DNA from: Pseudonocardia autotrophica | GTDB lineage: Bacteria > Actinomycetota > Actinomycetes > Mycobacteriales > Pseudonocardiaceae | Assembly (NCBI RefSeq): GCF_000717175.1 | Contig: NZ_JNYD01000026.1 | Location: 1-64,000, forward strand | Reading direction: 5' to 3' | Length of the DNA: 64,000 bases | The notes under the pieces: model-generated | Told to the model about the DNA's origin: nothing | What the model saw: only the letters and a program-made list of their open reading frames with translations | Database searches by the model: none | Program-made: the position numbers and the translations under genes | Shown here: positions 1-64,000 of the stretch, piece after piece | How positions within the stretch are numbered: the stretch's first letter is position 1 | Layout: each line of letters opens with the position of its first letter

Positions 1-1600
1 GGCCCCCGACGAACTCGGGCTCGCCCTGGGTGCGACCCGGTTGACCGCGAAAACCCTGCTCGCCCGGGCCGCACGGCTGACCCGGCTGTTCCCCGCCACC
101 CTGGCCGCCTGGCGGGAAGGCCGGCTCGACGAGGCCCGGGTGCTGGACCTGCTCGAGGTCACCGCGGTGCTGCCCGACGACCTCGCCGTGCTCGTCGAGG
201 CCCGGGCGCTGGAACGCGCGCAGGGCAAGACCCGCCCGCAGTGGCGGGCGCTGCTGCGCCGGCTGATCGCCCGGCTCGACCCCGACGGCGCACACCGCCG
301 CCACACCACCGCCCGCACCACCCGCGAAGTCAGCTACCGCCCGCTCCCGGACGGGATGGGCTCGATCTGGGCCCGGCTCTCCGCGGTCGACACCGAAGCG
401 GTCTGGCAGACCCTGTGCCGGCTGGCCAAAGCCCTGGGTCCGGACGACCCACGCACCATGGACCAGCGCCGCGCCGACCTGCTGGTCGACCTGTGCCCCG
501 GCCGCCTCACCCTCACCGACACCACCGCAGTCACCGAACAGGTCACCGCCGCCCTCGCCCACCTGCGCGACAGCTACAACCCCGGCGCCGACACCGACGG
601 CACGGCCGCTGCAAGGGCCACGACTGAAGATGCAGGCGCCTCCGGCACGCAGACCGGTCCCGCCGTCGCGCAGGCCGATGCCGCAGGCCCCGCCACCGCC
701 CGCCAGGCCAGCACAGACCCGACGAGTGCAGACCCGGCCGAGGCCGCCGGCGGTTCCGGAGAGAGCCCTCCACCCGAACCGCGACCAGGCGGAGAGACCG
801 CCAACCCGCTCGGGGAAGCCGCACTGGCGGTCAGCGAGGCACAACTCGCGGCCGCGGTCGAGGCCGCGGTCGAGGCCGTGCTCACCCACCGCCCGGACCC
901 GCAGGCGGTCGGGCGCGGGAAGCCGTTGATCCAGGTCGTGGTCGGCTACGACACCCTCACCGGTGCTTCCGACACCCCGGCCGAACTCGTCGGCTACGGC
1001 CCCATCCCGGCCGGGCTCGCCCGCGAAGCCGCCGCCGACGGCGTCTGGAAACGCCTGATCACCGACCCGCTGTCCGGGGCGCTGCTCGACCACGGCCGCA
1101 CCCTCTACCGACCACCCGCCGCCCTGCGCGACTTCGTCGTCGCCCGCGACCAGACCTGCCGGTTCCCCACCTGCAACCGCCGCGCCCTCGACGGCGACCT
1201 CGATCACCACCAGCGCGCCGCGGACCGCGGGCCCACCTACGAGCGCAACCTGCACGGGCTGTGCAGACACCACCACACCCTCAAGGAGCACGAGGACTGG
1301 CAGGTCCTCGCCCACCCCGACGGCTCGCTGACCTGGATCACCCCCACCGGACACCGGTACCTCAGCAAGCCCTACGACTACCGACCCTTCACCACCGCGC
1401 CCGACGCCGAGCCGATCGTGCCGGATCCGGAGGCCGCAGCAGAGTTCGCCGCCCGCGCCCAACGCGACGCCGACACCGACACCGACCAGCCCGGCGACAC
1501 CCCACCCACCCCACCCACTGCCCCGCCCGGTGGCTGGACCCTCGCCAGCATGCGCGGCGACCTCATACCCGCCGACCTCGACGACCCCGCCCCCTTCTGA
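1..1600 (+). CDS. DUF222 / HNH endonuclease domain protein, 5' end cut by window edge
   Basis: The reading frame is open from base 2 and continues in from the left, so the gene is 5'-truncated here; the TTG at 41 is internal. The opening residues (ELGLALGATRLTAKTLL) resemble the conserved start of DUF222. A low-complexity Ala/Thr/Pro/Glu linker follows (about bases 590-850). The C-terminal part carries an HNH-type zinc site: CRFPTCNRR, then DLDHHQR, then HGLCRHHHTLK (about 1158-1290). Proteins of this layout are multicopy in actinobacteria such as mycobacteria and Pseudonocardia. Their role is unproven; a nuclease linked to mobile elements or repair is often suggested. No mobile-element partner is visible. 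Family call is firm, function is not. Confidence 0.85.
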   Translation, partial: APDELGLALGATRLTAKTLLARAARLTRLFPATLAAWREGRLDEARVLDLLEVTAVLPDDLAVLVEARALERAQGKTRPQWRALLRRLIARLDPDGAHRRHTTARTTREVSYRPLPDGMGSIWARLSAVDTEAVWQTLCRLAKALGPDDPRTMDQRRADLLVDLCPGRLTLTDTTAVTEQVTAALAHLRDSYNPGADTDGTAAARATTEDAGASGTQTGPAVAQADAAGPATARQASTDPTSADPAEAAGGSGESPPPEPRPGGETANPLGEAALAVSEAQLAAAVEAAVEAVLTHRPDPQAVGRGKPLIQVVVGYDTLTGASDTPAELVGYGPIPAGLAREAAADGVWKRLITDPLSGALLDHGRTLYRPPAALRDFVVARDQTCRFPTCNRRALDGDLDHHQRAADRGPTYERNLHGLCRHHHTLKEHEDWQVLAHPDGSLTWITPTGHRYLSKPYDYRPFTTAPDAEPIVPDPEAAAEFAARAQRDADTDTDQPGDTPPTPPTAPPGGWTLASMRGDLIPADLDDPAPF

Positions 1601-2004
1601 TCGCGCGATACCGCAGCCCTGGCCTACCTCGGCCACCGCTCCCGCACGATCACCCGCCGCGTCCCCCCTCAACCCCTCGGCGAGCCGACGTAGAGCGTCG
1701 AGCCCCCCGTCCAGTACGCATGCGAGAGCGGCCGTGCCCTGCAGCGGATTGACCCAGAGCCGGTTCCGCACCTCGCTGCCGACACTGTGCGCTCGAACGT
1801 TCATCACCTCTGCTCCGATCTGACGATCAGCTGCCACAGCCGCTCGTGGCGCCGATCTCGATCTCACGCCGCCAGGCTCGCGGTCGCCGCCCCGCCCACA
1901 TCGGACGCCACCACTGAAGCTGGACAAATCTTGCCGAACGTACGTTAAGGTCTCCCGGCGACACTGTGCCCCATGTCACCTCGACGAGGACGTCAGGAGA
2001 CCCT
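1601..2004. other. Gene-poor spacer with promoter-like region
   Basis: This 404-bp gap lies between the HNH gene and the MFS gene. Open frames here lack a convincing start or codon bias. A short stretch after base 1609 can be read as a recombinase-like peptide, but it is too short to call. Two palindromes are visible: GAACGTTC at 1795-1802 and AACGTACGTT at 1937-1946. The second sits about 60 bp before the MFS start and could be an operator. Confidence 0.5.
1937..1946. promoter_or_regulatory. Palindrome AACGTACGTT, candidate operator of the MFS gene
   Basis: A perfect 10-bp palindrome lies 58 bp before the GTG start at 2005. The related GAACGTTC occurs at 1795-1802. Size and position fit a TetR- or MarR-type operator. 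No regulator is adjacent, so the cognate protein is unknown. Confidence 0.35.
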
Positions 2005-3297
2005 GTGACTCCCCAGACCCGCACCCGCTGGGTGATCGCCCTGCTCATGCTGTTCGTGGCGATCAACTTCGCCGACAAGTCGATCATCGGGCTCGCCGCG
2101 GCCCCCATGATGAAGGAGCTCGGGCTCAGCGCCACCGAGTACGGCACCATCGCCAGCTCCTTCTACCTGCTGTTCAGCATCTCGGCCGTCGTGTTCGGCT
2201 TCCTCGGCAACCGGTTCTCCGCGAAGTGGATGCTGGTGGCGCTGGCGGTGATCTGGTCCGCCGCGCAGCTGCCGATCCTGGTGCCCGCCGCGGGCTTCGC
2301 GGTCCTGCTGATCACCCGCGTCCTGCTGGGCGCGGGCGAGGGGCCCGGCATCCCGCTCGGTATGCACGTCGCCTTCTCCTGGGTGGAGGAGCGCAAGCGC
2401 GGGTTCACCGCGGCTTTGCTGACCGTCGGCTCCGGCCTCGGCGTGATCATCGGCGCCCCCCTGCTCAACGCGGCCATCGCCGCATGGGGTTGGCGCTCCG
2501 CCTTCGGCATCCTCGGCGCCATCGGGCTGCTCTGGGCGATCGCGTGGGTGATCGTCGGCGGCGACGGCCCGTTCGCCACCACCGCCGCGAAGTCCGCCCC
2601 GGTCACGCCGGCCGCCACCGACGAGCCGCGCGTGCCGTACCGCCGGCTGCTCACCTCCGGTACCTGGCTGGGCACGATGTTCTCCGGGTTCACCGTCTAC
2701 TGGGGCCTCGCGCTCGCCATCGCGTTCCTGCCGCTCTACCTCGGCCAGGCCGGCTTCAGCGGCACCGCCCTCGGCTTCGTGGTGACCGTCCCGGCGTACA
2801 TCTCGATCGTGTTCATGCTGGTCGGCGGGTGGCTGTCGCAGCGCCTGCTCCGCCGCGGCCTGTCCCGGCACCTCGCCCAGGGCGTGCTCGGCGGGGCATT
2901 CGCGCTCGTCGCCGGGATCAGCATGCTGCTGATCACCCGGGTCGACGCGCCGATCCTGCTGCTCCCGTTCGTCGCGCTGGCGTTCGGGATCGGCAACTCG
3001 CAGACCCCGCTCTCGCAGGCGGCCGTCGCGGACGTGACGCCGACCCGCCAGCGGGGCGCCACCCTGGGCATCTGGTACGCGATCGTCGCTGTGGCGAGCG
3101 TCGTGTCGCCGCTGCTCACCGGCGTACTGGTCGACGCCGCACCCACCCCCGTCGAGGGGTACGCGCGGGCCTTCGACATCGCAGGTCTGCTGATGGTGCT
3201 CGGCGGCCTCACCGCCATGCTCGTGGTGCGGCCGGACCGGGACGCCGCGCGGCACGGCCTGCGCCGCGCCGTCGCCCGGCCGACGCCCGTCGCCTGA
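2005..3297 (+). CDS. MFS transporter
   Basis: This is a 430-residue inner-membrane carrier with about 12 hydrophobic segments. It has the MFS layout: an N-terminal helix (ALLMLFVAINFADKSIIG), an RFSAKW-type loop 2-3, a charged central loop around residues 195-215 and a second six-helix half. The D at the end of helix 1 and the GAGEGP segment resemble the anion:cation symporter branch, which moves organic anions. I chose GTG 2005 because AGGAGA lies 5 bp upstream; the ATG at 1966 would add an unlikely leader. No catabolic gene is adjacent, so the substrate is unknown. A strong hairpin follows the stop. Confidence 0.85.
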   Translation: MTPQTRTRWVIALLMLFVAINFADKSIIGLAAAPMMKELGLSATEYGTIASSFYLLFSISAVVFGFLGNRFSAKWMLVALAVIWSAAQLPILVPAAGFAVLLITRVLLGAGEGPGIPLGMHVAFSWVEERKRGFTAALLTVGSGLGVIIGAPLLNAAIAAWGWRSAFGILGAIGLLWAIAWVIVGGDGPFATTAAKSAPVTPAATDEPRVPYRRLLTSGTWLGTMFSGFTVYWGLALAIAFLPLYLGQAGFSGTALGFVVTVPAYISIVFMLVGGWLSQRLLRRGLSRHLAQGVLGGAFALVAGISMLLITRVDAPILLLPFVALAFGIGNSQTPLSQAAVADVTPTRQRGATLGIWYAIVAVASVVSPLLTGVLVDAAPTPVEGYARAFDIAGLLMVLGGLTAMLVVRPDRDAARHGLRRAVARPTPVA

Positions 3298-3304
3298 CGA
3301 CGAC

Positions 3305-3334
3305 GTGCGGGCCCGGCACACGCCGGGCCCGCAC
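3305..3334 (+). terminator. Terminator-like hairpin after the MFS gene
   Basis: A perfect 13-bp stem (GTGCGGGCCCGGC paired with its complement) closes a four-base ACAC loop 7 bp after the MFS stop. There is no T-run, which is common for actinobacterial terminators. Confidence 0.7.
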
Positions 3335-3494
3335 CGTCGGCCCGTCCACGTCGATGACGTCGCCCATGATCGACGATCACCCGATCGGCCGTAGGCGGGG
3401 GCGATGAGTTCCGCGTGGGGCCCCGGTCTCCCGTGCGACACCCCGACAGAGCACGCACTCCGGACCGACCGGTCCGCAGCGAGGAGGCACCCCG

Positions 3495-3899
3495 ATGGCC
3501 ACCACCCAGATCTTCGTCAACCTGCCGATCACCGACCTGGCGACCACCCGCGCGTTCTGGACCGCACTGGGCTACACGTTCAACCCCGACTTCTCCGGCG
3601 ACGAGTCGCTCGCGCTCGAGATCGGGCCGGGCATCTCCGCGATGCTGCTGTCCCACTCGCACTTCGGTGGGTTCACGGTCAAGCCCATCGCCGACGGCAG
3701 CGCCACCGAGGCGATCCTGGCCCTCGGCGTCGACAGCCGGGACGAGGTCGACCGGCTCGCCGACGCGGCCCTCGCGAACGGCGGCGCGAAGGCGCAGGAC
3801 CCGCAGGACCACGGCTTCATGTACGGCCGCTCGTTCCTCGACCCGGACGGCCACCACTGGGAGGTCGTGTGGATGGACCCCGACGCCGGCCAGGGCTGA
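3495..3899 (+). CDS. VOC (glyoxalase/bleomycin-resistance) family protein
   Basis: This 134-residue protein has the vicinal-oxygen-chelate fold with two beta-alpha-beta-beta-beta halves. It starts with IFVNLPITDLATTRAFWTALG and ends with FLDPDGHHWEVVWMDP, the usual C-terminal pattern with the metal-ligand Glu/His region. Members act as dioxygenases, isomerases or binding proteins, and the sequence does not say which. The spacing of conserved positions resembles the small stand-alone VOC proteins often annotated as lactoylglutathione-lyase-like. The ATG is preceded by GAGGAGG at good spacing. The next gene is convergent. Confidence 0.85.
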   Translation: MATTQIFVNLPITDLATTRAFWTALGYTFNPDFSGDESLALEIGPGISAMLLSHSHFGGFTVKPIADGSATEAILALGVDSRDEVDRLADAALANGGAKAQDPQDHGFMYGRSFLDPDGHHWEVVWMDPDAGQG

Positions 3900-3911
3900 T
3901 CCGCCTCCGCG

Positions 3912-4817
3912 TCAGCTCACCCAGCCCCGGTCGGCGGTGAACCCCACCGACATCGCGGGCGGCGGGTCGAGGTCGCGCAACCGCCGGTACAGCTCGGCCC
4001 GCACGCCGTCGAGGTCCTCGACCGTGCGGGCCGTCGAGCGGGCGTCGACGACGAAGTCGACCTCCAGGTCGAGCCGGCCCCCGACCTTGCCGGCCCGGAC
4101 GAACGACTCGGCGAAGCCGTAGGCGTCCTCGACCGCGCGCACCTCCGCCCGGATGCGGTCGAGGACCTCCGCGGGCGGCGCCATCGTGAGGATCTCGCGG
4201 CCGCTGCGCAGGATGAGCCGCACCGGGACCGGCAGGAACGCTGCCGACGCGAGCACGACCATGACGGGGTCGACGTAGGCGGCCGCCGCGGCCCGCCCGG
4301 TCGCCTCCAGGGCCCAGGCGACGCCGAACCCGACGAGCACCCCGACGCTGAGCAGCGTGTCCCCCGCCCACTCCGCCGCCTCCGCGCGCGCCAGGTCCGA
4401 GCCGCGTGCGGACATCCGCCGCAGCAGAGCCGTCACGACCACGCCGCCGAGCGTCGACACCACGCCGTAGACCAGCGCGGCGCGCACGGCGATCCCGGTG
4501 GGCCCGGCGAGCAGCTCGAGCACCGCGCCGACCAGGGCGTACACGCAGAGCCCGGCCATCGCCGCCGCCTTGAGGACGACCGCGAGCGGCTCCCACGCCT
4601 CGCGCCCCCAGGGGTACCGCTCGTCCGGGCCGCGGCGCGCGGTGCGCAGGGCCAGGACCGCGAGCAGGGTGAGCCCGACGCTCGCGAAGGAGTAGAGGCC
4701 GTCGAACACGATCAGCCGGGAGCCGGTGAGCGCGCCCCACACCAGCGCGAGCACCGCGAACCCGGCGGAGGCCCAGAGCGAGATCGCCAGGACCCGGTCG
4801 TCCCGCGAGGAGGTCAC
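3912..4817 (-). CDS. Cation diffusion facilitator (CDF) family transporter
   Basis: This 301-residue membrane protein has about six hydrophobic helices followed by a roughly 90-residue cytoplasmic tail. The pattern SRLIVFDGLYSFASVG in helix 2 replaces the HxxxD/DxxxD metal site seen in classical CDF zinc exporters: a D is kept within FDGLYS. In helix 5, AEAAEWAGDTLLS supplies the second site. It probably exports a divalent metal by proton antiport, but the atypical residues make the ion uncertain. I placed the start at GTG 4817; the frame stays open upstream only because it runs through the 18-bp repeat array of the divergent TetR gene and gives a repetitive VVLG peptide. Confidence 0.8.
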   Translation of the reverse strand: MTSSRDDRVLAISLWASAGFAVLALVWGALTGSRLIVFDGLYSFASVGLTLLAVLALRTARRGPDERYPWGREAWEPLAVVLKAAAMAGLCVYALVGAVLELLAGPTGIAVRAALVYGVVSTLGGVVVTALLRRMSARGSDLARAEAAEWAGDTLLSVGVLVGFGVAWALEATGRAAAAAYVDPVMVVLASAAFLPVPVRLILRSGREILTMAPPAEVLDRIRAEVRAVEDAYGFAESFVRAGKVGGRLDLEVDFVVDARSTARTVEDLDGVRAELYRRLRDLDPPPAMSVGFTADRGWVS

Positions 4818-4852
4818 GGCCGGACGGTAGCGTGGAGAACGACCGTTTCCCG

Positions 4853-4960
4853 CGAGGACCACGGGCGGACCGAGGACCACCGCCGTTCCGAGGACCACCG
4901 CCACACCGAGGACCACCGCCACACCGAGGACCACCGCCATACCGAGGACCACCGCCATGC
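4853..4960 (+). repeat. Six tandem 18-bp repeats covering the RBS and start of the TetR gene
   Basis: The unit CGAGGACCACCGCCACAC repeats at 4871, 4889, 4907, 4925 and 4943, with a degenerate copy at 4853. Each copy has a Shine-Dalgarno-like GAGGA and, 7-8 bp on, the place where the start codon falls. Only the last copy ends in ATG (4957). The unit is a multiple of three, so copy-number changes would not shift the frame. Confidence 0.9.
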
Positions 4961-5523
4961 CGCCCTTCGACACCGAGGCCGCCCGCACCCGGCTGCTCGA
5001 CGCCGCGGAGGAGCTCTTCTACGCCCGCGGCATCCAGGCCGTCGGCATGGACGACATCCGGAGCGGCGCGGGGCTGCCGCTCAAGCGCGTCTACGCGCTG
5101 TACCCGGCCAAGGAGAGCCTCGTCGAGGCCTACCTCGAACGGCGCGACGTGCGGTGGCGGGGCCGGCTCGCCGCCGCGGTCGAGGAGGTCGACGACCCGG
5201 ACGGCCGGATCCTCGCCGTGTTCGACTGGCTCGGCGCCTGGTTCCGCGAGCCCGGCTTCCGCGGCTGCGCGTGGATCAACGGGTTCGGCGAGCTCGGCGC
5301 GGTGTCGGCGGCGATGGCCCGCCAGGCCCGCGCGCACAAGCGGGCGTTCGCCGACTACCTTGACGGCCTGGTCGCCGCGGCCGGCCTGCCCGCCGACGTC
5401 GGCCCGCAGCTACTGCTGCTCGCCGAGGGCGCGATGGTCACGGCCGGGATCTTCGGCACGGACGCTCCGGCCGCCCAGGCCCGCACCGCCGCCGCAGCGC
5501 TCCTCCGGGCCGCGCGCGGCTGA
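4957..5523 (+). CDS. TetR/AcrR family transcriptional regulator
   Basis: This 188-residue protein has an N-terminal helix-turn-helix of TetR type ([22 protein letters not shown], then [22 protein letters not shown]) and a C-terminal ligand-binding domain with a GCAWING motif common in this subfamily. TetR proteins usually repress neighbouring genes and release DNA on binding a small ligand. Twin inverted repeats lie just downstream, in front of the DUF1348 gene, and are the best candidate operators. The ATG is in the last unit of an 18-bp tandem repeat that supplies several Shine-Dalgarno copies. The CDF gene is divergent. Confidence 0.9.
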
Positions 5524-5577
5524 CCAGATGTCCGTCCGGTTACCGGCGGACAACAGCGTGTGACCGGCGTTGTTCGA

Positions 5578-5618
5578 AGAACGCCGGTTCTCTACGGTCC
5601 GGGAGAACGCACGTTCTC
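5578..5618 (+). promoter_or_regulatory. Twin inverted repeats, candidate TetR operators
   Basis: AGAAC-GCCG-GTTCT lies at 5578-5591 and GAGAAC-GCAC-GTTCTC at 5603-5618. They are about 26 bp apart centre to centre, between the TetR gene and the DUF1348 gene. The shared core is GAAC-N4-GTTC. Confidence 0.6.
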
Positions 5619-5639
5619 AACCCGTCAGGAGCCGACGCC

Positions 5640-6098
5640 GTGGCCGACCGACCGCCCCTCCCCCCGTTCACCCTCGAGACCGCACGGAAGAAGGTCCAGG
5701 CCGCCGAGGACGCCTGGAACACCTGCGACCCGGAGAAGGTGTCGCTCGCCTACAGCGAGGACTCCGTGTGGCGCAACCGCGACCGCTTCGTCCGCGGCCG
5801 TGCGGAGATCGTCGCCTTCCTCACGGAGAAGTGGGAGCGCGAGCTCGACTACGCGCTGCGGAAGTCGCTGTGGACCTTCGCCGGCAACCGCATCGCCGTC
5901 CGCTTCCAGTACGAGTGTCACGACGCCGCCGGCACCTGGTACCGCAGTTACGGCAACGAGAACTGGGAGTTCGACGAGCACGGGCTGATGGTCCGGCGCG
6001 AGGCCAGCATCAACGACCTCGTGATCGACGAGTCCGACCGGCGGATCTTCGGACCGCGCAACGAGGCCGACCGCGACCTGGAGATCCCGTTGCAGTAG
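5640..6098 (+). CDS. DUF1348 family (NTF2-like fold) protein
   Basis: This 152-residue protein matches the DUF1348 family: the opening [20 protein letters not shown], the middle [20 protein letters not shown] and the [15 protein letters not shown] region are typical. The fold is a small alpha+beta cone like SnoaL/NTF2. No reaction has been assigned to the family with confidence. The start is GTG 5640, preceded by CAGGAG. Its position directly behind the TetR gene and twin inverted repeats suggests inducible expression controlled by that TetR. It ends 7 bp before the convergent MarR gene. Confidence 0.85.
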
Positions 6099-6105
6099 CG
6101 CCGGG

Positions 6106-6594
6106 TCAGCAGCCGTCCGCCGCACTGATCTCCTCGGCGACCCGGCAGGCGGAGGCGCCGTCGTGCCCCGTGCCGGTGGCGAGGCGGCGCAGGAGCTCCC
6201 GGAGCGTGTCCCGCTCGGCCGGCTCGAGCGGGGCGAGGAGCCGCTCCTCGGCCTCGCGGAGCCTGCGGTCGAGCTCGCAGAGCCGCTCGCGGCCGGCCGC
6301 AGTGAGGACGATCCGGCGGGCCCGGCGGTCCGCCGGGTCCGGGCGGCGCTCGACCAGGCCGGCGCCCTCCAGCTCGTCGAGCAGGTAGGTCATCACGGTC
6401 CGGTCGACGCCCAGCATCCGGGCGATGGCGAGCTGGGTGCTGACCTCGCCGTCGTTCGCGGCGGCGAGCACCTGATAGCCGCGCGGGCCTCCGGGCAGCC
6501 CGGAGACCACCTCCTGCGCTGTGTGCAGGTGCGCGCGGGTGACCCGGCCCAGCGCCCAGCCGAGGTCGGCGTCGACGCGCTGCGGGGTGGTCAC
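6106..6594 (-). CDS. MarR family transcriptional regulator
   Basis: This 162-residue winged-helix protein has a recognition helix region (TQLAIARMLGVDRTVMTYLLDELEGAGLVERRPDPADRRAR) with the DRR wing signature of MarR. It is divergent from a flavin azoreductase, the arrangement seen when MarR repressors control quinone- or electrophile-responsive reductases. I chose GTG 6594. A TAGTCT -10-like hexamer sits 7 bp upstream on the minus strand, so the transcript may be leaderless. The TTG at 6633 is possible but would place translation inside the promoter. Regulating the divergent gene and itself is inferred. Confidence 0.85.
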   Translation of the reverse strand: MTTPQRVDADLGWALGRVTRAHLHTAQEVVSGLPGGPRGYQVLAAANDGEVSTQLAIARMLGVDRTVMTYLLDELEGAGLVERRPDPADRRARRIVLTAAGRERLCELDRRLREAEERLLAPLEPAERDTLRELLRRLATGTGHDGASACRVAEEISAADGC

Positions 6595-6601
6595 GCCGTC
6601 G

Positions 6602-6665
6602 AGACTACCTGTGGTGAGGCGCTCTGTTGACAAGATAGTCTGTAAAGCAGAACATCTAGTTGACA
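6602..6665. promoter_or_regulatory. Divergent promoter region of MarR and azoreductase genes
   Basis: Two direct TTGACA copies lie at 6627-6632 and 6660-6665. The first can serve as -35 for the plus-strand reductase, with a -10 near 6650. On the minus strand TAGTCT at 6607-6602 can be the -10 of the MarR gene. The region is less GC-rich than its surroundings. A clean MarR palindrome is not evident. Confidence 0.4.
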
Positions 6666-6689
6666 GCGTTTCCCCTCCCGGAGGTTCCC

Positions 6690-7334
6690 GTGTCCCTGTT
6701 CCGCCTCGACAGCAGCATCCGCACCGAGGGCTCGGTGAGCCGCGAGGTCGCCGACACCCTCGAGCGGGCCTACCTCGACCAGCACCCGGGCGGCGCGGTC
6801 GTGCGCCGCGACCTGGTCGCCGACCCGATCCCCGTCGACGCGTGGCCGACCGCCGCGCTGGCCGGCTTCACCCCCGAGGACCAGCGCACGGACGCCCAGC
6901 GGGAGGCCCTCGGGCTGGCCGCCCGGCTGGCCGACGAGGTGCTCCGCGCCGACGCCGTCGTCCTCGCGACGCCGCTCTACAACTTCGGGGTGTCCCAGCA
7001 CCTCAAGGCCTGGATCGACCTGCTCATCACCGACCCGCGCTTCGCGCCCGGCACGGCGCCGCTGGCCGGCCGTTCCGTCGCGCTGGTCGTCGCGCGCGGC
7101 GGCGGCTACGGCGCCGGTACGCCCCGCGAGGGCTGGGACCACGCCACCGGCTGGATCGTCCGGATCCTCGCCGACGTCTGGGGCGCCGACGTCACGCTCA
7201 TCGAGGCCGAGCTGACCCTGGCCGACGTGCAGCCCGCGATGGCCGAGCTCCGGCCCCTCGCCGCGCAGGTCCGGGCGCAGGCGCACGAGCGGGCCGAGAC
7301 CGTCGGCAAGGACTTCGGCCGGACCGCCGCCTGA
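6690..7334 (+). CDS. FMN-dependent NADH-azoreductase-like flavodoxin-fold protein
   Basis: This 214-residue protein has the flavodoxin-like fold of AzoR/NQO-type reductases. It opens with SLFRLDSSIR and carries the flavin-contact signature ATPLYNFGVSQHLKAWIDLL near residue 95, plus a GGGYG loop. Members reduce quinones and azo dyes by two electrons using NAD(P)H and FMN, often as protection against electrophiles. The start is GTG 6690 because GGAGG lies 5 bp upstream. It is divergent from a MarR regulator, which is its likely repressor. Confidence 0.85.
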   Translation: MSLFRLDSSIRTEGSVSREVADTLERAYLDQHPGGAVVRRDLVADPIPVDAWPTAALAGFTPEDQRTDAQREALGLAARLADEVLRADAVVLATPLYNFGVSQHLKAWIDLLITDPRFAPGTAPLAGRSVALVVARGGGYGAGTPREGWDHATGWIVRILADVWGADVTLIEAELTLADVQPAMAELRPLAAQVRAQAHERAETVGKDFGRTAA

Positions 7335-7365
7335 CGCTCCCGGCCCCCGTGGAAACCTGACACCC

Positions 7366-8145
7366 GTGCTGCGGGTGGAGGGGGTCCACAAGCGATACCG
7401 GCACGGCCCGCCGGTCCTGGCCGGCGTCGACCTCGCCCTCGGGCCCGGCGCACCGGTGGTGCTCGCCGGCGGCAACGGGTCCGGCAAGTCGACGCTGCTG
7501 CGCATCGTGGCCGGCTGTGCCGTCCCCACCGCGGGCCGGGTGACCGGGCGGCCCGCGGTCGTCGGGTACCTCCCGGACCGCTTCCCGGCCCAGCTGCGCC
7601 TGCCCGCCGACGCCTACCTGCGCCACCTCGCGCGGATCCGGGGCGTCCGGCCCGAGCCCGGCCTGCTCGACCGCCTCGGGTTCGCCGGGCCGCGCCGCGA
7701 GCCGATGGCCCGGCTGTCGAAGGGCAACGCGCAGAAGGTCGGGCTCGCCCAGGCGCTCGGCGCCGGAGCGGGCCTGATCGTGCTCGACGAGCCGTGGGCC
7801 GGCCTCGACGCGGCGGCGGCGGACACCCTCGCCGACCTGCTCGCCGAGGCGGCGGCCGAGGCGACGGTGCTGGTCACCGACCACACCGGGCGGGCCGCGC
7901 GCCTCCGCGGCGCCCGGCACCTGCGGCTGGCCGGGGGACGGGTCGGCGAGGCCCCGCCTCCCCCGCCGGCCGTCGCGATCGTGCTGCGCTGCCCGGACGC
8001 CGAGCAGGTCCGGCGCCGGCTCGCGCCGGCGGGGCGGCTCGAGGGCGGGCGGCTGCACCTGCACGCCGCGCCCGCCGAGTCCGACGCGGTGCTGTTCACG
8101 GCGCTGCAGCTGGGGTGCTCGGTCGAGTCGGTCGGGCCCGCGTGA
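7366..8145 (+). CDS. ABC transporter ATP-binding protein
   Basis: This 259-residue nucleotide-binding domain has Walker A GGNGSGKST near residue 36, the signature LSKGNAQKVGLAQAL (LSGGQ variant), Walker B LIVLDEPWAGLD and an H-loop TDHTGRA. The C-terminal 60 residues carry a variable extension. It couples ATP hydrolysis to the permease encoded next; their GTGA stop/start overlap makes translational coupling likely. This class (ABC-2-like exporters of one ATPase plus one small permease) often handles drugs or peptides. Nothing in the sequence gives the substrate. Confidence 0.88.
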   Translation: MLRVEGVHKRYRHGPPVLAGVDLALGPGAPVVLAGGNGSGKSTLLRIVAGCAVPTAGRVTGRPAVVGYLPDRFPAQLRLPADAYLRHLARIRGVRPEPGLLDRLGFAGPRREPMARLSKGNAQKVGLAQALGAGAGLIVLDEPWAGLDAAAADTLADLLAEAAAEATVLVTDHTGRAARLRGARHLRLAGGRVGEAPPPPPAVAIVLRCPDAEQVRRRLAPAGRLEGGRLHLHAAPAESDAVLFTALQLGCSVESVGPA

Positions 8146-8789
8146 CCGCCGTCGCCGTGGCGCGCTACCTGCTGGCCGACGCCGTGCGGTCGCAGCGCGT
8201 GGTGCTCCCCGTCGTGCTGCAGGTGGCGGTGCTCGCGGTGCTGTTCGGCGGCGATCCCGGCCGGCTGCCGGAGCCGTGGGGTGCCTCGGTGCTCACGCTC
8301 TACCCGGTCGCGGCCTGGCTCGCGCTCACCGTCGCGCACACCGAGGACCCGGTGCAGCGGGGCGTCACCGTCGCCGCGGCGGGCGGGTTCGGGCCGGTCG
8401 CGGCCGGGACGCTGCTGGTCGCCCTGGCCGGGGACGGCGGGCTCGCCGTGCTCAGCGTGGTGTGGCCGCTGGTCACGACCCCGTACTCCGCCTCGCCTGC
8501 GGTCGTCGTCGCCGGGCTGCTGGCGCACCTCGCGGCCGGGGCGACGGGCACGGCCGTCGGTCTGCTGTGCGCGCGGCCGTGGATCCGCCGGATCGGCCGG
8601 TCGTTGCTGGTCGGGGCGGTCGTGGTGATCGCGACCGCCGTGCAGCCGTGGCTGCCGCCGGTCGGCAGCGCCGTGCACGCCCTGGAGCGCGGGGCGGGGC
8701 CGGACGCGTTCGTGCTCCCGGTCCTCCTCGCGCTGGGCGTGGCCGTGCTGGTCGCCTGGGCGGGCGTCGTGCGGGCCCGCCGGGAGTGA
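8142..8789 (+). CDS. ABC transporter membrane protein (putative permease)
   Basis: This 215-residue, very hydrophobic protein has about six membrane segments and ends in a short Arg-rich tail. It starts at GTG 8142, overlapping the ATPase stop by 4 bp, so it is almost certainly the partner permease. Sequence similarity to named families is low, as is usual for small ABC-2-type permeases. The downstream gene is convergent, 3 bp away. Confidence 0.75.
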   Translation: MTAVAVARYLLADAVRSQRVVLPVVLQVAVLAVLFGGDPGRLPEPWGASVLTLYPVAAWLALTVAHTEDPVQRGVTVAAAGGFGPVAAGTLLVALAGDGGLAVLSVVWPLVTTPYSASPAVVVAGLLAHLAAGATGTAVGLLCARPWIRRIGRSLLVGAVVVIATAVQPWLPPVGSAVHALERGAGPDAFVLPVLLALGVAVLVAWAGVVRARRE

Positions 8790-8792
8790 GCG

Positions 8793-10268
8793 CTACACGC
8801 GGCCGCTCAGCGCCGCGGCCCGGATCGCCGGCCGGTTCGGCTTGCCCTGCTCGGTGAGCGGGACGCGGTCGACGGGCAGCACGCGCAGCGACGCCGCCAC
8901 CTCCGGCCCGTGCTCGGCGGCCACCGCGACGCGGCACTCCTCGGCGTCGACGGTCCCGTCCGGCCAGGCCTCCACCGCGGCGATGCGCACGCCCTCCTCC
9001 AGGTCCGCCACCAGCACCGCGTACCGCACGGACGGCAGCCGGCACAGCGTGTCCTGCAGGTCCACCGTGGTGACCGCGCCCAGCGCGCCGACGTCGGACT
9101 CGCGGCCGAGGACGCGCAGCATGCCCTCGGCGTCGAGCTCGCCGAGGTCCCCGGTGCGGTACCAGCCGTCGACGAAGTGCTCGGCCTCCTCCACCGGACG
9201 GTGCCGGTAGCCCTGGGCCATGGCCGGCGACCGCACCTCGATCACCCCGGCCCGCGGGTCGAGGGCGCCGTCCGCGCCGCGGAACCGGACCTCGACGCCC
9301 GGAAAGATCCGCCCGGCGCAGCGGAAGCGGGAGGGCCGGTCGTGCTCGGCGGGCAGCAGCGCGCTGACCATCCCGATCTCGCTGGCCCCGTAGGTGTGCA
9401 TGATCACGGGGCCCAGCCGGTCGTGCGCGCGGATCCGGAGCACGGGCGCGGCCATCGCCCCGATGTGGGTCAGCGCGCGCAGCGAGCTCAGGTCGTGCTC
9501 GGCGAGCTCGGGGCGGTCCATCAGGTCGAACAGCTGCGGCTCGACCAGGAACAGGTGCGTGATCCGCTCCTTCTCGATCGTCTCGAGGGTGACGAGCGGC
9601 TCGTAGTGGTCCTGCAGCACCACGCTGCCGCCGGCGAGCAGGGTCTGGTCGACCAGGATCTGGGTGAGGTAGGCCAGCCTGCCGTTGGCCAGCTGGCGGC
9701 GCTCGGGGGCGGGCGCGACCGCGGTCATGGCGCTGTAGTGCGCGAAGGCGCGCCAGCTGCCCTTCGGCACGCCGGTCGTCCCGCCGGAGGAGATCACCAC
9801 GGCGAGGTCCTCGGGGCGGGCGCGGCAGGGCAGCGGGCCGGCGTCCTCGGCGGCCGCCAGCTCGTCGAGCCGCAGGTCGACGCCGGGAACCGCGCCGACG
9901 GCGGCCACCGGGGCGCTGACGCCCGCGGGCAGCAGCTCCGCCGTCTCCGGGAACACCACGACGAGCCGCGGGTCGAACCGGGCGATCATCCGGGCGCGGC
10001 GGTCGGGGTCCGGTGGCACCGACAGGAACACCGCGCCGGCCCCGATCAGGTGCGCGGCGTAGCGCACGGCCAGCGCCTCCGGCCGGTTCGGGGCGAGCAG
10101 TGCGACGAGGTCGCCGCGGCCGACGCCGAGCCCGTCGAGCGCCCGGGCGGTCCGGCGGATGGCGGCGAGCAGGCCCGCGGCGGTGGTGTCGACCCCGTCG
10201 CAGCGCAGCACGGGCCGCTCCCCCGCCGCCTCCAGCGTGGCGACCAGGTCCTCGATGTAGACGTTCAC
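8793..10268 (-). CDS. AMP-forming acyl-CoA synthetase / adenylating ligase
   Basis: This 491-residue ANL-superfamily enzyme has the P-loop motif SSGGTTGVPKG near residue 170, the YGASE adenine-binding motif, GWYRTGDLG and a C-terminal EQGKPNRPAIR that holds the catalytic Lys of motif A10. It should activate a carboxylate as acyl-AMP and transfer it to CoA or a carrier. It opens with residues typical of stand-alone ligases linked to natural-product or aromatic-acid metabolism. The substrate cannot be read from the sequence. Start GTG 10268. It is divergent from the alpha/beta hydrolase at 10478. Confidence 0.85.
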   Translation of the reverse strand: MNVYIEDLVATLEAAGERPVLRCDGVDTTAAGLLAAIRRTARALDGLGVGRGDLVALLAPNRPEALAVRYAAHLIGAGAVFLSVPPDPDRRARMIARFDPRLVVVFPETAELLPAGVSAPVAAVGAVPGVDLRLDELAAAEDAGPLPCRARPEDLAVVISSGGTTGVPKGSWRAFAHYSAMTAVAPAPERRQLANGRLAYLTQILVDQTLLAGGSVVLQDHYEPLVTLETIEKERITHLFLVEPQLFDLMDRPELAEHDLSSLRALTHIGAMAAPVLRIRAHDRLGPVIMHTYGASEIGMVSALLPAEHDRPSRFRCAGRIFPGVEVRFRGADGALDPRAGVIEVRSPAMAQGYRHRPVEEAEHFVDGWYRTGDLGELDAEGMLRVLGRESDVGALGAVTTVDLQDTLCRLPSVRYAVLVADLEEGVRIAAVEAWPDGTVDAEECRVAVAAEHGPEVAASLRVLPVDRVPLTEQGKPNRPAIRAAALSGRV

Positions 10269-10477
10269 GACGCTTCCTCTCCCCGGTGTCCGTCGGTGCG
10301 GGCCGACCCTGCCGGGGTGCGCTCCAACTCCGCTCCAGCCGCCGCTCGACGACCGTTGGACCGTGGTTACAGGCGCGCGGGCGAGCGTGGGGACGCTCGG
10401 TCGGACGACGCGGCACGTAGCGGCGGGCGGTACGGCACCGAGCAGGACACCGGACGCACGACAGTCGAGGAGCTCCC

Positions 10478-11677
10478 GTGCACGCCTTCTACAAGGACGC
10501 CGACTTCCAGTTCGCCGTCGAGAACCTGCTCGGCCGCGCCTTCCACCGGGCGACCGACGTGGGCGAGGTGCTGGCGACGATCGACCGCATCCCGAACGGG
10601 GACACCGCGGCCTGGGTCGCGCAGTGGACCGCCACGGCCGACCGGGTGGTCGAGCAGGCCCGCGCGGCGGAGGCCGGCGGGCACCCCCGCTCCGCCGCCG
10701 CCCGGTTCCTGCGGGCCGCGACCTACTACGCCGAGGCCGCCAACATGGCCGGCGATCCCGGCTTCGCCCAGCTGTGGGAGCGCCACCGCGACGCCTGGGA
10801 CGGGTTCGTCGACCTCACGAACGGCCTCGGGGACGTCGCCGTCGAGCGCCTCGCGATCCCCTACGAGGACACCACCCTGCCCGGGTACGTCTTCCGCTCC
10901 GGCTCCGCCGACGGCCCCCGCCGCACCCTGGTCTTCACCAACGGCAGCGACGGCTCCGTCGTCGGCGTGTGGACGCGCGCCGCGGCCGCCGCCCTCGAGC
11001 GCGGCTGGACCGTGGTCACCTACGACGGCCCGGGGCAGAACGCCGCGCTGGTCCGGCAGGGCATCCCGTTCCGGCCCGACTGGGAGCACGTCCTGACCCC
11101 GGTGGTCGACCACCTCGTCGCGCGGCCGGACGTCGATCCCGCCCGGATCGCGGTGGCCGGCGTGAGCCAGGGCGGCTTCTGGGTGCCGCGCGCCGTCGCG
11201 TACGAGCACCGCGTCGCCGCGGCCGTGGCCGACCCCGGCGTCGTCGACGTCTCCGCCGCCATGCTCGCCCAGCTGGGGCACTCGATGGTGAAGCTCCTCG
11301 ACGCCGGCGAGCGGGAGAAGTTCGACCGGGACATGGCCTGGGCGCTGAAGCTCTCCGCCCGCACCCGCCGGGTGCTGCAGTGGCGGATGCGCCCCTACGG
11401 CGTCACCTCGCCCTTCGACTTCTTCACCGCGGCCCGCGCCTACACGCTCACCGACGCCGAGCTGGCCGGGATCACCTGCCCGATGCTGGTCACCGACCCC
11501 GAGCACGAGCAGTTCTGGCCCGGCCAGTCCGCCCGCCTGGCCGAGGCCCTGACCTGCGACGTCACGCTGATGCCGTTCACCGCCGCCGAGGGAGCCGACG
11601 GGCACTGCGAGCCCCTCGCCGCCGGACTGCGGGACGAGCGGGTCCTCGACTGGCTCGACGAGCACGTCCCCGCCTGA
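10478..11677 (+). CDS. Alpha/beta hydrolase with N-terminal helical cap
   Basis: This 399-residue protein has a helical N-terminal half and a C-terminal alpha/beta-hydrolase domain. The nucleophile elbow is AGVSQGGFW near residue 227. Late catalytic residues are probably D in TDPEHEQFWP and H in GADGHCEP. The layout resembles the 2,6-dihydroxypseudooxynicotine hydrolase/FrsA-like group, which includes C-C bond hydrolases and esterases. The precise reaction is unknown. GAGGAG is close before the GTG start. The PrsW gene follows after 8 bp. Confidence 0.8.
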   Translation: MHAFYKDADFQFAVENLLGRAFHRATDVGEVLATIDRIPNGDTAAWVAQWTATADRVVEQARAAEAGGHPRSAAARFLRAATYYAEAANMAGDPGFAQLWERHRDAWDGFVDLTNGLGDVAVERLAIPYEDTTLPGYVFRSGSADGPRRTLVFTNGSDGSVVGVWTRAAAAALERGWTVVTYDGPGQNAALVRQGIPFRPDWEHVLTPVVDHLVARPDVDPARIAVAGVSQGGFWVPRAVAYEHRVAAAVADPGVVDVSAAMLAQLGHSMVKLLDAGEREKFDRDMAWALKLSARTRRVLQWRMRPYGVTSPFDFFTAARAYTLTDAELAGITCPMLVTDPEHEQFWPGQSARLAEALTCDVTLMPFTAAEGADGHCEPLAAGLRDERVLDWLDEHVPA

Positions 11678-11685
11678 CCCGGCCG

Positions 11686-12498
11686 ATGGCCCCCGCGCCC
11701 CCGTCCTTCGCCCGCCGGCACGCCTGGATCGGCGTGCTCGTCGTCGGCGCCGCGCTGTTCCTCGCGGTCGAGCGGACCATGGTCGCCACCGGCAACCCGA
11801 ACTTCGTGCCCTCGTCGATCCTGCTGGGCGCGGCGATCGTCCCGGCGGCGTTCCTGACCTTCGTGTACGGCCGCCGGCTGCCCTACGACGTGCCGGCGCC
11901 GGTCGTCGCGACCGCGGCCTTCCTCGGCGGGGTGATCGGCACGGTCGTCGCCGGCACGCTGGAGTACGACGCCCAGCGCGATCTCGGCTTCCTGCCGATG
12001 GCCGCCGTCGGGCTGATCGAGGAGACCAGCAAGCTGCTGATCCCGCTCGCCGTGCTGATCTTCTTCCGCCGCTACCGCACCGCGTCGGACGGGCTGCTCG
12101 TCGGCGTCGCCGCGGGCGCGGGCTTCGCCGCCCTGGAGACCATGGGCTACGCCTTCGTGACCCTGCTGCAGTCGAAGGGCAGCCTGATCGCGACCGTCGA
12201 CGTGCTGCTCCTGCGCGGGATCATGAGCCCGGCCGGGCACATGGCGTGGACCGGCATCGCGGCCACCGCACTGTTCGCCGCGGCGCAGTCCGGCTGGCGG
12301 GGCCGCGCGATCGGCCGGTTCGTCGCGGCGTTCGTGCTGGCCGTCGCGCTGCACACCCTGTGGGACAGCCAGTCCTCGCTGATCGGGACGGCGATCGTGG
12401 CGATCGTGAGTCTCGCGGCCCTCGGCTGGACGGTCCACCGGGTCGCGCGCAGTGCCGGCGTGCCCGGTCGGCACGGCCGGCGGGCCGCCGTCCGGTGA
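11686..12498 (+). CDS. PrsW family intramembrane metalloprotease
   Basis: This 270-residue membrane protein has about eight hydrophobic segments. All three signature motifs of the PrsW group are present: EExxK in GLIEETSKLLI, FxxxE in GFAALETMGYAF and HxxxD in ALHTLWDS. The PrsW prototype in Bacillus cleaves an anti-sigma factor. No anti-sigma gene lies nearby, so the target here is unknown. It follows the hydrolase closely and may be co-transcribed with it. Confidence 0.88.
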   Translation: MAPAPPSFARRHAWIGVLVVGAALFLAVERTMVATGNPNFVPSSILLGAAIVPAAFLTFVYGRRLPYDVPAPVVATAAFLGGVIGTVVAGTLEYDAQRDLGFLPMAAVGLIEETSKLLIPLAVLIFFRRYRTASDGLLVGVAAGAGFAALETMGYAFVTLLQSKGSLIATVDVLLLRGIMSPAGHMAWTGIAATALFAAAQSGWRGRAIGRFVAAFVLAVALHTLWDSQSSLIGTAIVAIVSLAALGWTVHRVARSAGVPGRHGRRAAVR

Positions 12499-12523
12499 AC
12501 GGAGGGGTGGCAGGCTGGGCGGC

Positions 12524-13303
12524 ATGCCACGGGTGGCGACCGGGGAGTCCGTGCTCTCCCGCGCGGTGCGGATCTTCGAGGCGTTCGGGGCGGCCCAACC
12601 GGACCTGACCGTCACGGAGATCGCGCGGCGGTCGGGGCTGCACGTCGCCACCGCGTCCCGGCTGGTCGCCGAGCTCGTCGAGCACGGGCTGCTCGCCCGG
12701 CGGCCCGACGGGCGGGTCCGGATCGGGGTGCGCCTGTGGGAGCTGGCCCAGCGGGCCTCCCCCACCCTGTCGCTGCGCGAGGCCGCGATGCCGTTCCTGG
12801 AGGACCTGCACGCGGTCGTCGGGCACCACGTGCAGGTCGGCGTCCTCGACGGGGACGAGGTGCTGTTCCTCGAGCGGCTGTCCGCCCCCGGCGCGGTGAT
12901 CAACTACACCCGGATCGCCGGCCGGCTGCCGCTGCACGCCTCGTCGTCGGGGCTGGTGCTCACCGCATTCGGGCCGCGTGAGCTGCAGGAACGCGTGCTC
13001 GCCGGACCACGGGAGCGGTACACCGCCGAGACCCTCACCGACGCGGGCCGGCTGCGGGCCGTCCTCGCCGCGATCCGGCGCGACGGGCACGTGATCACGC
13101 CCGGGCACATCCATCCGGACGCGACCGGGACCGCCGTGCCCGTGCGCGACGCCGGCGGCGAGGTCGTGGCCGCGCTGTCGGCGATCGTGCCGAACGACGG
13201 CCAGGCGTTCACCGTCGTCCCCGTGCTGAAGGCCGCGGCCCGGGGCATCGAGCGGGCACTGGCACCTGACCAGCGGGAACGGAGAACCTCTCTCAATCAT
13301 TGA
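12524..13303 (+). CDS. IclR family transcriptional regulator
   Basis: This 259-residue protein has the N-terminal IclR winged helix (VLSRAVRIFEAFG, TVTEIARRSGLHVATASRLVAELVEHGLL) and the C-terminal effector domain (RLPLHASSSGLVLTAFG). IclR proteins often control aromatic-acid catabolism. It lies immediately before and in the same direction as a reductase/P450 pair, which it probably regulates. Its own stop codon sits inside a 15-bp palindrome (13291-13305) that looks like an operator. I chose ATG 12524; an earlier in-frame start would overlap the PrsW gene. Confidence 0.9.
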   Translation: MPRVATGESVLSRAVRIFEAFGAAQPDLTVTEIARRSGLHVATASRLVAELVEHGLLARRPDGRVRIGVRLWELAQRASPTLSLREAAMPFLEDLHAVVGHHVQVGVLDGDEVLFLERLSAPGAVINYTRIAGRLPLHASSSGLVLTAFGPRELQERVLAGPRERYTAETLTDAGRLRAVLAAIRRDGHVITPGHIHPDATGTAVPVRDAGGEVVAALSAIVPNDGQAFTVVPVLKAAARGIERALAPDQRERRTSLNH

Positions 13304-13305
13304 GA
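13291..13305. promoter_or_regulatory. Candidate IclR operator
   Basis: TCTCAAT-C-ATTGAGA is a perfect 7-bp inverted repeat with a one-base centre. It overlaps the IclR stop and lies 71 bp before the reductase GTG. IclR sites are typically short palindromes of this size. Confidence 0.6.
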
Positions 13306-13376
13306 ACGGCCTTCTGCGCGGCGGGACGGGGTCCGCATCCTCTGTCCACCCGATCCCACCGCCGGAGGACCGCCCC

Positions 13377-14372
13377 GTGATCACCGCCGATCGCCCGCCC
13401 GTCGCCCCCGAACCGACCGTCCCGAGCACCGCCGTGGCGGCGACGGTCCGGGTCGCCGCCAAACGCGTCGAGGCCGACGGCGTCGTGTCCCTGGAGCTCG
13501 AGGCCCCCGACGGCGCGCGGCTGCCGGACTGGACCCCGGGCGCCCACGTCGACCTGGTCCTGCCGGACGGGACGACGCGCCAGTACTCGCTGTGCGGGGA
13601 CCGGTGGGACGCCCACCGCTACCGCGTCGGGGTGCTGCGCGAGCCCGCCGGCCGCGGCGGCTCCGCCTACGTCCACGACCGCCTGGCCGTGGGCGACGCG
13701 GTCGGTCTCGGCGGCCCGCGCAACAACTTCCCGCTCGTGCCCGCGGCGCGGTACCTGTTCGTGGGCGGCGGCATCGGGATCACCCCGCTGCTGCCGATGA
13801 TCCGCCAGGCCGCGCTGCTCGGGGTGGACTGGGAGCTGCTCTACGGCGGCCGGACGCGCGCGTCGATGGCGTTCGTCGGGGAGCTGGCCGAGCACGGCGA
13901 GCGGGTCCGGATCGTGCCGCAGGACGAGCACGGCCTGCTGGACCTGCGCGGCTTCCTCGGCGATCCCGACCCCGGCACGCGGGTCTACGCCTGCGGCCCC
14001 GCGCCGATGCTCGCCGCGCTGGCCGCCGCGACCGCCGCGTGGCCCGCCCATACGGTCCGGACCGAGCGGTTCGTGGCCCGGGAGCTCGGCACGCCCGCCC
14101 GGGACACGGCGTTCGAGGTCGAGCTCGCCCGCAGCGGCCGGACCGTCACGGTCCCGCCCGGCCGGTCCGTGCTCGCCGCGATCGCCGAAGCCGGCGTGGA
14201 GGTCCTCTCCTCCTGCCGCCAGGGCACCTGCGGGACCTGCGAGACCGGGGTGCTCGCCGGCGAACCCGACCACCGCGACTCGATCCTCGACGACGACGAG
14301 CGCGCCGCCGGCGACTGCCTGTTCCCGTGCGTCTCCCGGGCCCGCAGCGACCGCCTCGTCCTCGACCTCTGA
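13377..14372 (+). CDS. PDR/VanB-type oxidoreductase: flavin, NAD(P) and [2Fe-2S] domains
   Basis: This 331-residue electron-transfer protein has a flavin domain (residues about 20-120, with RQYSLCGD), an NAD domain (VGGGIGITPLLPM) and a C-terminal plant-type [2Fe-2S] ferredoxin domain with Cys280, Cys285, Cys288 and Cys318. Family members pass electrons from NAD(P)H to Rieske oxygenases or P450s. The P450 gene starts 30 bp downstream, so it is the likely partner. This would make a two-component P450 system without separate ferredoxin. Start GTG 13377 follows GGAGGA. Confidence 0.9.
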   Translation: MITADRPPVAPEPTVPSTAVAATVRVAAKRVEADGVVSLELEAPDGARLPDWTPGAHVDLVLPDGTTRQYSLCGDRWDAHRYRVGVLREPAGRGGSAYVHDRLAVGDAVGLGGPRNNFPLVPAARYLFVGGGIGITPLLPMIRQAALLGVDWELLYGGRTRASMAFVGELAEHGERVRIVPQDEHGLLDLRGFLGDPDPGTRVYACGPAPMLAALAAATAAWPAHTVRTERFVARELGTPARDTAFEVELARSGRTVTVPPGRSVLAAIAEAGVEVLSSCRQGTCGTCETGVLAGEPDHRDSILDDDERAAGDCLFPCVSRARSDRLVLDL

Positions 14373-14401
14373 CGCCCACCTTCCACCACCAGGAGCCCGC
14401 C

Positions 14402-15619
14402 GTGACGCTCACCGCCGAGCCCGCCCACGACCTCCCCACCAGCGACGTCGACCCGTTCTGCCCCGAGGTCCTCGAGGACCCGCTGCCCTTCCACGCCGCC
14501 CTGCGCGAGGCCGGCCCGGTCGTCCACCTGCGCCGCTACGACGTGTTCGCCTTCGCCCGCTACGAGCAGGTCCGCGCCGCCCTCGTCGACTGGCAGGGGT
14601 TCCAGTCCGCCGCCGGCGTCGGGCTGTCGAACTTCCGGCACGAGAAGCCGTGGCGCCCGCCGAGCCTGCTGCTCGAGGCCGACCCGCCGCGGCACGACGC
14701 GCCCCGCCGGGTGCTGCAGAAGATCCTCGGCCCGCGGGCGCTGCGGAAGCTGCACGAGGCCTGGCTCGCCGACGCCGACCGGCTCGTCGACGAGGTCCTC
14801 GACGCGCAGGGCCCGGAGTTCGACGCCGTCCCGCACCTCACCGAGGCCTTCCCGCTGCGGGTGTTCCCCGACGCCGTCGGCATCCCGCAGGAGGGCCGCG
14901 AGCACCTGCTGCCCTACGGCGACCATGCGTTCAACGCCTTCGGCCCGGCCAACGAGCTGGTGGAGAAGGGGGCGCCGCGGGTCGGCGAGCTGTCGGCGTG
15001 GGTCGCTGCGCAGTGCGCGCGCGAGGTCCTCGCCCCGGAGGGGTTCGGCGCGGACATCTGGGCCGCGTCCGACCGCGGGGACATCACCCCCGAGCAGGCG
15101 CCGCTCGTCGTCCGCTCCCTGCTCACCGCGGGGGTGGACACCACCGTGCACGGCCTGTCCGCGGTGCTGTGCGCCTTCGCGACCCACCCCGAGCAGTGGC
15201 GCCGGCTGCGGGAGGAGCCGGGCCTGGCCCGGGTCGCCTTCGACGAGGCGGTGCGCTGGGAGTCGCCGGTGCAGACCTTCTTCCGCACCGCGACCCGGGA
15301 CGTCCCGATCGGCGGGCACGTGATCCCCGACGGCCACAAGATCCTCATGTTCCTGGGCGCCGCCAACCGCGACCCGGCCCGCTGGGGTCCCGACGCCGAC
15401 GCGTTCGACCTGGCCCGGGACCCGTCCGGGCACGTCGGGTTCGGGATGGGCATCCACCAGTGCGTCGGGCAGCACGTGGCCCGGCTCGAGGCGGAGGCCC
15501 TGCTCACCGCCCTGGCCCGGCGGGTGGAGACGATCGAGCTCGCGGGCCCGCCGCGGCGCCACCTCAACAACACCCTGCGTGCCTGGGAGGCTCTGCCCGT
15601 CCGGCTGCGCCCGGCCTGA
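14402..15619 (+). CDS. Cytochrome P450, CYP199A-like (para-substituted benzoate type)
   Basis: This 405-residue P450 shows all core motifs: AGVDTT in helix I, the heme loop GFGMGIHQCVGQHVA with Cys354 as heme ligand, and ExxR near residue 285. Several stretches match what I recall of CYP199A2: VGLS, EKPWRPPSLLLEADPPRH, NAFGP and ESPVQTFFRT. CYP199A enzymes bind para-substituted benzoates and demethylate 4-methoxybenzoate. That assignment is by memory of the family. Co-location with IclR and a PDR-type reductase fits aromatic-acid catabolism. Start GTG 14402, 29 bp after the reductase stop. Confidence 0.88.
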   Translation: MTLTAEPAHDLPTSDVDPFCPEVLEDPLPFHAALREAGPVVHLRRYDVFAFARYEQVRAALVDWQGFQSAAGVGLSNFRHEKPWRPPSLLLEADPPRHDAPRRVLQKILGPRALRKLHEAWLADADRLVDEVLDAQGPEFDAVPHLTEAFPLRVFPDAVGIPQEGREHLLPYGDHAFNAFGPANELVEKGAPRVGELSAWVAAQCAREVLAPEGFGADIWAASDRGDITPEQAPLVVRSLLTAGVDTTVHGLSAVLCAFATHPEQWRRLREEPGLARVAFDEAVRWESPVQTFFRTATRDVPIGGHVIPDGHKILMFLGAANRDPARWGPDADAFDLARDPSGHVGFGMGIHQCVGQHVARLEAEALLTALARRVETIELAGPPRRHLNNTLRAWEALPVRLRPA

Positions 15620-15649
15620 GCGCCGCCGCCCCGAGCGGAGGAGGAGCCC

Positions 15650-16135
15650 GTGCCCGGTGAGGCCGAGTGGACCGCGCTGATCACCCGCTACTACGACGGG
15701 TGCAGCGCGGGCGACGTCGACGCGATGCTTGCGACCCTGCACCCCGACGTCGTCCACTGGTTCCTGGCCCCGAACACCGGCTCGACGGCGGTCGCGGGCG
15801 CGGAGCACCTCGCCCGGTACTGGCGCAAGGTCACCCGCATGCTGCAGGCGCGCTGGGTCGTCGACAGCATCTGCGCCGCGCGCGAGCAGGCGGTCATCGA
15901 GTGGACCATGTTCTGGCTGCCCGAGGGCGCGGCCGGCCGCGTCGCCACCCGCGGGGCCGAGTGGTTCACGGCCGAGGACGGGCTGATCCGGGAGATCCGC
16001 TCCTACTACCAACTGCGGCCCGAGACCACGGAGCTCGACGGGTTCCCCTACGCCGAGCGCGGCTACTCCGTGCCCGGTGCGGAGCGCAGCCTCGTCCACC
16101 CGGGCGCCGAGGACCACGGGCCGGGCGGTCGGTGA
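15650..16135 (+). CDS. SnoaL-like / NTF2-fold protein
   Basis: This 161-residue protein has the NTF2-like pattern: ALITRYYDGCSAGDVDAMLATLHPDVVHWF at the N-terminus and a long beta-sheet ending in GLIREIRSYY. Members include polyketide cyclases, dehydratases and unassigned proteins. It follows the P450 in the same direction after 30 bp, with GGAGGAG before the GTG, so it may belong to the same aromatic-acid operon. Its role there is unknown. It ends directly against the convergent TetR gene. Confidence 0.8.
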   Translation: MPGEAEWTALITRYYDGCSAGDVDAMLATLHPDVVHWFLAPNTGSTAVAGAEHLARYWRKVTRMLQARWVVDSICAAREQAVIEWTMFWLPEGAAGRVATRGAEWFTAEDGLIREIRSYYQLRPETTELDGFPYAERGYSVPGAERSLVHPGAEDHGPGGR

Positions 16136-16867
16136 TCAGCGCCGGGCCGCGGGGAGCACGCCCACGGCGATGGCGAGCAGCATCGCGGCGGTGTCGGCGG
16201 CGTCCTCGTCTGGGTGGGTGAAGCACCGCAGGAACAGCAGGAAGGTCAGCTGCTCGGCCAGGTCCGCGGGGTCGCGCTGGTGGCCCAGCTCGCCGCTGCG
16301 CTGCGCGGCGTCGAGCAGGACCGCGATCGGTTCGGGCACGGGCGTGCCGAGGCGGGGGTCCTCCGGGTCCGGCGCCGACGGCCGGCGCTGCACCCGGGCG
16401 GTGTAGTCCTGGACCGCACAGGCGAAGGCCGCGGTGAGCGCCTGCTGCCGCCGGGCGACCCGGCTGATCCGCCGCAGATGGGCGGCGAGCGCCTCGGTTC
16501 GGGCCCCCGGCAGCGGCGGCCCCCCGCCTGCGGTCTCGCCCTCGGGCTCGGGCTCCTCCTCGGGCTCGGCGTCGAGGCCCTCCTGCCACGCGACGGCGTA
16601 GGCGGCGCCGATCAGTGCGTGTTTGGTGGGGAAGTGGTTGTAGGCGGTGGCGGGGCTGACCCCGGCGACCCGGGCGACGTCCTCCACCCGCGTCTCCACC
16701 CAGCCCTGGTCGGCGAAGACGTCGCGCGCCGCGGTCAGCAGCGCGGTGCGGGTGCGGGCGCGGCGCGCCAGGGCGGTGCGCCGACGCGAGTCCCGCCGGG
16801 CCTGCGAGTCGCCGGCCCGGGCCCGGGCGCCCTCGTCCCGCCCCTCCGGAAGTTCGCTCGTCGCCAT
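16136..16867 (-). CDS. TetR/AcrR family transcriptional regulator
   Basis: This 243-residue protein has an Arg-rich lead-in and a TetR helix-turn-helix (LLTAARDVFADQGWVETRVEDVARVAGVSPATAYNHFPTKHALI). An acidic Glu/Pro stretch follows near residue 110, then the ligand domain. I placed the start at ATG 16867 with a GGAAG before it; an upstream start would add a poorly conserved leader. Its targets are not obvious; convergent with the SnoaL gene and tandem with the PNPOx gene. Confidence 0.85.
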   Translation of the reverse strand: MATSELPEGRDEGARARAGDSQARRDSRRRTALARRARTRTALLTAARDVFADQGWVETRVEDVARVAGVSPATAYNHFPTKHALIGAAYAVAWQEGLDAEPEEEPEPEGETAGGGPPLPGARTEALAAHLRRISRVARRQQALTAAFACAVQDYTARVQRRPSAPDPEDPRLGTPVPEPIAVLLDAAQRSGELGHQRDPADLAEQLTFLLFLRCFTHPDEDAADTAAMLLAIAVGVLPAARR

Positions 16868-16925
16868 CCGCGTGCCCTTCCGCTCCCCGCAGGAAGACGC
16901 TCGGCACGGAACTAGCCGTGTTACA

Positions 16926-17423
16926 TCAGGGGTGACACCTGTCACTCACTGCGGCGCCGAGACTCCGGACGGTGGGCCTCGCGCCCGCGGCGAGATCCGC
17001 CGCGCGTCCCCACCGCAGCCGCCACGGCCGCAGCACGACGATCCCGGCGTCGGGCGAGCTGAGGCCGCCGGCGAACATCGCGGCCGGGTCGAAGCCGACA
17101 GGCGGGTCCGGTTCGGTGAACAGGTGCCAGGAGCGGGCCGGCTGCGGGTCCCACTCCGCGCGGCACTCGGCGACCGCGACGTCGTGCTGCTGGTCCCAGT
17201 ACGAGCACGAGGCGTAGGGGTGCGCGGTGAGGTGGGCGGACTTCGGCGACGAGCGCCGGCTCGTCACCCGCCCGACCAGGCTCCCGTCGGCCTCGACCGT
17301 CCACAGCGGGTGCACCACCCGGGAGCGGGGGCGGCCGCGGGCGTCGACGGTCGCGAGCGTGCACCAGACGATGCGGTGGGCGATCGCGACGAACTCGGCG
17401 AACTCGGACGCCGTGGTGGACAT
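16926..17423 (-). CDS. Pyridoxamine-5'-phosphate-oxidase-like flavin/F420-binding protein
   Basis: This 165-residue protein has the split-barrel fold shown by IVWCTLATVDARGRPRSRVVHPLW and the following SPKSAHLTAHPYASCSYW. Actinobacterial relatives bind F420, FMN or heme, and often act as reductases of redox-cofactor-like small molecules. The cofactor cannot be told from sequence. The start ATG 17423 is divergent from a MarR gene, with a 14-bp palindrome between; that MarR is its probable regulator. Confidence 0.8.
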   Translation of the reverse strand: MSTTASEFAEFVAIAHRIVWCTLATVDARGRPRSRVVHPLWTVEADGSLVGRVTSRRSSPKSAHLTAHPYASCSYWDQQHDVAVAECRAEWDPQPARSWHLFTEPDPPVGFDPAAMFAGGLSSPDAGIVVLRPWRLRWGRAADLAAGARPTVRSLGAAVSDRCHP

Positions 17424-17441
17424 GCCGACCACGGTAGATGC

Positions 17442-17460
17442 ACAACCATGGTTGTACAAT
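17442..17460. promoter_or_regulatory. MarR operator overlapping a leaderless -10
   Basis: ACAACCATGGTTGT (17442-17455) is a perfect 14-bp palindrome between the divergent PNPOx and MarR genes. The TACAAT at 17455-17460 starts in its last base and lies 7 bp before GTG 17468. Binding there would block both promoters. Confidence 0.7.
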
Positions 17461-17467
17461 TAGGCTT

Positions 17468-17935
17468 GTGGACATGGAGATCGACCTCGTCACGGCGGTG
17501 CACCTCGCGGGCCTCGCCCTGAACGCCGAGGCGCTGCGCCGGGTGCACGCCGCCGGGCACCCGGAGATCCGGGTGTCGCACGGATTCGTCGTCCAGCACG
17601 TCGTCGAGGGGCCGCGGCCGATCGGCGAGATCGCCGAGCGGATGGGGGTCACCCAGCAGGCGGCATCGAAGGCCGTCGCCGAGCTCCAACGGCTCGGCTA
17701 CCTGGAGCGGACGCCCGATCCGCGGGACGCGCGGGTCCGGCTCGTGCGGCTGTCGGCGCGCGGCACGGCGGTCGTCGAGGACACCCGGCGGATCCGCGCG
17801 GAGATGGAGGAGGACTTGGCCGACGTTCTCGGCGCCGGCCGCGCCGCCGCCCTGCGGTCCGCGGCGCAGGCGGCCCTGGACTGGGCGGGCGGCGGGGAGG
17901 CCGTCCGGGCCCGCCGGGTCCGCGCCCCCTCGTGA
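17468..17935 (+). CDS. MarR family transcriptional regulator
   Basis: This 155-residue winged-helix protein has recognition segment PIGEIAERMGVTQQAASKAVAELQRLGYLERTPDPRDARVR. The start is GTG 17468: a TACAAT -10 lies 7 bp upstream and there is no Shine-Dalgarno, so the mRNA is probably leaderless. ATG 17474 is the alternative. The 14-bp palindrome over the promoter suggests autoregulation plus control of the divergent PNPOx-like gene. Confidence 0.88.
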   Translation: MDMEIDLVTAVHLAGLALNAEALRRVHAAGHPEIRVSHGFVVQHVVEGPRPIGEIAERMGVTQQAASKAVAELQRLGYLERTPDPRDARVRLVRLSARGTAVVEDTRRIRAEMEEDLADVLGAGRAAALRSAAQAALDWAGGGEAVRARRVRAPS

Positions 17936-17939
17936 ACCG

Positions 17940-18755
17940 TCACGGTCGACGGAGGTAGCCGGGCAGCGCGAACCCGAGCCACGGTCGGCGGCCCCAGGCG
18001 AGGATCCGCCCGCGCAGCGCCGGACGCATCGGCGTCGTCCGGCCGTAGAAGACCAGCAGGAAGGCGGCGGGATCGGCCCAGAGGTGGCAGTCGACCGGGT
18101 CCGCCACGGGCGCCGGCCGGACGGTGAGCGTGCCGTCGGCGACGTCGAACACCACCCGGGCGCCGGGGTCGCCGCGCAACCGGACGTCGATCCGGGCGTG
18201 CACGCCCGCGGTCGCCGCCGCGTCCACGTACAGCGGGAGCGCCGGCAGGGCCGCGCGGAACACCGTCCGCGCCCAGGCCCGCGGCAGTTCCCAGGGCTCG
18301 CCGAGCGCGACGGCGACGTCGTGGCCGTGCACCAGCGCCTCGCCGAGGGTGAGCCCGAGCAGGGCCGGCACCGACAGCGACAGCCCCGCATGCCAGGTCA
18401 CCGGGCCCTCCGCCCGCGCCGCGGCGGCGAAGTACCGCTCCCCCGCCTCGTCGACGGCCCGCGCCAGCCCCTCCGGCGTGCGGTCGGTGGCCTCGGCGAT
18501 CGCGGCGGCGCTGAACGTGGCGGTCTGCTCCACGGCGGTGGCCGGCGAGGGCGTGCCGCCGAGGAAGTCGGTGTACCGGTCCATCGCCCAGGCCACGTGT
18601 ACCGCGACGTCGCGCACCGACCAGTCCCCGACGGCGGGCGGGTCGCCCGGGCCGATCCGGCGCACCAGCGCGGCGAACCGGGCGACGGCCTCGCGGGCCT
18701 GGCCGGCGACGACGTCCCGGTCCGGGGCGAGCGCGGCCACCGGGTCGGCGGTCAC
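17940..18755 (-). CDS. Maleylpyruvate isomerase N-terminal / mycothiol-dependent-type enzyme
   Basis: This 271-residue protein has a DinB-like four-helix domain (VGDWSVRDVAVHVAWAMDRY) carrying His residues for metal, followed by a C-terminal SCP2-like beta domain. This layout is found in mycothiol-dependent maleylpyruvate isomerases and many unassigned relatives. Mycothiol use is inferred from the family and host group. GTG 18755 overlaps the MaoC stop by 4 bp, so the pair is translationally coupled. Confidence 0.75.
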   Translation of the reverse strand: MTADPVAALAPDRDVVAGQAREAVARFAALVRRIGPGDPPAVGDWSVRDVAVHVAWAMDRYTDFLGGTPSPATAVEQTATFSAAAIAEATDRTPEGLARAVDEAGERYFAAAARAEGPVTWHAGLSLSVPALLGLTLGEALVHGHDVAVALGEPWELPRAWARTVFRAALPALPLYVDAAATAGVHARIDVRLRGDPGARVVFDVADGTLTVRPAPVADPVDCHLWADPAAFLLVFYGRTTPMRPALRGRILAWGRRPWLGFALPGYLRRP

Positions 18756-19183
18756 AACGGCTCGGTGTAGCAGACGGCCTTGCCCTCGACGGCCACCACG
18801 CCGTCGTCGCGGGTCACCCGGACGTCGAGGGCGGTGATCGGCTTGTCCTCCCGGGCGGAGGTGACCTCGACCGTCCCGGTGATCACGTCGCCGGGCCGGA
18901 CGGGGGCCTTGAACCCCAGGTCGAGCTGCAGGAACACGCTGCCCGGACCGGGCAGGTCCTCGGCGACGACGGCGTTCAGCAGCGCCGTGGTGACCCCGCC
19001 CTGCACCACGATCCCGCCGAAGCGGGTCGCGGCGGCGCGCTCCTCGTCGTAGTGCAGCGGGTTGCGGTCCCCGGAGATCTCGGTGAACAGAGCGATGTCG
19101 CGACGGGTCACGAGCCGGGAGCGGCTCGCGGTCGCGCCGACGCGGGGCACGGTGCGCTGGGCGGTGTCGCGGGTGTCGGTCAT
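18752..19183 (-). CDS. MaoC-like (hotdog-fold) dehydratase/hydratase
   Basis: This 143-residue hotdog protein has the hydratase-2 motif region FTEISGDRNPLHYDEERAAATRFGGIVVQGG, with the catalytic D and H of MaoC-like enoyl-CoA hydratases. It probably hydrates an enoyl-CoA. Start ATG 19183 has GGAG upstream; longer frames run into regulatory DNA. A 25-bp motif shared with other promoters of this region lies 70 bp upstream. First gene of an operon with the isomerase-type gene. Confidence 0.85.
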   Translation of the reverse strand: MTDTRDTAQRTVPRVGATASRSRLVTRRDIALFTEISGDRNPLHYDEERAAATRFGGIVVQGGVTTALLNAVVAEDLPGPGSVFLQLDLGFKAPVRPGDVITGTVEVTSAREDKPITALDVRVTRDDGVVAVEGKAVCYTEPL

Positions 19184-19253
19184 GTCGGGCTCCCGGAGGC
19201 GGTGTCGGGGTGGTGCTCGGTCGGGATCGACGCTAGGAGCGCAGCGCCGCCCC

Positions 19254-19278
19254 GCCATCGGTGTCGGCTGCCCATCTC
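19254..19278 (-). promoter_or_regulatory. 25-bp regulon motif (copy A-left), facing MaoC
   Basis: The copy reads GCCATCGGTG-T-CGGCTGCCCATCTC. It matches copy A-right (19333-19357) at 24 of 25 positions in inverted orientation, and copies near 23.9 and 36.57 kb more loosely. It lies 70 bp before the MaoC start. Confidence 0.7.
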
Positions 19279-19332
19279 GCGGGCCCACCTGCCCACCCTC
19301 CGCCCCCGCACCACATGGGCCATCGTCCGCCG

Positions 19333-19357
19333 GAGATGGGCAGCCGTCACCGATGGC
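19333..19357 (+). promoter_or_regulatory. 25-bp regulon motif (copy A-right), facing the flavin monooxygenase
   Basis: Read on the minus strand it gives CATCGGTGACGGC then TGCCCATCTC. It ends exactly 56 bp before the ATG at 19414; the copy at 36559-36583 has the same 56-bp spacing to its gene. Confidence 0.75.
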
Positions 19358-19413
19358 CCGCGGGTCCTCGCTCCCTAGCGTCGTGACCACACCGGATCCC
19401 TCAGGAGGACACC

Positions 19414-20646
19414 ATGATCGAGACCGTCACCGGGACCGTGGTCGTCGGCGCCGGGCAGGCGGGGCTCGCGATGAGCCGCTGCCTCACCGACCGCGGCCTG
19501 CCGCACGTCGTGCTGGAACGCGCCGGGATCGCCGACAGCTGGCACAGCCGCCGCTGGGACTCGTTCCGGCTGCTCAGCCCCAACTGGCAGACCCGGCTAC
19601 CGGGCTGGCACTACGCAGGTGCGGATCCGGGCGGCTTCATGACCGGCACGGAAGTGGCCCGGTACCTGCAGGACTACGCCTGGTCGTTCGACGCGCCGGT
19701 GCGCACCGGGGTGGACGTCCGGCGGCTGTACCGGGTCGCCGGGGGCTGGCGGCTCACGACGAGCGCGGGCCGGTTCCTCGCCCGGAACGTCGTCGTCGCG
19801 ACCGGGGACCTGGCGCGTCCGCGGATTCCCGCGGTGGCGGCGGACCTCCCCGCGCGGATCCACCAGCTGCACACCGCCGACTACCGCAACCCCGACCAGC
19901 TGCCGCCCGGCGCGGTGCTGGTCGTCGGTGCCGGGCCCTCCGGGCAGCAGATCGCCCTCGAGCTGGCCCGGGCCGGCCGGACCGTGCACCTCGCCGTCGG
20001 GCGGCACAAGGCGCTGCCCCGCCGCTACCGCGGGCACGATGCCTATTGCTGGATGGAGCGGCTCGGCATGCTGGACCGCACCGTCGACACCCTGCCCGGG
20101 CCGCCCGGACGCACCCCCAACGCGGTGCTGGCCGGCGGGACCCGGGACCTCGACGTCCCGCGGCTGGGCGGCGAGGGCGTGATCGTGCACGGACGGCTGC
20201 TGGGCTGCACGGACGGCCGGTTCCGGTTCGGCGACGACGACCTGGCCGCCATGGTCGCCGACGCCGCGGCCAACGCGACCCGGTTCCGACGCGCGGTCGA
20301 CGAGTTCGTGGCGCGGACGGGGATGGACGTGCCCGTCGAGTCCGCACCCCCGGCCGCCTCGGTGCAGGCCGGCCCGGCGCCGGCGCCGGAGGGGATCGCC
20401 GCCGTGGTGTGGGCGACCGGGTTCGGCCGCGACCACGGCTGGATCGAGGCGCCGGTGTCCGGCATGGACGGGGAGATCGTCCACTCGCGGGGCGTCACCG
20501 CCGCGGTCGGGCTCTACGCGCTCGGCCTGCGCTGGCAGTACCGCCGCTCCTCGAGCTTCCTCGACGGCGTCGGCGCCGACGCCCAGTACCTGGCGGAGGT
20601 GATCGCCGAGCGGGCCGCGGAGCGCCCCACCGCCCTCGCCGCCTGA
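19414..20646 (+). CDS. Flavin-containing monooxygenase (FAD/NADPH)
   Basis: This 410-residue protein has an N-terminal FAD Rossmann motif (VVVGAGQAGLAMSRCL), a second dinucleotide motif for NADPH (VLVVGAGPSGQQIALELA near residue 170) and a C-terminal ATGFGRDHGWI (ATG motif of flavoprotein monooxygenases). It resembles the YUCCA/CzcO-like group and may act as a Baeyer-Villiger or N-hydroxylating enzyme; the substrate is unknown. AGGAGG precedes the ATG. A 25-bp motif lies 56 bp upstream and a hairpin follows the stop. Confidence 0.88.
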   Translation: MIETVTGTVVVGAGQAGLAMSRCLTDRGLPHVVLERAGIADSWHSRRWDSFRLLSPNWQTRLPGWHYAGADPGGFMTGTEVARYLQDYAWSFDAPVRTGVDVRRLYRVAGGWRLTTSAGRFLARNVVVATGDLARPRIPAVAADLPARIHQLHTADYRNPDQLPPGAVLVVGAGPSGQQIALELARAGRTVHLAVGRHKALPRRYRGHDAYCWMERLGMLDRTVDTLPGPPGRTPNAVLAGGTRDLDVPRLGGEGVIVHGRLLGCTDGRFRFGDDDLAAMVADAAANATRFRRAVDEFVARTGMDVPVESAPPAASVQAGPAPAPEGIAAVVWATGFGRDHGWIEAPVSGMDGEIVHSRGVTAAVGLYALGLRWQYRRSSSFLDGVGADAQYLAEVIAERAAERPTALAA

Positions 20647-20657
20647 CCACCGACCCG

Positions 20658-20682
20658 GACGCCCCGCCAGGTGCGGGGCGTC
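20658..20682 (+). terminator. Terminator-like hairpin after the monooxygenase
   Basis: GACGCCCCGC pairs with GCGGGGCGTC across a 5-base loop, 11 bp after the stop codon. Confidence 0.65.
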
Positions 20683-21661
20683 CGGCGTTCTCGGACTGCC
20701 CGTGGTCGCTGGGTGGGTGCGCTGGCGGTAGTCGACCAGCCCGCCCTCGAGGGTGAGATGCCGCCGACGCCCGCATGATCGCTGTCTGCGTGCCCGACCA
20801 GCCGCAGGTGCACGCCACCAGCGATCGCCAGCTGCTGTCGGCGCACTGTGAGGTACAGCCGACGCCGTGATCAGCGCTTGCGTGCGGCGGCGGTCCGACC
20901 AGCCGCGCGTGCACGTCATCAGCGATCACGAGCAGCTGTCGGCGCAGCCATGAGTGGCAGCCGGCGCCGTGATCAGCGCTTCCGTGCGGTGGTGGCCGTC
21001 CAGGGAGTCCTCAGCGCACATCACCAACGATTGGAGGCGGGGCGTGCGCGCGCTCCCGAGAGCAGCTCGCCCATGATCAACACACCGCCACCCGGCCGTC
21101 CGTGCGTGATCGGCGTCTGCGTGCGGCAGCGGCAGCCCGACCAGCAGCAGGTGCACACCATTAGCGATCATCAGCTGCTGTCGGCGCACTGTGAGGTGCA
21201 GCCGACGCCGTGATCAGCGCTTCCGTGCCCTTATGGCGGTCCAGGGAGCCCTTAGTGCACCTCACCGGCGATCACGGAAACGGAGCGTGCGCGCGCTCCC
21301 GAGAACAGTCCGCACATGATCACCACGCGCCGCCGCCCGGCCGCCCGTCCATGATCAGCGTCTGCGTGCGGAAGCGGCAGTTCGACCAGCCGCATCCGCA
21401 CTCCAATAGCGATCACGAGGTGCTGCGGGCGCTCGTGATCGGTGCGTGAGTGCGGTGGTGGCGGGCCCATGAGCGCTCCGCGCACACCAACAACGATCAT
21501 GGAGACGAGGCTGGGCCCACGCCACGCTGCTCGGGACGCCGCACACTGCCGACCCTCCGCGCATGATCGGCGTTTGCGTGCCGTAGTGGCAGTTCGACAG
21601 GCCCTGTGTACACCGCAATCGCGATCACTCGCCGAGAGTGGCCGAGACTCCGGACACCACC
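20683..21661. repeat. Gene-free island of degenerate tandem repeats with GATCA borders
   Basis: About 0.98 kb contains no credible gene. Related segments beginning TGATC-(A/G)GCG and followed by TGCGTGC and a GACCAG element, ending near AGCGATCA, recur at about 20776, 20868, 21107, 21352 and 21564. The largest recurring period is roughly 210-245 bp. Linkers include an internal GTCGGC/GCCGAC stem and a second repeat type with GTCCAGGGAG (about 20999 and 21239). Copies differ by substitutions and small indels, so the array is old. Function unknown. Confidence 0.75.
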
Positions 21662-21692
21662 GATCGCCGTCCCGGTACCCGGGACGGCGATC
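21662..21692. terminator. Perfect 14-bp hairpin closing the repeat island
   Basis: GATCGCCGTCCCGG pairs fully with its complement across a TAC loop. It lies just downstream of the minus-strand gene ending at 21702 and could terminate it. Confidence 0.6.
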
Positions 21693-21701
21693 AGGGAGAA
21701 C

Positions 21702-22061
21702 TCAGGCGGCCTCGGTGAGTGCGACCGTGACCAGCAGGTCCGGGCCGGAGGTGTGCACCTCGAAGCCCGCGCGGGCGAGGAGGAACTGCAGCGGCTCGTG
21801 GACGTCGTCGCTGGTGTGGAGCGGGAGGGCGGCCCGAAGACTGCCGTCGGGGCCGAAGCAGGTCTCGTCGGTGCGGAGCCAGAAGGCGTAGGAGCCGAGG
21901 GCTCCGGGCGCCCGGGTCCACAGGTCCACGAGCAGGCGCTCGCGGGCCTCGTCGGCGGTGCCCGGGAGCGACTCCTCCGCGGCCACGCCGTACCGGACGA
22001 GCTCGGTGAGGGCGAGCAGCAGCCGGTCCCGGTCGCTCACCACGCCGACCATGCCGATCAC
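21702..22061 (-). CDS. Small unknown protein coupled to an FAD monooxygenase
   Basis: This 119-residue protein is unrecognised. It contains LLVDLWTRAPGALGSYAFWLRTDE and a hydrophobic C-terminal stretch. GTG 22061 overlaps the stop of the upstream monooxygenase by 4 bp (GTGA), so it is probably made with it. Codon use is typical of real genes here. Function unknown. Confidence 0.65.
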   Translation of the reverse strand: MIGMVGVVSDRDRLLLALTELVRYGVAAEESLPGTADEARERLLVDLWTRAPGALGSYAFWLRTDETCFGPDGSLRAALPLHTSDDVHEPLQFLLARAGFEVHTSGPDLLVTVALTEAA

Positions 22062-23167
22062 GCCGCCACCTCCCCCACCGTGGTCCGCTCGTCGAGCCGG
22101 CGCAGCAGGCGCACCTCGGGCCGCATCGCCGCGCTCTCGGCGAGCAGCAGCGCGCGGATCTCCCGCAGGTCCCAGCGGTACCCCGCGATCTCCTCGGCCA
22201 CCGAGAACAGCAGCCGGGACACGCGGTCGCGGGTGCGGCCGTAGTCGAGCTCGCCCAGGACGGAGCGGGTGAGCAGCTCGGCGTCGCGCAGCGCGTCGGT
22301 GATGCCGTGCGCGGTGAGCGGGTCCTTGAAGTACCCGGCGTCGCCGACCAGCGCCCAGCCCGGCCCGGTCGGCGTGCGCAGCACCGCGGGTGCTCCGGGG
22401 AACCCCCGCAGCGGACCCTGCCGCTCCCCCAGCGCGACGCCCGCGGCCCGGCCGAACACGTCGTCGAACAGCATTTCGAGCCCGCGGGGCCGGCCCGCGG
22501 CGAACTCGGCCGGCGGCATCCCGGCCCACACGCAGGCCAGGCCGTCGTTGGTCGGGATGATCCCGGCGGTCGCCCCGGGGACGTAGAACCACTCGTACCC
22601 GGCGGCCGGCGCCGGGAAGTACCCGTAGACGATCGCGCTCGCGGCCCGGCCGCGGCGCACGGTCCCGGCGCCGACCAGCGTCGCCGTGGTCGAGCGGGCC
22701 CCGTCGGCACCGACGGTCAGCGGGGCGCGGGCGCGCAGCGTCCCCCCGCCGCGCACCCGCGCCTCGATGCCGGACACGCGGTCGTCGCGCCGGAGCAGGC
22801 CGGTCACGTCCGCCCCGAGCCGCACGGTCGCACCGGCCGCCTGCGCGGCGTCGAGCAGCACCGCGTCGAGCACGGTCCGGCGCGGCGCGTAGAGCGGCGC
22901 GGACATCTCGACGACCTCGGTCTCAGGTCCGTAGTGGAAGGTCGTGGTGGCGACCGGCGGCGTCCCGGCCGCGACGATCGCGTCCAGCAGGCCCCAGCGT
23001 TCGAGCTGGACCACCCCGCCGCGCATCAGCGCGTGGGTGGAGAGGGTGTCCCGGGTGGGGTCGGCGCGGTCGACGAGCAGGACGTCGAGCCCGGCCCGGG
23101 CCAGCAGCATCGCGGTCGCGGAGCCGGCGCACCGGGCGCCCACGACGATCGCGTCGTACGAGTCCAT
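22058..23167 (-). CDS. FAD-dependent monooxygenase / geranylgeranyl-reductase-like flavoprotein
   Basis: This 369-residue protein opens with an FAD motif (AIVVGARCAGSATAMLLA, with Cys in place of the third Gly) and has the conserved GD motif ALVGDAGYFKDPLTAHGITDAL near residue 285. The layout is that of PHBH-type aromatic hydroxylases and geranylgeranyl reductases. Substrate unknown. It follows the OsmC gene in the same direction with a strong hairpin between, and is coupled to the small gene after it. Confidence 0.85.
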   Translation of the reverse strand: MDSYDAIVVGARCAGSATAMLLARAGLDVLLVDRADPTRDTLSTHALMRGGVVQLERWGLLDAIVAAGTPPVATTTFHYGPETEVVEMSAPLYAPRRTVLDAVLLDAAQAAGATVRLGADVTGLLRRDDRVSGIEARVRGGGTLRARAPLTVGADGARSTTATLVGAGTVRRGRAASAIVYGYFPAPAAGYEWFYVPGATAGIIPTNDGLACVWAGMPPAEFAAGRPRGLEMLFDDVFGRAAGVALGERQGPLRGFPGAPAVLRTPTGPGWALVGDAGYFKDPLTAHGITDALRDAELLTRSVLGELDYGRTRDRVSRLLFSVAEEIAGYRWDLREIRALLLAESAAMRPEVRLLRRLDERTTVGEVAA

Positions 23168-23188
23168 GACGGACCTCCGGGATGACGG

Positions 23189-23229
23189 GCAGGTGGCCGG
23201 GCGACCCCTCGGCGCGCCCGGCCACCTGC
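23189..23229 (-). terminator. Intercistronic hairpin between OsmC and the FAD monooxygenase
   Basis: A 15-bp perfect stem (23189-23203 with 23215-23229) encloses an 11-base loop. It may be a partial terminator, or may stabilise the upstream OsmC message; no T-run follows. Confidence 0.55.
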
Positions 23230-23232
23230 GGC

Positions 23233-23808
23233 TCAGGCGGTGACGACCTCGAGGTCGACCGGGACGCCGTTGGTCACCGAGTCGAACACCACGGACCGGT
23301 CGCGGCCCCGCTCGACGACCTGGCGCAGCTTCTCCGGCGGCGCGTCGCCCGCGATGGTCACGGTCATCCGGATCCGCTCGAAGCCGTTGCGGTAGTCCTC
23401 GGTGTTGACGCCCATCGCGCCCTGCACGTCGAGGTCACCCTCGAGCGTGGAGGACACCGAGGTCAGCCGTACGCCGCGGGCGGCGGCGGAGTAGACCAGC
23501 GAGGTCGTGACGCACGCGGCGAGGGCGTGCAGCAGGAACTCGGCCGGGTTGGGTCCGGTGTCGGTGCCCAGCAGGATCGCGGGCTCGCCGGCGTCGAGGG
23601 TGAAGGCCTCGGTGCGCGAGGTGTCCTCGGCGCAGGCGGCGTAGAAGCCCTTGATCGTCGAGCGGTTGTGCGCGCCGTCGATCCAGGTGTTGGTGGCGCG
23701 GAACCGGAACTGCGCGATCTCCGGCTGGGCCTTGATGGCGTCGAGCGTGGCGAACATGGTCGCGGTGTCGACGCCGTTGCGGACGGTGTCGGTGACGGTC
23801 TGGCTCAT
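23233..23808 (-). CDS. OsmC family protein
   Basis: This 191-residue protein has the OsmC/Ohr fold pattern: an N-terminal strand pair, LLHALAACVTTSLVYSAAARG with the conserved Cys, and a C-terminal dimer region. OsmC/Ohr proteins reduce organic hydroperoxides by thiol chemistry. A second Cys, in FYAACAEDTS, could act as the partner. Start ATG 23808 follows GGAGCACCC; the frame extends upstream through regulatory DNA. A 25-bp regulon motif lies 78 bp upstream. Confidence 0.85.
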   Translation of the reverse strand: MSQTVTDTVRNGVDTATMFATLDAIKAQPEIAQFRFRATNTWIDGAHNRSTIKGFYAACAEDTSRTEAFTLDAGEPAILLGTDTGPNPAEFLLHALAACVTTSLVYSAAARGVRLTSVSSTLEGDLDVQGAMGVNTEDYRNGFERIRMTVTIAGDAPPEKLRQVVERGRDRSVVFDSVTNGVPVDLEVVTA

Positions 23809-23886
23809 GGGTGCTCCTCGGTGCTGGTCTCGCGGCCGGCGGGTCCGGCCCGACGAGACACACCGTGCCCGGGAGCGGCGGGTCGG

Positions 23887-23911
23887 CCCATCGGCGAGAG
23901 CCACCCATCTC
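23887..23911 (-). promoter_or_regulatory. 25-bp regulon motif (copy B-left), facing OsmC
   Basis: CCCATCGGCGAGAG then CCACCCATCTC. It matches the A copies in the CATCGG start and CCCATCTC end, 78 bp before the OsmC ATG. Confidence 0.65.
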
Positions 23912-23915
23912 GGCC

Positions 23916-23959
23916 GGGCACCTACCCATGCCCGTGCGGGTGGGCATGGGTAGGTGCCC
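23916..23959. promoter_or_regulatory. Inner 18-bp perfect inverted repeat between the B motifs
   Basis: GGGCACCTACCCATGCCC (23916-23933) is exactly inverted at 23942-23959, across an 8-base spacer. It lies between the two B copies of the regulon motif in the divergent OsmC/small-ORF promoter. Confidence 0.6.
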
Positions 23960-23984
23960 GAGATGGGTGCCCGTCACCGATGAG
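23960..23984 (+). promoter_or_regulatory. 25-bp regulon motif (copy B-right), facing the small ORF
   Basis: On the minus strand CTCATCGGTGACGGG then CACCCATCTC. It ends 68 bp before the ATG at 24053. Confidence 0.7.
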
Positions 23985-24052
23985 AGGGGCGCCCCCGCGG
24001 ACGGACGATTCCGGCGTCCCGATCCGAGCAGACGAGACAGGGAGGACGAGAC

Positions 24053-24307
24053 ATGACCGCCATGACCCCCGCCGAGGCGTCCCACCTGCGCCGTGCCGCG
24101 GCGCGCGCCCTGCGCACCCATCCCGGCCCGATCGGCGAGCTGCTCCACCGTGAGCTGCTGGCCTGGCAGGACTTCGGGCACCGCTTCGGCGGCGGGCGGC
24201 TCTCGATGCGCGTGGCCGACGAGATCCTCGCCGCCCCGCTTCCCCCCGGCGCACAGCCCGACTGGGCTCCGGGCCTCCGCCCGGTCAGGGCCGGGGACGC
24301 GGCATGA
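24053..24307 (+). CDS. Small unknown protein in the LAL regulon
   Basis: This 84-residue basic protein is unrecognised; it contains HPGPIGELLHRELLAWQDFGHRF, which looks helical. GGGAGG precedes ATG 24053. Its promoter carries a B-right copy of the shared 25-bp motif, so it is probably expressed with the nearby oxidoreductases. It ends 13 bp from the convergent LAL regulator. Confidence 0.65.
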   Translation: MTAMTPAEASHLRRAAARALRTHPGPIGELLHRELLAWQDFGHRFGGGRLSMRVADEILAAPLPPGAQPDWAPGLRPVRAGDAA

Positions 24308-24319
24308 GCGATCACCCGC

Positions 24320-26884
24320 TCACCGGTGCACCTCCAGCGCGGCCAGCGCCCGCGCCGCGTCCCGGCGGGAGGCGACGCCCAGCTTCTGCAGCACCGCCGA
24401 GACGTGGTGGTCGACGGTCCGCACCGACAGCACGAGGGTCGCCGCGATCTCGGGATTGGTCCGCCCGGCGGCGACCAGCCGGAGGATCTCCAGCTGGCGG
24501 TCGGTGAGGCCGGCCGGGTTCTCGCGGGTGGCCTGCTGGGGCCCGCGCGGGACCCGGTGCACGCCCATCCCGCGCAGCCGCGCGCGGACGAGCGCGGCGG
24601 CCGGCCGGGCGCCGAGGGCGTCGAGCACCGCGAGGCCCTCGAGGGTCGGGGCGGCCTCGCCCGACGCGGTCAGTTCGAGCGCCCGCTCGTAGGGGGCGCC
24701 GATGCGCTCCCACGCGGCGGCCGCCGCCCGCCAGTCGCGGCGCAGCCCGGCGGCGTACTCCTCGGGGCACCCGGGGAAGGGGGCGACCGGGTCGCCCAGC
24801 CGGTGCAGCCAGCGCAGGAGCTCGCCCCGCTCCCGCTCACGGCCCGGGCCCTCGGTCCGCGCGAGCAGGGCGCGGGCGTGGTCGGCGAGGGAGTCCTGCC
24901 CGGTCAGCCACGCCTGCTCGGCCTCCGCGACGGCGGTGGCGACCATCGCGGGCAGGGTGCGGGCGCTCTCGGCGTTCGCCCAGGCCGTCGCCAGCAGCTC
25001 GGGCGCCTCGGCGCTGCCCTGCCGCACCGCGATCTGGGCCAGCGTGGGCAGGGCCTGCCGGGCGACCATCCCGCCGCCCTCGACGTCGTCGAGCCCCCAC
25101 CGCAGCTCCGCGTCGGCCTCGGCCCAGTTCCCACGCAGCGCCGTGAGCCGGGCGCCGAAGGAGCGCACCACGCGGTCGTGCGTGGTGTGCTCGGTGACGT
25201 CCGTCTGCCGCCGGTTCACCTCGAGCACCTCCTCCAGCTCGGCGTACCGGGCGTAGCGCCAGAGGAGCGAGGCGAGGTTCGTGTGGCCCATGACCACGTC
25301 GTCGAGCCGGCCGAGCTCCTCCGCGAGGGCGGTCCCGGCCAGCACGTCCTCGCGGCCGCCGGCGTCGCCGAGCTGCCACCGCGCGCGGCCCCGGTAGATC
25401 AGGCCGGTGGGCCGGAGCGGGGCCAGGCCGAGCCGCCCGCCGAGGGCGAGGGCCTCGTCCACGGCCTCCAGCCCCTCGCGCTCGCGGTCCAGGTTCACCA
25501 GGATCACGGCGCGGTAGGTCAGGGCGAAGGCCAGCGCGAACGAGTCTCCCCCGGGGCGCAGCGACGCGACGGCCCGGTCGACCGACCGCAGCCCGTCGTC
25601 GATCTGGAGGGCGGCCCACTGCTGCAGCGCCAGGGTGCTCAGCGCCTGCCCGAGCGCGGCGGGGTCGCCGAGCTGTTCGCGCAGCGCGACGGCTTCGGTG
25701 CCCGCACGGACCGCGCCCGGCCGGTCGTTGCCGTGGAAGTGCGTCCAGGCGAGGTCCTCCAGCAGCGCGGCCCGCTCGGCGTCGGGGAGCGCGGTGCGCA
25801 GGGCCTGCTCGTACAGCGCGGCGGCCTGGCGGTGCGCGCCGGCGACGGCCGCCTGCCGCGCTGCGGCGGGCGCGTACTCGGCCAGCGCGGCGTCGTCGCC
25901 CGCGCCGGCGGCGTGGTGCACGACGCGGGCGAGGTCCGGCTCGTCGTCGGTGAGCAGGGCCCGCAGGACGGCGGCGTGCAGGGCCATCCGCCGCGTCGCG
26001 GGGAGGGAGCCCTCGACCGCGCGGCGCGCGAGCTCGTGCCGGAAGGTCACCGCACCCGGGTGCACCTCGAGGATCCCCGCGCGCTCGGCGGGCGCGAGCA
26101 CCGAGAGGTCGCCGAGCAGGGCCCTGGCCAGCGGCAGCCCCGCCCCCGAGGGGACGACGGCGAGCTGCTCCAGGGCCGCGAGTGCGTCCGGCGGCAGGCC
26201 CCGGACCCGGGCGAGCACGGCGTCGACGACGGTGGCGGGGACCGCGTCCGGCCCCGCCGCGACGGCCTCGGTGACGAAGAACGGGTTGCCGCCGGTGAGC
26301 CGGTAGAGCGCGGCCGAGGTCGCGGTCGTTCCGCCGGCGAGCGTCGCCACCGCACCTCGGGAGAGGCCGGTCAGCGGGAGCCGGCGCGAGCGGGGCAGGG
26401 CCCCGAGGACCGGGCGCAACGGGTGGTCGGGGCCCAGCTCGTCGTCGCGGTAGGTCAGCACGAGCATCGCGGGCAGGTCCGCGATCCGCCGCCCGACGTG
26501 GCGCAGGACGTCGAGCGTGGGCTCGTCGGCCCAGTGCACGTCCTCGACGACCAGCACGGCCGGCGACGCCTCCGCGGCGAGCAGGTCGAGCACCGCGTCG
26601 TAGACCGCGTCCCGGTCGCCCCCGGCCAGGGCCGCCGCCAACGGGCCGTCCTTCGGCGCGGCGTCGCGCAGCGGGCCGAGCGTGCGCGGCGAGAGCAGGT
26701 CGTCGCAGGCACCGAGGAAGGCGCGGGCCCGCCCGGTCAGGCGGCGGCGGAAGGCCCGGACCACGCTCGTCTTGCCGATGCCGGCCTCGCCGTGCACGAA
26801 CACGACCTCGCCCGCACCGTCGGCCGCCGCAGCCAGCGCGGCCTCCAGCTCCGCGAGCTCCCGCTCGCGCTCGAGCAGCTCCAT
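24320..26884 (-). CDS. LuxR-family LAL regulator (large ATP-binding regulator)
   Basis: This 854-residue protein has an N-terminal AAA+-like ATPase (Walker A GEAGIGKT at about residue 32; Walker B region VLVVEDVHWADEPTLD), a long TPR-like helical middle, and a C-terminal LuxR helix-turn-helix (GLTDRQLEILRLVAAGRTNPEIA). LAL proteins are activators, often of metabolic or secondary-metabolite genes. The repeated 25-bp motif around it makes it the best candidate for their binding protein. I chose ATG 26884; the frame extends to 26935 but the extra residues do not match the family. A degenerate copy of the motif lies upstream. Confidence 0.88.
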   Translation of the reverse strand: MELLERERELAELEAALAAAADGAGEVVFVHGEAGIGKTSVVRAFRRRLTGRARAFLGACDDLLSPRTLGPLRDAAPKDGPLAAALAGGDRDAVYDAVLDLLAAEASPAVLVVEDVHWADEPTLDVLRHVGRRIADLPAMLVLTYRDDELGPDHPLRPVLGALPRSRRLPLTGLSRGAVATLAGGTTATSAALYRLTGGNPFFVTEAVAAGPDAVPATVVDAVLARVRGLPPDALAALEQLAVVPSGAGLPLARALLGDLSVLAPAERAGILEVHPGAVTFRHELARRAVEGSLPATRRMALHAAVLRALLTDDEPDLARVVHHAAGAGDDAALAEYAPAAARQAAVAGAHRQAAALYEQALRTALPDAERAALLEDLAWTHFHGNDRPGAVRAGTEAVALREQLGDPAALGQALSTLALQQWAALQIDDGLRSVDRAVASLRPGGDSFALAFALTYRAVILVNLDREREGLEAVDEALALGGRLGLAPLRPTGLIYRGRARWQLGDAGGREDVLAGTALAEELGRLDDVVMGHTNLASLLWRYARYAELEEVLEVNRRQTDVTEHTTHDRVVRSFGARLTALRGNWAEADAELRWGLDDVEGGGMVARQALPTLAQIAVRQGSAEAPELLATAWANAESARTLPAMVATAVAEAEQAWLTGQDSLADHARALLARTEGPGRERERGELLRWLHRLGDPVAPFPGCPEEYAAGLRRDWRAAAAAWERIGAPYERALELTASGEAAPTLEGLAVLDALGARPAAALVRARLRGMGVHRVPRGPQQATRENPAGLTDRQLEILRLVAAGRTNPEIAATLVLSVRTVDHHVSAVLQKLGVASRRDAARALAALEVHR

Positions 26885-26915
26885 CCCCCGATCGTGGCAG
26901 CGGATCCCGGCGGCC

Positions 26916-26939
26916 CCATCGTCCGAACTGGGCATCTCC
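26916..26939 (-). promoter_or_regulatory. Degenerate copy of the regulon motif before the LAL gene
   Basis: CCATCG (26916-26921) and CATCTCC (26933-26939) are spaced one base shorter than in the good copies. It could allow autoregulation; weak. Confidence 0.3.
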
Positions 26940-27002
26940 TACCGATCCGCGCGGGTCCCGCGACGAGCAGCATCTCCTCATCAGCCGAACCGAGGAGGAC
27001 CC

Positions 27003-27410
27003 GTGACCGTCGACCGCCTGCTCGCCCTCTGGGCCGTCCCGCCGGACACCCGGCCCGATCCCGAGGCCGACTTCGCCGCCGTCTACACCGATCCCGTGCT
27101 GGTCAACGGCACGTCGATCACCGTGGCCGAGATGGTGGACCGCGCCCGTGCGCTGCACGCGGCCTTCACCGGGCACGAGCGCGAGGTGCTGGAGGTGGTG
27201 GAGACGCCCGGCAAGCTCGCCGTGGCGTTCCGGCTCGTCGCCGACCACACCGGCCCGTGGTCGACCGCGGTCGGGGAGCTCGCCCCGACCGGGAAGCGCC
27301 TCTCCCTGACCGTGGTCGACGTCCTCACCCTCGCTCCGGACGGCCGGATCGCGGCGATCGTGATGGTCGCCGACGAGCTCGGCCGCCTGCGCCAGGCCGG
27401 TGCCCTCTGA
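27003..27410 (+). CDS. SnoaL-like / NTF2-fold protein
   Basis: This 135-residue protein follows the SnoaL-like pattern, with FAAVYTDPVLVNGTSITVAEMVDRARALH and the C-terminal PDGRIAAIVMVADE. Members are cyclases, hydratases or unassigned. GTG 27003 follows GAGGAGG. Divergent from the LAL gene. Function unknown. Confidence 0.8.
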   Translation: MTVDRLLALWAVPPDTRPDPEADFAAVYTDPVLVNGTSITVAEMVDRARALHAAFTGHEREVLEVVETPGKLAVAFRLVADHTGPWSTAVGELAPTGKRLSLTVVDVLTLAPDGRIAAIVMVADELGRLRQAGAL

Positions 27411-27420
27411 TCTCCACGGG

Positions 27421-27981
27421 TCAGAGGGTCGTCGCGGCGGCGTCGTCGGGCAGCAGGGAGTACATGACGACGTCGATCCGGCGCCCGCGCACCACGAGGC
27501 GGCGCCGCAGCGTGCCCTCCGCGGTGAAGCCGGCGGCCTCGGCCACCCGCCGCGACCCGGTGTTGGCGGGGTCGACCTCGAGCTCGACGCGGGCGACCCC
27601 GACCTCCCGCAGGCACCAGCGCGCGAGCGTGCGCAGGGCGTCGCGGGCCAGCCCCCGGCCGCGGGCCGCGGCCGCGAGCCAGTAGCCGATGTTCGCCGTC
27701 CCGCCGCGGACGCCGTGCGCGCCGATGCTGCCCACCGGTTCGCCGGTCGCGGGGTCGACGATCGCGAACACCGCGTCGCCCTGCTCCCAGGCCTGCGGGG
27801 CGAACCTCGTGACGTAGCCGACCGCGTCGTCGTGGGAGTAGGGCGACGGCACCGTGGTCCAGCGTTGGATCTCGGCGTCCTGGCACGCGGCGAAGACGGC
27901 CTCGGCGTCGTCGGCCGTCCAGGGGCGCAGCCGGACCCGCGCCCCGGTCAGCACCGGCTGGGTCTCCCGGACCGTCGTCAT
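27421..27981 (-). CDS. GNAT family N-acetyltransferase (RimJ/RimL-like)
   Basis: This 186-residue protein has the GNAT fold: the LRPWTADDAEAVFAACQDAEIQRW opening, the acetyl-CoA-binding region GYWLAAAARGRGLARDAL and the ELEVDPANTGSRRVAEAAGFTAEG end typical of the RimJ/RimL branch, which acetylates N-terminal amines of proteins or small molecules. Start ATG 27981. Substrate unknown; no operon partner. Confidence 0.85.
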   Translation of the reverse strand: MTTVRETQPVLTGARVRLRPWTADDAEAVFAACQDAEIQRWTTVPSPYSHDDAVGYVTRFAPQAWEQGDAVFAIVDPATGEPVGSIGAHGVRGGTANIGYWLAAAARGRGLARDALRTLARWCLREVGVARVELEVDPANTGSRRVAEAAGFTAEGTLRRRLVVRGRRIDVVMYSLLPDDAAATTL

Positions 27982-28016
27982 CCCGCCACTGTCCCGGCCC
28001 ACCCGGCCGCCCGACA

Positions 28017-28032
28017 CGGGCCGGAGGGCCCG
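28017..28032 (-). terminator. Short hairpin after the acyl-CoA operon
   Basis: CGGGCC pairs with GGCCCG across a GGAG loop, just past the stop at 28034 on the minus strand. A short stem; modest support. Confidence 0.35.
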
Positions 28033-28033
28033 A

Positions 28034-28969
28034 TCACGGCAGCTCGGTCCGGGCCTTCGCGTCGAGCAGGCTGTGCAGGACGGCGTCCCGACGCGCGGCC
28101 AGCTCGGCCGGGTCGGTCCCGGCGAGCTCGGCGTCGACCCCGGCGACGAGCGTCGCGACCAGCTCCGGCGTCAGCGTGACCTGCCCCAGGTCCCGCCACC
28201 ACTTCTCGGTCGGCGGGCCGAGGTGCTCGAGGACGTGCGCGATCCCGCCGGGCCCGCCGGAGAGGTGCTGGTTCGCGAACGGCCCGAGCACCGCCCACCG
28301 CAGCCCCGGTCCCTGGGAGATCGCGGTGTCGATGTCCGCGACGGACGCGACACCCCGTTCGACCAGCGAGTACGCCTCCTGCCACAGCGCGGCCTGCAGC
28401 CGGTTCGCCACGTGGCCGGGCAGCTCCTGGCGTAGCCGGATCGGCTTCTTGCCGACGGCGGTGTAGAAGGCGAGCGCCTGCGTCACCGCCTCCTCGGCGG
28501 TCCGCTCCCCCGGCACCACCTCGACCAGCGGGATCACGTGCGGCGGGTTGAAGGGGTGCCCGATCACCACCCGCTCCGGGTGTGCCGGGCAGCCGCGGGC
28601 GATGGCCGACGGCAACAGCCCCGACGAGCTCGACGCCAGCACGACGTCGGGTCGCGCGGCCCCGTCGAGCACCGCGAACAGCTCGTGCTTGACGTCCTCG
28701 CGCTCCGGGCCGTTCTCCTGCACGAAGTCCGCGTCGGCGGCGGCCTCGGCCGGGTCGGCGGTGAACGCCAGCCGCTCCGGCGTCGCCCCGTCGACCGGGG
28801 TGAGGGTCGGCCAGAGCGCGGCCACCTCCTTCCGCAACCGCTCCTCGGCGCCGGGCGACGGGTCGGTCGCGACGACGTCGAGCCCGCGGGCCAGGAAGTG
28901 CGCCGCCCAGCTGACCCCGATCACCCCGGTGCCGACGACGGCGACCCGCTCCACCCCGGCCGCGCTCAC
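28034..28969 (-). CDS. 3-hydroxyacyl-CoA dehydrogenase-like / L-carnitine-dehydrogenase-like
   Basis: This 311-residue protein has the NAD Rossmann motif VVGTGVIGVSWAAHF and the 3-hydroxyacyl-CoA dehydrogenase C-domain. The segments QENGPEREDVKHELFAVLD and GHPFNPPHVIPLVEVVPG match L-carnitine 3-dehydrogenase and related 3-hydroxy-acid dehydrogenases more than fatty-acid FadB. A plausible role is oxidising a 3-hydroxy acid to a 3-keto acid, which the acetoacetyl-CoA synthetase beside it could activate. GTG 28969 overlaps the synthetase stop by 4 bp. Confidence 0.8.
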   Translation of the reverse strand: MSAAGVERVAVVGTGVIGVSWAAHFLARGLDVVATDPSPGAEERLRKEVAALWPTLTPVDGATPERLAFTADPAEAAADADFVQENGPEREDVKHELFAVLDGAARPDVVLASSSSGLLPSAIARGCPAHPERVVIGHPFNPPHVIPLVEVVPGERTAEEAVTQALAFYTAVGKKPIRLRQELPGHVANRLQAALWQEAYSLVERGVASVADIDTAISQGPGLRWAVLGPFANQHLSGGPGGIAHVLEHLGPPTEKWWRDLGQVTLTPELVATLVAGVDAELAGTDPAELAARRDAVLHSLLDAKARTELP

Positions 28970-30945
28970 GCCCGGCTCCGGGCGAGCGCGACGAACGGGT
29001 CCAGCGCGGTCGGGTCGGCGAGCACGTCCCGGCTCGCCACGTCGTCGAGCGCCGCGCCGAGCAGGATCTTCTTGGCCGGCAGCTCCAGCTTCTTGCCCGT
29101 CCGGTTCTTCGGCACCACGGGCACCTCCTCGATCCGGTCTGGGATGTGCCGCGGCGACAGCTCCGTGCGCAGCGCGGTGGAGATCCGCCGGCGCAGCGCG
29201 TCGTCGAGCACGACTCCCTCGCGCAGCTGGACGTAGAGCTGCAGCTCCCCGTTGCCCCCGGCCGTGTCCTCGAGGTGCACGACCAGGCTGTCGACGACCT
29301 CGGGCAGCTCCTCGACCACCCGGTAGAACTCCGCGGTGCCCAGCCGGACGCCGCCGCGGTTCAGCGTCGCGTCGGAGCGCCCGGCGATCACCGCGCCGCC
29401 CCACGGCGAGAAGCGCACCCAGTCCCCGTGCCGCCACACGCCCGGGTACCGGTCGAAGTAGGTGCCGCGGTAGCGGCTGCCGTCGGCGTCGCCCCAGAAA
29501 CCGACCGGCATCGACGGCATCGGGGTCGTGATCACCAGCTCGCCCAGCTCGCCGACGACCGGCTCGCCCTTCTCGTCGAACGCCTGCGCGTCGACGCCGA
29601 GGCAGGGCCCGGAGATCTCGCCGACCCGGACCGGCTGCAGGGGACCGCCCTGCACGATGCCGGAGCAGACGTCCGTGCCGCCGCTGCCGACGTTGAGCAG
29701 CACGTCCGGCCCGAACTCCTCCGCCACCCAGCGGTAGCCCTCGGGCGGCAGCGGGCTGCCGGCCGCCCCGATCTGCCGCACCCGCGACAGGTCGAACTCG
29801 CGCGCGGGCCGCACGCCCTCGGCGCGGCAGGCCATCAGGTAGCCGGGGCTCGCGCCCATCAGCGTGGCCCCGGTCTCGGCCGCGAGCCGCCACTGCCCGC
29901 GGATGTCCGGGAACAGCGGGTTGCCGTCGATCATCACGATCGACGCGCGCACCAGCAGCGAGGAGACCAGCGCGTTCCACATCATCCACGCGGTGGTGGA
30001 GAACCAGAGGATCCGGTCGCCCGCGCGGAGGTCCCAGCTCAGCCCGTGGTTCTTCAGGTGCTCCAGCAGGATCCCGCCGTGCGAGTGCACGATCGCCTTG
30101 GGCTTGCCGGTGGTCCCCGAGGAGAACAGCACGGAGAGCGGGTGCGCGAAGGGCACCGGGTCGAACGCGAGGTCGCCGGGCTCGGCCAGCAGATCCGCCC
30201 AGGCGAGGGTGTCCGGCAGGTCGTCGGGGCCGTAGGGGACGTGCACGACGTGCTCGACGGTCGACAGCCCGGCCCGGATCTCCGCCACCTGCGCGCGGCG
30301 GTCGATCGCCTTGTCCCCGTAGCCGTACCCCGAGACGGTGAGCAGCACGGTGGGCTCGATCTGCCCGAACCGGTCGATCACGCTGCGGGCGCCGAACTCG
30401 GGGGCGCAGCTCGCCCACACCGCCCCGAGGCTCGCGGTGGCCAGGAACGCCACCAGGGTCTCCGGGATGTTGGGCAGGTAGGCGACCACCCGGTCGCCGC
30501 GGCCGACGCCGAGCCGTTCCAGCCCGGCGCGGGCCCGGGCGACCTGCGCGCGCAGCCCGCCCCACGTCAGTTCCTGCCGGTCCCGGGTCTGCGAGTAGGC
30601 CAGGACGGCGACCTCGGCGTCGTCGGCGCCCGTGTCGAGCAGACCGACGGCGTGCTCGGCGTAGTTCAGCGTCGCACCCGGGAACCACTCCGCGCCCGGC
30701 ATCTCGCGGCGCCCGAGCACCCGCTCCGGCGGCGCGGCGAACCGGACGCCGAAGAACCCGGCGACGGCGGACCAGAAGCCCTCCGGGTCGTCGACCGACC
30801 AGCGGTGCAGCGCCGGGTAGTCCTCGAACGCCAGCCCGCGCTCCTGTTCCAGCCAGCCGAGGAACCGGCCGATCTCGGTGGTCTCGCGCACGTCGTCGGC
30901 GACGGGGCGGAGCAGCTCGGGCGTGGTCGTCCCGATCGCGGTCAC
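28966..30945 (-). CDS. Acetoacetyl-CoA synthetase (acetoacetate-CoA ligase)
   Basis: This 659-residue ANL enzyme has the length and features of acetoacetyl-CoA synthetases: the early NYAEH motif, VLFSSGTTGKPKAIVHSHGG, and the ISGPCLGVDAQAF and GGVRLGTAEFY regions, ending in KNRTGKKLELPAKKIL with the catalytic Lys. It activates acetoacetate or a similar 3-oxo acid with CoA. GTG 30945 overlaps the enoyl-CoA hydratase stop. Middle of the operon 33358 to 28034. Confidence 0.88.
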   Translation of the reverse strand: MTAIGTTTPELLRPVADDVRETTEIGRFLGWLEQERGLAFEDYPALHRWSVDDPEGFWSAVAGFFGVRFAAPPERVLGRREMPGAEWFPGATLNYAEHAVGLLDTGADDAEVAVLAYSQTRDRQELTWGGLRAQVARARAGLERLGVGRGDRVVAYLPNIPETLVAFLATASLGAVWASCAPEFGARSVIDRFGQIEPTVLLTVSGYGYGDKAIDRRAQVAEIRAGLSTVEHVVHVPYGPDDLPDTLAWADLLAEPGDLAFDPVPFAHPLSVLFSSGTTGKPKAIVHSHGGILLEHLKNHGLSWDLRAGDRILWFSTTAWMMWNALVSSLLVRASIVMIDGNPLFPDIRGQWRLAAETGATLMGASPGYLMACRAEGVRPAREFDLSRVRQIGAAGSPLPPEGYRWVAEEFGPDVLLNVGSGGTDVCSGIVQGGPLQPVRVGEISGPCLGVDAQAFDEKGEPVVGELGELVITTPMPSMPVGFWGDADGSRYRGTYFDRYPGVWRHGDWVRFSPWGGAVIAGRSDATLNRGGVRLGTAEFYRVVEELPEVVDSLVVHLEDTAGGNGELQLYVQLREGVVLDDALRRRISTALRTELSPRHIPDRIEEVPVVPKNRTGKKLELPAKKILLGAALDDVASRDVLADPTALDPFVALARSRA

Positions 30946-31766
30946 CGGCGGACCCGCCCGCCCCGGCCCGCGAGGAACGCCCGCATCCGCTCCTGCGCCT
31001 GCTCGCTGCTGCCCGCCAGCGCGGCGACCATCGACTCCATCAGGTAGCCCTCGGCCGGGTTGGCCTCGGCGATGCGCGGCAGCGCCTGCAGCACCGCGAA
31101 GTTCGTGACCGGTGAGTTCGCGGCGATCTTCCGGGCCAGCTCGACCGCCTTGGCCAGGCCCTCCCCCGGCCCCACGAGGTAGTGCGACAGCCCGAGCGCC
31201 TGCCCCTCCTCGGCCGCGAGGACCCGGCCGGTCAACATCATGTCGGCCATCCGGTGCGCGCCGATGAGCCGCGGCACCCGCACGGACCCGCCGCCGCCGA
31301 CGAACAGGCCGTGCTGTCCCTCCGGCAGGGCGTAGAACGCGCTCGGCTCGGCGACCCGCAGGTGCGTGGCCGACGCCAGCTCGAGCCCGCCGCCGATGAC
31401 CGCGCCCTTGAGGACGGCGACGACCGGGAGCCGGCCGCGCTCCATCCGCTCGAACGCGCGGTGCCACATCATCGAGTGCTCGAGGCCCTCGAACGCGTCC
31501 CGCTCGGTCAGCTCGGACAGGTCGAGGCCCGCGCAGAAGTGGTCGCCCTCGGCGTCGAGCACCACGGCCTTCACGCCGGCCGGCGGCGCGCTGAAGAAGG
31601 TCTCGACACCCAGCACGGTCGGGTCGTCGAGCGCGTTGCGCTTGGCGGGCCGGGTCAGCCGAAGCACGGCGACGTCCCCGTGCCGCTCGACCTGCAACGA
31701 CTTCGGCAGCAGGGCCTCGACCCCCTCGGCGGCCGGCTGCTCCGGCCGCGGTGCGGCGCTGGTCAT
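30942..31766 (-). CDS. Enoyl-CoA hydratase/isomerase family protein
   Basis: This 274-residue crotonase-fold protein has HFCAGLDLSEL (oxyanion-hole region) and KGAVIGGGLELASATHLRVAE with the GGG motif, and an ALPEGQHGLFVGGGGSVRV loop where a catalytic Glu commonly sits. It likely hydrates or isomerises an enoyl-CoA. ATG 31766 overlaps the upstream ligase stop by 4 bp (ATGA). Confidence 0.87.
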   Translation of the reverse strand: MTSAAPRPEQPAAEGVEALLPKSLQVERHGDVAVLRLTRPAKRNALDDPTVLGVETFFSAPPAGVKAVVLDAEGDHFCAGLDLSELTERDAFEGLEHSMMWHRAFERMERGRLPVVAVLKGAVIGGGLELASATHLRVAEPSAFYALPEGQHGLFVGGGGSVRVPRLIGAHRMADMMLTGRVLAAEEGQALGLSHYLVGPGEGLAKAVELARKIAANSPVTNFAVLQALPRIAEANPAEGYLMESMVAALAGSSEQAQERMRAFLAGRGGRVRR

Positions 31767-33358
31767 GACGCTCCCTCCGGCCGCGACCCCGCCGCGACCC
31801 GTTCGCTCGGATGCTCGTCGGCCGCGCGCCGGCGCAGGTCCACCCGGCGGAGCTTGCCGGTGGCGTTGCGCGGCAGCTCCGCCACGAACTCGACGTACCT
31901 CGGAACCTTGTACCGGGCCAGCCCGGACTCGAGATGGGCGCGCAGCGCCGCCTCGGTCAGGGCCGCCCCCTCGCGGACCTGCACGTAGGCAACGCCGACC
32001 TCGCCCCAGCGCGGGTCGGCGACCCCGACGACGGCGCACTCGGCGACCGCGTCGAGCTGCACCGCGACGGCCTCCACCTCGGCGGGGTACACGTTCTCCC
32101 CGCCGGAGATGTACATGTCCTTGACGCGGTCGACGACGTGTGCCCACCCGTCCGCCTCGACCCGCAGCACGTCGCCGGTCCGGAACCACTGCCCGTCGAC
32201 CAGGCTGTCCCCGGTCTCCGCGGGCAGGTCCCAGTACCCCGCGAACACGTGCGGCCCGCGCACCACCAGCTCCGCCGGCTCGCCGCCGGGCGGCTCGGGG
32301 CGCCCGTCGCGCAGCTGGGCGACGTCGGTGAAGAAGTGCGGCACGCCGACCGCCGTCGGGTGCGCGGCGGTGCCGTCGTGGGTGCTCATGTAGACCCCCG
32401 GCGCCGCCTCGGTCATGCCGTAGCCCTGGATCAGCCGCACCCCACGGTCCAGCCAGGCCCGCGCGACGCGCTCCTGCACCGGAGACCCGCCGTACTGCAC
32501 CAGGGTGAGCGAGCTCAGGTCGGTGGCCGCCCAGCCCGGGTGCTCGCACATCATCTGCAGCATCGTCGGCACCGCGGAGAAACCGGTGATCCGCCCCGCG
32601 GAGATCCGCTCCAGGACCAGCCCGGGATCGGCCTTGGGCAGCACCTCGACGCTGCCGCCCTTGAACAGGGTGGGCAGCGTGACCTGGCCGAGCCCGACGC
32701 AGTGGAACAGCGGGGCGATGCACAGCGCGCGGTCGGTGCTCAGCACGTCGACGTGCGCGAGGAAGTTGACGGTGTTCCAGGTCAGGTTGCCGTGGGTCAG
32801 GACGGCACCCTTCGGCCGACCCGTCGTACCGGACGTGTAGAGGATCAACGCCGGGTCGTCGAGGGAGACCGCGGGCTCGGCCGCGAGCTCCGGACCGGCG
32901 GCGATCTCGGCCTCGTAGTCGAGGCGGTCGGCGCCGCCGTGCACCGCGACGAGGTGTCGCAGCGCGGCCGGCCGTGCGCCGAGCGCGGTAGCGACCAGCG
33001 CGTCCGTGTCCGCGCTGTGCACCAGGACGGACGCCCCGGAGTCCTCCAGCATGAACCGGATCTCGGGCCCGGACAGGCGGTGGTTGAGCGGGACCGCGAT
33101 CGCCCCGAGCAGCCACGTCGCGAAGAAGGTCTCGAACACCTCGACGGCGTTCACCCCGGCGTAGGCGACCCGGTCACCCGGGCCCACGCCGAGCCGGCGC
33201 AGCGCCCCGGCGTACCGGGCCACGCGGCCCGCGAGCCCGGCGTAGGTGAGCGAGCGGTGCGGGTCGCTCAGCGCCACGCGGTCCGGGGTGATCCGGGCCC
33301 GCCGCGCGGGCCAGGTCCCCAGGCCCGCGTTGGGACCGGCGACGAGAGTCGGGTTCAT
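31763..33358 (-). CDS. Acyl-CoA synthetase (long-chain/aromatic acid-CoA ligase type)
   Basis: This 531-residue ANL ligase has LILYTSGTTGRPKGAVLTHGN near residue 165, QGYGMTEAAPG, GQWFRTGDV and RNATGKLRRVDLR at the C-terminus. First gene of a four-gene coupled operon; its promoter carries a MarR-type operator shared with the divergent-side transporter. The natural substrate is unknown; a side-chain or aromatic acid imported by that transporter is plausible. Start ATG 33358; a start at 33430 would overlap the promoter. Confidence 0.87.
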   Translation of the reverse strand: MNPTLVAGPNAGLGTWPARRARITPDRVALSDPHRSLTYAGLAGRVARYAGALRRLGVGPGDRVAYAGVNAVEVFETFFATWLLGAIAVPLNHRLSGPEIRFMLEDSGASVLVHSADTDALVATALGARPAALRHLVAVHGGADRLDYEAEIAAGPELAAEPAVSLDDPALILYTSGTTGRPKGAVLTHGNLTWNTVNFLAHVDVLSTDRALCIAPLFHCVGLGQVTLPTLFKGGSVEVLPKADPGLVLERISAGRITGFSAVPTMLQMMCEHPGWAATDLSSLTLVQYGGSPVQERVARAWLDRGVRLIQGYGMTEAAPGVYMSTHDGTAAHPTAVGVPHFFTDVAQLRDGRPEPPGGEPAELVVRGPHVFAGYWDLPAETGDSLVDGQWFRTGDVLRVEADGWAHVVDRVKDMYISGGENVYPAEVEAVAVQLDAVAECAVVGVADPRWGEVGVAYVQVREGAALTEAALRAHLESGLARYKVPRYVEFVAELPRNATGKLRRVDLRRRAADEHPSERVAAGSRPEGAS

Positions 33359-33415
33359 GCGTCCACCACCGTTGGTGCGGCCGGGTCGATCGGGACCATG
33401 GAGCCCACTTGCGCT

Positions 33416-33464
33416 CAAGCTCCCTGACACCGAATTAGTAGCAAGGAGCTTGATATCGAGTCAA
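33416..33464 (-). promoter_or_regulatory. Promoter and MarR operator of the acyl-CoA operon
   Basis: On the minus strand TTGACT (33464-33459) is a -35, overlapping the MarR stop, and TACTAA (33440-33435) an -10 at 18 bp. The spacer holds ATATCAAGCTCCTTGC. An inverted copy CAAGCTCC lies at 33416-33423. A near-identical spacer sits in the transporter promoter at 33979. Confidence 0.65.
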
Positions 33465-33940
33465 GCGGTAGGGGCGACGTCACCTCCCGGTACCACGGTC
33501 AGCGACTCCAGGCACCGCTCCAGCGCGCTACCGAAGGCCAGGGCCTCCTCGGGGGTGAGCGTGGAGAGCATCCGCTCCTCGACGTCGTCGACCGCCCGGT
33601 GGCACTCCTTCAGCACCTGCACGCCGTGCCCGGTCAGCCACGCCCGCAGGATCCGCCGGTTCGCCTCGTCCGGGCGCCGCTCGATGAGCCGGTCGCGCTC
33701 CATGGTCGCGATCAGCTGGTGCATCGCCTGCGGCGTGACGACGTGCCGGCGCGCCAGCTGCGCCGACGACAGCCCCTCGCGGGCCTCGAGGATGCTCAGC
33801 GCCGTGTACTGGTGCAGCGTGACCCCGAGCGGCCGCAGCACCTCCTCCATCCGCGCGCGCTCGGCCATCTCGAGCCGTTTCACCAGGTAGGTCAGGCGCT
33901 GGCCGCGCCGGCCGGCCGGACGGGCCGCTGACTGGGTCAT
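33461..33940 (-). CDS. MarR family transcriptional regulator
   Basis: This 159-residue winged-helix protein has recognition segment SSAQLARRHVVTPQAMHQLIATMERDRLIERRPDEANRR. It sits between two promoters that share the element TATCAAGCTCCTT in their spacers, so it is the natural candidate to repress both the acyl-CoA operon and the divergent transporter until an acyl-CoA or acid ligand appears. Start ATG 33940. Confidence 0.88.
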   Translation of the reverse strand: MTQSAARPAGRRGQRLTYLVKRLEMAERARMEEVLRPLGVTLHQYTALSILEAREGLSSAQLARRHVVTPQAMHQLIATMERDRLIERRPDEANRRILRAWLTGHGVQVLKECHRAVDDVEERMLSTLTPEEALAFGSALERCLESLTVVPGGDVAPTA

Positions 33941-33978
33941 GCCGCGAGGGTATTCGGAAACCTGAGACCGGTCAGCCA

Positions 33979-34007
33979 TTGACCTCGGGTATCAAGCTCC
34001 TTACCAT
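33979..34007 (+). promoter_or_regulatory. Promoter and MarR operator of the MHS transporter
   Basis: TTGACC (33979-33984), a 17-bp spacer containing TATCAAGCTCCT and TACCAT (34002-34007). It matches the acyl-CoA operon promoter. Confidence 0.65.
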
Positions 34008-34065
34008 CGGCGCCCATCGACGCGCCCGGCTCCCGGGCCGGTCATCCAGCAGACAGGGCACCGCA

Positions 34066-35379
34066 ATGACGCACCCGCAGCCGCACCCGCGCAGCCAGCT
34101 GCGCCGGGCCGTGCTGTCGAGCTACCTCGGCAGCGTGATCGAGTACTACGACTTCCTGCTCTACGCCACGGCCTCGGCCGTCGTGTTCAACAAGGTCTTC
34201 TTCGCGAACCTCGACCCGCTGGTCGGGACGGTCGCCAGCTTCGGCACGCTGGCCACCGGGTACTTCGCCCGGCCGCTCGGCGGGATCCTGTTCGGACACT
34301 TCGGCGACCGCCTGGGCCGCAAGCGGATGCTCGTGCTGAGCATGACGCTGATGGGCGTGGGCAGCACCCTCATCGGCCTGCTGCCCACCTCGGCGCAGAT
34401 CGGCGGCTGGGCACCGGTCCTGCTCGTGCTGCTGCGCGTGGTCCAGGGCGTCGCGGTCGGCGGGGAGTGGGGCGGCGCGGTGCTGATGTCCGCGGAGCAC
34501 GCCACCTCGCGGCGCGGGCTGTGGGCGAGCTTCACCAACGCCGGCGCGCCCAGCGGCATGGTGCTGTCCACCCTGGTCCTGGCGCTGTCGGCCGGCGCGA
34601 CCGGCGAGCAGGCCTTCCTCGCCTGGGGCTGGCGGATCCCGTTCCTGCTCAGCGTCGTGCTGCTCGCCGTCGGCCTGTTCGTCCGGGCGCGCGTCGCCGA
34701 GACGCCGGTGTTCGCCGAGGCCGCCCGCACGAAGCCCGCCGCGCCGCCGCTGCTCGACGTGCTGCGCAACCACCCGCGCAACCTGCTCCTGTCGATCGGT
34801 GTCGGCTTCGGCGCCTTCGTCGCGCAGGGCACGCTGACGACCTTCGTCATCTCCTACGCCGTGCAGGCCGGCTTCCCCCGGCAGACCGTGCTCAACGCCC
34901 TCACCGTCTCGTCGGTCGCCGCGATCGCCGGCATCATCGGGTTCTCCGCGCTGTCGGACCGCTTCGGCCGCCGTCCGCTGGTCCTCGCCGGCGCGGTCGC
35001 CATGGCGGTCTGGGCGTTCCTGCTGTTCCCGCTGATCGACAGCGGTTCGACGTTCCTGCTCGCGGTGGCCGTCGTCGTCGGGCAGGGTGTGGTGCACGCG
35101 TGCATGTACGGCCCGCTCGCCGCGCTGTACACCGAGCTGTTCTCCACCCGGGCCCGCTACACCGGCGCCTCGCTCGGCTACCAGATCGCGGGGATCGGCG
35201 CGGGCGTCGCGCCCGTCGTGTTCGCCTCGGTCCTCGCCGGGGGCGGCGGCACCACCACGGTCTCGATCATCATCGCGGCCGGGTGCGTGGTCACGGTCGC
35301 CTGCATCCTCGCGCTCCGCGAGACCGCCACCATCGACCTGGGCGAGTCGACGGAGGCCTCGACCCCCGCCCGGGCCTGA
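34066..35379 (+). CDS. MFS transporter, metabolite:H+ symporter (MHS) type
   Basis: This 437-residue carrier has 12 predicted helices, the MHS-type opening SYLGSVIEYYDFLLYATASA, loop 2-3 HFGDRLGRKRML and VQGVAVGGEWGGAVLM in helix 4. MHS carriers such as ShiA, ProP and PcaT-like members take up organic acids by proton symport. Substrate likely matches the acyl-CoA operon that shares its MarR operator. Start ATG 34066; a rho-independent-like hairpin follows. Confidence 0.88.
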   Translation: MTHPQPHPRSQLRRAVLSSYLGSVIEYYDFLLYATASAVVFNKVFFANLDPLVGTVASFGTLATGYFARPLGGILFGHFGDRLGRKRMLVLSMTLMGVGSTLIGLLPTSAQIGGWAPVLLVLLRVVQGVAVGGEWGGAVLMSAEHATSRRGLWASFTNAGAPSGMVLSTLVLALSAGATGEQAFLAWGWRIPFLLSVVLLAVGLFVRARVAETPVFAEAARTKPAAPPLLDVLRNHPRNLLLSIGVGFGAFVAQGTLTTFVISYAVQAGFPRQTVLNALTVSSVAAIAGIIGFSALSDRFGRRPLVLAGAVAMAVWAFLLFPLIDSGSTFLLAVAVVVGQGVVHACMYGPLAALYTELFSTRARYTGASLGYQIAGIGAGVAPVVFASVLAGGGGTTTVSIIIAAGCVVTVACILALRETATIDLGESTEASTPARA

Positions 35380-35389
35380 CGGTCGTCAT

Positions 35390-35429
35390 CGGGCGGTGTC
35401 CGGCGGCCACGGCCGCGGGACACCGCCCG
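35390..35429 (+). terminator. Terminator hairpin between convergent MFS and Lsr2-like genes
   Basis: CGGGCGGTGTCC (35390-35401) pairs with GGACACCGCCCG (35418-35429); the loop has its own GGCGGCC/GGCCGC pairing. Confidence 0.65.
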
Positions 35430-35478
35430 GTGCGTTCGACGCGGCCGCACGACGTGAACGGCCGGACGACCGGGGCGA

Positions 35479-35850
35479 TCAGGCCGGTTGGTCCGCCGCC
35501 CGCTCCTCGCGCCACTGCTCGACCAGCGACCGCTTGAACCGGTTGTTGGAGGGGACCTCGATCCCCTTGTCCTCGGCCCACTGCCGCAGCTGCTCGCGCT
35601 CCTCGGCGGTGAGCCCCGTGCTCGTGCTGACCTGGCCGCTCCCGCCGCGCTTCACGGCCGACCGCAGGTCCGGGATCGACGCGTCCACCCGGCCGGCGTC
35701 GATGTAGGGCTGCAGCAGCCCCAGCAGCTTGCGGTACTCCGGAGCCGCCAGGTCGATCTGCACCCGCATCTGGTCGATGTTCAGCTCGTGCGACTCGACG
35801 TCCTGTTCGGAGCCCGTGAGGTCGCAGTACCGGATCTCCCTGATGCCCAT
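35479..35850 (-). CDS. Lsr2-like nucleoid protein with an altered C-terminal DNA-binding tip
   Basis: This 123-residue protein resembles Lsr2, the actinobacterial H-NS-like silencer. The N-terminal dimerisation half fits (YCDLTGSEQDVESHELNIDQ), and the C-terminal half has the Lsr2 helix pair LTAEEREQLRQWAEDKGIEVP. The usual RGR minor-groove motif is absent; NNRFKRS is found there. Binding mode may therefore differ from classical Lsr2. It lies 3 bp after the partner gene at 35854 and probably shares its transcript. Confidence 0.7.
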   Translation of the reverse strand: MGIREIRYCDLTGSEQDVESHELNIDQMRVQIDLAAPEYRKLLGLLQPYIDAGRVDASIPDLRSAVKRGGSGQVSTSTGLTAEEREQLRQWAEDKGIEVPSNNRFKRSLVEQWREERAADQPA

Positions 35851-35853
35851 CGA

Positions 35854-36399
35854 TCAGCCCGCCTCGGCCGTGGTCCGCGCGGCGCGCTTCCGCCCGGCCG
35901 CGCCGCCGGCCTCCTTGGCCGCCTCCTTCGCGGCCTCCTTGGCCGCCTTGCGCAGGGCGGACAGGGTCTGGCCCGCCAGCGCCTTCGAGGCCACCGAGTC
36001 GCCGATCTGCCGCGGCGTCATGCGGCCGCGTCCGGTCTCCGCGAGGTAGGTCTGCCCCTCCGGACCGGTCCGGTACTCGAGGTTGGACGCGACCCGGTGG
36101 AACCGGGTCCGACCCCGCTGCCGCACGCCCTCCCACCTCTCCACCTTGACGGCGAGCAGGCAGCACGTGCAGGTCAGACGGCGGACGAACAATCCCTCGT
36201 CGTCCACCTCGGTGAAGTGGATCCCCGCCTGCCGGATCGTGGGGAACAGGTGGCGGCCGCGTTCCCGGCACGCCAGGACCTCGTCGGAGACGCGGTCGAC
36301 GTAGAGGTCGACGTCCTCGTCCGAGGCCCGGACGATCCCCGTCTCCTCCAGCTGCTCACCCTGGATCGACTTCGGCAGATCGGCGTCGCCGTCGGCCAC
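35854..36399 (-). CDS. Unknown protein with Lys/Ala-rich H1-like tail, paired with the Lsr2-like gene
   Basis: This 181-residue protein is unrecognised. The middle has TCTCCLLAVKVERWEGVRQ, where a Cys cluster could bind metal. The C-terminal 45 residues are a basic helical tail built on repeated AAKE units with RKRAAR, similar in style to histone-H1-like tails, which suggests nucleic-acid contact. GTG 36399. The adjacency to an Lsr2-like gene supports a chromatin-linked role; this is inference. Confidence 0.6.
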   Translation of the reverse strand: MADGDADLPKSIQGEQLEETGIVRASDEDVDLYVDRVSDEVLACRERGRHLFPTIRQAGIHFTEVDDEGLFVRRLTCTCCLLAVKVERWEGVRQRGRTRFHRVASNLEYRTGPEGQTYLAETGRGRMTPRQIGDSVASKALAGQTLSALRKAAKEAAKEAAKEAGGAAGRKRAARTTAEAG

Positions 36400-36558
36400 C
36401 TGACACCCCTCTCGTCGTGTTCGTGTGCAGTGTCGCGGTCCATCGCGGTCCGCGGAACCAGCAGATCACATCATCACCGCCGATCGGACGCCCGTTCGGG
36501 CCCATCGGTCGCGACGATCGGTGGTCGGTCGCCCCGGTGTGGGCAGCGGTGCGCCGCC

Positions 36559-36583
36559 GATATGGGCAGCGCCCACCGATGGG
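36559..36583 (+). promoter_or_regulatory. 25-bp regulon motif (copy D-right), facing SnoaL
   Basis: On the minus strand CCCATCGGTGGGCGC then TGCCCATATC. It ends 56 bp before the ATG at 36640, the same spacing as copy A-right. A CCCATCGGT half-site also lies at 36501. Confidence 0.7.
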
Positions 36584-36639
36584 CGGCACGGGCCCGCCGG
36601 GCCACGCTCTCCCCCTCACCCGAAGCGAGAGGACCCGAC

Positions 36640-37104
36640 ATGACCACCACCGCACCCACCCTGACAACTCGGACCGTGCCGCCGGCCCCGAAGGAGCTGG
36701 CCGCGCGCTGGCTCGACCTGATCTCCGCGGGCGACGTCGAGGAGCTCTGCCGCACCGCGTCGCCCACGTGGTCGATGGCCGGCGGCCCGCCCGGCCTGCC
36801 GCCGGGACCCGACGGGATCCGCGCGCTGGTCGCGTCGTTCGGCCGGATCCGGCAGCGCTGGGTCGTCGAGGACGTGATCGCCGAGGGCGACAAGGTGGTC
36901 GTCCGCGCGACCAACGTCTGCGAGCAAGACACCTTCCTGGGCGTGCCCGCAGCGGGGATCGAGCAGGTCTTCTCCGCGATCTTCGTGTTCCGCATCGCCG
37001 AGGGGCGCGTCGAGCAGATCTGGCGGACCGCGCAGGACCTCCAGCGGCTGCTGCAGCTCGGTGCGACGATCGTCCCGCCGTCGTCGCCGAGGGCGTCCCG
37101 CTGA
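36640..37104 (+). CDS. SnoaL-like / NTF2-fold protein
   Basis: This 154-residue protein has the ester-cyclase/SnoaL pattern LAARWLDLISAGDVEELCRTASPTW and a C-terminal IAEGRVEQIWRT. It carries a copy of the 25-bp motif at the same spacing as the flavin monooxygenase gene, so it is a likely member of the same regulon although 10 kb away. The last dozen residues (TIVPPSSPRASR) run into the decayed dioxygenase-like sequence, so the native C-terminus may have been replaced by a deletion. Confidence 0.75.
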   Translation: MTTTAPTLTTRTVPPAPKELAARWLDLISAGDVEELCRTASPTWSMAGGPPGLPPGPDGIRALVASFGRIRQRWVVEDVIAEGDKVVVRATNVCEQDTFLGVPAAGIEQVFSAIFVFRIAEGRVEQIWRTAQDLQRLLQLGATIVPPSSPRASR

Positions 37105-37340
37105 CCCTCGAGCTGTCCCTCACCGACATCGCCGGCGACGGCGTGCCGTTCGCGGGCGTCGCGGTGTACGTGTGGGAGTGCGACCGCAGTGCTCGCAGGT
37201 CGCACTGCCGCAGGAGATGTGCGAGCAGGTCTACGCGCAGCCCGGCTACGAGCGGTCCGTCACCACTTTCTCGCGGGTCGGCCTGGACAGCGACACGGTC
37301 TTCGGCGACGACGGCGGCGCGACCGGCTGCAACGTTCTGC
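37083..37340 (+). pseudogene. Remnant of an intradiol-dioxygenase-like protein
   Basis: Frame one (from about 37089) gives EGVPLTLELSLTD then VPFAGVAVYVWECDR, a match to the beta-sandwich of intradiol dioxygenase-like proteins. A second frame (from about 37197) gives LPQEMCEQVYAQPGYERSV and GLDSDTVFGDDGG, the C-terminal part of the same family. The intervening metal-binding His/Tyr segment is gone, and the frame shifts at about 37186-37199. So the gene has an internal deletion and cannot make an active enzyme. Confidence 0.7.
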
Positions 37341-37376
37341 TTGTTCGCTGCAACATCCTGACCATATGCTGCACGA
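37341..37376 (+). promoter_or_regulatory. Leaderless promoter of the QsdR-type TetR gene
   Basis: TTGTTC (37341-37346), 18 bp, TATGCT (37365-37370), then GTG at 37377, 6 bp later. CTGCAAC occurs twice, about 21 bp apart, around the -35. Confidence 0.5.
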
Positions 37377-37976
37377 GTGGGTGTCGCCGATCACAGCCGG
37401 ACCGCGGTGCGGTCGGACGCCCGGGAGGCGGTCCGGCTCGCCCGCCGCGCCTTCATGGCGGGTGAACGCATCGACCTGCAGCGGATCGCAGGCCGGCTCG
37501 GCGTCGACCGCACGACGCTGTTCCGCTGGGTCGGCAACCGCGACCAGCTGCTCGTCGCCGTGCTGACCTCACTCGCCGACCCCACTCTGCGCGACGCGGC
37601 GGCCGCCGCGCCCGGATCCGGGCCCGAGCGGATCGGGCGGATCCTGCGCGACTTCTCCCAGGCCCTGATCGACGCGCCGTACTACCGCTCCTTCCTGCAG
37701 CGCGACACCGAGCGCGCGCTGCGGTTGATCACGACGAAGGCCAGCCCGCTGCAGCAGCACGTCGTCGGCGCGGTCGAGCGGCTGCTCGCCGAGGAGTGCG
37801 GCCGCGGGCACCTGCGCACCTCGATGCCGCTCGGCGACCTCGCCTACCTGGTGGTGCGGATCGCCGAGTCGTTCATCTACGCCGACCTGCTCACCGGGGA
37901 CCCGCCCGACGCCGCCAAGGTCGAGCTCGCGGTCACCGCCCTGCTGCACGGGGCGGCCCGCGTTCCCACCCCCTGA
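37377..37976 (+). CDS. TetR family regulator, QsdR-like
   Basis: This 199-residue protein has a helix-turn-helix IDLQRIAGRLGVDRTTLFRWVGNRDQLLVAVL and a C-terminal domain resembling QsdR, the regulator of the Rhodococcus lactone-degradation gene. In this window its neighbour is a serine hydrolase and 4CL-like ligase, which it may control. GTG 37377 with a -10 directly upstream indicates a leaderless mRNA. Confidence 0.85.
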   Translation: MGVADHSRTAVRSDAREAVRLARRAFMAGERIDLQRIAGRLGVDRTTLFRWVGNRDQLLVAVLTSLADPTLRDAAAAAPGSGPERIGRILRDFSQALIDAPYYRSFLQRDTERALRLITTKASPLQQHVVGAVERLLAEECGRGHLRTSMPLGDLAYLVVRIAESFIYADLLTGDPPDAAKVELAVTALLHGAARVPTP

Positions 37977-38014
37977 CCCCCGCACGACCGCACTCGACGA
38001 GGAGAGCACCGATC

Positions 38015-39160
38015 ATGGCCGAGCTCCAGGGCACCTGCGAGGACCGTTTCGACCCGCTGCGCGGACAGCTGCAGGCCCACCTCGACAGCGGCGAGGAGCT
38101 GGGTGCGTCGCTGGTCGTGGACCTCGACGGCGACCGCGTCGTCGACCTCTGGGGCGGGTACCGCGACCAGGCCCGCACCACGGCATGGGACGAGCACACG
38201 ATCGTCAACGTCTGGTCGACCACCAAGACGGTGACCGCGCTGGCCACGCTGATGCTGGTCGACCGCGGGCAGCTCGACGTCCATGCCCCGGTGGCGCGGT
38301 ACTGGCCGGACTTCGCGGCGGCGGGCAAGGAGGACGTGCAGGTCCGGCACCTGCTCTCGCACACCTCCGGCGTCTCCGGGCTGGACCGGCCGGCCACGGT
38401 CGAGGACATGTACGACGCCGAGCGGGCGGCCGCCCGGATGGCGGCCCAGGCGCCGTGGTGGGAACCGGGCACGGCGTCGGGCTACCACGCGCTCAACTAC
38501 GGGCACCTGCTCGGCGAGCTGATCCGGCGCGTCGACGGCCGGACCCTCACCGAGTTCGTCGCTCAGGAGATCGCCGGCCCGCTCGACGCCGACTTCACCA
38601 TCGGCGCGCCGGAGAAGGCGTGGGGCCGGATCGCCGACGTCGTCCCCCCGCCGCCCGTGACCGTCGACCTCTCGGGCGCGGACCCGAACAGCCCGGCGGT
38701 GCGGACGCTCACCGGCCCGCTCGTCGACGCCGAGGACGCGAACACCGAGGCCTGGCGCCGCGCCGAGATCGGCGGCGCGAACGGCCACGGCAACGCCCGC
38801 TCGGTCGCCCGGATGCTGTCCGCGATCGCCCGCGGCGGCGAGGTCGACGGTGTCCGCCTGCTCTCCCCGGCGACCATCGAGCTGATCTTCGACGAGCAGG
38901 CGCAGGGCGTCGACCTCGTCCTCGGCGTTCCGCTGCGGTGGGGCATCGGCTACGGCCTGCCGCAACGGGAGACGCTGCCGTACATCCCGGACGAGCGGAT
39001 CTGCTTCTGGGGTGGCTGGGGCGGCTCGATGATCATCATGGATCTCGGCCGGCGGCTGACGATCTCCTACATGATGAACCGCATGGCGCCGGGCATCATC
39101 GGCTCCGACCGCAGCGCCGGGTACGTGCGGGAGATCTACCGTGTGCTGGGGCCGGCGTGA
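38015..39160 (+). CDS. Serine hydrolase (beta-lactamase/esterase EstB-like)
   Basis: This 381-residue protein has the class-C/EstB serine motif WSTTKT (Ser68, Lys71), a YHALNYG segment resembling the Y-x-N element near residue 160, and a C-terminal FWGGWGGSM in place of KTG. Such enzymes are usually esterases rather than beta-lactamases. GAGGAG before ATG 38015. It overlaps the ligase start by 4 bp, so they form an operon; a role freeing an acid for the ligase is inferred. Confidence 0.85.
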   Translation: MAELQGTCEDRFDPLRGQLQAHLDSGEELGASLVVDLDGDRVVDLWGGYRDQARTTAWDEHTIVNVWSTTKTVTALATLMLVDRGQLDVHAPVARYWPDFAAAGKEDVQVRHLLSHTSGVSGLDRPATVEDMYDAERAAARMAAQAPWWEPGTASGYHALNYGHLLGELIRRVDGRTLTEFVAQEIAGPLDADFTIGAPEKAWGRIADVVPPPPVTVDLSGADPNSPAVRTLTGPLVDAEDANTEAWRRAEIGGANGHGNARSVARMLSAIARGGEVDGVRLLSPATIELIFDEQAQGVDLVLGVPLRWGIGYGLPQRETLPYIPDERICFWGGWGGSMIIMDLGRRLTISYMMNRMAPGIIGSDRSAGYVREIYRVLGPA

Positions 39161-40725
39161 TCCTCCGCAGCCCGTACCCGGACGTCGAGATCCCCGAGGT
39201 CCCGCTGCCCGAGTTCCTCTTCGGCGCCGGTTTCGGCGACCGGGGCGACGCCGCCGCCTTCATCGACGGCGCGACGGGCTCGTCGGTCACCTTCGACGAG
39301 CTCACGGGCATGGTCACCCGGATCGCCGCCGCCCTGCACGAGCGCGGGCTCCGCAGGGGCGACGTGGTGGCGCTGTTCGCCCCGAACTCGCCCGCCTGGG
39401 TCGCGGTGTTCCAGGGTGTGTTGCGCGCCAACGGCATCGTGACCAGCGCGAACTCCCTCTACTCCCCCGCCGAGCTCGCCCACCAGCTCACCGACTCCGG
39501 CGCGACGATGCTGGTCACGGTGTCCCCGTTCCTGGACCGGGCCACGGCGGCGGCCGCGCAGGCCGGCCTGCCCGACGACGCCGTCGTCACCCTCGACCCG
39601 GTCGACGGCCGCACGTCGCTGGTCGACCTCCTGGGGAGTAGCGCCACCCCGCCGGAGCTCGAGGTCGGGCCCGGGGACACCGCGGTGCTCCCCTACTCGT
39701 CCGGCACGACGGGCCTGGCGAAGGGCGTGGTGCTCACCCACCGCAACCTCGTGGCGAACCTGCTGCAGTTCACGCCCCTGGGGACCACGGACGAGACGAC
39801 CCGGATCCTCGCCGTCCTGCCGTTCTTCCACATCTACGGGATGACGGTGATGATGAACCACGGCCTGCACCGGCGGGCCACGGTCGTCACGATGCCGCGC
39901 TTCGACATGGCGGAGTTCCTGCGGGTGGTCGCGGAGTACCGGCTGAACCGGCTGTACATCGCCCCGCCCGTCGCCGTCGCGCTGGCCAAGCACCCGCTGG
40001 TCGACGAGCACGACCTGTCCTGCGTGGACGTCATCTTCTCCGGCGCCGCCCCGCTCGACGCCGAGCTCGGGCATGCCGTCGCCCGCCGGCTCGGCTGCGT
40101 GGTCCTGCAGGGCTACGGCATGACCGAGCTCTCCCCCGTCAGCCACTCGATGGACGAGCGGCACCCCGACGACGACCTGAACGGCGTGGGGTACGCGATC
40201 CCGAACGTCGAGAGCAAGCTCGTCGACCCGGAGACCGGCCGGGAGGTCGGGCCCGGCGAGCGCGGCGAGCTGTGGGTCCGCGGGCCGAACGTCATGTCCG
40301 GCTACCTGAACAACCCCTCGGCCACCGCCGCCACGCTCGACGCGGACGGCTTCCTGCACACCGGCGACGTCGCGACGGTCGACGAGCGCGGCTTCTTCCG
40401 CATCGTCGACCGGGTCAAGGAGCTGATCAAGTACAAGGGCTACCAGGTCCCGCCGGCGGAGCTCGAGGCCGTGCTCCTCACCCACCCGGGCATCGCCGAC
40501 GCCGCCGTGATCGGGGTGTCCGACGCGGAGGGGGAGGAGGTGCCGAAGGCGTTCGTCGTGGTCCAGGAGGGGGTCACACTGACCGCCGACGACGTGATGG
40601 CCTTCGTCGCGGAGCGGCTCGCGCCGTACAAGAAGGTCCGCGTGGTCGAGTTCCTCGACGCGATCCCGAAGTCCGCCTCGGGGAAGATCCTCCGCAAGGA
40701 CCTGCGCGCCCGCGAGAACGCCTGA
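39157..40725 (+). CDS. 4-coumarate-CoA-ligase-like AMP-forming ligase
   Basis: This 522-residue ANL ligase has the 4CL-type P-loop YSSGTTGLAKGVVLTHRN, GYGMTELSPVSH, GELWVRGPNVMSGYL and IPKSASGKILRKDLR. It activates a carboxylic acid with ATP and CoA; the 4CL-like features suggest an aromatic or phenylpropanoid-like acid, but this is not certain. GTG 39157 overlaps the serine hydrolase stop. Confidence 0.87.
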   Translation: MILRSPYPDVEIPEVPLPEFLFGAGFGDRGDAAAFIDGATGSSVTFDELTGMVTRIAAALHERGLRRGDVVALFAPNSPAWVAVFQGVLRANGIVTSANSLYSPAELAHQLTDSGATMLVTVSPFLDRATAAAAQAGLPDDAVVTLDPVDGRTSLVDLLGSSATPPELEVGPGDTAVLPYSSGTTGLAKGVVLTHRNLVANLLQFTPLGTTDETTRILAVLPFFHIYGMTVMMNHGLHRRATVVTMPRFDMAEFLRVVAEYRLNRLYIAPPVAVALAKHPLVDEHDLSCVDVIFSGAAPLDAELGHAVARRLGCVVLQGYGMTELSPVSHSMDERHPDDDLNGVGYAIPNVESKLVDPETGREVGPGERGELWVRGPNVMSGYLNNPSATAATLDADGFLHTGDVATVDERGFFRIVDRVKELIKYKGYQVPPAELEAVLLTHPGIADAAVIGVSDAEGEEVPKAFVVVQEGVTLTADDVMAFVAERLAPYKKVRVVEFLDAIPKSASGKILRKDLRARENA

Positions 40726-40859
40726 CGGGTGGATACCGGACCGGCCAGAACGGCGCTGTGACCAGGTCCCGCCGACAGAGGTCGCCATCCGGGCGGGCAC
40801 CCCGGCCGCCACCAGCTCGACAGGGCCGCGTGAGACGGTGGGAGGAGCACGAGCTGGCG

Positions 40860-42068
40860 TCAGGCGTGTGCGTATGCGGGGAGGGCGAAGGTCGGGGCCG
40901 GCGTGCCGACTCGACGGAGTTGGGTGGCGACCCCGCGGACGACCGGGCTGCCCGCCACGCGAACCGCGGCTCGCAGCATGGCGACACCGGTACGGGAGGT
41001 CGGGTTCGCCACTCTCGGCACCCCCGGCGGCAGTTTCTGCACCCGCTCGACCCAGGGCCGCATGATGTGCTCGTAGCCGTCGAGGGCGTTGCGGAGGTCG
41101 GTGTGCGAGGCGATCTCCCCGGCGAGTACGTAGGCGCCGACAACGGCGAGGGTGGTGCCCATGCCGATCATGGGCGAAGGGCAGTAGGCAGCGTCGCCCA
41201 GCAGCGCGACCCGGCCGCGCGACCACCGGGGGGCCCGTACTTGGCCCAGGACCTCGGCGTACAGGTCGTCGACGTCGTCGAGCGCATCGAGCACGCGGCC
41301 CGTCTCCCAGCCGGCGCCGGCGAAGGTTCGGCGCAGCAGGGCGCGCTGCTCATCGGGCGTTCTCCGGTCGGCGTCGTCGCGCTTCTCTCCCCGGGCGAGT
41401 GTGCGCGTGACGATGACGCGCAGTGTGCCGTGCCGGTCCGGACGCAAGGAGAACGTGCCGCCGGGAGCGTTGAACCAGCGCCACCAGTCCGTGTCCGAGG
41501 CGGTCCGCGGGATCGTCGCCCAGGTCGCCTCCACTCCGAGAGAGCGGACCACCGGCTCGTCGTTGAAGAGCAGCCCGCGGGTGCCGGAGCCGATGCCGTC
41601 GGCGGCGACGACGAAGTCGAACCGTTCGTCCGGAGCGTTCGCGAAGGTAGCCGTGGCGGTGCCGTCCTCCTGCCGCAGCGAGGTGATGCGGTCGCCGAAG
41701 CGGTACTCCGTGCTGTCGGAGGTGGCCGAGACCAGCAGCTCGGCGAGGTCGCCGCGCAGGATCTCCACCTCCGAGGTCACGCTCATGCCGCTGGCATCCC
41801 CGACCGGGAACCGAGCGAGCACCTGCCCGCGCGGCCCGACGAACTCCACCCCCAACTCGCCCGTGTCTGCGGCGCGCACCTGTTCCTCCAGCCCCATGCG
41901 GCGGATGACCTGCAGCCCGGCCCCGCGGAGGTCGACGTTCTGGCCGCCGGTGCGCAGGCGGGGTGCTCGCTCCACGACCGTCGTCCGCCATCCGTGGCGG
42001 CCGAGCCAAAACGCAAGAGCCGGCCCGGCGATGCTCGCGCCGGCGATCAGGGCAGTGCGAGGAGGCAC
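40860..42068 (-). CDS. FAD-binding monooxygenase
   Basis: This 402-residue flavoprotein has the FAD motif ALIAGASIAGPALAFWLGRHG, the middle DG-motif region VVAADGIGSGTR and the C-terminal ALLGDAAYCPSPMIGMGTTLAV. It resembles the TetX/PHBH-type aromatic hydroxylase branch. Likely hydroxylates an aromatic or polyketide-like compound; substrate unknown. I chose GTG 42068 because it places the FAD motif near the N-terminus. Convergent with the 4CL-like gene. Confidence 0.85.
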   Translation of the reverse strand: MPPRTALIAGASIAGPALAFWLGRHGWRTTVVERAPRLRTGGQNVDLRGAGLQVIRRMGLEEQVRAADTGELGVEFVGPRGQVLARFPVGDASGMSVTSEVEILRGDLAELLVSATSDSTEYRFGDRITSLRQEDGTATATFANAPDERFDFVVAADGIGSGTRGLLFNDEPVVRSLGVEATWATIPRTASDTDWWRWFNAPGGTFSLRPDRHGTLRVIVTRTLARGEKRDDADRRTPDEQRALLRRTFAGAGWETGRVLDALDDVDDLYAEVLGQVRAPRWSRGRVALLGDAAYCPSPMIGMGTTLAVVGAYVLAGEIASHTDLRNALDGYEHIMRPWVERVQKLPPGVPRVANPTSRTGVAMLRAAVRVAGSPVVRGVATQLRRVGTPAPTFALPAYAHA

Positions 42069-42104
42069 TGGCCGAGGGTAGGTCGCCCACAGGTGGAGGC
42101 GCAC

Positions 42105-42495
42105 TGTTCCTCCAGCTACTTCGCCCCGGCGCTGCTCGCCGCGCGGCACGGGCGGCGGCTCGCCGAGCAGTTCGCACTGGTGCTCACCCCGCTCCGGCAG
42201 GCCCAGATCGACGCGGTCCTCGACGGCACCGCCCGAGCCACGATGGTGCTCGAGGACGTCTGGGCCGCCACTCCGGCCAACGCCGACCGCACCCGCATCG
42301 TCGACCGGATCGACGGGCTGGCGCCGCCGGTCGTCCTCGCGCGCGCTGGCCTCGACTCCGCCATCCTCGACCGGCTGCTCGCCGAGCTCCTCGCGTGGCG
42401 GCCGTCCGCCCGGGGCGATCCACGGCCCGTTCGTGCCGTTCGACGACGCCGCTGTCGCTCCCTTCTACGCCCTGCTCGACGGCCTGGACGTGTAG
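42105..42495 (+). pseudogene. Truncated, frameshifted gene remnant of unknown family
   Basis: From about 42105 the frame SSYFAPALLAARHGRRLAEQ runs with strong codon bias, then the bias moves to another frame at about 42410-42418 (GAIHGPFVPFDDAAVAPFY) and ends at 42495. No start codon fits. The layout is a coding remnant with one frameshift and a missing 5' end. Family not recognised. Confidence 0.5.
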
Positions 42496-42539
42496 CCGCC
42501 CGACGTGCGGGGGCGGGCCGGGTGCCGGAGGCTCGGCGC

Positions 42540-42848
42540 ATGCCTCCGGAGCGCACCGCCGACGGGCGCTGGATCGTGGTCGAGGGCCGGCGCTGGCGCG
42601 CGGCCGATCCGGAGCTGCCGGAGGAGGTCCGGGCTGAGCTCCAACACCATCTCGGGAAGGCGCGGGCGGCGGTGCGCACCGCTCGCGCGGCGGACGACCC
42701 CGCCGCGGTCCGGGCCGCCCGTCGTCGTGTCGACCTGGCGAAACGTGGTCTCGGCGAGCGCGGCGAGCCGTGGTGGGAGCAGGACGCGGCGACCCGCGAG
42801 CGGCGGTGGACCGAGGCGCTGGAGGCCCTGGCCGACCGGCTACCGTGA
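42540..42848 (+). CDS. Small unknown helical protein
   Basis: This 102-residue charged protein, beginning DGRWIVVEGRRWRAADPELPEE and with Arg/Ala-rich helices (RAELQHHLGKARAAVRTAR), belongs to a recurrent actinobacterial type of unknown role. No membrane segment. Start ATG 42540. The next small gene follows after 4 bp. Confidence 0.6.
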   Translation: MPPERTADGRWIVVEGRRWRAADPELPEEVRAELQHHLGKARAAVRTARAADDPAAVRAARRRVDLAKRGLGERGEPWWEQDAATRERRWTEALEALADRLP

Positions 42849-42852
42849 TCCG

Positions 42853-43161
42853 GTGACGCGCAGGAGGAACGGGTGGAGCGAGGTGCTCGCCCCCTGGCGG
42901 CAGCTCGCCGAGATCACGTGGTCGGCGCCCCAGGTCGTCGCCCACCGCACGGTCCGCATGGCCACGGGCGGCTGGCCGCCGAACGCGCGGGACCGCCGGG
43001 AGTACCGGCGGATGGTCGCGGAGAAGGGCACCGCCTTCACCCGCGCCGCCGTCGCCTCGGCCTGGGCCGTACCCCGCGCCGCCAGCCTCGTGCTGTCCGA
43101 GAGCCTCACCCCGGTCCACCGCACGGTCACCGCCAACCGCCGCCGCCTCTCCCGCCGCTGA
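42853..43161 (+). CDS. Small unknown basic protein
   Basis: This 102-residue basic protein is unrecognised, with APQVVAHRTVRMATGGWPP and a C-terminal Arg cluster (ANRRRLSRR). The ending resembles phasin-like or nucleic-acid-binding tails, but the evidence is weak. GTG 42853, 4 bp after the previous gene. Confidence 0.5.
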   Translation: MTRRRNGWSEVLAPWRQLAEITWSAPQVVAHRTVRMATGGWPPNARDRREYRRMVAEKGTAFTRAAVASAWAVPRAASLVLSESLTPVHRTVTANRRRLSRR

Positions 43162-43199
43162 CCGACGCCTGACGCCGGCGACGCGAATACTGTCGGACC

Positions 43200-43586
43200 G
43201 TGGACACCGCCGCGCCCCGGCCACGGGTTCTGGTGATCGGGCTCGACCCCTACCGGGTGCCCGGGCCCTGGGACCCCGCCCCCGTGGCCGAGGCGATCGC
43301 CGTCGGCCTGGCGCGGTTCGCCGACGCCGGGGTCGGGGTCGAGACCTGCCTGTTCGGGCTCGACGGCAGCGACGACGTCGAGGCGGTCGTGACCGAGGCC
43401 CTCGACAGGCGGCAGTGGGAGGTGGTGGTCGTCGGCGGAGGCGTCCGCTCGCCCGACCAGCTCGATCTGTTCGAACGGATCATCAACCTCGTCCGTCGGC
43501 ACGCACCCGATGCCGCGATCGCGTTCAACAGCACGCCGGCCGACACCTTCGACGCCGCAGCACGCTGGCTGGCCCCACCGGGATGA
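43200..43586 (+). CDS. Small unknown alpha/beta protein
   Basis: This 128-residue protein alternates strands and helices (RVLVIGLDPYRVPG, EVVVVGGGVRSPDQ) and looks like a small Rossmann-like fold without a recognisable cofactor motif. No paralogue here. Start GTG 43200. Function unknown. Confidence 0.55.
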   Translation: MDTAAPRPRVLVIGLDPYRVPGPWDPAPVAEAIAVGLARFADAGVGVETCLFGLDGSDDVEAVVTEALDRRQWEVVVVGGGVRSPDQLDLFERIINLVRRHAPDAAIAFNSTPADTFDAAARWLAPPG

Positions 43587-43828
43587 GTGTCGCTGGGTCC
43601 CCCGGTCACCGTCCGTTGAGCGAGACGAGGCCGCGGACCCCGGCGTCGGGGTGCAGGTCGGCAGCCGCCGGTTCACCGCACGCGCCCGCGTCGCGCCCTC
43701 GGCCGAGCAGCGCGCCCCTCCGGGCCCAGATGGTGAAGGTCTTCCCGCGCCTGAACGGCATCGAGCGGGGCTCCCACGTCCCCACTCCGCCTGCCAAGGT
43801 GGGACGCAGGCGAGGAGGGAGGCCGCAC

Positions 43829-44773
43829 ATGAGCGCCCACACCTACGACATCACCACCCCCGCGCCCCCGACCCTGGACGAGGTGTCGGACGGGATCTGG
43901 GCGTACGTCCAGCCCGACGGCACCTGGTGGATCAACAACACCGGGTTCGCGGTGGGCCCGCAGGGCGTGGTGGCCGTGGACTCGTGCGCCACCGAGCGGC
44001 GCACCCGGGCCTTCGCGGCCGCGATCGCGTCGGTGAGCCCGGCGCCGGTCCGGACGCTGGTCAACACCCACCACCACGGCGACCACACCTGGGGCAACGC
44101 GCTGTTCGCCACCGCGACGATCGTCGCGCACGAGCGCGCCCGCGCCGAGATGATCGCGTTCGGCCCGCCCCGGGACCTGCCGTTCTGGGACAACCCGGAG
44201 TGGGGATCGCTGCCGCTCGACCCGCCCTTCCTCACCTTCACCGACCGCATCGCGCTGCACCTCGGAGACCTGCGGGCCGAGGTGCTGCACGTCGGGCAGC
44301 CCGCGCACACCACGAACGACTCGCTCGTCTGGTTCCCCGAACGCTCCACGTTGTTCTGCGGCGACCTGGTGTTCAACGGCGGCACGCCGTTCCTGCTCAT
44401 GGGCTCGGTGGCCGGGGCGATCGAGGTGCTGGAGACGGTCGTCGCCCCGCTCGCCGCGGGGACGACGGTCCCCGGCCACGGGCCGGTCTTCCACGACCGC
44501 GCGCCACTCGACGCGAGCCTGGACTACCTCCGGTTCGTCCTCGACGTGGCCGAGCGCGGCCGCGCCGCCGGCGTCACGCCGTTGCAGGCCGCGCAGGACA
44601 CCGACCTCGGGCGCTTCGCGGACTGGCCCGACGCCGAGCGCATCGTCGGCAACCTCCACCGCGCCTACGCCGAGCTGGCCGGGGCCGAGCGGGGCGCGCC
44701 GATCGACGTGATCGCGGCGCTGGGTGACATGGTCACCTACAACGGCGGACGCCCGCTGACCTGCCGCGCCTGA
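43829..44773 (+). CDS. Metallo-beta-lactamase (MBL) fold hydrolase
   Basis: This 314-residue protein has the MBL metal motif THHHGDHTWGN (His81, His83, Asp85, His86), a later His in VGQPAHTTNDS, an Asp in FCGDLVFNGG and a His in PGHGPV. It is probably a zinc hydrolase of the quorum/lactone or detoxifying type. GAGGAGG before ATG 43829. Confidence 0.87.
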   Translation: MSAHTYDITTPAPPTLDEVSDGIWAYVQPDGTWWINNTGFAVGPQGVVAVDSCATERRTRAFAAAIASVSPAPVRTLVNTHHHGDHTWGNALFATATIVAHERARAEMIAFGPPRDLPFWDNPEWGSLPLDPPFLTFTDRIALHLGDLRAEVLHVGQPAHTTNDSLVWFPERSTLFCGDLVFNGGTPFLLMGSVAGAIEVLETVVAPLAAGTTVPGHGPVFHDRAPLDASLDYLRFVLDVAERGRAAGVTPLQAAQDTDLGRFADWPDAERIVGNLHRAYAELAGAERGAPIDVIAALGDMVTYNGGRPLTCRA

Positions 44774-44909
44774 GACGGTCCGCCGCCCGGTCTGTACATG
44801 ACGTCATCGTCGACTTACGGTGAGATCGCGGGCCCCGGCGAATCACGGTCGTGACCTGCGCAGACAGGTTCCGCCTGCCCGCACCTCGACGTCGAGGAGG
44901 ACCGCCGCG

Positions 44910-47006
44910 TTGGCCGACACCGCGTCCGGCACCGACCCGTCCGGCACCCTGTCCGACAGCCCGTCCGACAGCCCCGGAACCGACTGGGAGCGGGTGCTGA
45001 ACCCGCGGACCGTCGTGATCCTGGGCGCGTCCGGCCGGGCGGACAACCCGATGGCCCGCCCGCTGCGCTGGCTCGCCGAGCGCGGCTTCGCCGGCCGCGT
45101 GGTGCCGGTCAACCCGAAGTACGACGAGCTCGCCGGGCTGCCCTGCGCCGCCTCGCTCGCCGACGTCGAGGGCCCCGTCGATCTCGTCCTCGCCATGGTC
45201 CCGGCGGCGCGGGCGGCCGAGGCCGTCCAGGACGCGGGCCGGGCGGGGGCGGTTGCGGTGATCGTGTTCGCGTCCGGGTTCGCGGAGGTCGGCCCGGAGG
45301 GCGCGGCGCTGCAGGAGGAGCTGGTGGCCGCCGCCCGCGAGACCGGCGTGCGCGTGTTCGGCCCGAACTGCCAGGGGATCGTGCACACGCCGAGCCGGTT
45401 GTTCGCGAGCTTCTCCGCCGCCGCCGAGCGCCCGCTGACCGAGAGCAGCGGCATCGCCTACGTGGGGCAGAGCGGCGCGATCGGCGGATCCGTCCTCGAC
45501 CTCGCCGCCGAACGCGGCCTCGACCTCACGACCTGGGTCAGCACCGGCAACCAGGCGGACGTCGACCTCACCGAGATCGGGAGATACCTGGTGTGCCGGC
45601 CCGAGATCTCCGTGCTGGCGGTGTACGTCGAGAACCTGCGTGACGGCGCCGCCTACGCAAGGATGGCCGAGACGGCCGCGGCCCACGGCACGGCGCTGGT
45701 CGTGCTGCGGTCCGGGCGCTCGGCGGCCGGGAAGCGGGCCGCCGTGTCGCACACCGGCGCGATGGTCGGCGACGACACCGCGTTCCGCCTGGTCTCCCGC
45801 CGGCACGGCGTCGTGCTGGTCGACGACGTCGAGGAGCTCCTCGCCGCCGCCACCATGCTGCGGGGCCAGCCCCGGCCGACGGGCCGCGGGGTCGCCGCGG
45901 TGACGACGTCGGGCGGCGCGGGCATCCTCGCCGCCGACCGGTGCGAGGGACTCGGGCTGCGGCTGCCCGAGCTCGCCCCGGAGACCCAGGAGAAGCTCGC
46001 GCGCCTGGTGCCGGAGTTCGGCGCGCTCGCCAACCCGGTGGACGTGACCGCCCAGCTGTTCAACCGCGGCGACCGCGCCTTCGGCGAGGTCTGCGCGATC
46101 GTGTGCGCCGACCCGTCCGTCGACTCGCTGCTGGTCCTGGTCACGATGGTCACCGGGCAGGAGGCGGTCGCCCTGGCCGAGGACCTCGCCGCGGCGATGC
46201 GGGGCGGCCCCGTCCCGTGCGCGGTCGCGTGGCTCGCCGGGCCGGACCGCACGGTCGAGGCGCGCGCCCTGCTCACCGCGGCCGGCATCCCGGTGTTCGG
46301 GTCCGTGGCGGTGGCCTCCCGGGTGCTCGCGGAGCTGGTCCGGGAGCCCGGGCCCGACGCCGTCGCCGCGGCCCCCGCGCCACCCGGCCCGCTGCCGTCC
46401 GACGGCTGGGAGCTGCTCGACGCGATCGGCGTCCCCCGCCCCGAGGGCCGCTCCGCCGCCACGGCCGAGGAGGCCGAGCGGATCGCGGGCGAGCTCGGCG
46501 GCCCGGTCGTGCTCAAGGCCGAGGGCCCGGCGCACAAGTCCGAGGTCGGCGGCGTGCGGATGGACGTGCCGCCCGCCGAGGTCGGGCAGGTGGCCGCCGA
46601 GCTGCTCGGGCTCGGCGGCGCCGTGCTCGTCCAGCGCCGGGCCCCGGCCGGCCTCGAACTGCTCGTCGGCGCGACGTCGGGCGGCGACGGCTGGCCGCCC
46701 GTCGTGACCGTCGGGCTCGGCGGGGTCGCCACGGAGATCCACCGGGACCTGGCCACCGCGCTCGCCCCGCTCGACCGCGACGCGGCCCGCGCCCTGCTGC
46801 GGGAACTCCGCAGCTGGCCGCTGCTCGCCGGGCACCGCGGCGCCGAGCCGCTGGCGGTCGACGCGGCCGTCGACGCGATCGTCGCCGTGTCCCGGGCGGC
46901 GACGGACCCCACGGTTGCCGAGCTGGAGATCAACCCGCTGATCGTCGGGCGGGACGGCGTGGTGGCGGTCGACGTCCTCGTCCGCCGGACCGAGGAGGAG
47001 CGCTGA
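44910..47006 (+). CDS. ADP-forming acyl-CoA synthetase
   Basis: This 698-residue protein has the order CoA-binding domain (residues about 30-150, ILGASGRADNP), succinyl-CoA-ligase-like flavodoxin domains and a C-terminal ATP-grasp part. The phosphohistidine site is AAVSHTGAMVGDD with His281. Such enzymes convert an acyl-CoA to the acid plus ATP, or the reverse. I chose TTG 44910 because GAGGAGG lies 9 bp before it; upstream frames are open but without a ribosome site. The enoyl-CoA hydratase follows by 1 bp. Confidence 0.85.
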   Translation: MADTASGTDPSGTLSDSPSDSPGTDWERVLNPRTVVILGASGRADNPMARPLRWLAERGFAGRVVPVNPKYDELAGLPCAASLADVEGPVDLVLAMVPAARAAEAVQDAGRAGAVAVIVFASGFAEVGPEGAALQEELVAAARETGVRVFGPNCQGIVHTPSRLFASFSAAAERPLTESSGIAYVGQSGAIGGSVLDLAAERGLDLTTWVSTGNQADVDLTEIGRYLVCRPEISVLAVYVENLRDGAAYARMAETAAAHGTALVVLRSGRSAAGKRAAVSHTGAMVGDDTAFRLVSRRHGVVLVDDVEELLAAATMLRGQPRPTGRGVAAVTTSGGAGILAADRCEGLGLRLPELAPETQEKLARLVPEFGALANPVDVTAQLFNRGDRAFGEVCAIVCADPSVDSLLVLVTMVTGQEAVALAEDLAAAMRGGPVPCAVAWLAGPDRTVEARALLTAAGIPVFGSVAVASRVLAELVREPGPDAVAAAPAPPGPLPSDGWELLDAIGVPRPEGRSAATAEEAERIAGELGGPVVLKAEGPAHKSEVGGVRMDVPPAEVGQVAAELLGLGGAVLVQRRAPAGLELLVGATSGGDGWPPVVTVGLGGVATEIHRDLATALAPLDRDAARALLRELRSWPLLAGHRGAEPLAVDAAVDAIVAVSRAATDPTVAELEINPLIVGRDGVVAVDVLVRRTEEER

Positions 47007-47007
47007 G

Positions 47008-47745
47008 ATGGGCCGCATCGTGCTGGAGAAGGCCGACGGGGTCGCGACGCTCACCGTCGACTCCCCCGAGGTCCGCAACGGGCTGACCCCCGACATGGGT
47101 CGCGAGCTGGTCGCGGCGTGCGAGGAGGTCGACGCCGACCCCGCGGTCGGCGCGGCAGTGGTGCGGGGCGCGGGCGGGACCTTCTGCTCCGGTGCGGACC
47201 GGCGCCGCTGGCGGCCGGGCGCCGACCAGGCCGAGGACGCCACCTACCGGGACACCGGGGCGGTCTACCAGGCGTTCGTGCGGGTCGGGAAGCTGGCCGT
47301 ACCCACGATCGCGGCGGTCCGCGGCGCCGCGGTGGGCGCCGGGATGAACCTCATGCTGGCCACCGACCTGCGGGTGGTCGCCGAGGACGCCCGGCTGCTC
47401 GCCGGGTTCCTGCGGATCGGCCTGCACCCCGGCGGCGGGTTCTTCACGCTCGCCGGCCGCACCGCGGGCCGCGAGGCGACGGCCGCGATGGGCCTGTTCG
47501 GCCAGGAGATCGACGGGCGGCGGGCGGTCGAGATAGGCCTGGCCTGGACCGCGGTCCCGGACGACGAGGTCGAGGACACCGCCCACCGGCTCGCCGCCGG
47601 GCCGGCGCAGGACCCGGCGCTGGCCCGCGAGGCCGTCCGCTCCTTCCGCACCGAGCTGGGCCCGCCGGCCATCGGCTGGGACGCCGCCGTCGAGTTCGAG
47701 CGGGCCACGCAGATGTGGTCGCAACGCCGCCGCACCAGCAGCTGA
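47008..47745 (+). CDS. Enoyl-CoA hydratase/isomerase family protein
   Basis: This 245-residue crotonase-fold protein has GAGGTFCSGADRRRW and AAVRGAAVGAGMNLMLATDLRV. Its placement directly behind an ADP-forming acyl-CoA synthetase suggests a short catabolic pathway. ATG 47008 overlaps neither gene, with GAGGAGG inside the preceding gene. Confidence 0.85.
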   Translation: MGRIVLEKADGVATLTVDSPEVRNGLTPDMGRELVAACEEVDADPAVGAAVVRGAGGTFCSGADRRRWRPGADQAEDATYRDTGAVYQAFVRVGKLAVPTIAAVRGAAVGAGMNLMLATDLRVVAEDARLLAGFLRIGLHPGGGFFTLAGRTAGREATAAMGLFGQEIDGRRAVEIGLAWTAVPDDEVEDTAHRLAAGPAQDPALAREAVRSFRTELGPPAIGWDAAVEFERATQMWSQRRRTSS

Positions 47746-47757
47746 GCCGCACCCTCT

Positions 47758-47786
47758 GCTCCTACAATCCTGCGCATCGTAGGAGC
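47758..47786 (+). promoter_or_regulatory. GntR operator overlapping the -10 of the GntR gene
   Basis: GCTCCTAC (47758-47765) is inverted as GTAGGAGC at 47779-47786 over a 13-bp spacer. TACAAT (47763-47768) inside it can be the -10. The half-site GCTCCTAT recurs at the MFS promoter at 54.85 kb. Confidence 0.6.
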
Positions 47787-47801
47787 GGGAGGCGGTGGAC
47801 C

Positions 47802-48587
47802 ATGACGGCGGAGCCGCCCGCGGACGTCCCCCGCTCCGCGCGCCGGCGCCCGGACCTGCGCCGCCCGCAGAAGGTCCCGCTGATGATCGCGCAGCGGATC
47901 GTCGACGACATCACCGGCGACGGCCTCGGGCCCGGCACCCGGCTCGCCGGCGAGCGGGACATGATGGCCCGCTTCTCCGCCGGGCGCGGGACGCTGCGCG
48001 AGGCCCTGCGGTTCCTCGAGCTCACGGGCGTGATCACGGTGAAGGCCGGGCCGCGCGGCGGTCCCGTCGTGATGCAGCCCGACGGCACCGATCTCGCCGG
48101 CGTCCTCGGTCTGTTCCTGCAGCTCCGGACCGTGTCGTTCCGGTCGGTGATCCAGGTACGGGAGATCCTCGAGCCGGAGCTGGCCGCGTTGGCCGCGAAC
48201 GGGACCGACGCGGCCGCGGCCGCCGAGATCGCCGACTCGATCGCGGGCATGCGCGCCTTCCTCGACGACGAGGAGAACTTCCTCGCCGAGAACGACCGGT
48301 TCCACCTGGCCGTCGCGGCCGCGGCCGGGAACGAGCTGTTCGAGCTGTTGATCTCGTCGTTGCACCTGATCACGGACGGCATGCCGCTCGGGGTGAGCTA
48401 CCCGCCGCGGCGGCGGGCGGCGGTGCTGCGCGCCCACGAGGCCATCCACGCGGCCCTGCTCGCGCGCGACCCGGACCGCGCCCGGGAGGCGATGCGGCGG
48501 CACATGGCGGAGTTCCGCCGGTACGTCGAGACCCGGTTCCCGGGCGTGTACGAGCGGCCGGTCCGCTGGCGGGACATCGCGCCCTGA
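47802..48587 (+). CDS. FadR-type GntR regulator (FCD domain)
   Basis: This 261-residue protein has a GntR helix-turn-helix (IAQRIVDDITGDGLGPGTRLAGERDMMARFSAGRGTLREALRFLELTG) and an all-helical FCD effector domain. The ligand is often an organic acid. A shared operator half-site at its own promoter and at the promoter of the MFS-UGSC operon makes control of that operon likely. It ends 6 bp from that convergent operon. Confidence 0.87.
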   Translation: MTAEPPADVPRSARRRPDLRRPQKVPLMIAQRIVDDITGDGLGPGTRLAGERDMMARFSAGRGTLREALRFLELTGVITVKAGPRGGPVVMQPDGTDLAGVLGLFLQLRTVSFRSVIQVREILEPELAALAANGTDAAAAAEIADSIAGMRAFLDDEENFLAENDRFHLAVAAAAGNELFELLISSLHLITDGMPLGVSYPPRRRAAVLRAHEAIHAALLARDPDRAREAMRRHMAEFRRYVETRFPGVYERPVRWRDIAP

Positions 48588-48593
48588 GCGAGC

Positions 48594-49508
48594 TCACTGG
48601 TCGAGCGCGCGGTGGACGGCTCGGGAGCCGCCGATCCAGCCGGGCAGGTGCAGCATCTTGACGCCCGGACCGCCGGAGACGATCACGTGGACGTCGTCGG
48701 CCGACGCAGCGACCGGGTGCCCGGCCCGCACGGCGCCGCCCTCGTACAGCGCGCGGGCGGTCGAGGCGGCCGTCTCCCCCAGCCCGGCCAGCCGCCCCGC
48801 GACCTCCGGCGGCAGCACCACGGCCTGCGCGCCCGAGGACATGCGGCGCGGGTCACCGGCGGCGCGGACCGCGCTGGCCAGGGCGTCGGCGAGCGGGTCG
48901 AGGATCTCGGCGACCGTCCCCCCGCCGGCCCGGGGCAGCACCTCGGCGGTCCCGCCGACGGCCAGCACGCTCACCGCGTCACGGTCGAGCCCCGAGACGC
49001 CGCCGAACGGGGTGCGGTGCTCGGGGAGACAGAACGTGTAGCGACCCGGCTGGCCCGTCGTCGCCATGTCCGTCTCCCCCGGGCGTGCGCCGCCGATCCC
49101 GGCCAGCGCGAGGGCCACCGCGCGGCCCACGCAGGCGTTCACCCGGTTGCCGGGGCCGAGGACGTTGGTCCCGGGCCGGAACCCGAGCCGCTCGACGACC
49201 GGACCTCCCACGACGACGCACACCGCGGCCGTGCCCGTGGTCGTCTGGACACCGAGCAGGTTGAACTCCGGCTCGAGGCACGCACGCAGCGCCGCGACCA
49301 CGACCGGCAGCTCGGCGGGCCGGCATCCGGCGAGGACCGCGAAGTAGGCGACCTTCCTGCTGGTCAGCACCCCGAAGAGGGGCGGGACCGGGCCGAGCTC
49401 GACGTCGTCGCCGCCCATCCCGGCGAGCCGCTCCGCGGTCGGCTCGACGACGGGCAGGCCGTCTCCCGCACCGGAGGCGAGCAGCTCCTCGATCTCATCC
49501 GGGGACAA
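48594..49508 (-). CDS. Unknown UGSC-partner domain protein (paralogue 3)
   Basis: This 304-residue protein is homologous along its length to the gene before it and to the C-terminal part of the UGSC fusion. Shared residues include LAGCRPAELPVVVAAL, GFRPGTNVLGPGNRVNACVGRA and DMATTGQPGRYTFC. The AGCRP Cys is invariant in all three. I started it at TTG 49508, overlapping the previous gene by 14 bp; an earlier start is possible. Last gene of the operon. Function unknown. Confidence 0.65.
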   Translation of the reverse strand: MSPDEIEELLASGAGDGLPVVEPTAERLAGMGGDDVELGPVPPLFGVLTSRKVAYFAVLAGCRPAELPVVVAALRACLEPEFNLLGVQTTTGTAAVCVVVGGPVVERLGFRPGTNVLGPGNRVNACVGRAVALALAGIGGARPGETDMATTGQPGRYTFCLPEHRTPFGGVSGLDRDAVSVLAVGGTAEVLPRAGGGTVAEILDPLADALASAVRAAGDPRRMSSGAQAVVLPPEVAGRLAGLGETAASTARALYEGGAVRAGHPVAASADDVHVIVSGGPGVKMLHLPGWIGGSRAVHRALDQ

Positions 49509-50508
49509 CGCGCGACACCAGCTCCGTCGCCCCGAACGACGGGATCCACGCCGAGTGCTTCCCCGGTCCACCGGCGACACAGACGTGGAGCTGCCGGAGC
49601 CCGTCGGACACGGTGTAGCCGTCCTCCTCGGGCTTGATCCCGGACTCGTCGAACTGCACGTGGTTGCCCTCGGAGATCCGGTCGAACGGGATCCGGGCCA
49701 GCTCCCAGAGCCGCTCCCGGATCGTCTCGACGGTCCAGCCGTCGCGGGCGAGGGTGTCCGCGTGCTCGGGGCCGAGGACGAGCAGGTGCGGGCCGCGGAC
49801 GTAGACGTTGTTGGAGCCGGACTCGGCCATGGTCCCCGCGATCGTCACGAGGATCTCCTCGCCGGTGCGGCTGCCATGGTCGTTGATGTTGTGCGGCGGC
49901 TCGGCGGCCATCACCGAGACCACGGAGTCCTCGGGCCCGAATCCGCGCTGCACATGCAACGGCGGGAACGGCGAGTCCGCCTCCGCGAAGCAGAACGTGT
50001 ACTTCGCGGGCGAGCCCTGCGTGGAGCGGTCCATGACGCCGGGCGTGGCCCCGCCGACGTTGCGCAGCACGAGCGACAGGGCCCGCCCGACGACGGCGTT
50101 CGCCCGGGTCCCCTGCCCGAAGCAGTTGCCACCGGAGTTGAACCCCTGGTCCCGCACCGGGCCGCTGACCAGCACCATCGGTGCGCAGGGATGCGTCGTC
50201 GCGAGAGAGCCGTGCAGGTTGTAGGCCGGATCCGTCGTCCCGAGCAGCGCCGCGACGACGACCGGCAGGTCCGCGGGCCGGCATCCGGCCATGACGGCGT
50301 TGGCGGCGACCGACCGCAGCCTCGGGATCATCCGGGCGGGCGGGAGCGGGGCGAACTCCGGCGGGTCGCCGGGGAACGCGGCCAGCATCGCGTCGACCAG
50401 TGCCTCGGTGGGCGGGACGGTGGGCAGCCCGTCGCTCCAGCCCTGCTCCTCGGCGTAGCCGAACCACTCGCCCGGGTCCAGGTCCGGGACGTCGAGCACG
50501 TCGGTCAC
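49495..50508 (-). CDS. Unknown UGSC-partner domain protein (paralogue 2)
   Basis: This 337-residue protein matches the gene after it and the C-terminal part of the UGSC fusion: AANAVMAGCRPADLPVVV, GFNSGGNCFGQGTRANAVVGRA, STQGSPAKYTFCFAE. GTG 50508 overlaps the stop of the short UGSC gene by 4 bp. No known fold is recognised. The conserved AGCRP Cys and two further Cys could take part in thiol chemistry with the UGSC Sec. Confidence 0.7.
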   Translation of the reverse strand: MTDVLDVPDLDPGEWFGYAEEQGWSDGLPTVPPTEALVDAMLAAFPGDPPEFAPLPPARMIPRLRSVAANAVMAGCRPADLPVVVAALLGTTDPAYNLHGSLATTHPCAPMVLVSGPVRDQGFNSGGNCFGQGTRANAVVGRALSLVLRNVGGATPGVMDRSTQGSPAKYTFCFAEADSPFPPLHVQRGFGPEDSVVSVMAAEPPHNINDHGSRTGEEILVTIAGTMAESGSNNVYVRGPHLLVLGPEHADTLARDGWTVETIRERLWELARIPFDRISEGNHVQFDESGIKPEEDGYTVSDGLRQLHVCVAGGPGKHSAWIPSFGATELVSRVVPG

Positions 50509-51023
50509 AGGTCCTCCAACTCACGCACCATCCCGGCGTAGGCGGCCTCGACCCGGGTGGCGAACTCCTCCGCGTCGAGCCCGCCGACCGGGTGGTCGAC
50601 CACGATCACGCGTGGCTCCACCTTGCGCGCCGTGGCCTGCGCGCGTACCAGCGGCAGGAACGTCGAGGTGACGATCAGGAACGGGACGACGCCGCGGCGC
50701 TCCAGTTCCACCGAGTCGTGGAGACTCCACGACGAGCAGCTGCCTCAATCGCCGATGGCGACGATCGCCATCCGGTACTGCGCGGCGAGGTGGTCGAGCG
50801 TCTCCTCCGCCGTCGGATGGGCGGCCTGCGGTTTCGAGGCGAACCCGATGTCGCGGAACCCGCGCTCGGCCTCCAGCCGCGCGGCCACCTCGCGGAGCAG
50901 CTCGGTGGCACCGGGCTTGGAGTTCGAGAGCAGGCAGAGCGCGTCCGCCGGGATGCCGTCGTGGGCGACGGGGGTGACGTCCGTGTCGTCGGGCAGGCCG
51001 AACGTCGGGTCGACGATCTTCAC
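50505..51023 (-). CDS. UGSC selenoprotein (short form), Sec at codon 93
   Basis: Reading through the TGA at 50747-50745 gives a 172-residue protein with Sec93 in the motif IAIGD-Sec-GSC. The first 92 codons and the 79 codons after the TGA are in the same frame with unchanged codon bias; the downstream half (ELERRGVVPFLIVTSTFL) has no natural start of its own. A stem-loop follows the TGA. It belongs to the UGSC family described from metagenomes. GTG 51023 overlaps the reductase-like gene stop; its stop overlaps the next gene start. A Cys form (CGSC) is known in relatives. Function unknown; the Sec-x-x-Cys pair suggests redox chemistry. Confidence 0.82.
50715..50733 (-). promoter_or_regulatory. 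Candidate bacterial SECIS stem-loop of the short UGSC gene
   Basis: On the mRNA, GUCGUGG pairs with CCACGAC over loop AGUCU, beginning 11 nt after the UGA. Counting U of UGA as 1, loop bases 23-24 are G and U, the same positions as the essential G-U in the E. coli fdhF SECIS. Confidence 0.65.
50745..50747 (-). other. In-frame TGA read as selenocysteine (Sec93)
   Basis: TCA on the plus strand. It sits where a UGSC motif expects Sec, between Asp and Gly-Ser-Cys. Confidence 0.8.
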
Positions 51024-51823
51024 GTGTCCTCCAGGAAGTCGACGGCGGCGAGGCCGGCGCGCAGGCCGTCGGCCGCCGCGGCGACGAGGTAGGGGGCGGT
51101 GCCGGCGACGTCCCCGGCGGCGAACAGGCCCGGGGTGTCGGAGACCAGCTCGGTGCGGGGCTCGGCACCGGTGTAGACGAACACCCCGCCTGCCTCCAGC
51201 TCGGTGCCGTCCGCCAGCGCCAGGCCGCTCACCCGGTCCTCGCCGAGCACGGCGCGCACGCGCCCCCGCCGGACCTCGATCCCGTCCGGCGCGGCGGACC
51301 AGCGCGGCTCCCCCGGCGCCACGACGGTGACCTGCGAGGCGAACGCGGTGAGCTCACGGGCCTCGTGGGCCGCCCACTCGTCGTCGCCGACGACCACGAC
51401 CGGTTGCCCGGCGTACAGCGGCCCGTCGCAGGTGGCGCAGGTGGCGACCCCGCGCCCGGTCCAGTCCCCCGGCACGTCCAGCCGGCCGTCCGTGAGTCCG
51501 GTCGCGACCACCACCGCCCGCGCGGTCGCGTCCCCCTCGCCCGTGGCCAGCGTGAACCCGGGAGACAGCGCGGTGACCTCGCCGTACGCGATCTCCACGC
51601 CGGCGCCCATGGCCTCCTCGAGCAGGGCGCTCATCAGGTCCGGCCCGGTCGTCTTCACGCCGGGGTAGCCGACGACCTCACCGATGTTGACGAGCCGCCC
51701 GCCGGGCGACAGCGCGTCCCACGCGCACACCCGGAGCCCGCGCTCGGCAGCCGTCCGCGCTGCCGTCAGGCCCGCGATCCCCGCCCCGACGACGGCCAGG
51801 TCCCAGCTCGGGTCCCCGCTCAT
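51020..51823 (-). CDS. Thioredoxin-reductase-like flavoprotein
   Basis: This 267-residue protein has the FAD motif VVGAGIAGLTAARTAAERG, the redox pair CATC (Cys129-Cys132) as in thioredoxin reductase, a later NADPH Rossmann-like region (VVVVGDDEWAAHEA, atypical) and GLFAAGDVAG. It is shorter than ordinary thioredoxin reductases (about 315 residues). Its place between the two UGSC genes suggests it feeds electrons from NADPH to the Sec-Cys pairs. ATG 51823 overlaps the fusion stop by 4 bp. Confidence 0.8.
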   Translation of the reverse strand: MSGDPSWDLAVVGAGIAGLTAARTAAERGLRVCAWDALSPGGRLVNIGEVVGYPGVKTTGPDLMSALLEEAMGAGVEIAYGEVTALSPGFTLATGEGDATARAVVVATGLTDGRLDVPGDWTGRGVATCATCDGPLYAGQPVVVVGDDEWAAHEARELTAFASQVTVVAPGEPRWSAAPDGIEVRRGRVRAVLGEDRVSGLALADGTELEAGGVFVYTGAEPRTELVSDTPGLFAAGDVAGTAPYLVAAAADGLRAGLAAVDFLEDT

Positions 51824-53502
51824 GTCTCGATCCGCCGGCTCACCGGCACCCCCTGTACGTGGTTCTGGACGTAGCCGCGGGACTGGTTGCGGCCCTCGTT
51901 GCCCGCCAGCACGATCGCGATGTCCTCGGCCTGAGGACACATCGGCACGAGCCGCTCGGGATCGTCCCCGGCGTAGCGCTCGTCCAACTCGCCCCGCTCG
52001 ACCAGGGACGACACCCGGAAGCTCGTGGACCCGACGGCCCACGCGCACCGCTCCAGCTCCTTCACCGGGATCAGCATGTGCTCGGCGAGGTAGCGGCGCA
52101 GCGCGGGCTTGTCGTAGCCGTGGCGGGCGAGCGCCGCCGCGATGGACGGGCCGAGCACCAGCAGCGGGTGCCAGGCCCCGAACTCCATGCCCGTGTAGGA
52201 CCACGGCCCCATCGCGTTGCCGAACACCAACGCGAGCGGCTCCAGGTGGTCGTCGACCGCGTCCCCGCCCGTGTAGATCGGCGCGCTCACCGTGAGGCAG
52301 CTGCGCACCGACACCACCGAGTCCGCCGCCGCGAACCCGAGGTCCTCCCGGTGCGACGGCCACCCGAGCTCGCGGACCGCCGCGTCGTTCTCGGCCAGGA
52401 CCACGTGGAAGGACGCCCCGATCGCGCCCTGGTCGGTGTGCTCGGGCAGGATCCGCAGGCCCGCGAGATTCCGCAGGTAGAGCCGTAGGAACCGGCCCAC
52501 GGACGTGTTCGCGCGGTTCCCCACGCGCAGCACGCCGGTGCGCGAGTTGAACCCCAGCCGCTCGACGACGGGTCCGGACAGGACGACCAACGACTCCCAC
52601 CCGGGCGTCGAGCCGGCGTCCTGGACCCGGAACTCCGGCGCGGCCACGCACTCGACGATCCCGAGCAGGACGGGCATGTGCTCGGGCCGGCAACCGGCCA
52701 TCACGCCGTTGACCGCGACGGACCAGACGGTGGCCTCGCGCAGGTCCGGCGGGAGCACGCCGAGCACCTCGTCCGGGTCCCTGCGGGTGTGCCGCAGGAA
52801 CTCCTCCACCCGCTCGACGGTGGGCGGGACGATCGGCAGCCCGTCCGTCCAGCCCTGCTCCTCGAAGGCGTCGAGGACGGCGTCGAGGTCCCCGCGCACG
52901 ACGATCTCCCGCGGCCCGGGCTCGACGTCCGACGCGGTGTCCTCGACGGAGTACGTCCTGGTCAGGGCGTCGACGACGGCGGGCGCCACGATCTCGCGCA
53001 TCTTCCCGCGGAACACGTCCGTCTCGTCGGTGAGGATCACGCCCGGGTAGCTGACGATCGGCACGTGCGGGATGCCCAGGGACTTCCCGATCGCCCGGCC
53101 CATCGGCTCGAACCCGGATCCGCCGATGGCGACGGCCGGGACCCCGGCCCGCTCGGCGGCGGCTGCGGCCCGCATCACGGCAGGCATGCAGGAGCCTCAA
53201 GCACCGACGGCGGCGACGACCAGGTCCACCCGGTGTGCCCGCAGCAGCTCGGGCAGCTCGCCGAGGACCCGCTTCTCCTCGGCCGCGGAGGCGTGGAAGT
53301 TGCCGAAGGTCTCCCACCCGACGAACTCGACGTCCCCGTGCCGCTCGCGCGCGACCTCGGTGATCACCTCGAACATCTCGGGGCCGCGGAACAGCTCGTC
53401 CCACAGATAGGCCACCCGCCGCCCGCCGAGTTCCGCGGGGCGCTCCCCCGCCTCGACGGCGTCCAGCACCTTGCGGCCCAAGGGCCATACAGCCTCGAAC
53501 AC
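51820..53502 (-). CDS. UGSC selenoprotein fusion, Sec at codon 102
   Basis: Reading through TGA 53199-53197 gives a 560-residue protein: an N-terminal UGSC domain (residues 1-200) with AVGA-Sec-GSC at 102-105, then a C-terminal domain (about 220-560) homologous to the two downstream genes (NGVMAGCRPEHMPVLL, GFNSRTGVLRVGNRANTSVGR). Frame and codon bias are the same on both sides of the TGA. GTG 53502 abuts the MFS stop with no spacing. The fused domain order shows that the UGSC and partner domains work together. Reaction unknown. Confidence 0.8.
53169..53192 (-). promoter_or_regulatory. Candidate SECIS stem-loop of the UGSC fusion
   Basis: On the mRNA, CCUGCAU pairs with AUGCGGG (one G-U pair) over a 10-base loop containing GU, beginning 4 nt after the UGA. 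Distance and size fit bacterial SECIS elements. Confidence 0.5.
53197..53199 (-). other. In-frame TGA read as selenocysteine (Sec102)
   Basis: TCA on the plus strand, directly followed in frame by GGC TCC TGC, i.e. Gly-Ser-Cys. Confidence 0.78.
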
Positions 53503-54780
53503 TCAGTCCTCCGCCGTGATCTCCCGCCCCGCCCGGTCCTTGAGGAAGAACGCGGCCAGGAACACCAGCGCCGCGCCGAAGCCCGCGATGGACACGGCGA
53601 TGCCGTACCCCGAGCCCGCCGCGACGATCCCGCCGATCAAGGTCCCGAACCCGGAGAGCCCGCGCCCGACGTTGTACGCCGCGGCCGAGCCCAGCGACCG
53701 GATCCGGGTGGGGAACAGCTCGCCGAACCACACCCCGAAGATGCCGAAGTAGCCCAGGAACAAGCTGGTCAGCAGGTACATCCAGGTGAACGCGCTGGCC
53801 CCTCCGCCGGACACGGCGAGGCCGAACATCACCAGGAACACCACGGCCTGCAGCCCGGAGAACACCAGGAACACGGGGCGCCGGCCGAGCTTGTCGGACA
53901 GCCAGCCGGCCAGGATGAACCCGACGAACGAGATGGCCGAGGCGAGGTAGAGCACGAGGCTGGCCTCGTTCGCGTCGAACCCGAGGTCGCTCTTGAGCAG
54001 CGACGGCATCCACGTGGTCGCCGTGTACGGCACCCACTGCGCGCCGAACGCCGCGACCAGGCCGACCAGCACGATCGGCAGGCTGTCCTTCATGAACAGC
54101 TGCCGCCAGCTCGACCGCCGCGCCACCGCGGCGACGTCCGACGACAGCTCCCCCGCCGCCTTGCGCCGCTGCAGCTCGGTCCACTGCTTGGACTCCGGCG
54201 TCGCGTACCGCACCCAGACACAGGCCAGGGCGGGCAGCACGCCGATGAGGAAGGCGTAGCGCCAGTCCGGAAGGGTCTGCGCCGCGAGGATCGCCAGCGC
54301 GTAGGCGGGCCAGAGCGAGGACTGCACGAGCCCGCCGCCCAGCCCGCGCCGCTTCGGCGACCACGCCTCGTTGAGCCACGCGAACCCGACGGCCCACTCG
54401 CCGCCGGTCCCGACGCCGGTGAAGAACCGCAGCACCACGAACACCCAGAAGTTCGGGGCGAAGAACACCAGGCCGGTGGCGATCGAGTAGATGAGGATCG
54501 ACCAGATCAGCGTCCGGCGACGGCCGAACCGGTCCCCGAGGTAGCCGAACGCGAGCCCGCCGACCGCGGAGCCGATGAGCTGCACCAGGATCGCGACGCT
54601 GAACGTGCCCGGCCCGATCCCGTACGCCGCCATGATCGGCGCAGCCAGCAGGGACGGGAGCATGAAGTCGAAGTACTCCATGCCCCAGCCGAGGCACGCG
54701 GCGGTGAGGACCCGGCGCCGCTCTCCCGGTGTGTAGGAGAGCGAGCCGGTGGCGGCGGAGCGTTCCTGGCCGGTCGTCAT
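53503..54780 (-). CDS. MFS transporter heading the UGSC operon
   Basis: This 425-residue 12-helix carrier has MEYFDFMLPSLLAAPIMAAYG, loop 2-3 GDRFGRRRTLIW and GTGGEWAVGFAWLNEA. It belongs to the sugar-acid/aromatic-acid symporter-like MFS group. ATG 54780 follows AGGGGG. First gene of the operon and so probably its substrate importer. Its promoter carries a GntR half-site. Confidence 0.87.
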   Translation of the reverse strand: MTTGQERSAATGSLSYTPGERRRVLTAACLGWGMEYFDFMLPSLLAAPIMAAYGIGPGTFSVAILVQLIGSAVGGLAFGYLGDRFGRRRTLIWSILIYSIATGLVFFAPNFWVFVVLRFFTGVGTGGEWAVGFAWLNEAWSPKRRGLGGGLVQSSLWPAYALAILAAQTLPDWRYAFLIGVLPALACVWVRYATPESKQWTELQRRKAAGELSSDVAAVARRSSWRQLFMKDSLPIVLVGLVAAFGAQWVPYTATTWMPSLLKSDLGFDANEASLVLYLASAISFVGFILAGWLSDKLGRRPVFLVFSGLQAVVFLVMFGLAVSGGGASAFTWMYLLTSLFLGYFGIFGVWFGELFPTRIRSLGSAAAYNVGRGLSGFGTLIGGIVAAGSGYGIAVSIAGFGAALVFLAAFFLKDRAGREITAED

Positions 54781-54844
54781 GGGCCACCCCCTGGGGCCGG
54801 CCGGGCGTCCTTGCCCGGCCTCCTGGCGTGTCCGCACCGTAACA

Positions 54845-54856
54845 ATCATAGGAGCG
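54845..54856 (-). promoter_or_regulatory. Promoter and GntR half-site of the UGSC operon
   Basis: On the minus strand CGCTCCTATGAT: the TATGAT is a -10 and GCTCCTAT matches the half-site at the GntR gene promoter (47758). Confidence 0.5.
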
Positions 54857-54878
54857 AAGTGGAACGCTCCGGCGGGGC

Positions 54879-55640
54879 TCAGTGGATGTGCGAGCCGCCG
54901 TTGACGTCGTAGGTGGCGCCGGTGATGTAGCCGGACTCCGGGCGGCAGAGGTAGGTGATCAGGTCGGCGACGTCCGCGACCCGCCCGTTGCGCCCCACCG
55001 GGATCCCGGAGAGCAGGGCCTCCTTGCGCTCGCCCTCCAGGGCCCCACCGGTGATGTCGGTGTCGATCAGGCCGGGGGCGACGCTGTTGACGGTCACGCC
55101 GTGCGGGCCGAGCTCGCGGGCCAGGGCGCGGGCGAACCCGAGCTGGGCGGCCTTGGCCGCGGAGTACGCGACGCCGCCGAACACCCCGCCGCCGCGCTCG
55201 GCGGACACCGAGGACAGGAACACGACCCGGCCGAAGCCGCGCTCGGCCATCCCGGGCGCGAGCCGCCGGGTGATGTTGTAGGCGCCGCGGACGTTCACGG
55301 CGAAGATGCGGTCCCATTCGGCGCCGTCGACGTCGAGGAACCGGGTCGGCGAGGTGATGCCGGCATTGTTGACCACGGCCCCGACCGGCGGGGCGTCCGC
55401 GGTCAGGGTGTCGACGGCGGTGGCGACCGAGGTCTCGTCGGTCACGTCGCAGGCCAGGCCGAACGCCTGGACCGGGTGGGCGCCGGCGATCTCGTCGGCG
55501 GTGGCCTTGGCGGCGGCCTCGTCGAGGTCGAGGACGGCGACGTTCCAGCCGGCGGCGGCGAGGGCGTGGGCGGTGGCGCGGCCGATGCCACGCTTCGACG
55601 CGGCCCCGGTGACGACGGCGGTGTACTCGGAAACGGACAC
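54879..55640 (-). CDS. Short-chain dehydrogenase/reductase (SDR)
   Basis: This 253-residue SDR has the NAD(P) motif VTGAASKRGIGRA, NNAG, the catalytic Ser and the active-site YSAAK. It oxidises or reduces a hydroxyl/keto compound; substrate probably links to the transketolase substrate. AGGAG before GTG 55640. Last gene of the transporter-transketolase operon. Confidence 0.88.
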   Translation of the reverse strand: MSVSEYTAVVTGAASKRGIGRATAHALAAAGWNVAVLDLDEAAAKATADEIAGAHPVQAFGLACDVTDETSVATAVDTLTADAPPVGAVVNNAGITSPTRFLDVDGAEWDRIFAVNVRGAYNITRRLAPGMAERGFGRVVFLSSVSAERGGGVFGGVAYSAAKAAQLGFARALARELGPHGVTVNSVAPGLIDTDITGGALEGERKEALLSGIPVGRNGRVADVADLITYLCRPESGYITGATYDVNGGSHIH

Positions 55641-55663
55641 TGGGTTCTCCTGGAGAAGTCGGC

Positions 55664-56653
55664 TCAGAGGGCGGCCTTGACCCGCGCGCAGAGCGCGTCG
55701 GTCGACAGGCCGTAGCGGTCGTGGAGGGTGGGCAGGGCACCGGCGGCGAGGAACTCGTCCGGCAGCGCGGCGGGCTGGATCCGGGTGGCGATCCCGGCGA
55801 ACGCGGCGGTGGCGGCGACCGCCTCGGACAACCCGCCGACCACGGTGTGGTTCTCCGCGGTGATCACCAGGCGGTCGGTGCGCAGCTCGCGCAGGATCGT
55901 CGCGGTGTCCAGCGGCTTGATCGTCGGGACGTGCAGGACGGCGGCGTCGACGTGGTCGGCCTCGAGCCGGGCCGCGGCCTGCAGGGTCCGCATGGTCATC
56001 AACCCGGTGGAGACGAACAGCACGTCCCGGCCGGGGCGGACCAGGGCCGCCTTGCCGAGCTCGAAGCGGTAGTCGTACTCGTCGAGCACGGTGGGGACCT
56101 TGCCGCGCAGCAGCCGCAGGTAGGTCGGCCCGGCGTGGTCCGCGAGCTGCGGCACGGCCTGCTCGATGTCGACCGAGTCGCAGGGGTCGACGATCGTGAG
56201 ATTCGGGCAGGCGCGCAGGATCGCGAGGTCCTCGGTGGCCTGGTGGCTGGGCCCGTATCCGGTGGTCAGGCCGGGCAGCGCGCCGACGACGTTGACGTTC
56301 AGCCCGGGCTCGGCGATGTCCAGGCAGAGGAAGTCGTAGGCCCGGCGGGTCGCGAACACCGAGTAGGTCGAGGCGAACGGGACGAGCCCGACCTCGGCCA
56401 GCCCCGCGGCCGCGCCGAGCATCGCCTGCTCGGCCATGCCCATCTGGAAGAACCGGTCCGGGTTCGCGTCCCGGAACACGTGCATGTCGGTGTACTTCGC
56501 CAGGTCCGCCGACAGCCCGACGATCTCGGGCCGCTCCTCGGCGAGCCGGTTCAGGGCGTGCCCGAACGGCGCGGGCGAGGTCCGCTGACCGGGGTCGGCG
56601 AACGAGGCGATCATCGCCGAGGTGGTCAGGCGCTTCTTCGTGGGGGCGGTCAT
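55664..56653 (-). CDS. Transketolase, C-terminal subunit
   Basis: This 329-residue protein has the pyrimidine-binding half of transketolase (GLSADLAKYTDM, FQMGMAEQAMLGAAAGLAEVGLVPFASTYSVF) and the C-terminal domain. It pairs with the N-terminal half encoded just upstream, with a 4-bp ATGA overlap. Split transketolases act on a range of sugars; here the donor is unknown. Confidence 0.88.
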   Translation of the reverse strand: MTAPTKKRLTTSAMIASFADPGQRTSPAPFGHALNRLAEERPEIVGLSADLAKYTDMHVFRDANPDRFFQMGMAEQAMLGAAAGLAEVGLVPFASTYSVFATRRAYDFLCLDIAEPGLNVNVVGALPGLTTGYGPSHQATEDLAILRACPNLTIVDPCDSVDIEQAVPQLADHAGPTYLRLLRGKVPTVLDEYDYRFELGKAALVRPGRDVLFVSTGLMTMRTLQAAARLEADHVDAAVLHVPTIKPLDTATILRELRTDRLVITAENHTVVGGLSEAVAATAAFAGIATRIQPAALPDEFLAAGALPTLHDRYGLSTDALCARVKAAL

Positions 56654-57516
56654 CGCTGAACTCCGTCCAGAGCATCGTGTGCGGCCGCCCACTCGTGCTC
56701 GGCGACCGGCATGAAATGGGCCTTCTCCCGGGACTCGAGGAACGGGACCCCGCGGCCGGTGCGGGTGTCGCAGATCAGCACCGACGGGCTGGTCGTCTGG
56801 TCGCGGATCTCGTCCAGGCCGGCGAGCAGGGCGTCGACGTCGTTGCCGTCGACCCGCACCGCGTGCCAGCCGAAGGCCCGCCACTTCTCGGTCACCGGCT
56901 CGGTCTTCAGCACGCCGGGGGTCGGCCCGTCGGCCTGCAGGCCGTTGACGTCGACGACCGCGGTCACGTTGGCCAGCCCGTGGTGGGCGCAGGCCATCGC
57001 GGCCTCCCAGGTCGAGCCCTCGTCGAGCTCGCCGTCGGAGAGCAGGTTGAACACCCGGGCCGGGTTGCCGCGGTGCCGCAGCCCCAGGCCCATCCCGCAG
57101 GCCACGCCGAGGCCGTGGCCCAGCGAGCCGCCGGAGATCTCCATACCGGGGGTGTAGGAGGCCATGCCGGACATCGGCAGTCGGGAGTCGTCCGAGCCGT
57201 AGGTCTCGATCTCGGCGAGCGGGATCGTGCCCGCCTCGGCCAGCGCCGCGTACAGCGCGATCGCGTAGTGCCCGATGGAGAGCAGGAACCGGTCGCGGCC
57301 GTCCCACTCCGGGTCCTCGGGGCGCAGCCGCAGCTCGCCGTCGCCCCGGCCGTAGAACACCGCGAGCACGTCGGCGACGCCGAGGGCCTGGCCGATGTAG
57401 CCCTGGCCCTGCACCTCCCCCATCGTCAGGGCGTGGTGGCGGATCCGGGTCGCGGCCGCCTCCAGCCGGGCGATCTTCGCCGCCCGTGCCGTGGTCGGGA
57501 GCGCGGTCGTCGTCAT
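56650..57516 (-). CDS. Transketolase, N-terminal subunit
   Basis: This 288-residue protein carries the TPP-pyrophosphate/Mg site (LLSDGELDEGSTWEAAM and VVDVNGLQADG) and the GSLGHGLGVACGMGLG loop. It is the partner of the C-terminal subunit. ATG 57516 overlaps the transporter stop by 4 bp. Confidence 0.9.
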   Translation of the reverse strand: MTTTALPTTARAAKIARLEAAATRIRHHALTMGEVQGQGYIGQALGVADVLAVFYGRGDGELRLRPEDPEWDGRDRFLLSIGHYAIALYAALAEAGTIPLAEIETYGSDDSRLPMSGMASYTPGMEISGGSLGHGLGVACGMGLGLRHRGNPARVFNLLSDGELDEGSTWEAAMACAHHGLANVTAVVDVNGLQADGPTPGVLKTEPVTEKWRAFGWHAVRVDGNDVDALLAGLDEIRDQTTSPSVLICDTRTGRGVPFLESREKAHFMPVAEHEWAAAHDALDGVQR

Positions 57517-58889
57517 CGGGTCTCCTTCGTGGACGCCGTGGTGGTCAGCCGGGGAGCCGGCGGGTCGGCGGGCGGCCCGGCGAGGGACCGCTCGAGGGCG
57601 GCGACCTCGGCGCGCTCGGTGCGGCCCCAGGTCTCGCGGGTCAGCAGGGTCGCGACCAGGCCGAGCACGCCGTAGGCGCTGAACAGCAGGGCCGGGCCGA
57701 CCCAGCCGGTGCGGGCGAACAGGGCGGTCGCGATCAGCGGGGTGAACCCGGAGACGACGGCCGAGAGCTGGTAGGCCAGCGACGCGCCGCTGGTGCGGGT
57801 GCGGGCGCTGAACAGCTCCGAGAACCAGGCGCCCTGGACGCCGGCCAGGCAGTTCTGGCAGACGGCGTAGCTGACGACGAAGGACAGCACGATCGCCACC
57901 GCCTGCCCCGTGTTGAGCAGCAGGAACAGCGGGACGCCCCACGCCACGGAGAGCACGGTGCCGATCAGGTAGACCGGGCGGCGGCCGATCCGGTCGGTGA
58001 GTGCACCCCACGTCACGGTCGCGGCGATGCCCAGGCCGGCGGCGAGCATGAGCGCGAACAGGGTCGTCGAGCGCGCGGCCAGCTCCTCGCTCGCCAGGTA
58101 CGACAGCACGAAGGTGACGGAGATGGCGTAGCCGGCGGTCTCGGTGATCCGCAGGCAGAAGGCGCGAAGGACGTTGCGCCAGTCGTCGCGCAGCACCTCG
58201 AGCAGCGGGTTCTTCGCGACCTCGCCCTCGGACCTGAGGTTCTCGAACTCCGGGGACTCCTCGACCTTCAGCCGGATCACGATGCCGACGACGATCAGCA
58301 CCGCGGACAGCAGGAACGGCACCCGCCACGCCCACTGCTCCCCCAGCGGCACCGACAGCAGGAACGCGGCGTTGGCCAGCAGCAGCCCGACCGGGAACCC
58401 GGCCTGCGTGATGCCGGTGTAGAGCCCGCGCTTGCGCCACGGCGCGTGCTCGAAGGTCATCAGGATCGCACCGCCCCACTCGGCGCCGAACGCCAGGCCC
58501 TGCACGACCCGGACGGCGACGAGCAGGATCCCCGCCCACACCCCGACCTGCGCGTACGTGGGCAGGACCCCGATGAGGACGGTCGCGATGCCCATCAGCA
58601 GCAGCGAGCCGACCAGCACCGGCTTACGGCCGATCCGGTCGCCGAGGTGCCCGCCGATGATCCCGCCCAGCGGGCGTACCGCGAACCCGATGCCCAGCGT
58701 CGCGAAGGACAGCAGGGTCCCCGAGAGCGGGTCGGTCGACGGGAAGAAGACGTGGTTGAAGTACAGGGCCGCGGCCGTGCCGAAGCCGATGAAGTCGTAG
58801 GTCTCGATCGTCGCCCCGATCGACGAGCCGAGGGCGACCCGCTTGCGGGCCGGTGTGCCCAGCACCGCGGGCGCGTGTTCTCCAGACAT
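57513..58889 (-). CDS. MFS transporter, MHS type
   Basis: This 458-residue carrier has the MHS start SSIGATIETYDFIGFGTAAAL, GGHLGDRIGRKPVLV and VQGLAFGAEWGGAILMTFEH. Heads the operon with transketolase and SDR, so it probably imports the sugar or organic acid that they process. ATG 58889. Confidence 0.88.
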   Translation of the reverse strand: MSGEHAPAVLGTPARKRVALGSSIGATIETYDFIGFGTAAALYFNHVFFPSTDPLSGTLLSFATLGIGFAVRPLGGIIGGHLGDRIGRKPVLVGSLLLMGIATVLIGVLPTYAQVGVWAGILLVAVRVVQGLAFGAEWGGAILMTFEHAPWRKRGLYTGITQAGFPVGLLLANAAFLLSVPLGEQWAWRVPFLLSAVLIVVGIVIRLKVEESPEFENLRSEGEVAKNPLLEVLRDDWRNVLRAFCLRITETAGYAISVTFVLSYLASEELAARSTTLFALMLAAGLGIAATVTWGALTDRIGRRPVYLIGTVLSVAWGVPLFLLLNTGQAVAIVLSFVVSYAVCQNCLAGVQGAWFSELFSARTRTSGASLAYQLSAVVSGFTPLIATALFARTGWVGPALLFSAYGVLGLVATLLTRETWGRTERAEVAALERSLAGPPADPPAPRLTTTASTKETR

Positions 58890-58931
58890 GTGATCTCCGC
58901 TGATCCGTCGTCGGCCGAGTCGTCGCGGACT

Positions 58932-59013
58932 CTGTCTCGACAGTCCGACTGTTAACACTCGGCAGTGATGGAGAAACCATGCGGCCTCGCGGCCCCACTG
59001 TCAACAGTCGGAC
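58932..59013. promoter_or_regulatory. GntR operators in front of the transporter-transketolase operon
   Basis: GTCCGACTGTTAACA (58943-58957) and its inverse TGTCAACAGTCGGAC (58999-59013) flank a promoter; CTGTC-TC-GACAG at 58932-58943 is a further related element. The core CTGT-N2-ACAG recurs before the GntR gene. Confidence 0.65.
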
Positions 59014-59044
59014 AGAACTTTCCCGAAGACGGACGAGTGGAGGG

Positions 59045-59707
59045 TCAGCGGGCGGGGGTGCTCGTGAAGTGGTCGGCGGCCGCGGCCATGTGCTCCTCCA
59101 CCACGGCCAGCGCGCCCGGGAGGTCACCCCGCTCGATCGCCTCGATGATCGGCGCGTGCCGGCCCGGCGTCATCATCGCCGGCGCCTCCTCCGGGTCCCG
59201 GTTCATGATCGTGACCCGGATCCGGCCCTCCAGGTGCCGCCAGGACTCGACCAGCATCGGGTTGCCGGACAGCTCGCAGAGCCGCACGTGGAAGCCCAGG
59301 TCGGCCTCCACCTTCGCCGCGAAGTCCTCCCCCGCGCCGGCGAGCTCGTCGACCGCCGCGCGCAACGCGGCCACCGCCGCCGAGCGGTCCGGCCGCGCGA
59401 TGATCTCCGTGACGGCCAACCCCTCGAGCGCGGCCCGCACCCGGAACAGGCCCCGGATCTCCTCGGCCGACAGGGTGTTCACGCGGAGCATCCCGCGGTG
59501 GCCCGCGGTCACCAGGCCCTCCTGCTGGAGGTGCCGCAACGCCTCGCGCACGGTCCCCCGGCTCACCCCGAGCCGGCCCGCGAGCTCGACCTCGCCCAGG
59601 TGGTCCCCCGGCCGGTACGCCCCGGAGGTGATCGCCGAGCGCAGCGCCCTCAACACGCGCTCACGCAACGTGCTGCGGTCGATGTTCGGCAACGGCTCGA
59701 CGGACAC
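59045..59707 (-). CDS. FadR-type GntR regulator
   Basis: This 220-residue protein has the GntR helix-turn-helix (RERVLRALRSAITSGAYRPGDHL then ELAGRLGVSRGTVREALRHLQQEGLV) and an FCD domain. Its operator motif occurs twice in front of the transporter operon downstream and once before its own start, so it probably controls both. GTG 59707 with GGAGGGAG upstream. Confidence 0.88.
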   Translation of the reverse strand: MSVEPLPNIDRSTLRERVLRALRSAITSGAYRPGDHLGEVELAGRLGVSRGTVREALRHLQQEGLVTAGHRGMLRVNTLSAEEIRGLFRVRAALEGLAVTEIIARPDRSAAVAALRAAVDELAGAGEDFAAKVEADLGFHVRLCELSGNPMLVESWRHLEGRIRVTIMNRDPEEAPAMMTPGRHAPIIEAIERGDLPGALAVVEEHMAAAADHFTSTPAR

Positions 59708-59716
59708 GGGACTCCC

Positions 59717-59731
59717 TCCGACTGTCGACAG
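59717..59731 (-). promoter_or_regulatory. GntR autoregulatory operator
   Basis: TCCGACTGTCGACAG, matching the operators at 58943 and 58999 and centred on the palindrome CTGTCGACAG, just upstream of the GntR start. Confidence 0.6.
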
Positions 59732-59867
59732 ACTACCTGCCGACAACGGCAGGTCCGGGGCGCGACCCGGCCGACTCACCCACGGCGGGCGGTGCCGATC
59801 CGCGCCGAGACGCCGACGGTCGACCCCAGCACGCCCCGCCGGGGTGGTCGAGGTGCAGGAGTGGCCG

Positions 59868-61166
59868 ATGTCCGCGGTGGACGACCTGAGTGAGCTCGTC
59901 GAGCGCGCGGGGGCGGCGGAACGGGCCGCGCTCTCGTCGAAGTGGAAGGAGCGTCCGGAGGTCGACGCCCTGAGGTCGAGAGTCGGGCGGGTCCTCGCCG
60001 AACACCGGGCGGCCGAGCGGCGGTCGACCGGGGGCGACGGGCTCGACCCCAGGCGGGCGGCCCTGCGCGAGGCGTTCCTGGAGGGCTCCGACCTGGACGG
60101 CCCCGCCGTCGACAGCACCGGCCTCGACGGCGCCGACCCGCCTGCGGACGGGTCGTCCGAGAGCGCGGGACCCGTCTCCCACGACGACGCCGCCCGGGCC
60201 GAACGCGACGCGGTCGCCGCGGTGGGCGTCGCGCGGCTGGCCCTGCTCGAGGCCCACCTCGCCGTCCTCGACGCCCGGCTCGCCCGCATCGACGCCGGCG
60301 AGGACGAACCCGGCGCCGCGGCCGTCGACGGCCACCTCCCGCTGCAAGGGCGCAACGCGGTCAGCCGGCACGGGCCCGCGCTGGCCCACGGCCTGCGCGG
60401 AGAGATCGCCTACATCCTGCGTCGCCGCCCGCGCACCGCCGTCAAGAGCCTGGCGGTGAGCCTGGCCCTGGGCCTGCTCTACCTCGGCTTCATCCGCGTC
60501 TTCGAGTGGGACAGGGACCAGAGGTGGTTGCCCTACCTGGGGCTCTGGGTGATCTCGGTGATGCTGGGCGGGGCGGTGTGCATCAACGCGATGTGCTTCG
60601 ACGCCCTGCGGGTCCGGGCCGCCCTCGAGGGCGGCTCCCGGCTCTGGCACCTGCTGGTGATCAAGAACCTCGCCGTCGCGGCGCTCATCGCCCCGATCGG
60701 GTTCCTGCTCAGCGGCCTGCTCGCCTGGCGGGCCGGTGACGCCGGCGCGATCGTCAAGGCCTGCGCGCTGGTCGTCTGCTTCATCCTGCTCTGGCTCGGG
60801 GTCGGCAACGTCCTGTCGGTGCTGCTGCCCGTGCGCGACGAGCCGATCCTGAGACGCAAGCAGTCCGGGAGCCTGAAGCAGTTCGCCATCGCGTTCGTGG
60901 TCGCCTACGCGATCGGCTACCTGGTCAACCTGATGCTGCTGTGGCGCATCCTCGCCGCGCAGGGGCTGGCCCAGCGGCTCGGTGGGTGGGTGATCCCGAT
61001 CCTGCTCATCGTGCTGAGCAGCCTCGCCATGTGGTTCCTGCTGACCGTCTTCGCGGTCGCCCTGTCCCAGCAGCCGAAGATCCGCCGCGCCCTGCTGCGG
61101 GAGATCGCCGAGCAGACCGCGAACGCCGAGGCCCGGCCCGCGGCCGAGGCCCGTCAGGCGGCCTGA
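59868..61166 (+). CDS. Multi-pass membrane protein of unknown function
   Basis: This 432-residue protein has a charged cytosolic N-terminal half (residues 1-185) and then about six hydrophobic helices in the C-terminal half (SLALGLLYLGFIRVF onward). No known channel or transporter motif is seen. Start ATG 59868 with GCAGGAG upstream. Function unknown. Confidence 0.7.
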   Translation: MSAVDDLSELVERAGAAERAALSSKWKERPEVDALRSRVGRVLAEHRAAERRSTGGDGLDPRRAALREAFLEGSDLDGPAVDSTGLDGADPPADGSSESAGPVSHDDAARAERDAVAAVGVARLALLEAHLAVLDARLARIDAGEDEPGAAAVDGHLPLQGRNAVSRHGPALAHGLRGEIAYILRRRPRTAVKSLAVSLALGLLYLGFIRVFEWDRDQRWLPYLGLWVISVMLGGAVCINAMCFDALRVRAALEGGSRLWHLLVIKNLAVAALIAPIGFLLSGLLAWRAGDAGAIVKACALVVCFILLWLGVGNVLSVLLPVRDEPILRRKQSGSLKQFAIAFVVAYAIGYLVNLMLLWRILAAQGLAQRLGGWVIPILLIVLSSLAMWFLLTVFAVALSQQPKIRRALLREIAEQTANAEARPAAEARQAA

Positions 61167-61237
61167 GCACATCCCGGGAACCGGGTGGGCGCGCTAGCGT
61201 TCCTGCGACCCCGCACCACCCACCCGAGGAGCAGCCG

Positions 61238-64000
61238 GTGACCACCACCACCGAACTGCGGACCCGGCTCGTCGACCGGCTCGCCTGGTCCCGCGACGCC
61301 TCGCACTTCGCACTCGTCCCGCAGGCCGTGGCGGTGCCCGCCGACGCGGCCGCCGTCGGCTCGTTGTTCGCCGACGCCGCGCTGACCGGCGTCCCGCTGA
61401 CCTTCCGGTCGGGCGGCACGAGCCTGTCCGGGCAGGCCGGGACCGAGGGGATCCTCGTCGACACCCGCCGGCACTTCCGCGGCATCGAGGTGCTCGACGA
61501 CGGCGCCCGGGTGCGCACGGGGCCCGGCGCCACCGTCCGGCAGGTCAACGCCCGGCTCGTCCCCCACGGCCGCAAGATCGGCCCGGACCCGGCGAGCGAG
61601 TCCGCCTGCACCCTGGGCGGGGTCGTGGCCAACAACTCCAGCGGCATGGCCTGCGGCACCACGGCCAACAGCTACGCCACCCTGGACTCGCTGGTCCTGG
61701 TGCTGCCGTCGGGCACCGTCCTGGACACCGCGGCGCCCGACGCCGACGACCGGCTGCGCGCCCTCGAGCCCGAGCTGCACGCGGGGCTGGCCCGGCTCCG
61801 CGACCGGGTCCGGGACGACCCGGCCCTGCGCGCCCGCGTCGAGCAGCAGTTCTCGATGAAGAACACCATGGGCTACGGGCTGAACTCGCTGCTCGACCAC
61901 ACGCGCCCGGCGGACGTGCTGGCCCATCTCGTGGTGGGCAGCGAGGGCACGCTGGCGTTCATCGCGTCGATCGTGCTGCGCACCGTGCCGCTGCTCCCGC
62001 ACGCCCGCACCGGGCTGCTGGTCTTCTCGGACCTCGCCGGCGCGACGGGCGCGCTGCCGGAGATCGTGGCCACCGGGGCGACCACCGTCGAGCTGCTCGA
62101 CGCGACCTCGCTGCGGGTCGGGCAGACCGACCCCCGGGCGGACGCGGCGCTGCGGGCGCTGGAGGTCGACCGGCACGCGGCGCTGCTCGTCGAGTACCAG
62201 GCCGCGACCGCGCAGGAGGCCGACGAGCTGGCCGGCGCCGCCACCGGTGTGCTCGGCACGCTGCCGGTGTCCGGGCCGCGCACCCTGGCCGCCGACCCGG
62301 CCGCGCGGGCCGCGCTGTGGCACATCCGCAAGGGCCTCTACGCCACCGTCGCGGGCGCCCGCCCGACCGGCACCACGGCGCTGCTGGAGGACGTGGTCGT
62401 CCCGGTGCCGGCGCTGCTGCCCACGTGCGAGGCGCTGAGCCGGCTGTTCGACAAGCACGAGTACGACCACGCCGTCATCTTCGGGCACGCCAAGGACGGC
62501 AACATCCACTTCATGCTGACCGAGCGGCTCGGCGGCGACGTCCCGCTGGACCGCTTCGCCCGGTTCACCGACGACATGGTCGACCTGGTCCTCGGGCACG
62601 GCGGCTCGCTCAAGGCCGAGCACGGCACCGGTCGGATGATGGCCCCGTTCGTCCGCCGGCAGTACGGCGACGAGCTCTACGAGGTGATGCGCGAGATCAA
62701 GCGGCTGTGCGACCCGCGCGGCGTGCTCAACCCGGGCGTGCTGATCGACGAGGACCCCGAGGGGCACCTGCGGCACCTCAAGAGCGCCCCGGCCGTCGAG
62801 CAGGAGGTCGACCGCTGCGTGGAGTGCGGGTTCTGCGAGCCCGTGTGCCCGAGCCGGGACCTGACGACCACCCCGCGACAGCGGATCGTGCTGCGCCGCG
62901 AGATGCAGCGGGCCCGCGAGACCGGCGACACGGCGCTCCTGGCCGAGCTGGAGCGGGACTACGAGTACGACGCCATCGACACCTGTGCCGCGGACGGGAT
63001 GTGCCAGACCGCCTGTCCCGTCCTGATCAACACCGGTGACCTGGTGAAACGGCTGCGCGCGGAGCAGGTGGGCCCGCTCGCGCAGCGGGGCTGGGTCGTC
63101 GCGGCGAAGCACTGGGCGGGCACGACCCGCGCCGCGGCCACCGCCCTGACCGCCGCCGACGCCCTCCCGGACCGGCTCGTCGCCGGCACGACCGCACTCG
63201 GCCGGCGGGTCGTCGACCCGGAGGTCCTGCCCGCCTGGTCCCCCGAGCTGCCCCGCGGCGGCAGGCCCCGGTCCGACACGGGCCGCCCGGACGCGGACGC
63301 CGTGCTGTTCGCCTCCTGCACCGGCACCATGTTCGGCCCCGCCGGCGGCGGACGTTCCGGGGAGCAGGGCGCCGCCGCGGCGTTCGAGCGGCTCTGCGCC
63401 CGCGCCGGGGTCGTCCTCACCCGGCCCGCCGGGGTGGCCTCGCTGTGCTGCGGCACGCCGTGGAAGTCGAAGGGCCTCACCGACGGGTACGCCGAGATGG
63501 CCCGCCGGGTGCTGCCGGCGCTGTGGGAGGCGACCCGCGGCGGCGAGCTTCCCGTCGTCGGCGACGCGTCCTCCTGCACCGAGGGCCTCCGCGGTCTGGT
63601 CGCCGACGCCGAGGACGAGCGGTACTCCGCGATCCGGGTGGTCGACGCCGTCGCCTACACCGCCGAGCAGCTGCTCCACCGGCTGACGATCACCCCGCTC
63701 GACTCGCTCGCCCTGCACCCCACCTGCTCGGCGGTCCGGATGGGGCTCGACGGCCCGCTGCGCACGGTCGCCGCGGCCGTCGCCCGCTCGGTCACGGTCC
63801 CCGCCACCTGGGGCTGCTGCGGGTTCGCCGGCGACCGCGGGCTGCTCCACCCGGAGCTGACGGCCGCGGCCACCGCGCCGCAGGCCGCCGAGCTCGCCGG
63901 CCGGACGTTCGACGCCCACGCCTCCTGCAACCGGACCTGCGAGCTCGGGATGACCCGCGCCACCGGACGGCCCTACGAGCACGTGCTCGAGGTGCTCGAC
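61238..64000 (+). CDS. FAD-linked oxidase with Fe-S domain (D-lactate/glycolate-dehydrogenase-like), 3' end beyond window
   Basis: The frame is open from GTG 61238 to the window end, 921 codons without stop, so the gene is cut. The first part is a GlcD/Dld-type FAD domain: FRSGGTSLSGQAG, and GHAKDGNIHFML near residue 415. It continues into ferredoxin-like Cys motifs CVECGFCEPVCP and CAADGMCQTACP, then CCG-type cysteine clusters (SLCCGTPWKSKG, WGCCGFAGDRG). Such proteins oxidise D-2-hydroxyacids and pass electrons to the respiratory chain. GAGGAG before the start. Confidence 0.87.
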   Translation, partial: MTTTTELRTRLVDRLAWSRDASHFALVPQAVAVPADAAAVGSLFADAALTGVPLTFRSGGTSLSGQAGTEGILVDTRRHFRGIEVLDDGARVRTGPGATVRQVNARLVPHGRKIGPDPASESACTLGGVVANNSSGMACGTTANSYATLDSLVLVLPSGTVLDTAAPDADDRLRALEPELHAGLARLRDRVRDDPALRARVEQQFSMKNTMGYGLNSLLDHTRPADVLAHLVVGSEGTLAFIASIVLRTVPLLPHARTGLLVFSDLAGATGALPEIVATGATTVELLDATSLRVGQTDPRADAALRALEVDRHAALLVEYQAATAQEADELAGAATGVLGTLPVSGPRTLAADPAARAALWHIRKGLYATVAGARPTGTTALLEDVVVPVPALLPTCEALSRLFDKHEYDHAVIFGHAKDGNIHFMLTERLGGDVPLDRFARFTDDMVDLVLGHGGSLKAEHGTGRMMAPFVRRQYGDELYEVMREIKRLCDPRGVLNPGVLIDEDPEGHLRHLKSAPAVEQEVDRCVECGFCEPVCPSRDLTTTPRQRIVLRREMQRARETGDTALLAELERDYEYDAIDTCAADGMCQTACPVLINTGDLVKRLRAEQVGPLAQRGWVVAAKHWAGTTRAAATALTAADALPDRLVAGTTALGRRVVDPEVLPAWSPELPRGGRPRSDTGRPDADAVLFASCTGTMFGPAGGGRSGEQGAAAAFERLCARAGVVLTRPAGVASLCCGTPWKSKGLTDGYAEMARRVLPALWEATRGGELPVVGDASSCTEGLRGLVADAEDERYSAIRVVDAVAYTAEQLLHRLTITPLDSLALHPTCSAVRMGLDGPLRTVAAAVARSVTVPATWGCCGFAGDRGLLHPELTAAATAPQAAELAGRTFDAHASCNRTCELGMTRATGRPYEHVLEVLD

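Follow-up and report, generated by a model that had tools for sequence, protein, structure and literature searches.

By profile comparison, the UGSC domain of a widespread selenoprotein family is a remote homologue of the selenocysteine (Sec) domain of GrdB and PrdB, and its genomic neighbourhood ties it to a partner family without annotation, here called D. Both the homology and the tie are new here. Two UGSC domains are encoded in one operon on the minus strand of the window, the whole 64,000-nucleotide stretch that was analysed, in which an MFS carrier is followed 5′ to 3′ by genes A, B, C, D and E (Table 1). The initial annotation held that all junctions overlap or abut, and this is the case: the stop of the carrier abuts the GTG start of A, 4-base overlaps join A/B, B/C and C/D, and D and E overlap by 14 bases. 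The carrier was likewise confirmed as part of the operon holding both UGSC genes. Its nearest NCBIfam models are aromatic-acid and sialate H+ symport families, with scores below cut-off, and its identity across 10 called operon loci from other species is 73-96%. The genes at the far side of the carrier probably form a separate module; of the 12 loci compared, only those from the same species and from Pseudonocardia terrae have them beside the operon.

Table 1. Features of the UGSC operon and its surroundings in the window
Feature	Position	Strand	Details
MFS carrier (importer candidate)	53503..54780	-	PF07690, E 8e-43
A: UGSC1-D fusion selenoprotein, predicted	51820..53502	-	GTG start; 560 aa if UGA = Sec; PF24696 89.4 bits (cut-off 25)
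UGSC domain of A	52951..53499	-	
D-family domain of A	51826..52908	-	
In-frame TGA of A, predicted Sec codon	53197..53199	-	TGA in 12/12 other loci
Predicted SECIS apical hairpin of A	53168..53185	-	6-bp stem, loop CGUGAU
B: thioredoxin-reductase-like flavoprotein, CATC, without NADPH signatures	51020..51823	-	TIGR01292 149.7 bits, below cut-off 343
C: stand-alone UGSC2 selenoprotein, predicted	50505..51023	-	PF24696 129.1 bits (cut-off 25)
In-frame TGA of C, predicted Sec codon	50745..50747	-	TGA in 11/11 other loci
Predicted SECIS apical hairpin of C	50715..50733	-	8-bp stem, loop GUC; covarying hairpin across 35 Sec-UGSC genes
D: partner protein, family without Pfam or NCBIfam name	49495..50508	-	
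E: second stand-alone D-family protein, without own UGSC	48594..49508	-	TTG start
GntR/FCD regulator, convergent with operon	47802..48587	+	PF07729, PF00392
Acyl-CoA synthetase-like (CoA-binding, Succ_CoA_lig, ATP-grasp); predicted downstream step	44910..47006	+	homologue beside operon in 8/12 loci
Enoyl-CoA hydratase; predicted downstream step	47008..47745	+	PF00378; close homologue in 7/12 loci
SDR, split transketolase C and N halves, second MFS	54879..58865	-	

As annotated initially, A and C each hold exactly one internal TGA, directly before Gly-Ser-Cys (VGA-U-GSC and IGD-U-GSC). Frame and codon bias continue across it as claimed, with a third-position G+C of 0.93 before and 0.97 after the TGA in A and of 0.96 and 0.93 in C, against 0.43-0.81 in other frames. 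A search for the same gene order in relatives, proposed with the initial annotation, recovered the operon with both TGAs in other loci. Sequence identity either side of the sites is 46-100%; the twelfth contig ends after A, and the 11 remaining copies, in which both sites are present, all keep both TGAs. This 12-locus comparison includes L165, from the same species as the window, and leaves out a thirteenth locus, L177 (27% identity). Because the TGAs recur in every one of these loci, their pattern is not chance. The search for selA, selB, selD and tRNA-Sec, also proposed at the outset, found all of them in the genome: the three proteins score above cut-off and lie in one cluster, and of 8 tRNA-Sec matches just one, at 66.5 bits, exceeds the cut-off of 47. 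A TGA-type UGSC match is present in 29 of 62 genomes of the genus, all 29 of which have a tRNA-Sec above cut-off, and two (G008, G060) of the 9 genus genomes with UGSC matches without TGA have no tRNA-Sec above cut-off.

A covarying hairpin is predicted after the UGA in most Sec-UGSC genes. Over 35 such genes it begins 11 nt past the UGA, with 86.4% of cells paired (75.0% when shuffled, 18.9-55.7% when slid) and 19 two-sided changes vs 4.8. GU occupies the loop position in 38/40 Sec genes vs 2/12 Cys genes, a position that was picked after the hairpins were inspected, and the codon there is AGT in 29/40 Sec genes vs 1/223 Ser codons of 13 window genes. In C the hairpin lies just after the UGA and shares the covariation over 35 genes, the pattern taken here to mark a SECIS. 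That of A has GU in the loop and a different register, and its length is not above synonymous shuffles (fraction 0.58). Taken alone the hairpin of A is unremarkable, as it would be if the TGAs were true stops arising from decay, sequencing error or attenuation. Such an origin is nevertheless highly improbable given the conservation in 11-12 further loci, the codon bias that carries on past the TGA, the covarying hairpin of the C type and the complete Sec machinery. Insertion of Sec at both UGAs is predicted and very well supported.

With 255 sequences, UGSC proteins ranked in 2008 among the commonest selenoproteins in the Global Ocean Sampling survey (PMC2398784), and according to a 2026 review they are still largely uncharacterized (PMC13188914); in the portions of these sources available, the published guess is a Trx-like fold. 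A and C are members of this family by PF24696 and do not reach the NCBIfam equivalog NF041046 (cut-off 125 bits; A 48.5, C 116.7). The AlphaFold2 model of A has a pLDDT of 91.5 and a pTM of 0.91. Both window proteins contain [U/C]xxC, which is invariant in 35/35 aligned UGSC domains; 52 of the 53 domains tabulated for motifs had been selected by a pattern requiring it, and the remaining one (L053) reads CSTC. The initial annotation drew an analogy to glycine and proline reductases, and on the UGSC side profile-profile comparison takes this further, to remote homology. UGSC aligns with the GrdB/PrdB Sec domain at an hhalign probability of 94.5 (E 7.5e-8), Sec on Sec, and at 87.7 with the Sec/Cys columns masked; the best of 100 shuffles gave 2.5 and the reversed profile 0.5. 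Against GrdB alone (13 sequences) the probability falls to 54.2, and against four PrdB-like proteins it is 90.4. Individually, A shows weak matches to PrdB, GrdH and GrdB at Sec, whereas C does not.

The likeness to GrdB (glycine/sarcosine/betaine reductase protein B, PF07355) extends to an aligned UG(S/T)x motif, to E-R-x-G-I/V-P and HP segments and to operons with a carrier and thioredoxin-type genes. GrdB-type UxxCxxC is also shared by half of the Sec-UGSC genes (20/40), although its third Cys is absent from both window proteins (UGSCSSW, UGSCMPA). However, PF07355 matches none of the operon proteins up to E 1 and nothing in the genome (63 of the 296 genomes searched gave matches), and GrdA (PF04723) and the GrdE-type partner (PF09338) were not found in the genome, each search having recovered 3/3 positive controls. 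PrdB of D-proline reductase (TIGR04483) resembles UGSC in being a small stand-alone Sec subunit; it differs in its PF09338-type partner, absent from this genome, and the single-protein match reaches only E 0.012.

The two further proteins said initially to be homologous to the C-terminal half of the fusion are so, D being 35% and E 32-33% identical to that part of A (same-species locus L061). The partnership of their family with UGSC had been overlooked. D has 5753 homologues at E <= 1e-3 among 7996 scored, and no Pfam or NCBIfam match up to E 1. UGSC and the D family occupy an identical set of 38 of the 62 genus genomes. Moreover, D lies within 1.5 kb of UGSC in 80/80 UGSC stretches, and UGSC within 1.5 kb of D in 84/86 D stretches, the remaining two sitting at a contig start. 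By these counts UGSC is constantly accompanied by D across the genus. Since D and E belong to a family that pairs constantly with UGSC, the operon reads as two UGSC:D modules (UGSC1-D1 fused in A; UGSC2:D2 in C and D) and one unpaired D-family protein, E. A UGSC/Unknown_1 fusion was already reported in PMC2398784, and Unknown_1 may be the D domain; the part of that paper available gives no partner protein, pathway or GrdB relation for UGSC. Unlike UGSC, D shows no detectable relation to the glycine reductase proteins (hhalign 1.1 against GrdE, 0.3 against GrdB up to its Sec), and no convincing fold match was found among PDB structures. A further difference from GrdB is the occurrence of UGSC-D in aerobic-type actinobacteria and haloarchaea.

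We lean, by a little, towards the operon products being a two-module selenium-dependent reductase that would remove a substituent from an imported organic acid through Sec attack of the glycine- or proline-reductase type. The reductive pathway for an imported compound suggested initially is thereby retained as the likeliest reading. The carrier would bring a carboxylate into the cell, and D would bind it and position it at the UGSC selenolate. Selenium would then attack the carbon from which the amine, halide, thioether or similar group is to leave, and the second Cys of UxxC would resolve the selenoether or mixed Se-S species so formed. B would re-reduce the Sec-Cys pair, directly or via thioredoxin, fed by a non-NADPH electron donor, perhaps of ferredoxin or flavodoxin type, and the product acid would pass to the adjoining CoA ligase and beta-oxidation genes. 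The modules may work one after the other, or each may have a substrate of its own. Within the 12 operon loci, of which L176 is incomplete, the CoA synthetase and enoyl-CoA hydratase counts (Table 1) each include one locus of the same species, and two acyl-CoA-dehydrogenase-like genes occur in 8/12. Next to the operon, L166, L167 and L175 gave no call for a CoA synthetase homologue, and L165, L166 and L175 none for a member of the acyl-CoA dehydrogenase cluster.

The source of electrons turns on B, which has the CATC of the thioredoxin-reductase-like flavoprotein first described. GGG(D/N)xA and HRR are the NADPH signatures of NADPH-type thioredoxin reductases. B, of 267 aa, reads VVGDDEWA in place of the former and has no HRR, three aligned orthologues agreeing in these motifs. 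The initial annotation had NADPH electrons delivered to the Sec-Cys pairs; this is not supported, because B and its operon orthologues are without HRR and mostly without GGG(D/N)xA. We consider it unlikely that B works as a standard NADPH-dependent thioredoxin reductase passing on such electrons. Its best matches, including the best in the PDB, are ordinary thioredoxin reductases, CATC is present and the Actinomycetospora termitidis copy reads GGDEW, but the altered motifs and short chain argue otherwise, as does the retention of both signatures in three TrxB proteins (L142, L144, L145) encoded close to UGSC-D in other taxa. The PDB matches of B also include 6gna, 6gnc and 6gnd, presumably FFTR structures. 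B resembles FFTR, as described in the available part of PMC12796991, in being short and without NADPH signatures, and may likewise use ferredoxin; its top PDB matches, however, are ordinary thioredoxin reductases.

Two other functions for UGSC:D were weighed against a catabolic reductase. It is improbable that UGSC:D is a protective or repair enzyme, a thiol/selenol peroxidase or disulfide oxidoreductase regenerated by B, even though the invariant [U/C]xxC, the TrxR and Trx neighbours and the placement of UGSC with Trx-like folds in the literature seen (PMC2398784, PMC13188914) would all suit it. The profile homology runs instead to GrdB/PrdB, and importers, CoA transferases and acyl-CoA genes lie in several loci. 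Furthermore, each UGSC has a 300-residue partner, and peroxiredoxins are not known to have one of this kind. We give similarly little credence to a redox-neutral step (lyase, isomerase or transferase) with Sec as nucleophile and B only keeping Sec reduced. The invariant second Cys (35/35) and the reductive nature of the known GrdB/PrdB reactions, as given in the part of PMC13188914 available, speak against it. In its favour, 43 of 49 fetched UGSC loci are without a TrxR-like gene, and neighbours include CoA transferases and meta-cleavage-type genes (the latter named by reading the gene listing).

Returning to the reductase, a tentative and somewhat less than even reading is that, next to the glycine/betaine/sarcosine and the proline reductases, UGSC:D makes up a third selenol reductase branch, combining a GrdB-like Sec domain with the unrelated, non-pyruvoyl partner D and active towards many different acids in aerobes and in haloarchaea, with the window operon a two-module relay version. 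A precedent for GrdB-like selenoproteins acting beyond glycine is the fluoroacetate reductase operon farACEB, with its MFS carrier, farE and farB (available part of PMC10838667). It shares with the window operon the combination of carrier, GrdB-like selenoprotein and partner, a non-amino-acid substrate (proposed for the window operon) and a partner that is not a pyruvoyl pro-protein. It differs in belonging to an anaerobe, in that farE and farB are direct GrdE/GrdB homologues and in having a radical-SAM protein where the window operon has B. If the reductase reading is true, selenium-based bond cleavage, familiar from anaerobic amino-acid fermentation, serves aerobic catabolism too, and a widespread selenoprotein family of uncharacterized function would gain its first testable job. 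The GrdB/PrdB homology, partner D with its thousands of relatives and the conserved operons, in which carrier, flavoprotein and acyl-CoA genes occur, pose a concrete question: which acid is the inducer, and which group is reductively lost.

Lastly, a point against the reductase reading is that a trxB-like gene is found in only 6/49 fetched UGSC loci: four window-type operons (one of the same species), L048, where it lies 4.3 kb away from UGSC, and L053, where two TrxR-like genes flank the UGSC-D gene. In database protein P0126, 32 residues (E 0.004) hint at a TrxR-UGSC fusion, but this does not hold against another TrxB (E 0.77). In favour of an electron link, trxB elsewhere is at most three genes from D-UGSC on a Variovorax plasmid, adjoins D-UGSC on a Roseovarius plasmid and heads the order trxB-trxA-D-UGSC in Arthrobacter.

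The operon layout proposed in the initial annotation was borne out: six minus-strand genes whose ends touch or overlap, encoding an MFS carrier, a UGSC1-D fusion (A), a thioredoxin-reductase-like flavoprotein (B), a stand-alone UGSC2 (C) and two stand-alone proteins of the D family (D and E). Both A and C carry, as described there, a single in-frame TGA immediately 5′ of Gly-Ser-Cys codons, and codon bias continues across it, with third-position G+C of 0.93-0.97 on either side. The suggested search for the same gene order in relatives found MFS-A-B-C-D-E kept in all 11 operon loci not cut short by a contig end. The 12 named relatives comprise 4 Pseudonocardia records (the same species included), 7 Actinomycetospora and one Streptosporangiales bin; protein A of Pseudonocardia halophobica VKM Ac-1069 is 100% identical to window A over 560 residues. 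The TGA of A is present in 12/12 relatives and that of C in all 11 with the gene on the contig, and sequence identity is at a comparable level before (46-100%) and after the codon (60-100%).

The Sec machinery on which the proposal depends was also found. A search of the window genome (8.02 Mb, 152 contigs) returned a tRNA-Sec of 66.5 bits (cut-off 47) and seven other matches, all below cut-off; selA, selB and selD adjoin the tRNA-Sec gene and all exceed their NCBIfam cut-offs. As a control, the same search gave a match in 14/14 named genomes, 5 of them over cut-off. Across the genus, tRNA-Sec exceeded the cut-off in 56/62 genomes and UGSC was present in 38. At least one TGA-holding UGSC match occurred in 29 of these 38, all 29 with tRNA-Sec over cut-off, which was absent from two (G008, G060) of the nine genomes with TGA-free UGSC matches. 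Sec is almost certainly inserted at both UGAs. Formate-dehydrogenase-like genes of the window genome, each with one TGA, are possible further selenoproteins.

A hairpin lies 3′ of the UGA. The analysis took in 35 of 40 available Sec-UGSC genes, with five of fusion type set aside for their different register; 86.4% of cells were paired, versus 18.9-55.7% for slid versions, and two-sided changes numbered 19 cells versus 4.8 in shuffles. At one loop position, picked post hoc from the hairpins, GU was found in 38/40 Sec genes versus 2/12 Cys forms (UGSC genes with a Cys codon at the Sec site); the codon there was AGT in 29/40 Sec genes versus 1/223 Ser codons in 13 window genes. The hairpin of fusion gene A by itself is unexceptional, and the case for Sec in A is therefore built on conservation and the shared motif. 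In one Cys-type gene (L056) a SECIS-like stem of 6 bp persists at the same register, but with GCU in its loop, perhaps the trace of a former Sec-to-Cys change.

The proposed relationship of D and E to the C-terminal part of A also held, and the three form one family. This family has no Pfam name, and 5753 of 7996 candidates scored were relatives at E ≤ 1e-3. With thresholds of E ≤ 1e-20 for D and E ≤ 1e-3 for UGSC, and fragments counted as stretches, D occurred in exactly the genus genomes that hold UGSC. D lay within 1.5 kb of 80/80 UGSC stretches, and conversely UGSC within that distance of 84/86 D stretches, the remaining two being at a contig start. Among 49 loci picked from UGSC matches, D adjoined or was fused to UGSC, in either order, in 48; the exception (L115) is a contig start. 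We are highly confident that UGSC:D is a functional pair. Two haloarchaeal plasmids (L146, L147) carry the row hypothetical protein-UGSC-D, and the pair therefore crosses domains. AlphaFold2 gave confident models of A (pLDDT 91.5, pTM 0.91) and D (pLDDT 93.4, pTM 0.93), but PDB comparison yielded no convincing relative, and by profile comparison D is unlike GrdE and GrdB.

Some D proteins (L116, L148, L150) are of 561-574 aa, with an N-terminal part that scores weakly against PF24696 (24.9-28.3 bits, cut-off 25); that of L116, the one of the three run, was undetected by our own UGSC profile. The L116 and L148 genes adjoin FAD-dependent oxidoreductase genes (L116 named by reading), and aconitase X genes lie near those of L148 and L150. 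The third UGSC-D pair of the window genome adjoins Rieske-, catechol-dioxygenase- and hydratase-like genes, named by sequence reading.

Coordinates of additional features in the window genome (G000, contigs C) and in fetched loci (L)
Feature	Location	Remark
Third UGSC-D pair	G000 C3:217755-219298 (L046 6300-8308)	one TGA
Formate-dehydrogenase-type matches	G000 C22:71427-73286; also C7, C42, C2	TIGR01591 below cut-off, one internal TGA each
Two-domain D protein	L116 6391-8112	weak PF24696 N-terminal match
Two-domain D protein	L148 8317-10041	weak PF24696 N-terminal match
Two-domain D protein	L150 7380-9065	weak PF24696 N-terminal match
Cys-type UGSC gene	L056 7903-8412	TGC

Both UGSC domains, in A and C, match PF24696. 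Single-protein searches gave weak matches at the Sec to PrdB, GrdH and GrdB for A only (E 0.012-0.047). For profile comparison, GrdB/PrdB-like genes from Actinomycetota were translated past their own UGA, and the 17 aligned matched 35 UGSC domains with Sec on Sec (probability 94.5, E 7.5e-8). With the Sec/Cys columns masked the probability was 87.7 (E 3.4e-6), while 100 column shuffles reached at most 2.5 and a reversed alignment 0.5; four PrdB-like sequences alone gave 90.4 versus 54.2 for 13 GrdB alone. The GrdB motif UxxCxxC occurs in 20/40 Sec-UGSC genes and is missing from both window UGSC proteins and 12/12 Cys forms. Judged by sequence, UGSC is very probably a remote homologue of GrdB/PrdB, and not a member, because no PF07355 (GrdB) match was found in the window proteins or genome. 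Elsewhere in Actinomycetota, loci L151-L160 hold GrdE-GrdB clusters that apparently encode canonical glycine/betaine-type reductases; several also include a GrdA-like gene (CFVU) and thioredoxin-like genes, and PF09338 and PF04723 were confirmed in 3/3 genomes tested.

B is thioredoxin-reductase-like with CATC, as first read, and the NADPH electrons assigned to it are unsupported: in B and related operon copies the usual motif is mostly replaced by VVGDDxW(A/T)A, and HRR is absent. TrxB near UGSC-D on Variovorax, Roseovarius and Arthrobacter plasmids retains both NADPH signatures. The Arthrobacter row is trxB-trxA-D-UGSC, and in Variovorax the small protein encoded next to D scores as UGSC (109 bits). 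A flavoprotein/thioredoxin reductant is likely in the window operon. In one database protein (P0126) a TrxR-type tail is seemingly continuous with UGSC2, although the match covers little sequence and is weak, with E 0.004 for B and 0.77 for a different TrxB. No TrxR-like gene was seen in 43/49 fetched UGSC loci. FFTR enzymes are described as unable to use NADPH (PMC12796991), and by analogy a ferredoxin-type donor for B would be our guess. Small NifU-like CxxC proteins occur near UGSC-D in eight loci (L047, L050, L055, L056, L103, L108, L115, L120), 4/8 matching PF01106 at E ≤ 0.1 and two over its cut-off; they are possible redox helpers, absent from the window operon.

Of the reductive pathway for an imported compound put forward initially, NADPH as the electron source for B found no support; the neighbouring CoA, carrier and catabolic genes are compatible with acid catabolism. 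An acyl-CoA-synthetase homologue adjoins the operon in 8/12 loci and in the window, two acyl-CoA-dehydrogenase-like genes lie beside it in 8/12, and a close enoyl-CoA hydratase homologue in 7/12 (Pfam check limited to the window and L169). We lean towards reductive cleavage of an imported acid by the UGSC:D operon, in which the acid would be imported, a group removed reductively, and the product activated with CoA and passed to beta-oxidation. Precedent for substrates other than glycine comes from a fluoroacetate operon, described as encoding a GrdB-like selenoprotein and, like the window operon, an MFS carrier (PMC10838667). At other loci, the genes around UGSC-D pairs include CoA transferases, carriers of the TRAP or MFS type and further catabolic functions.
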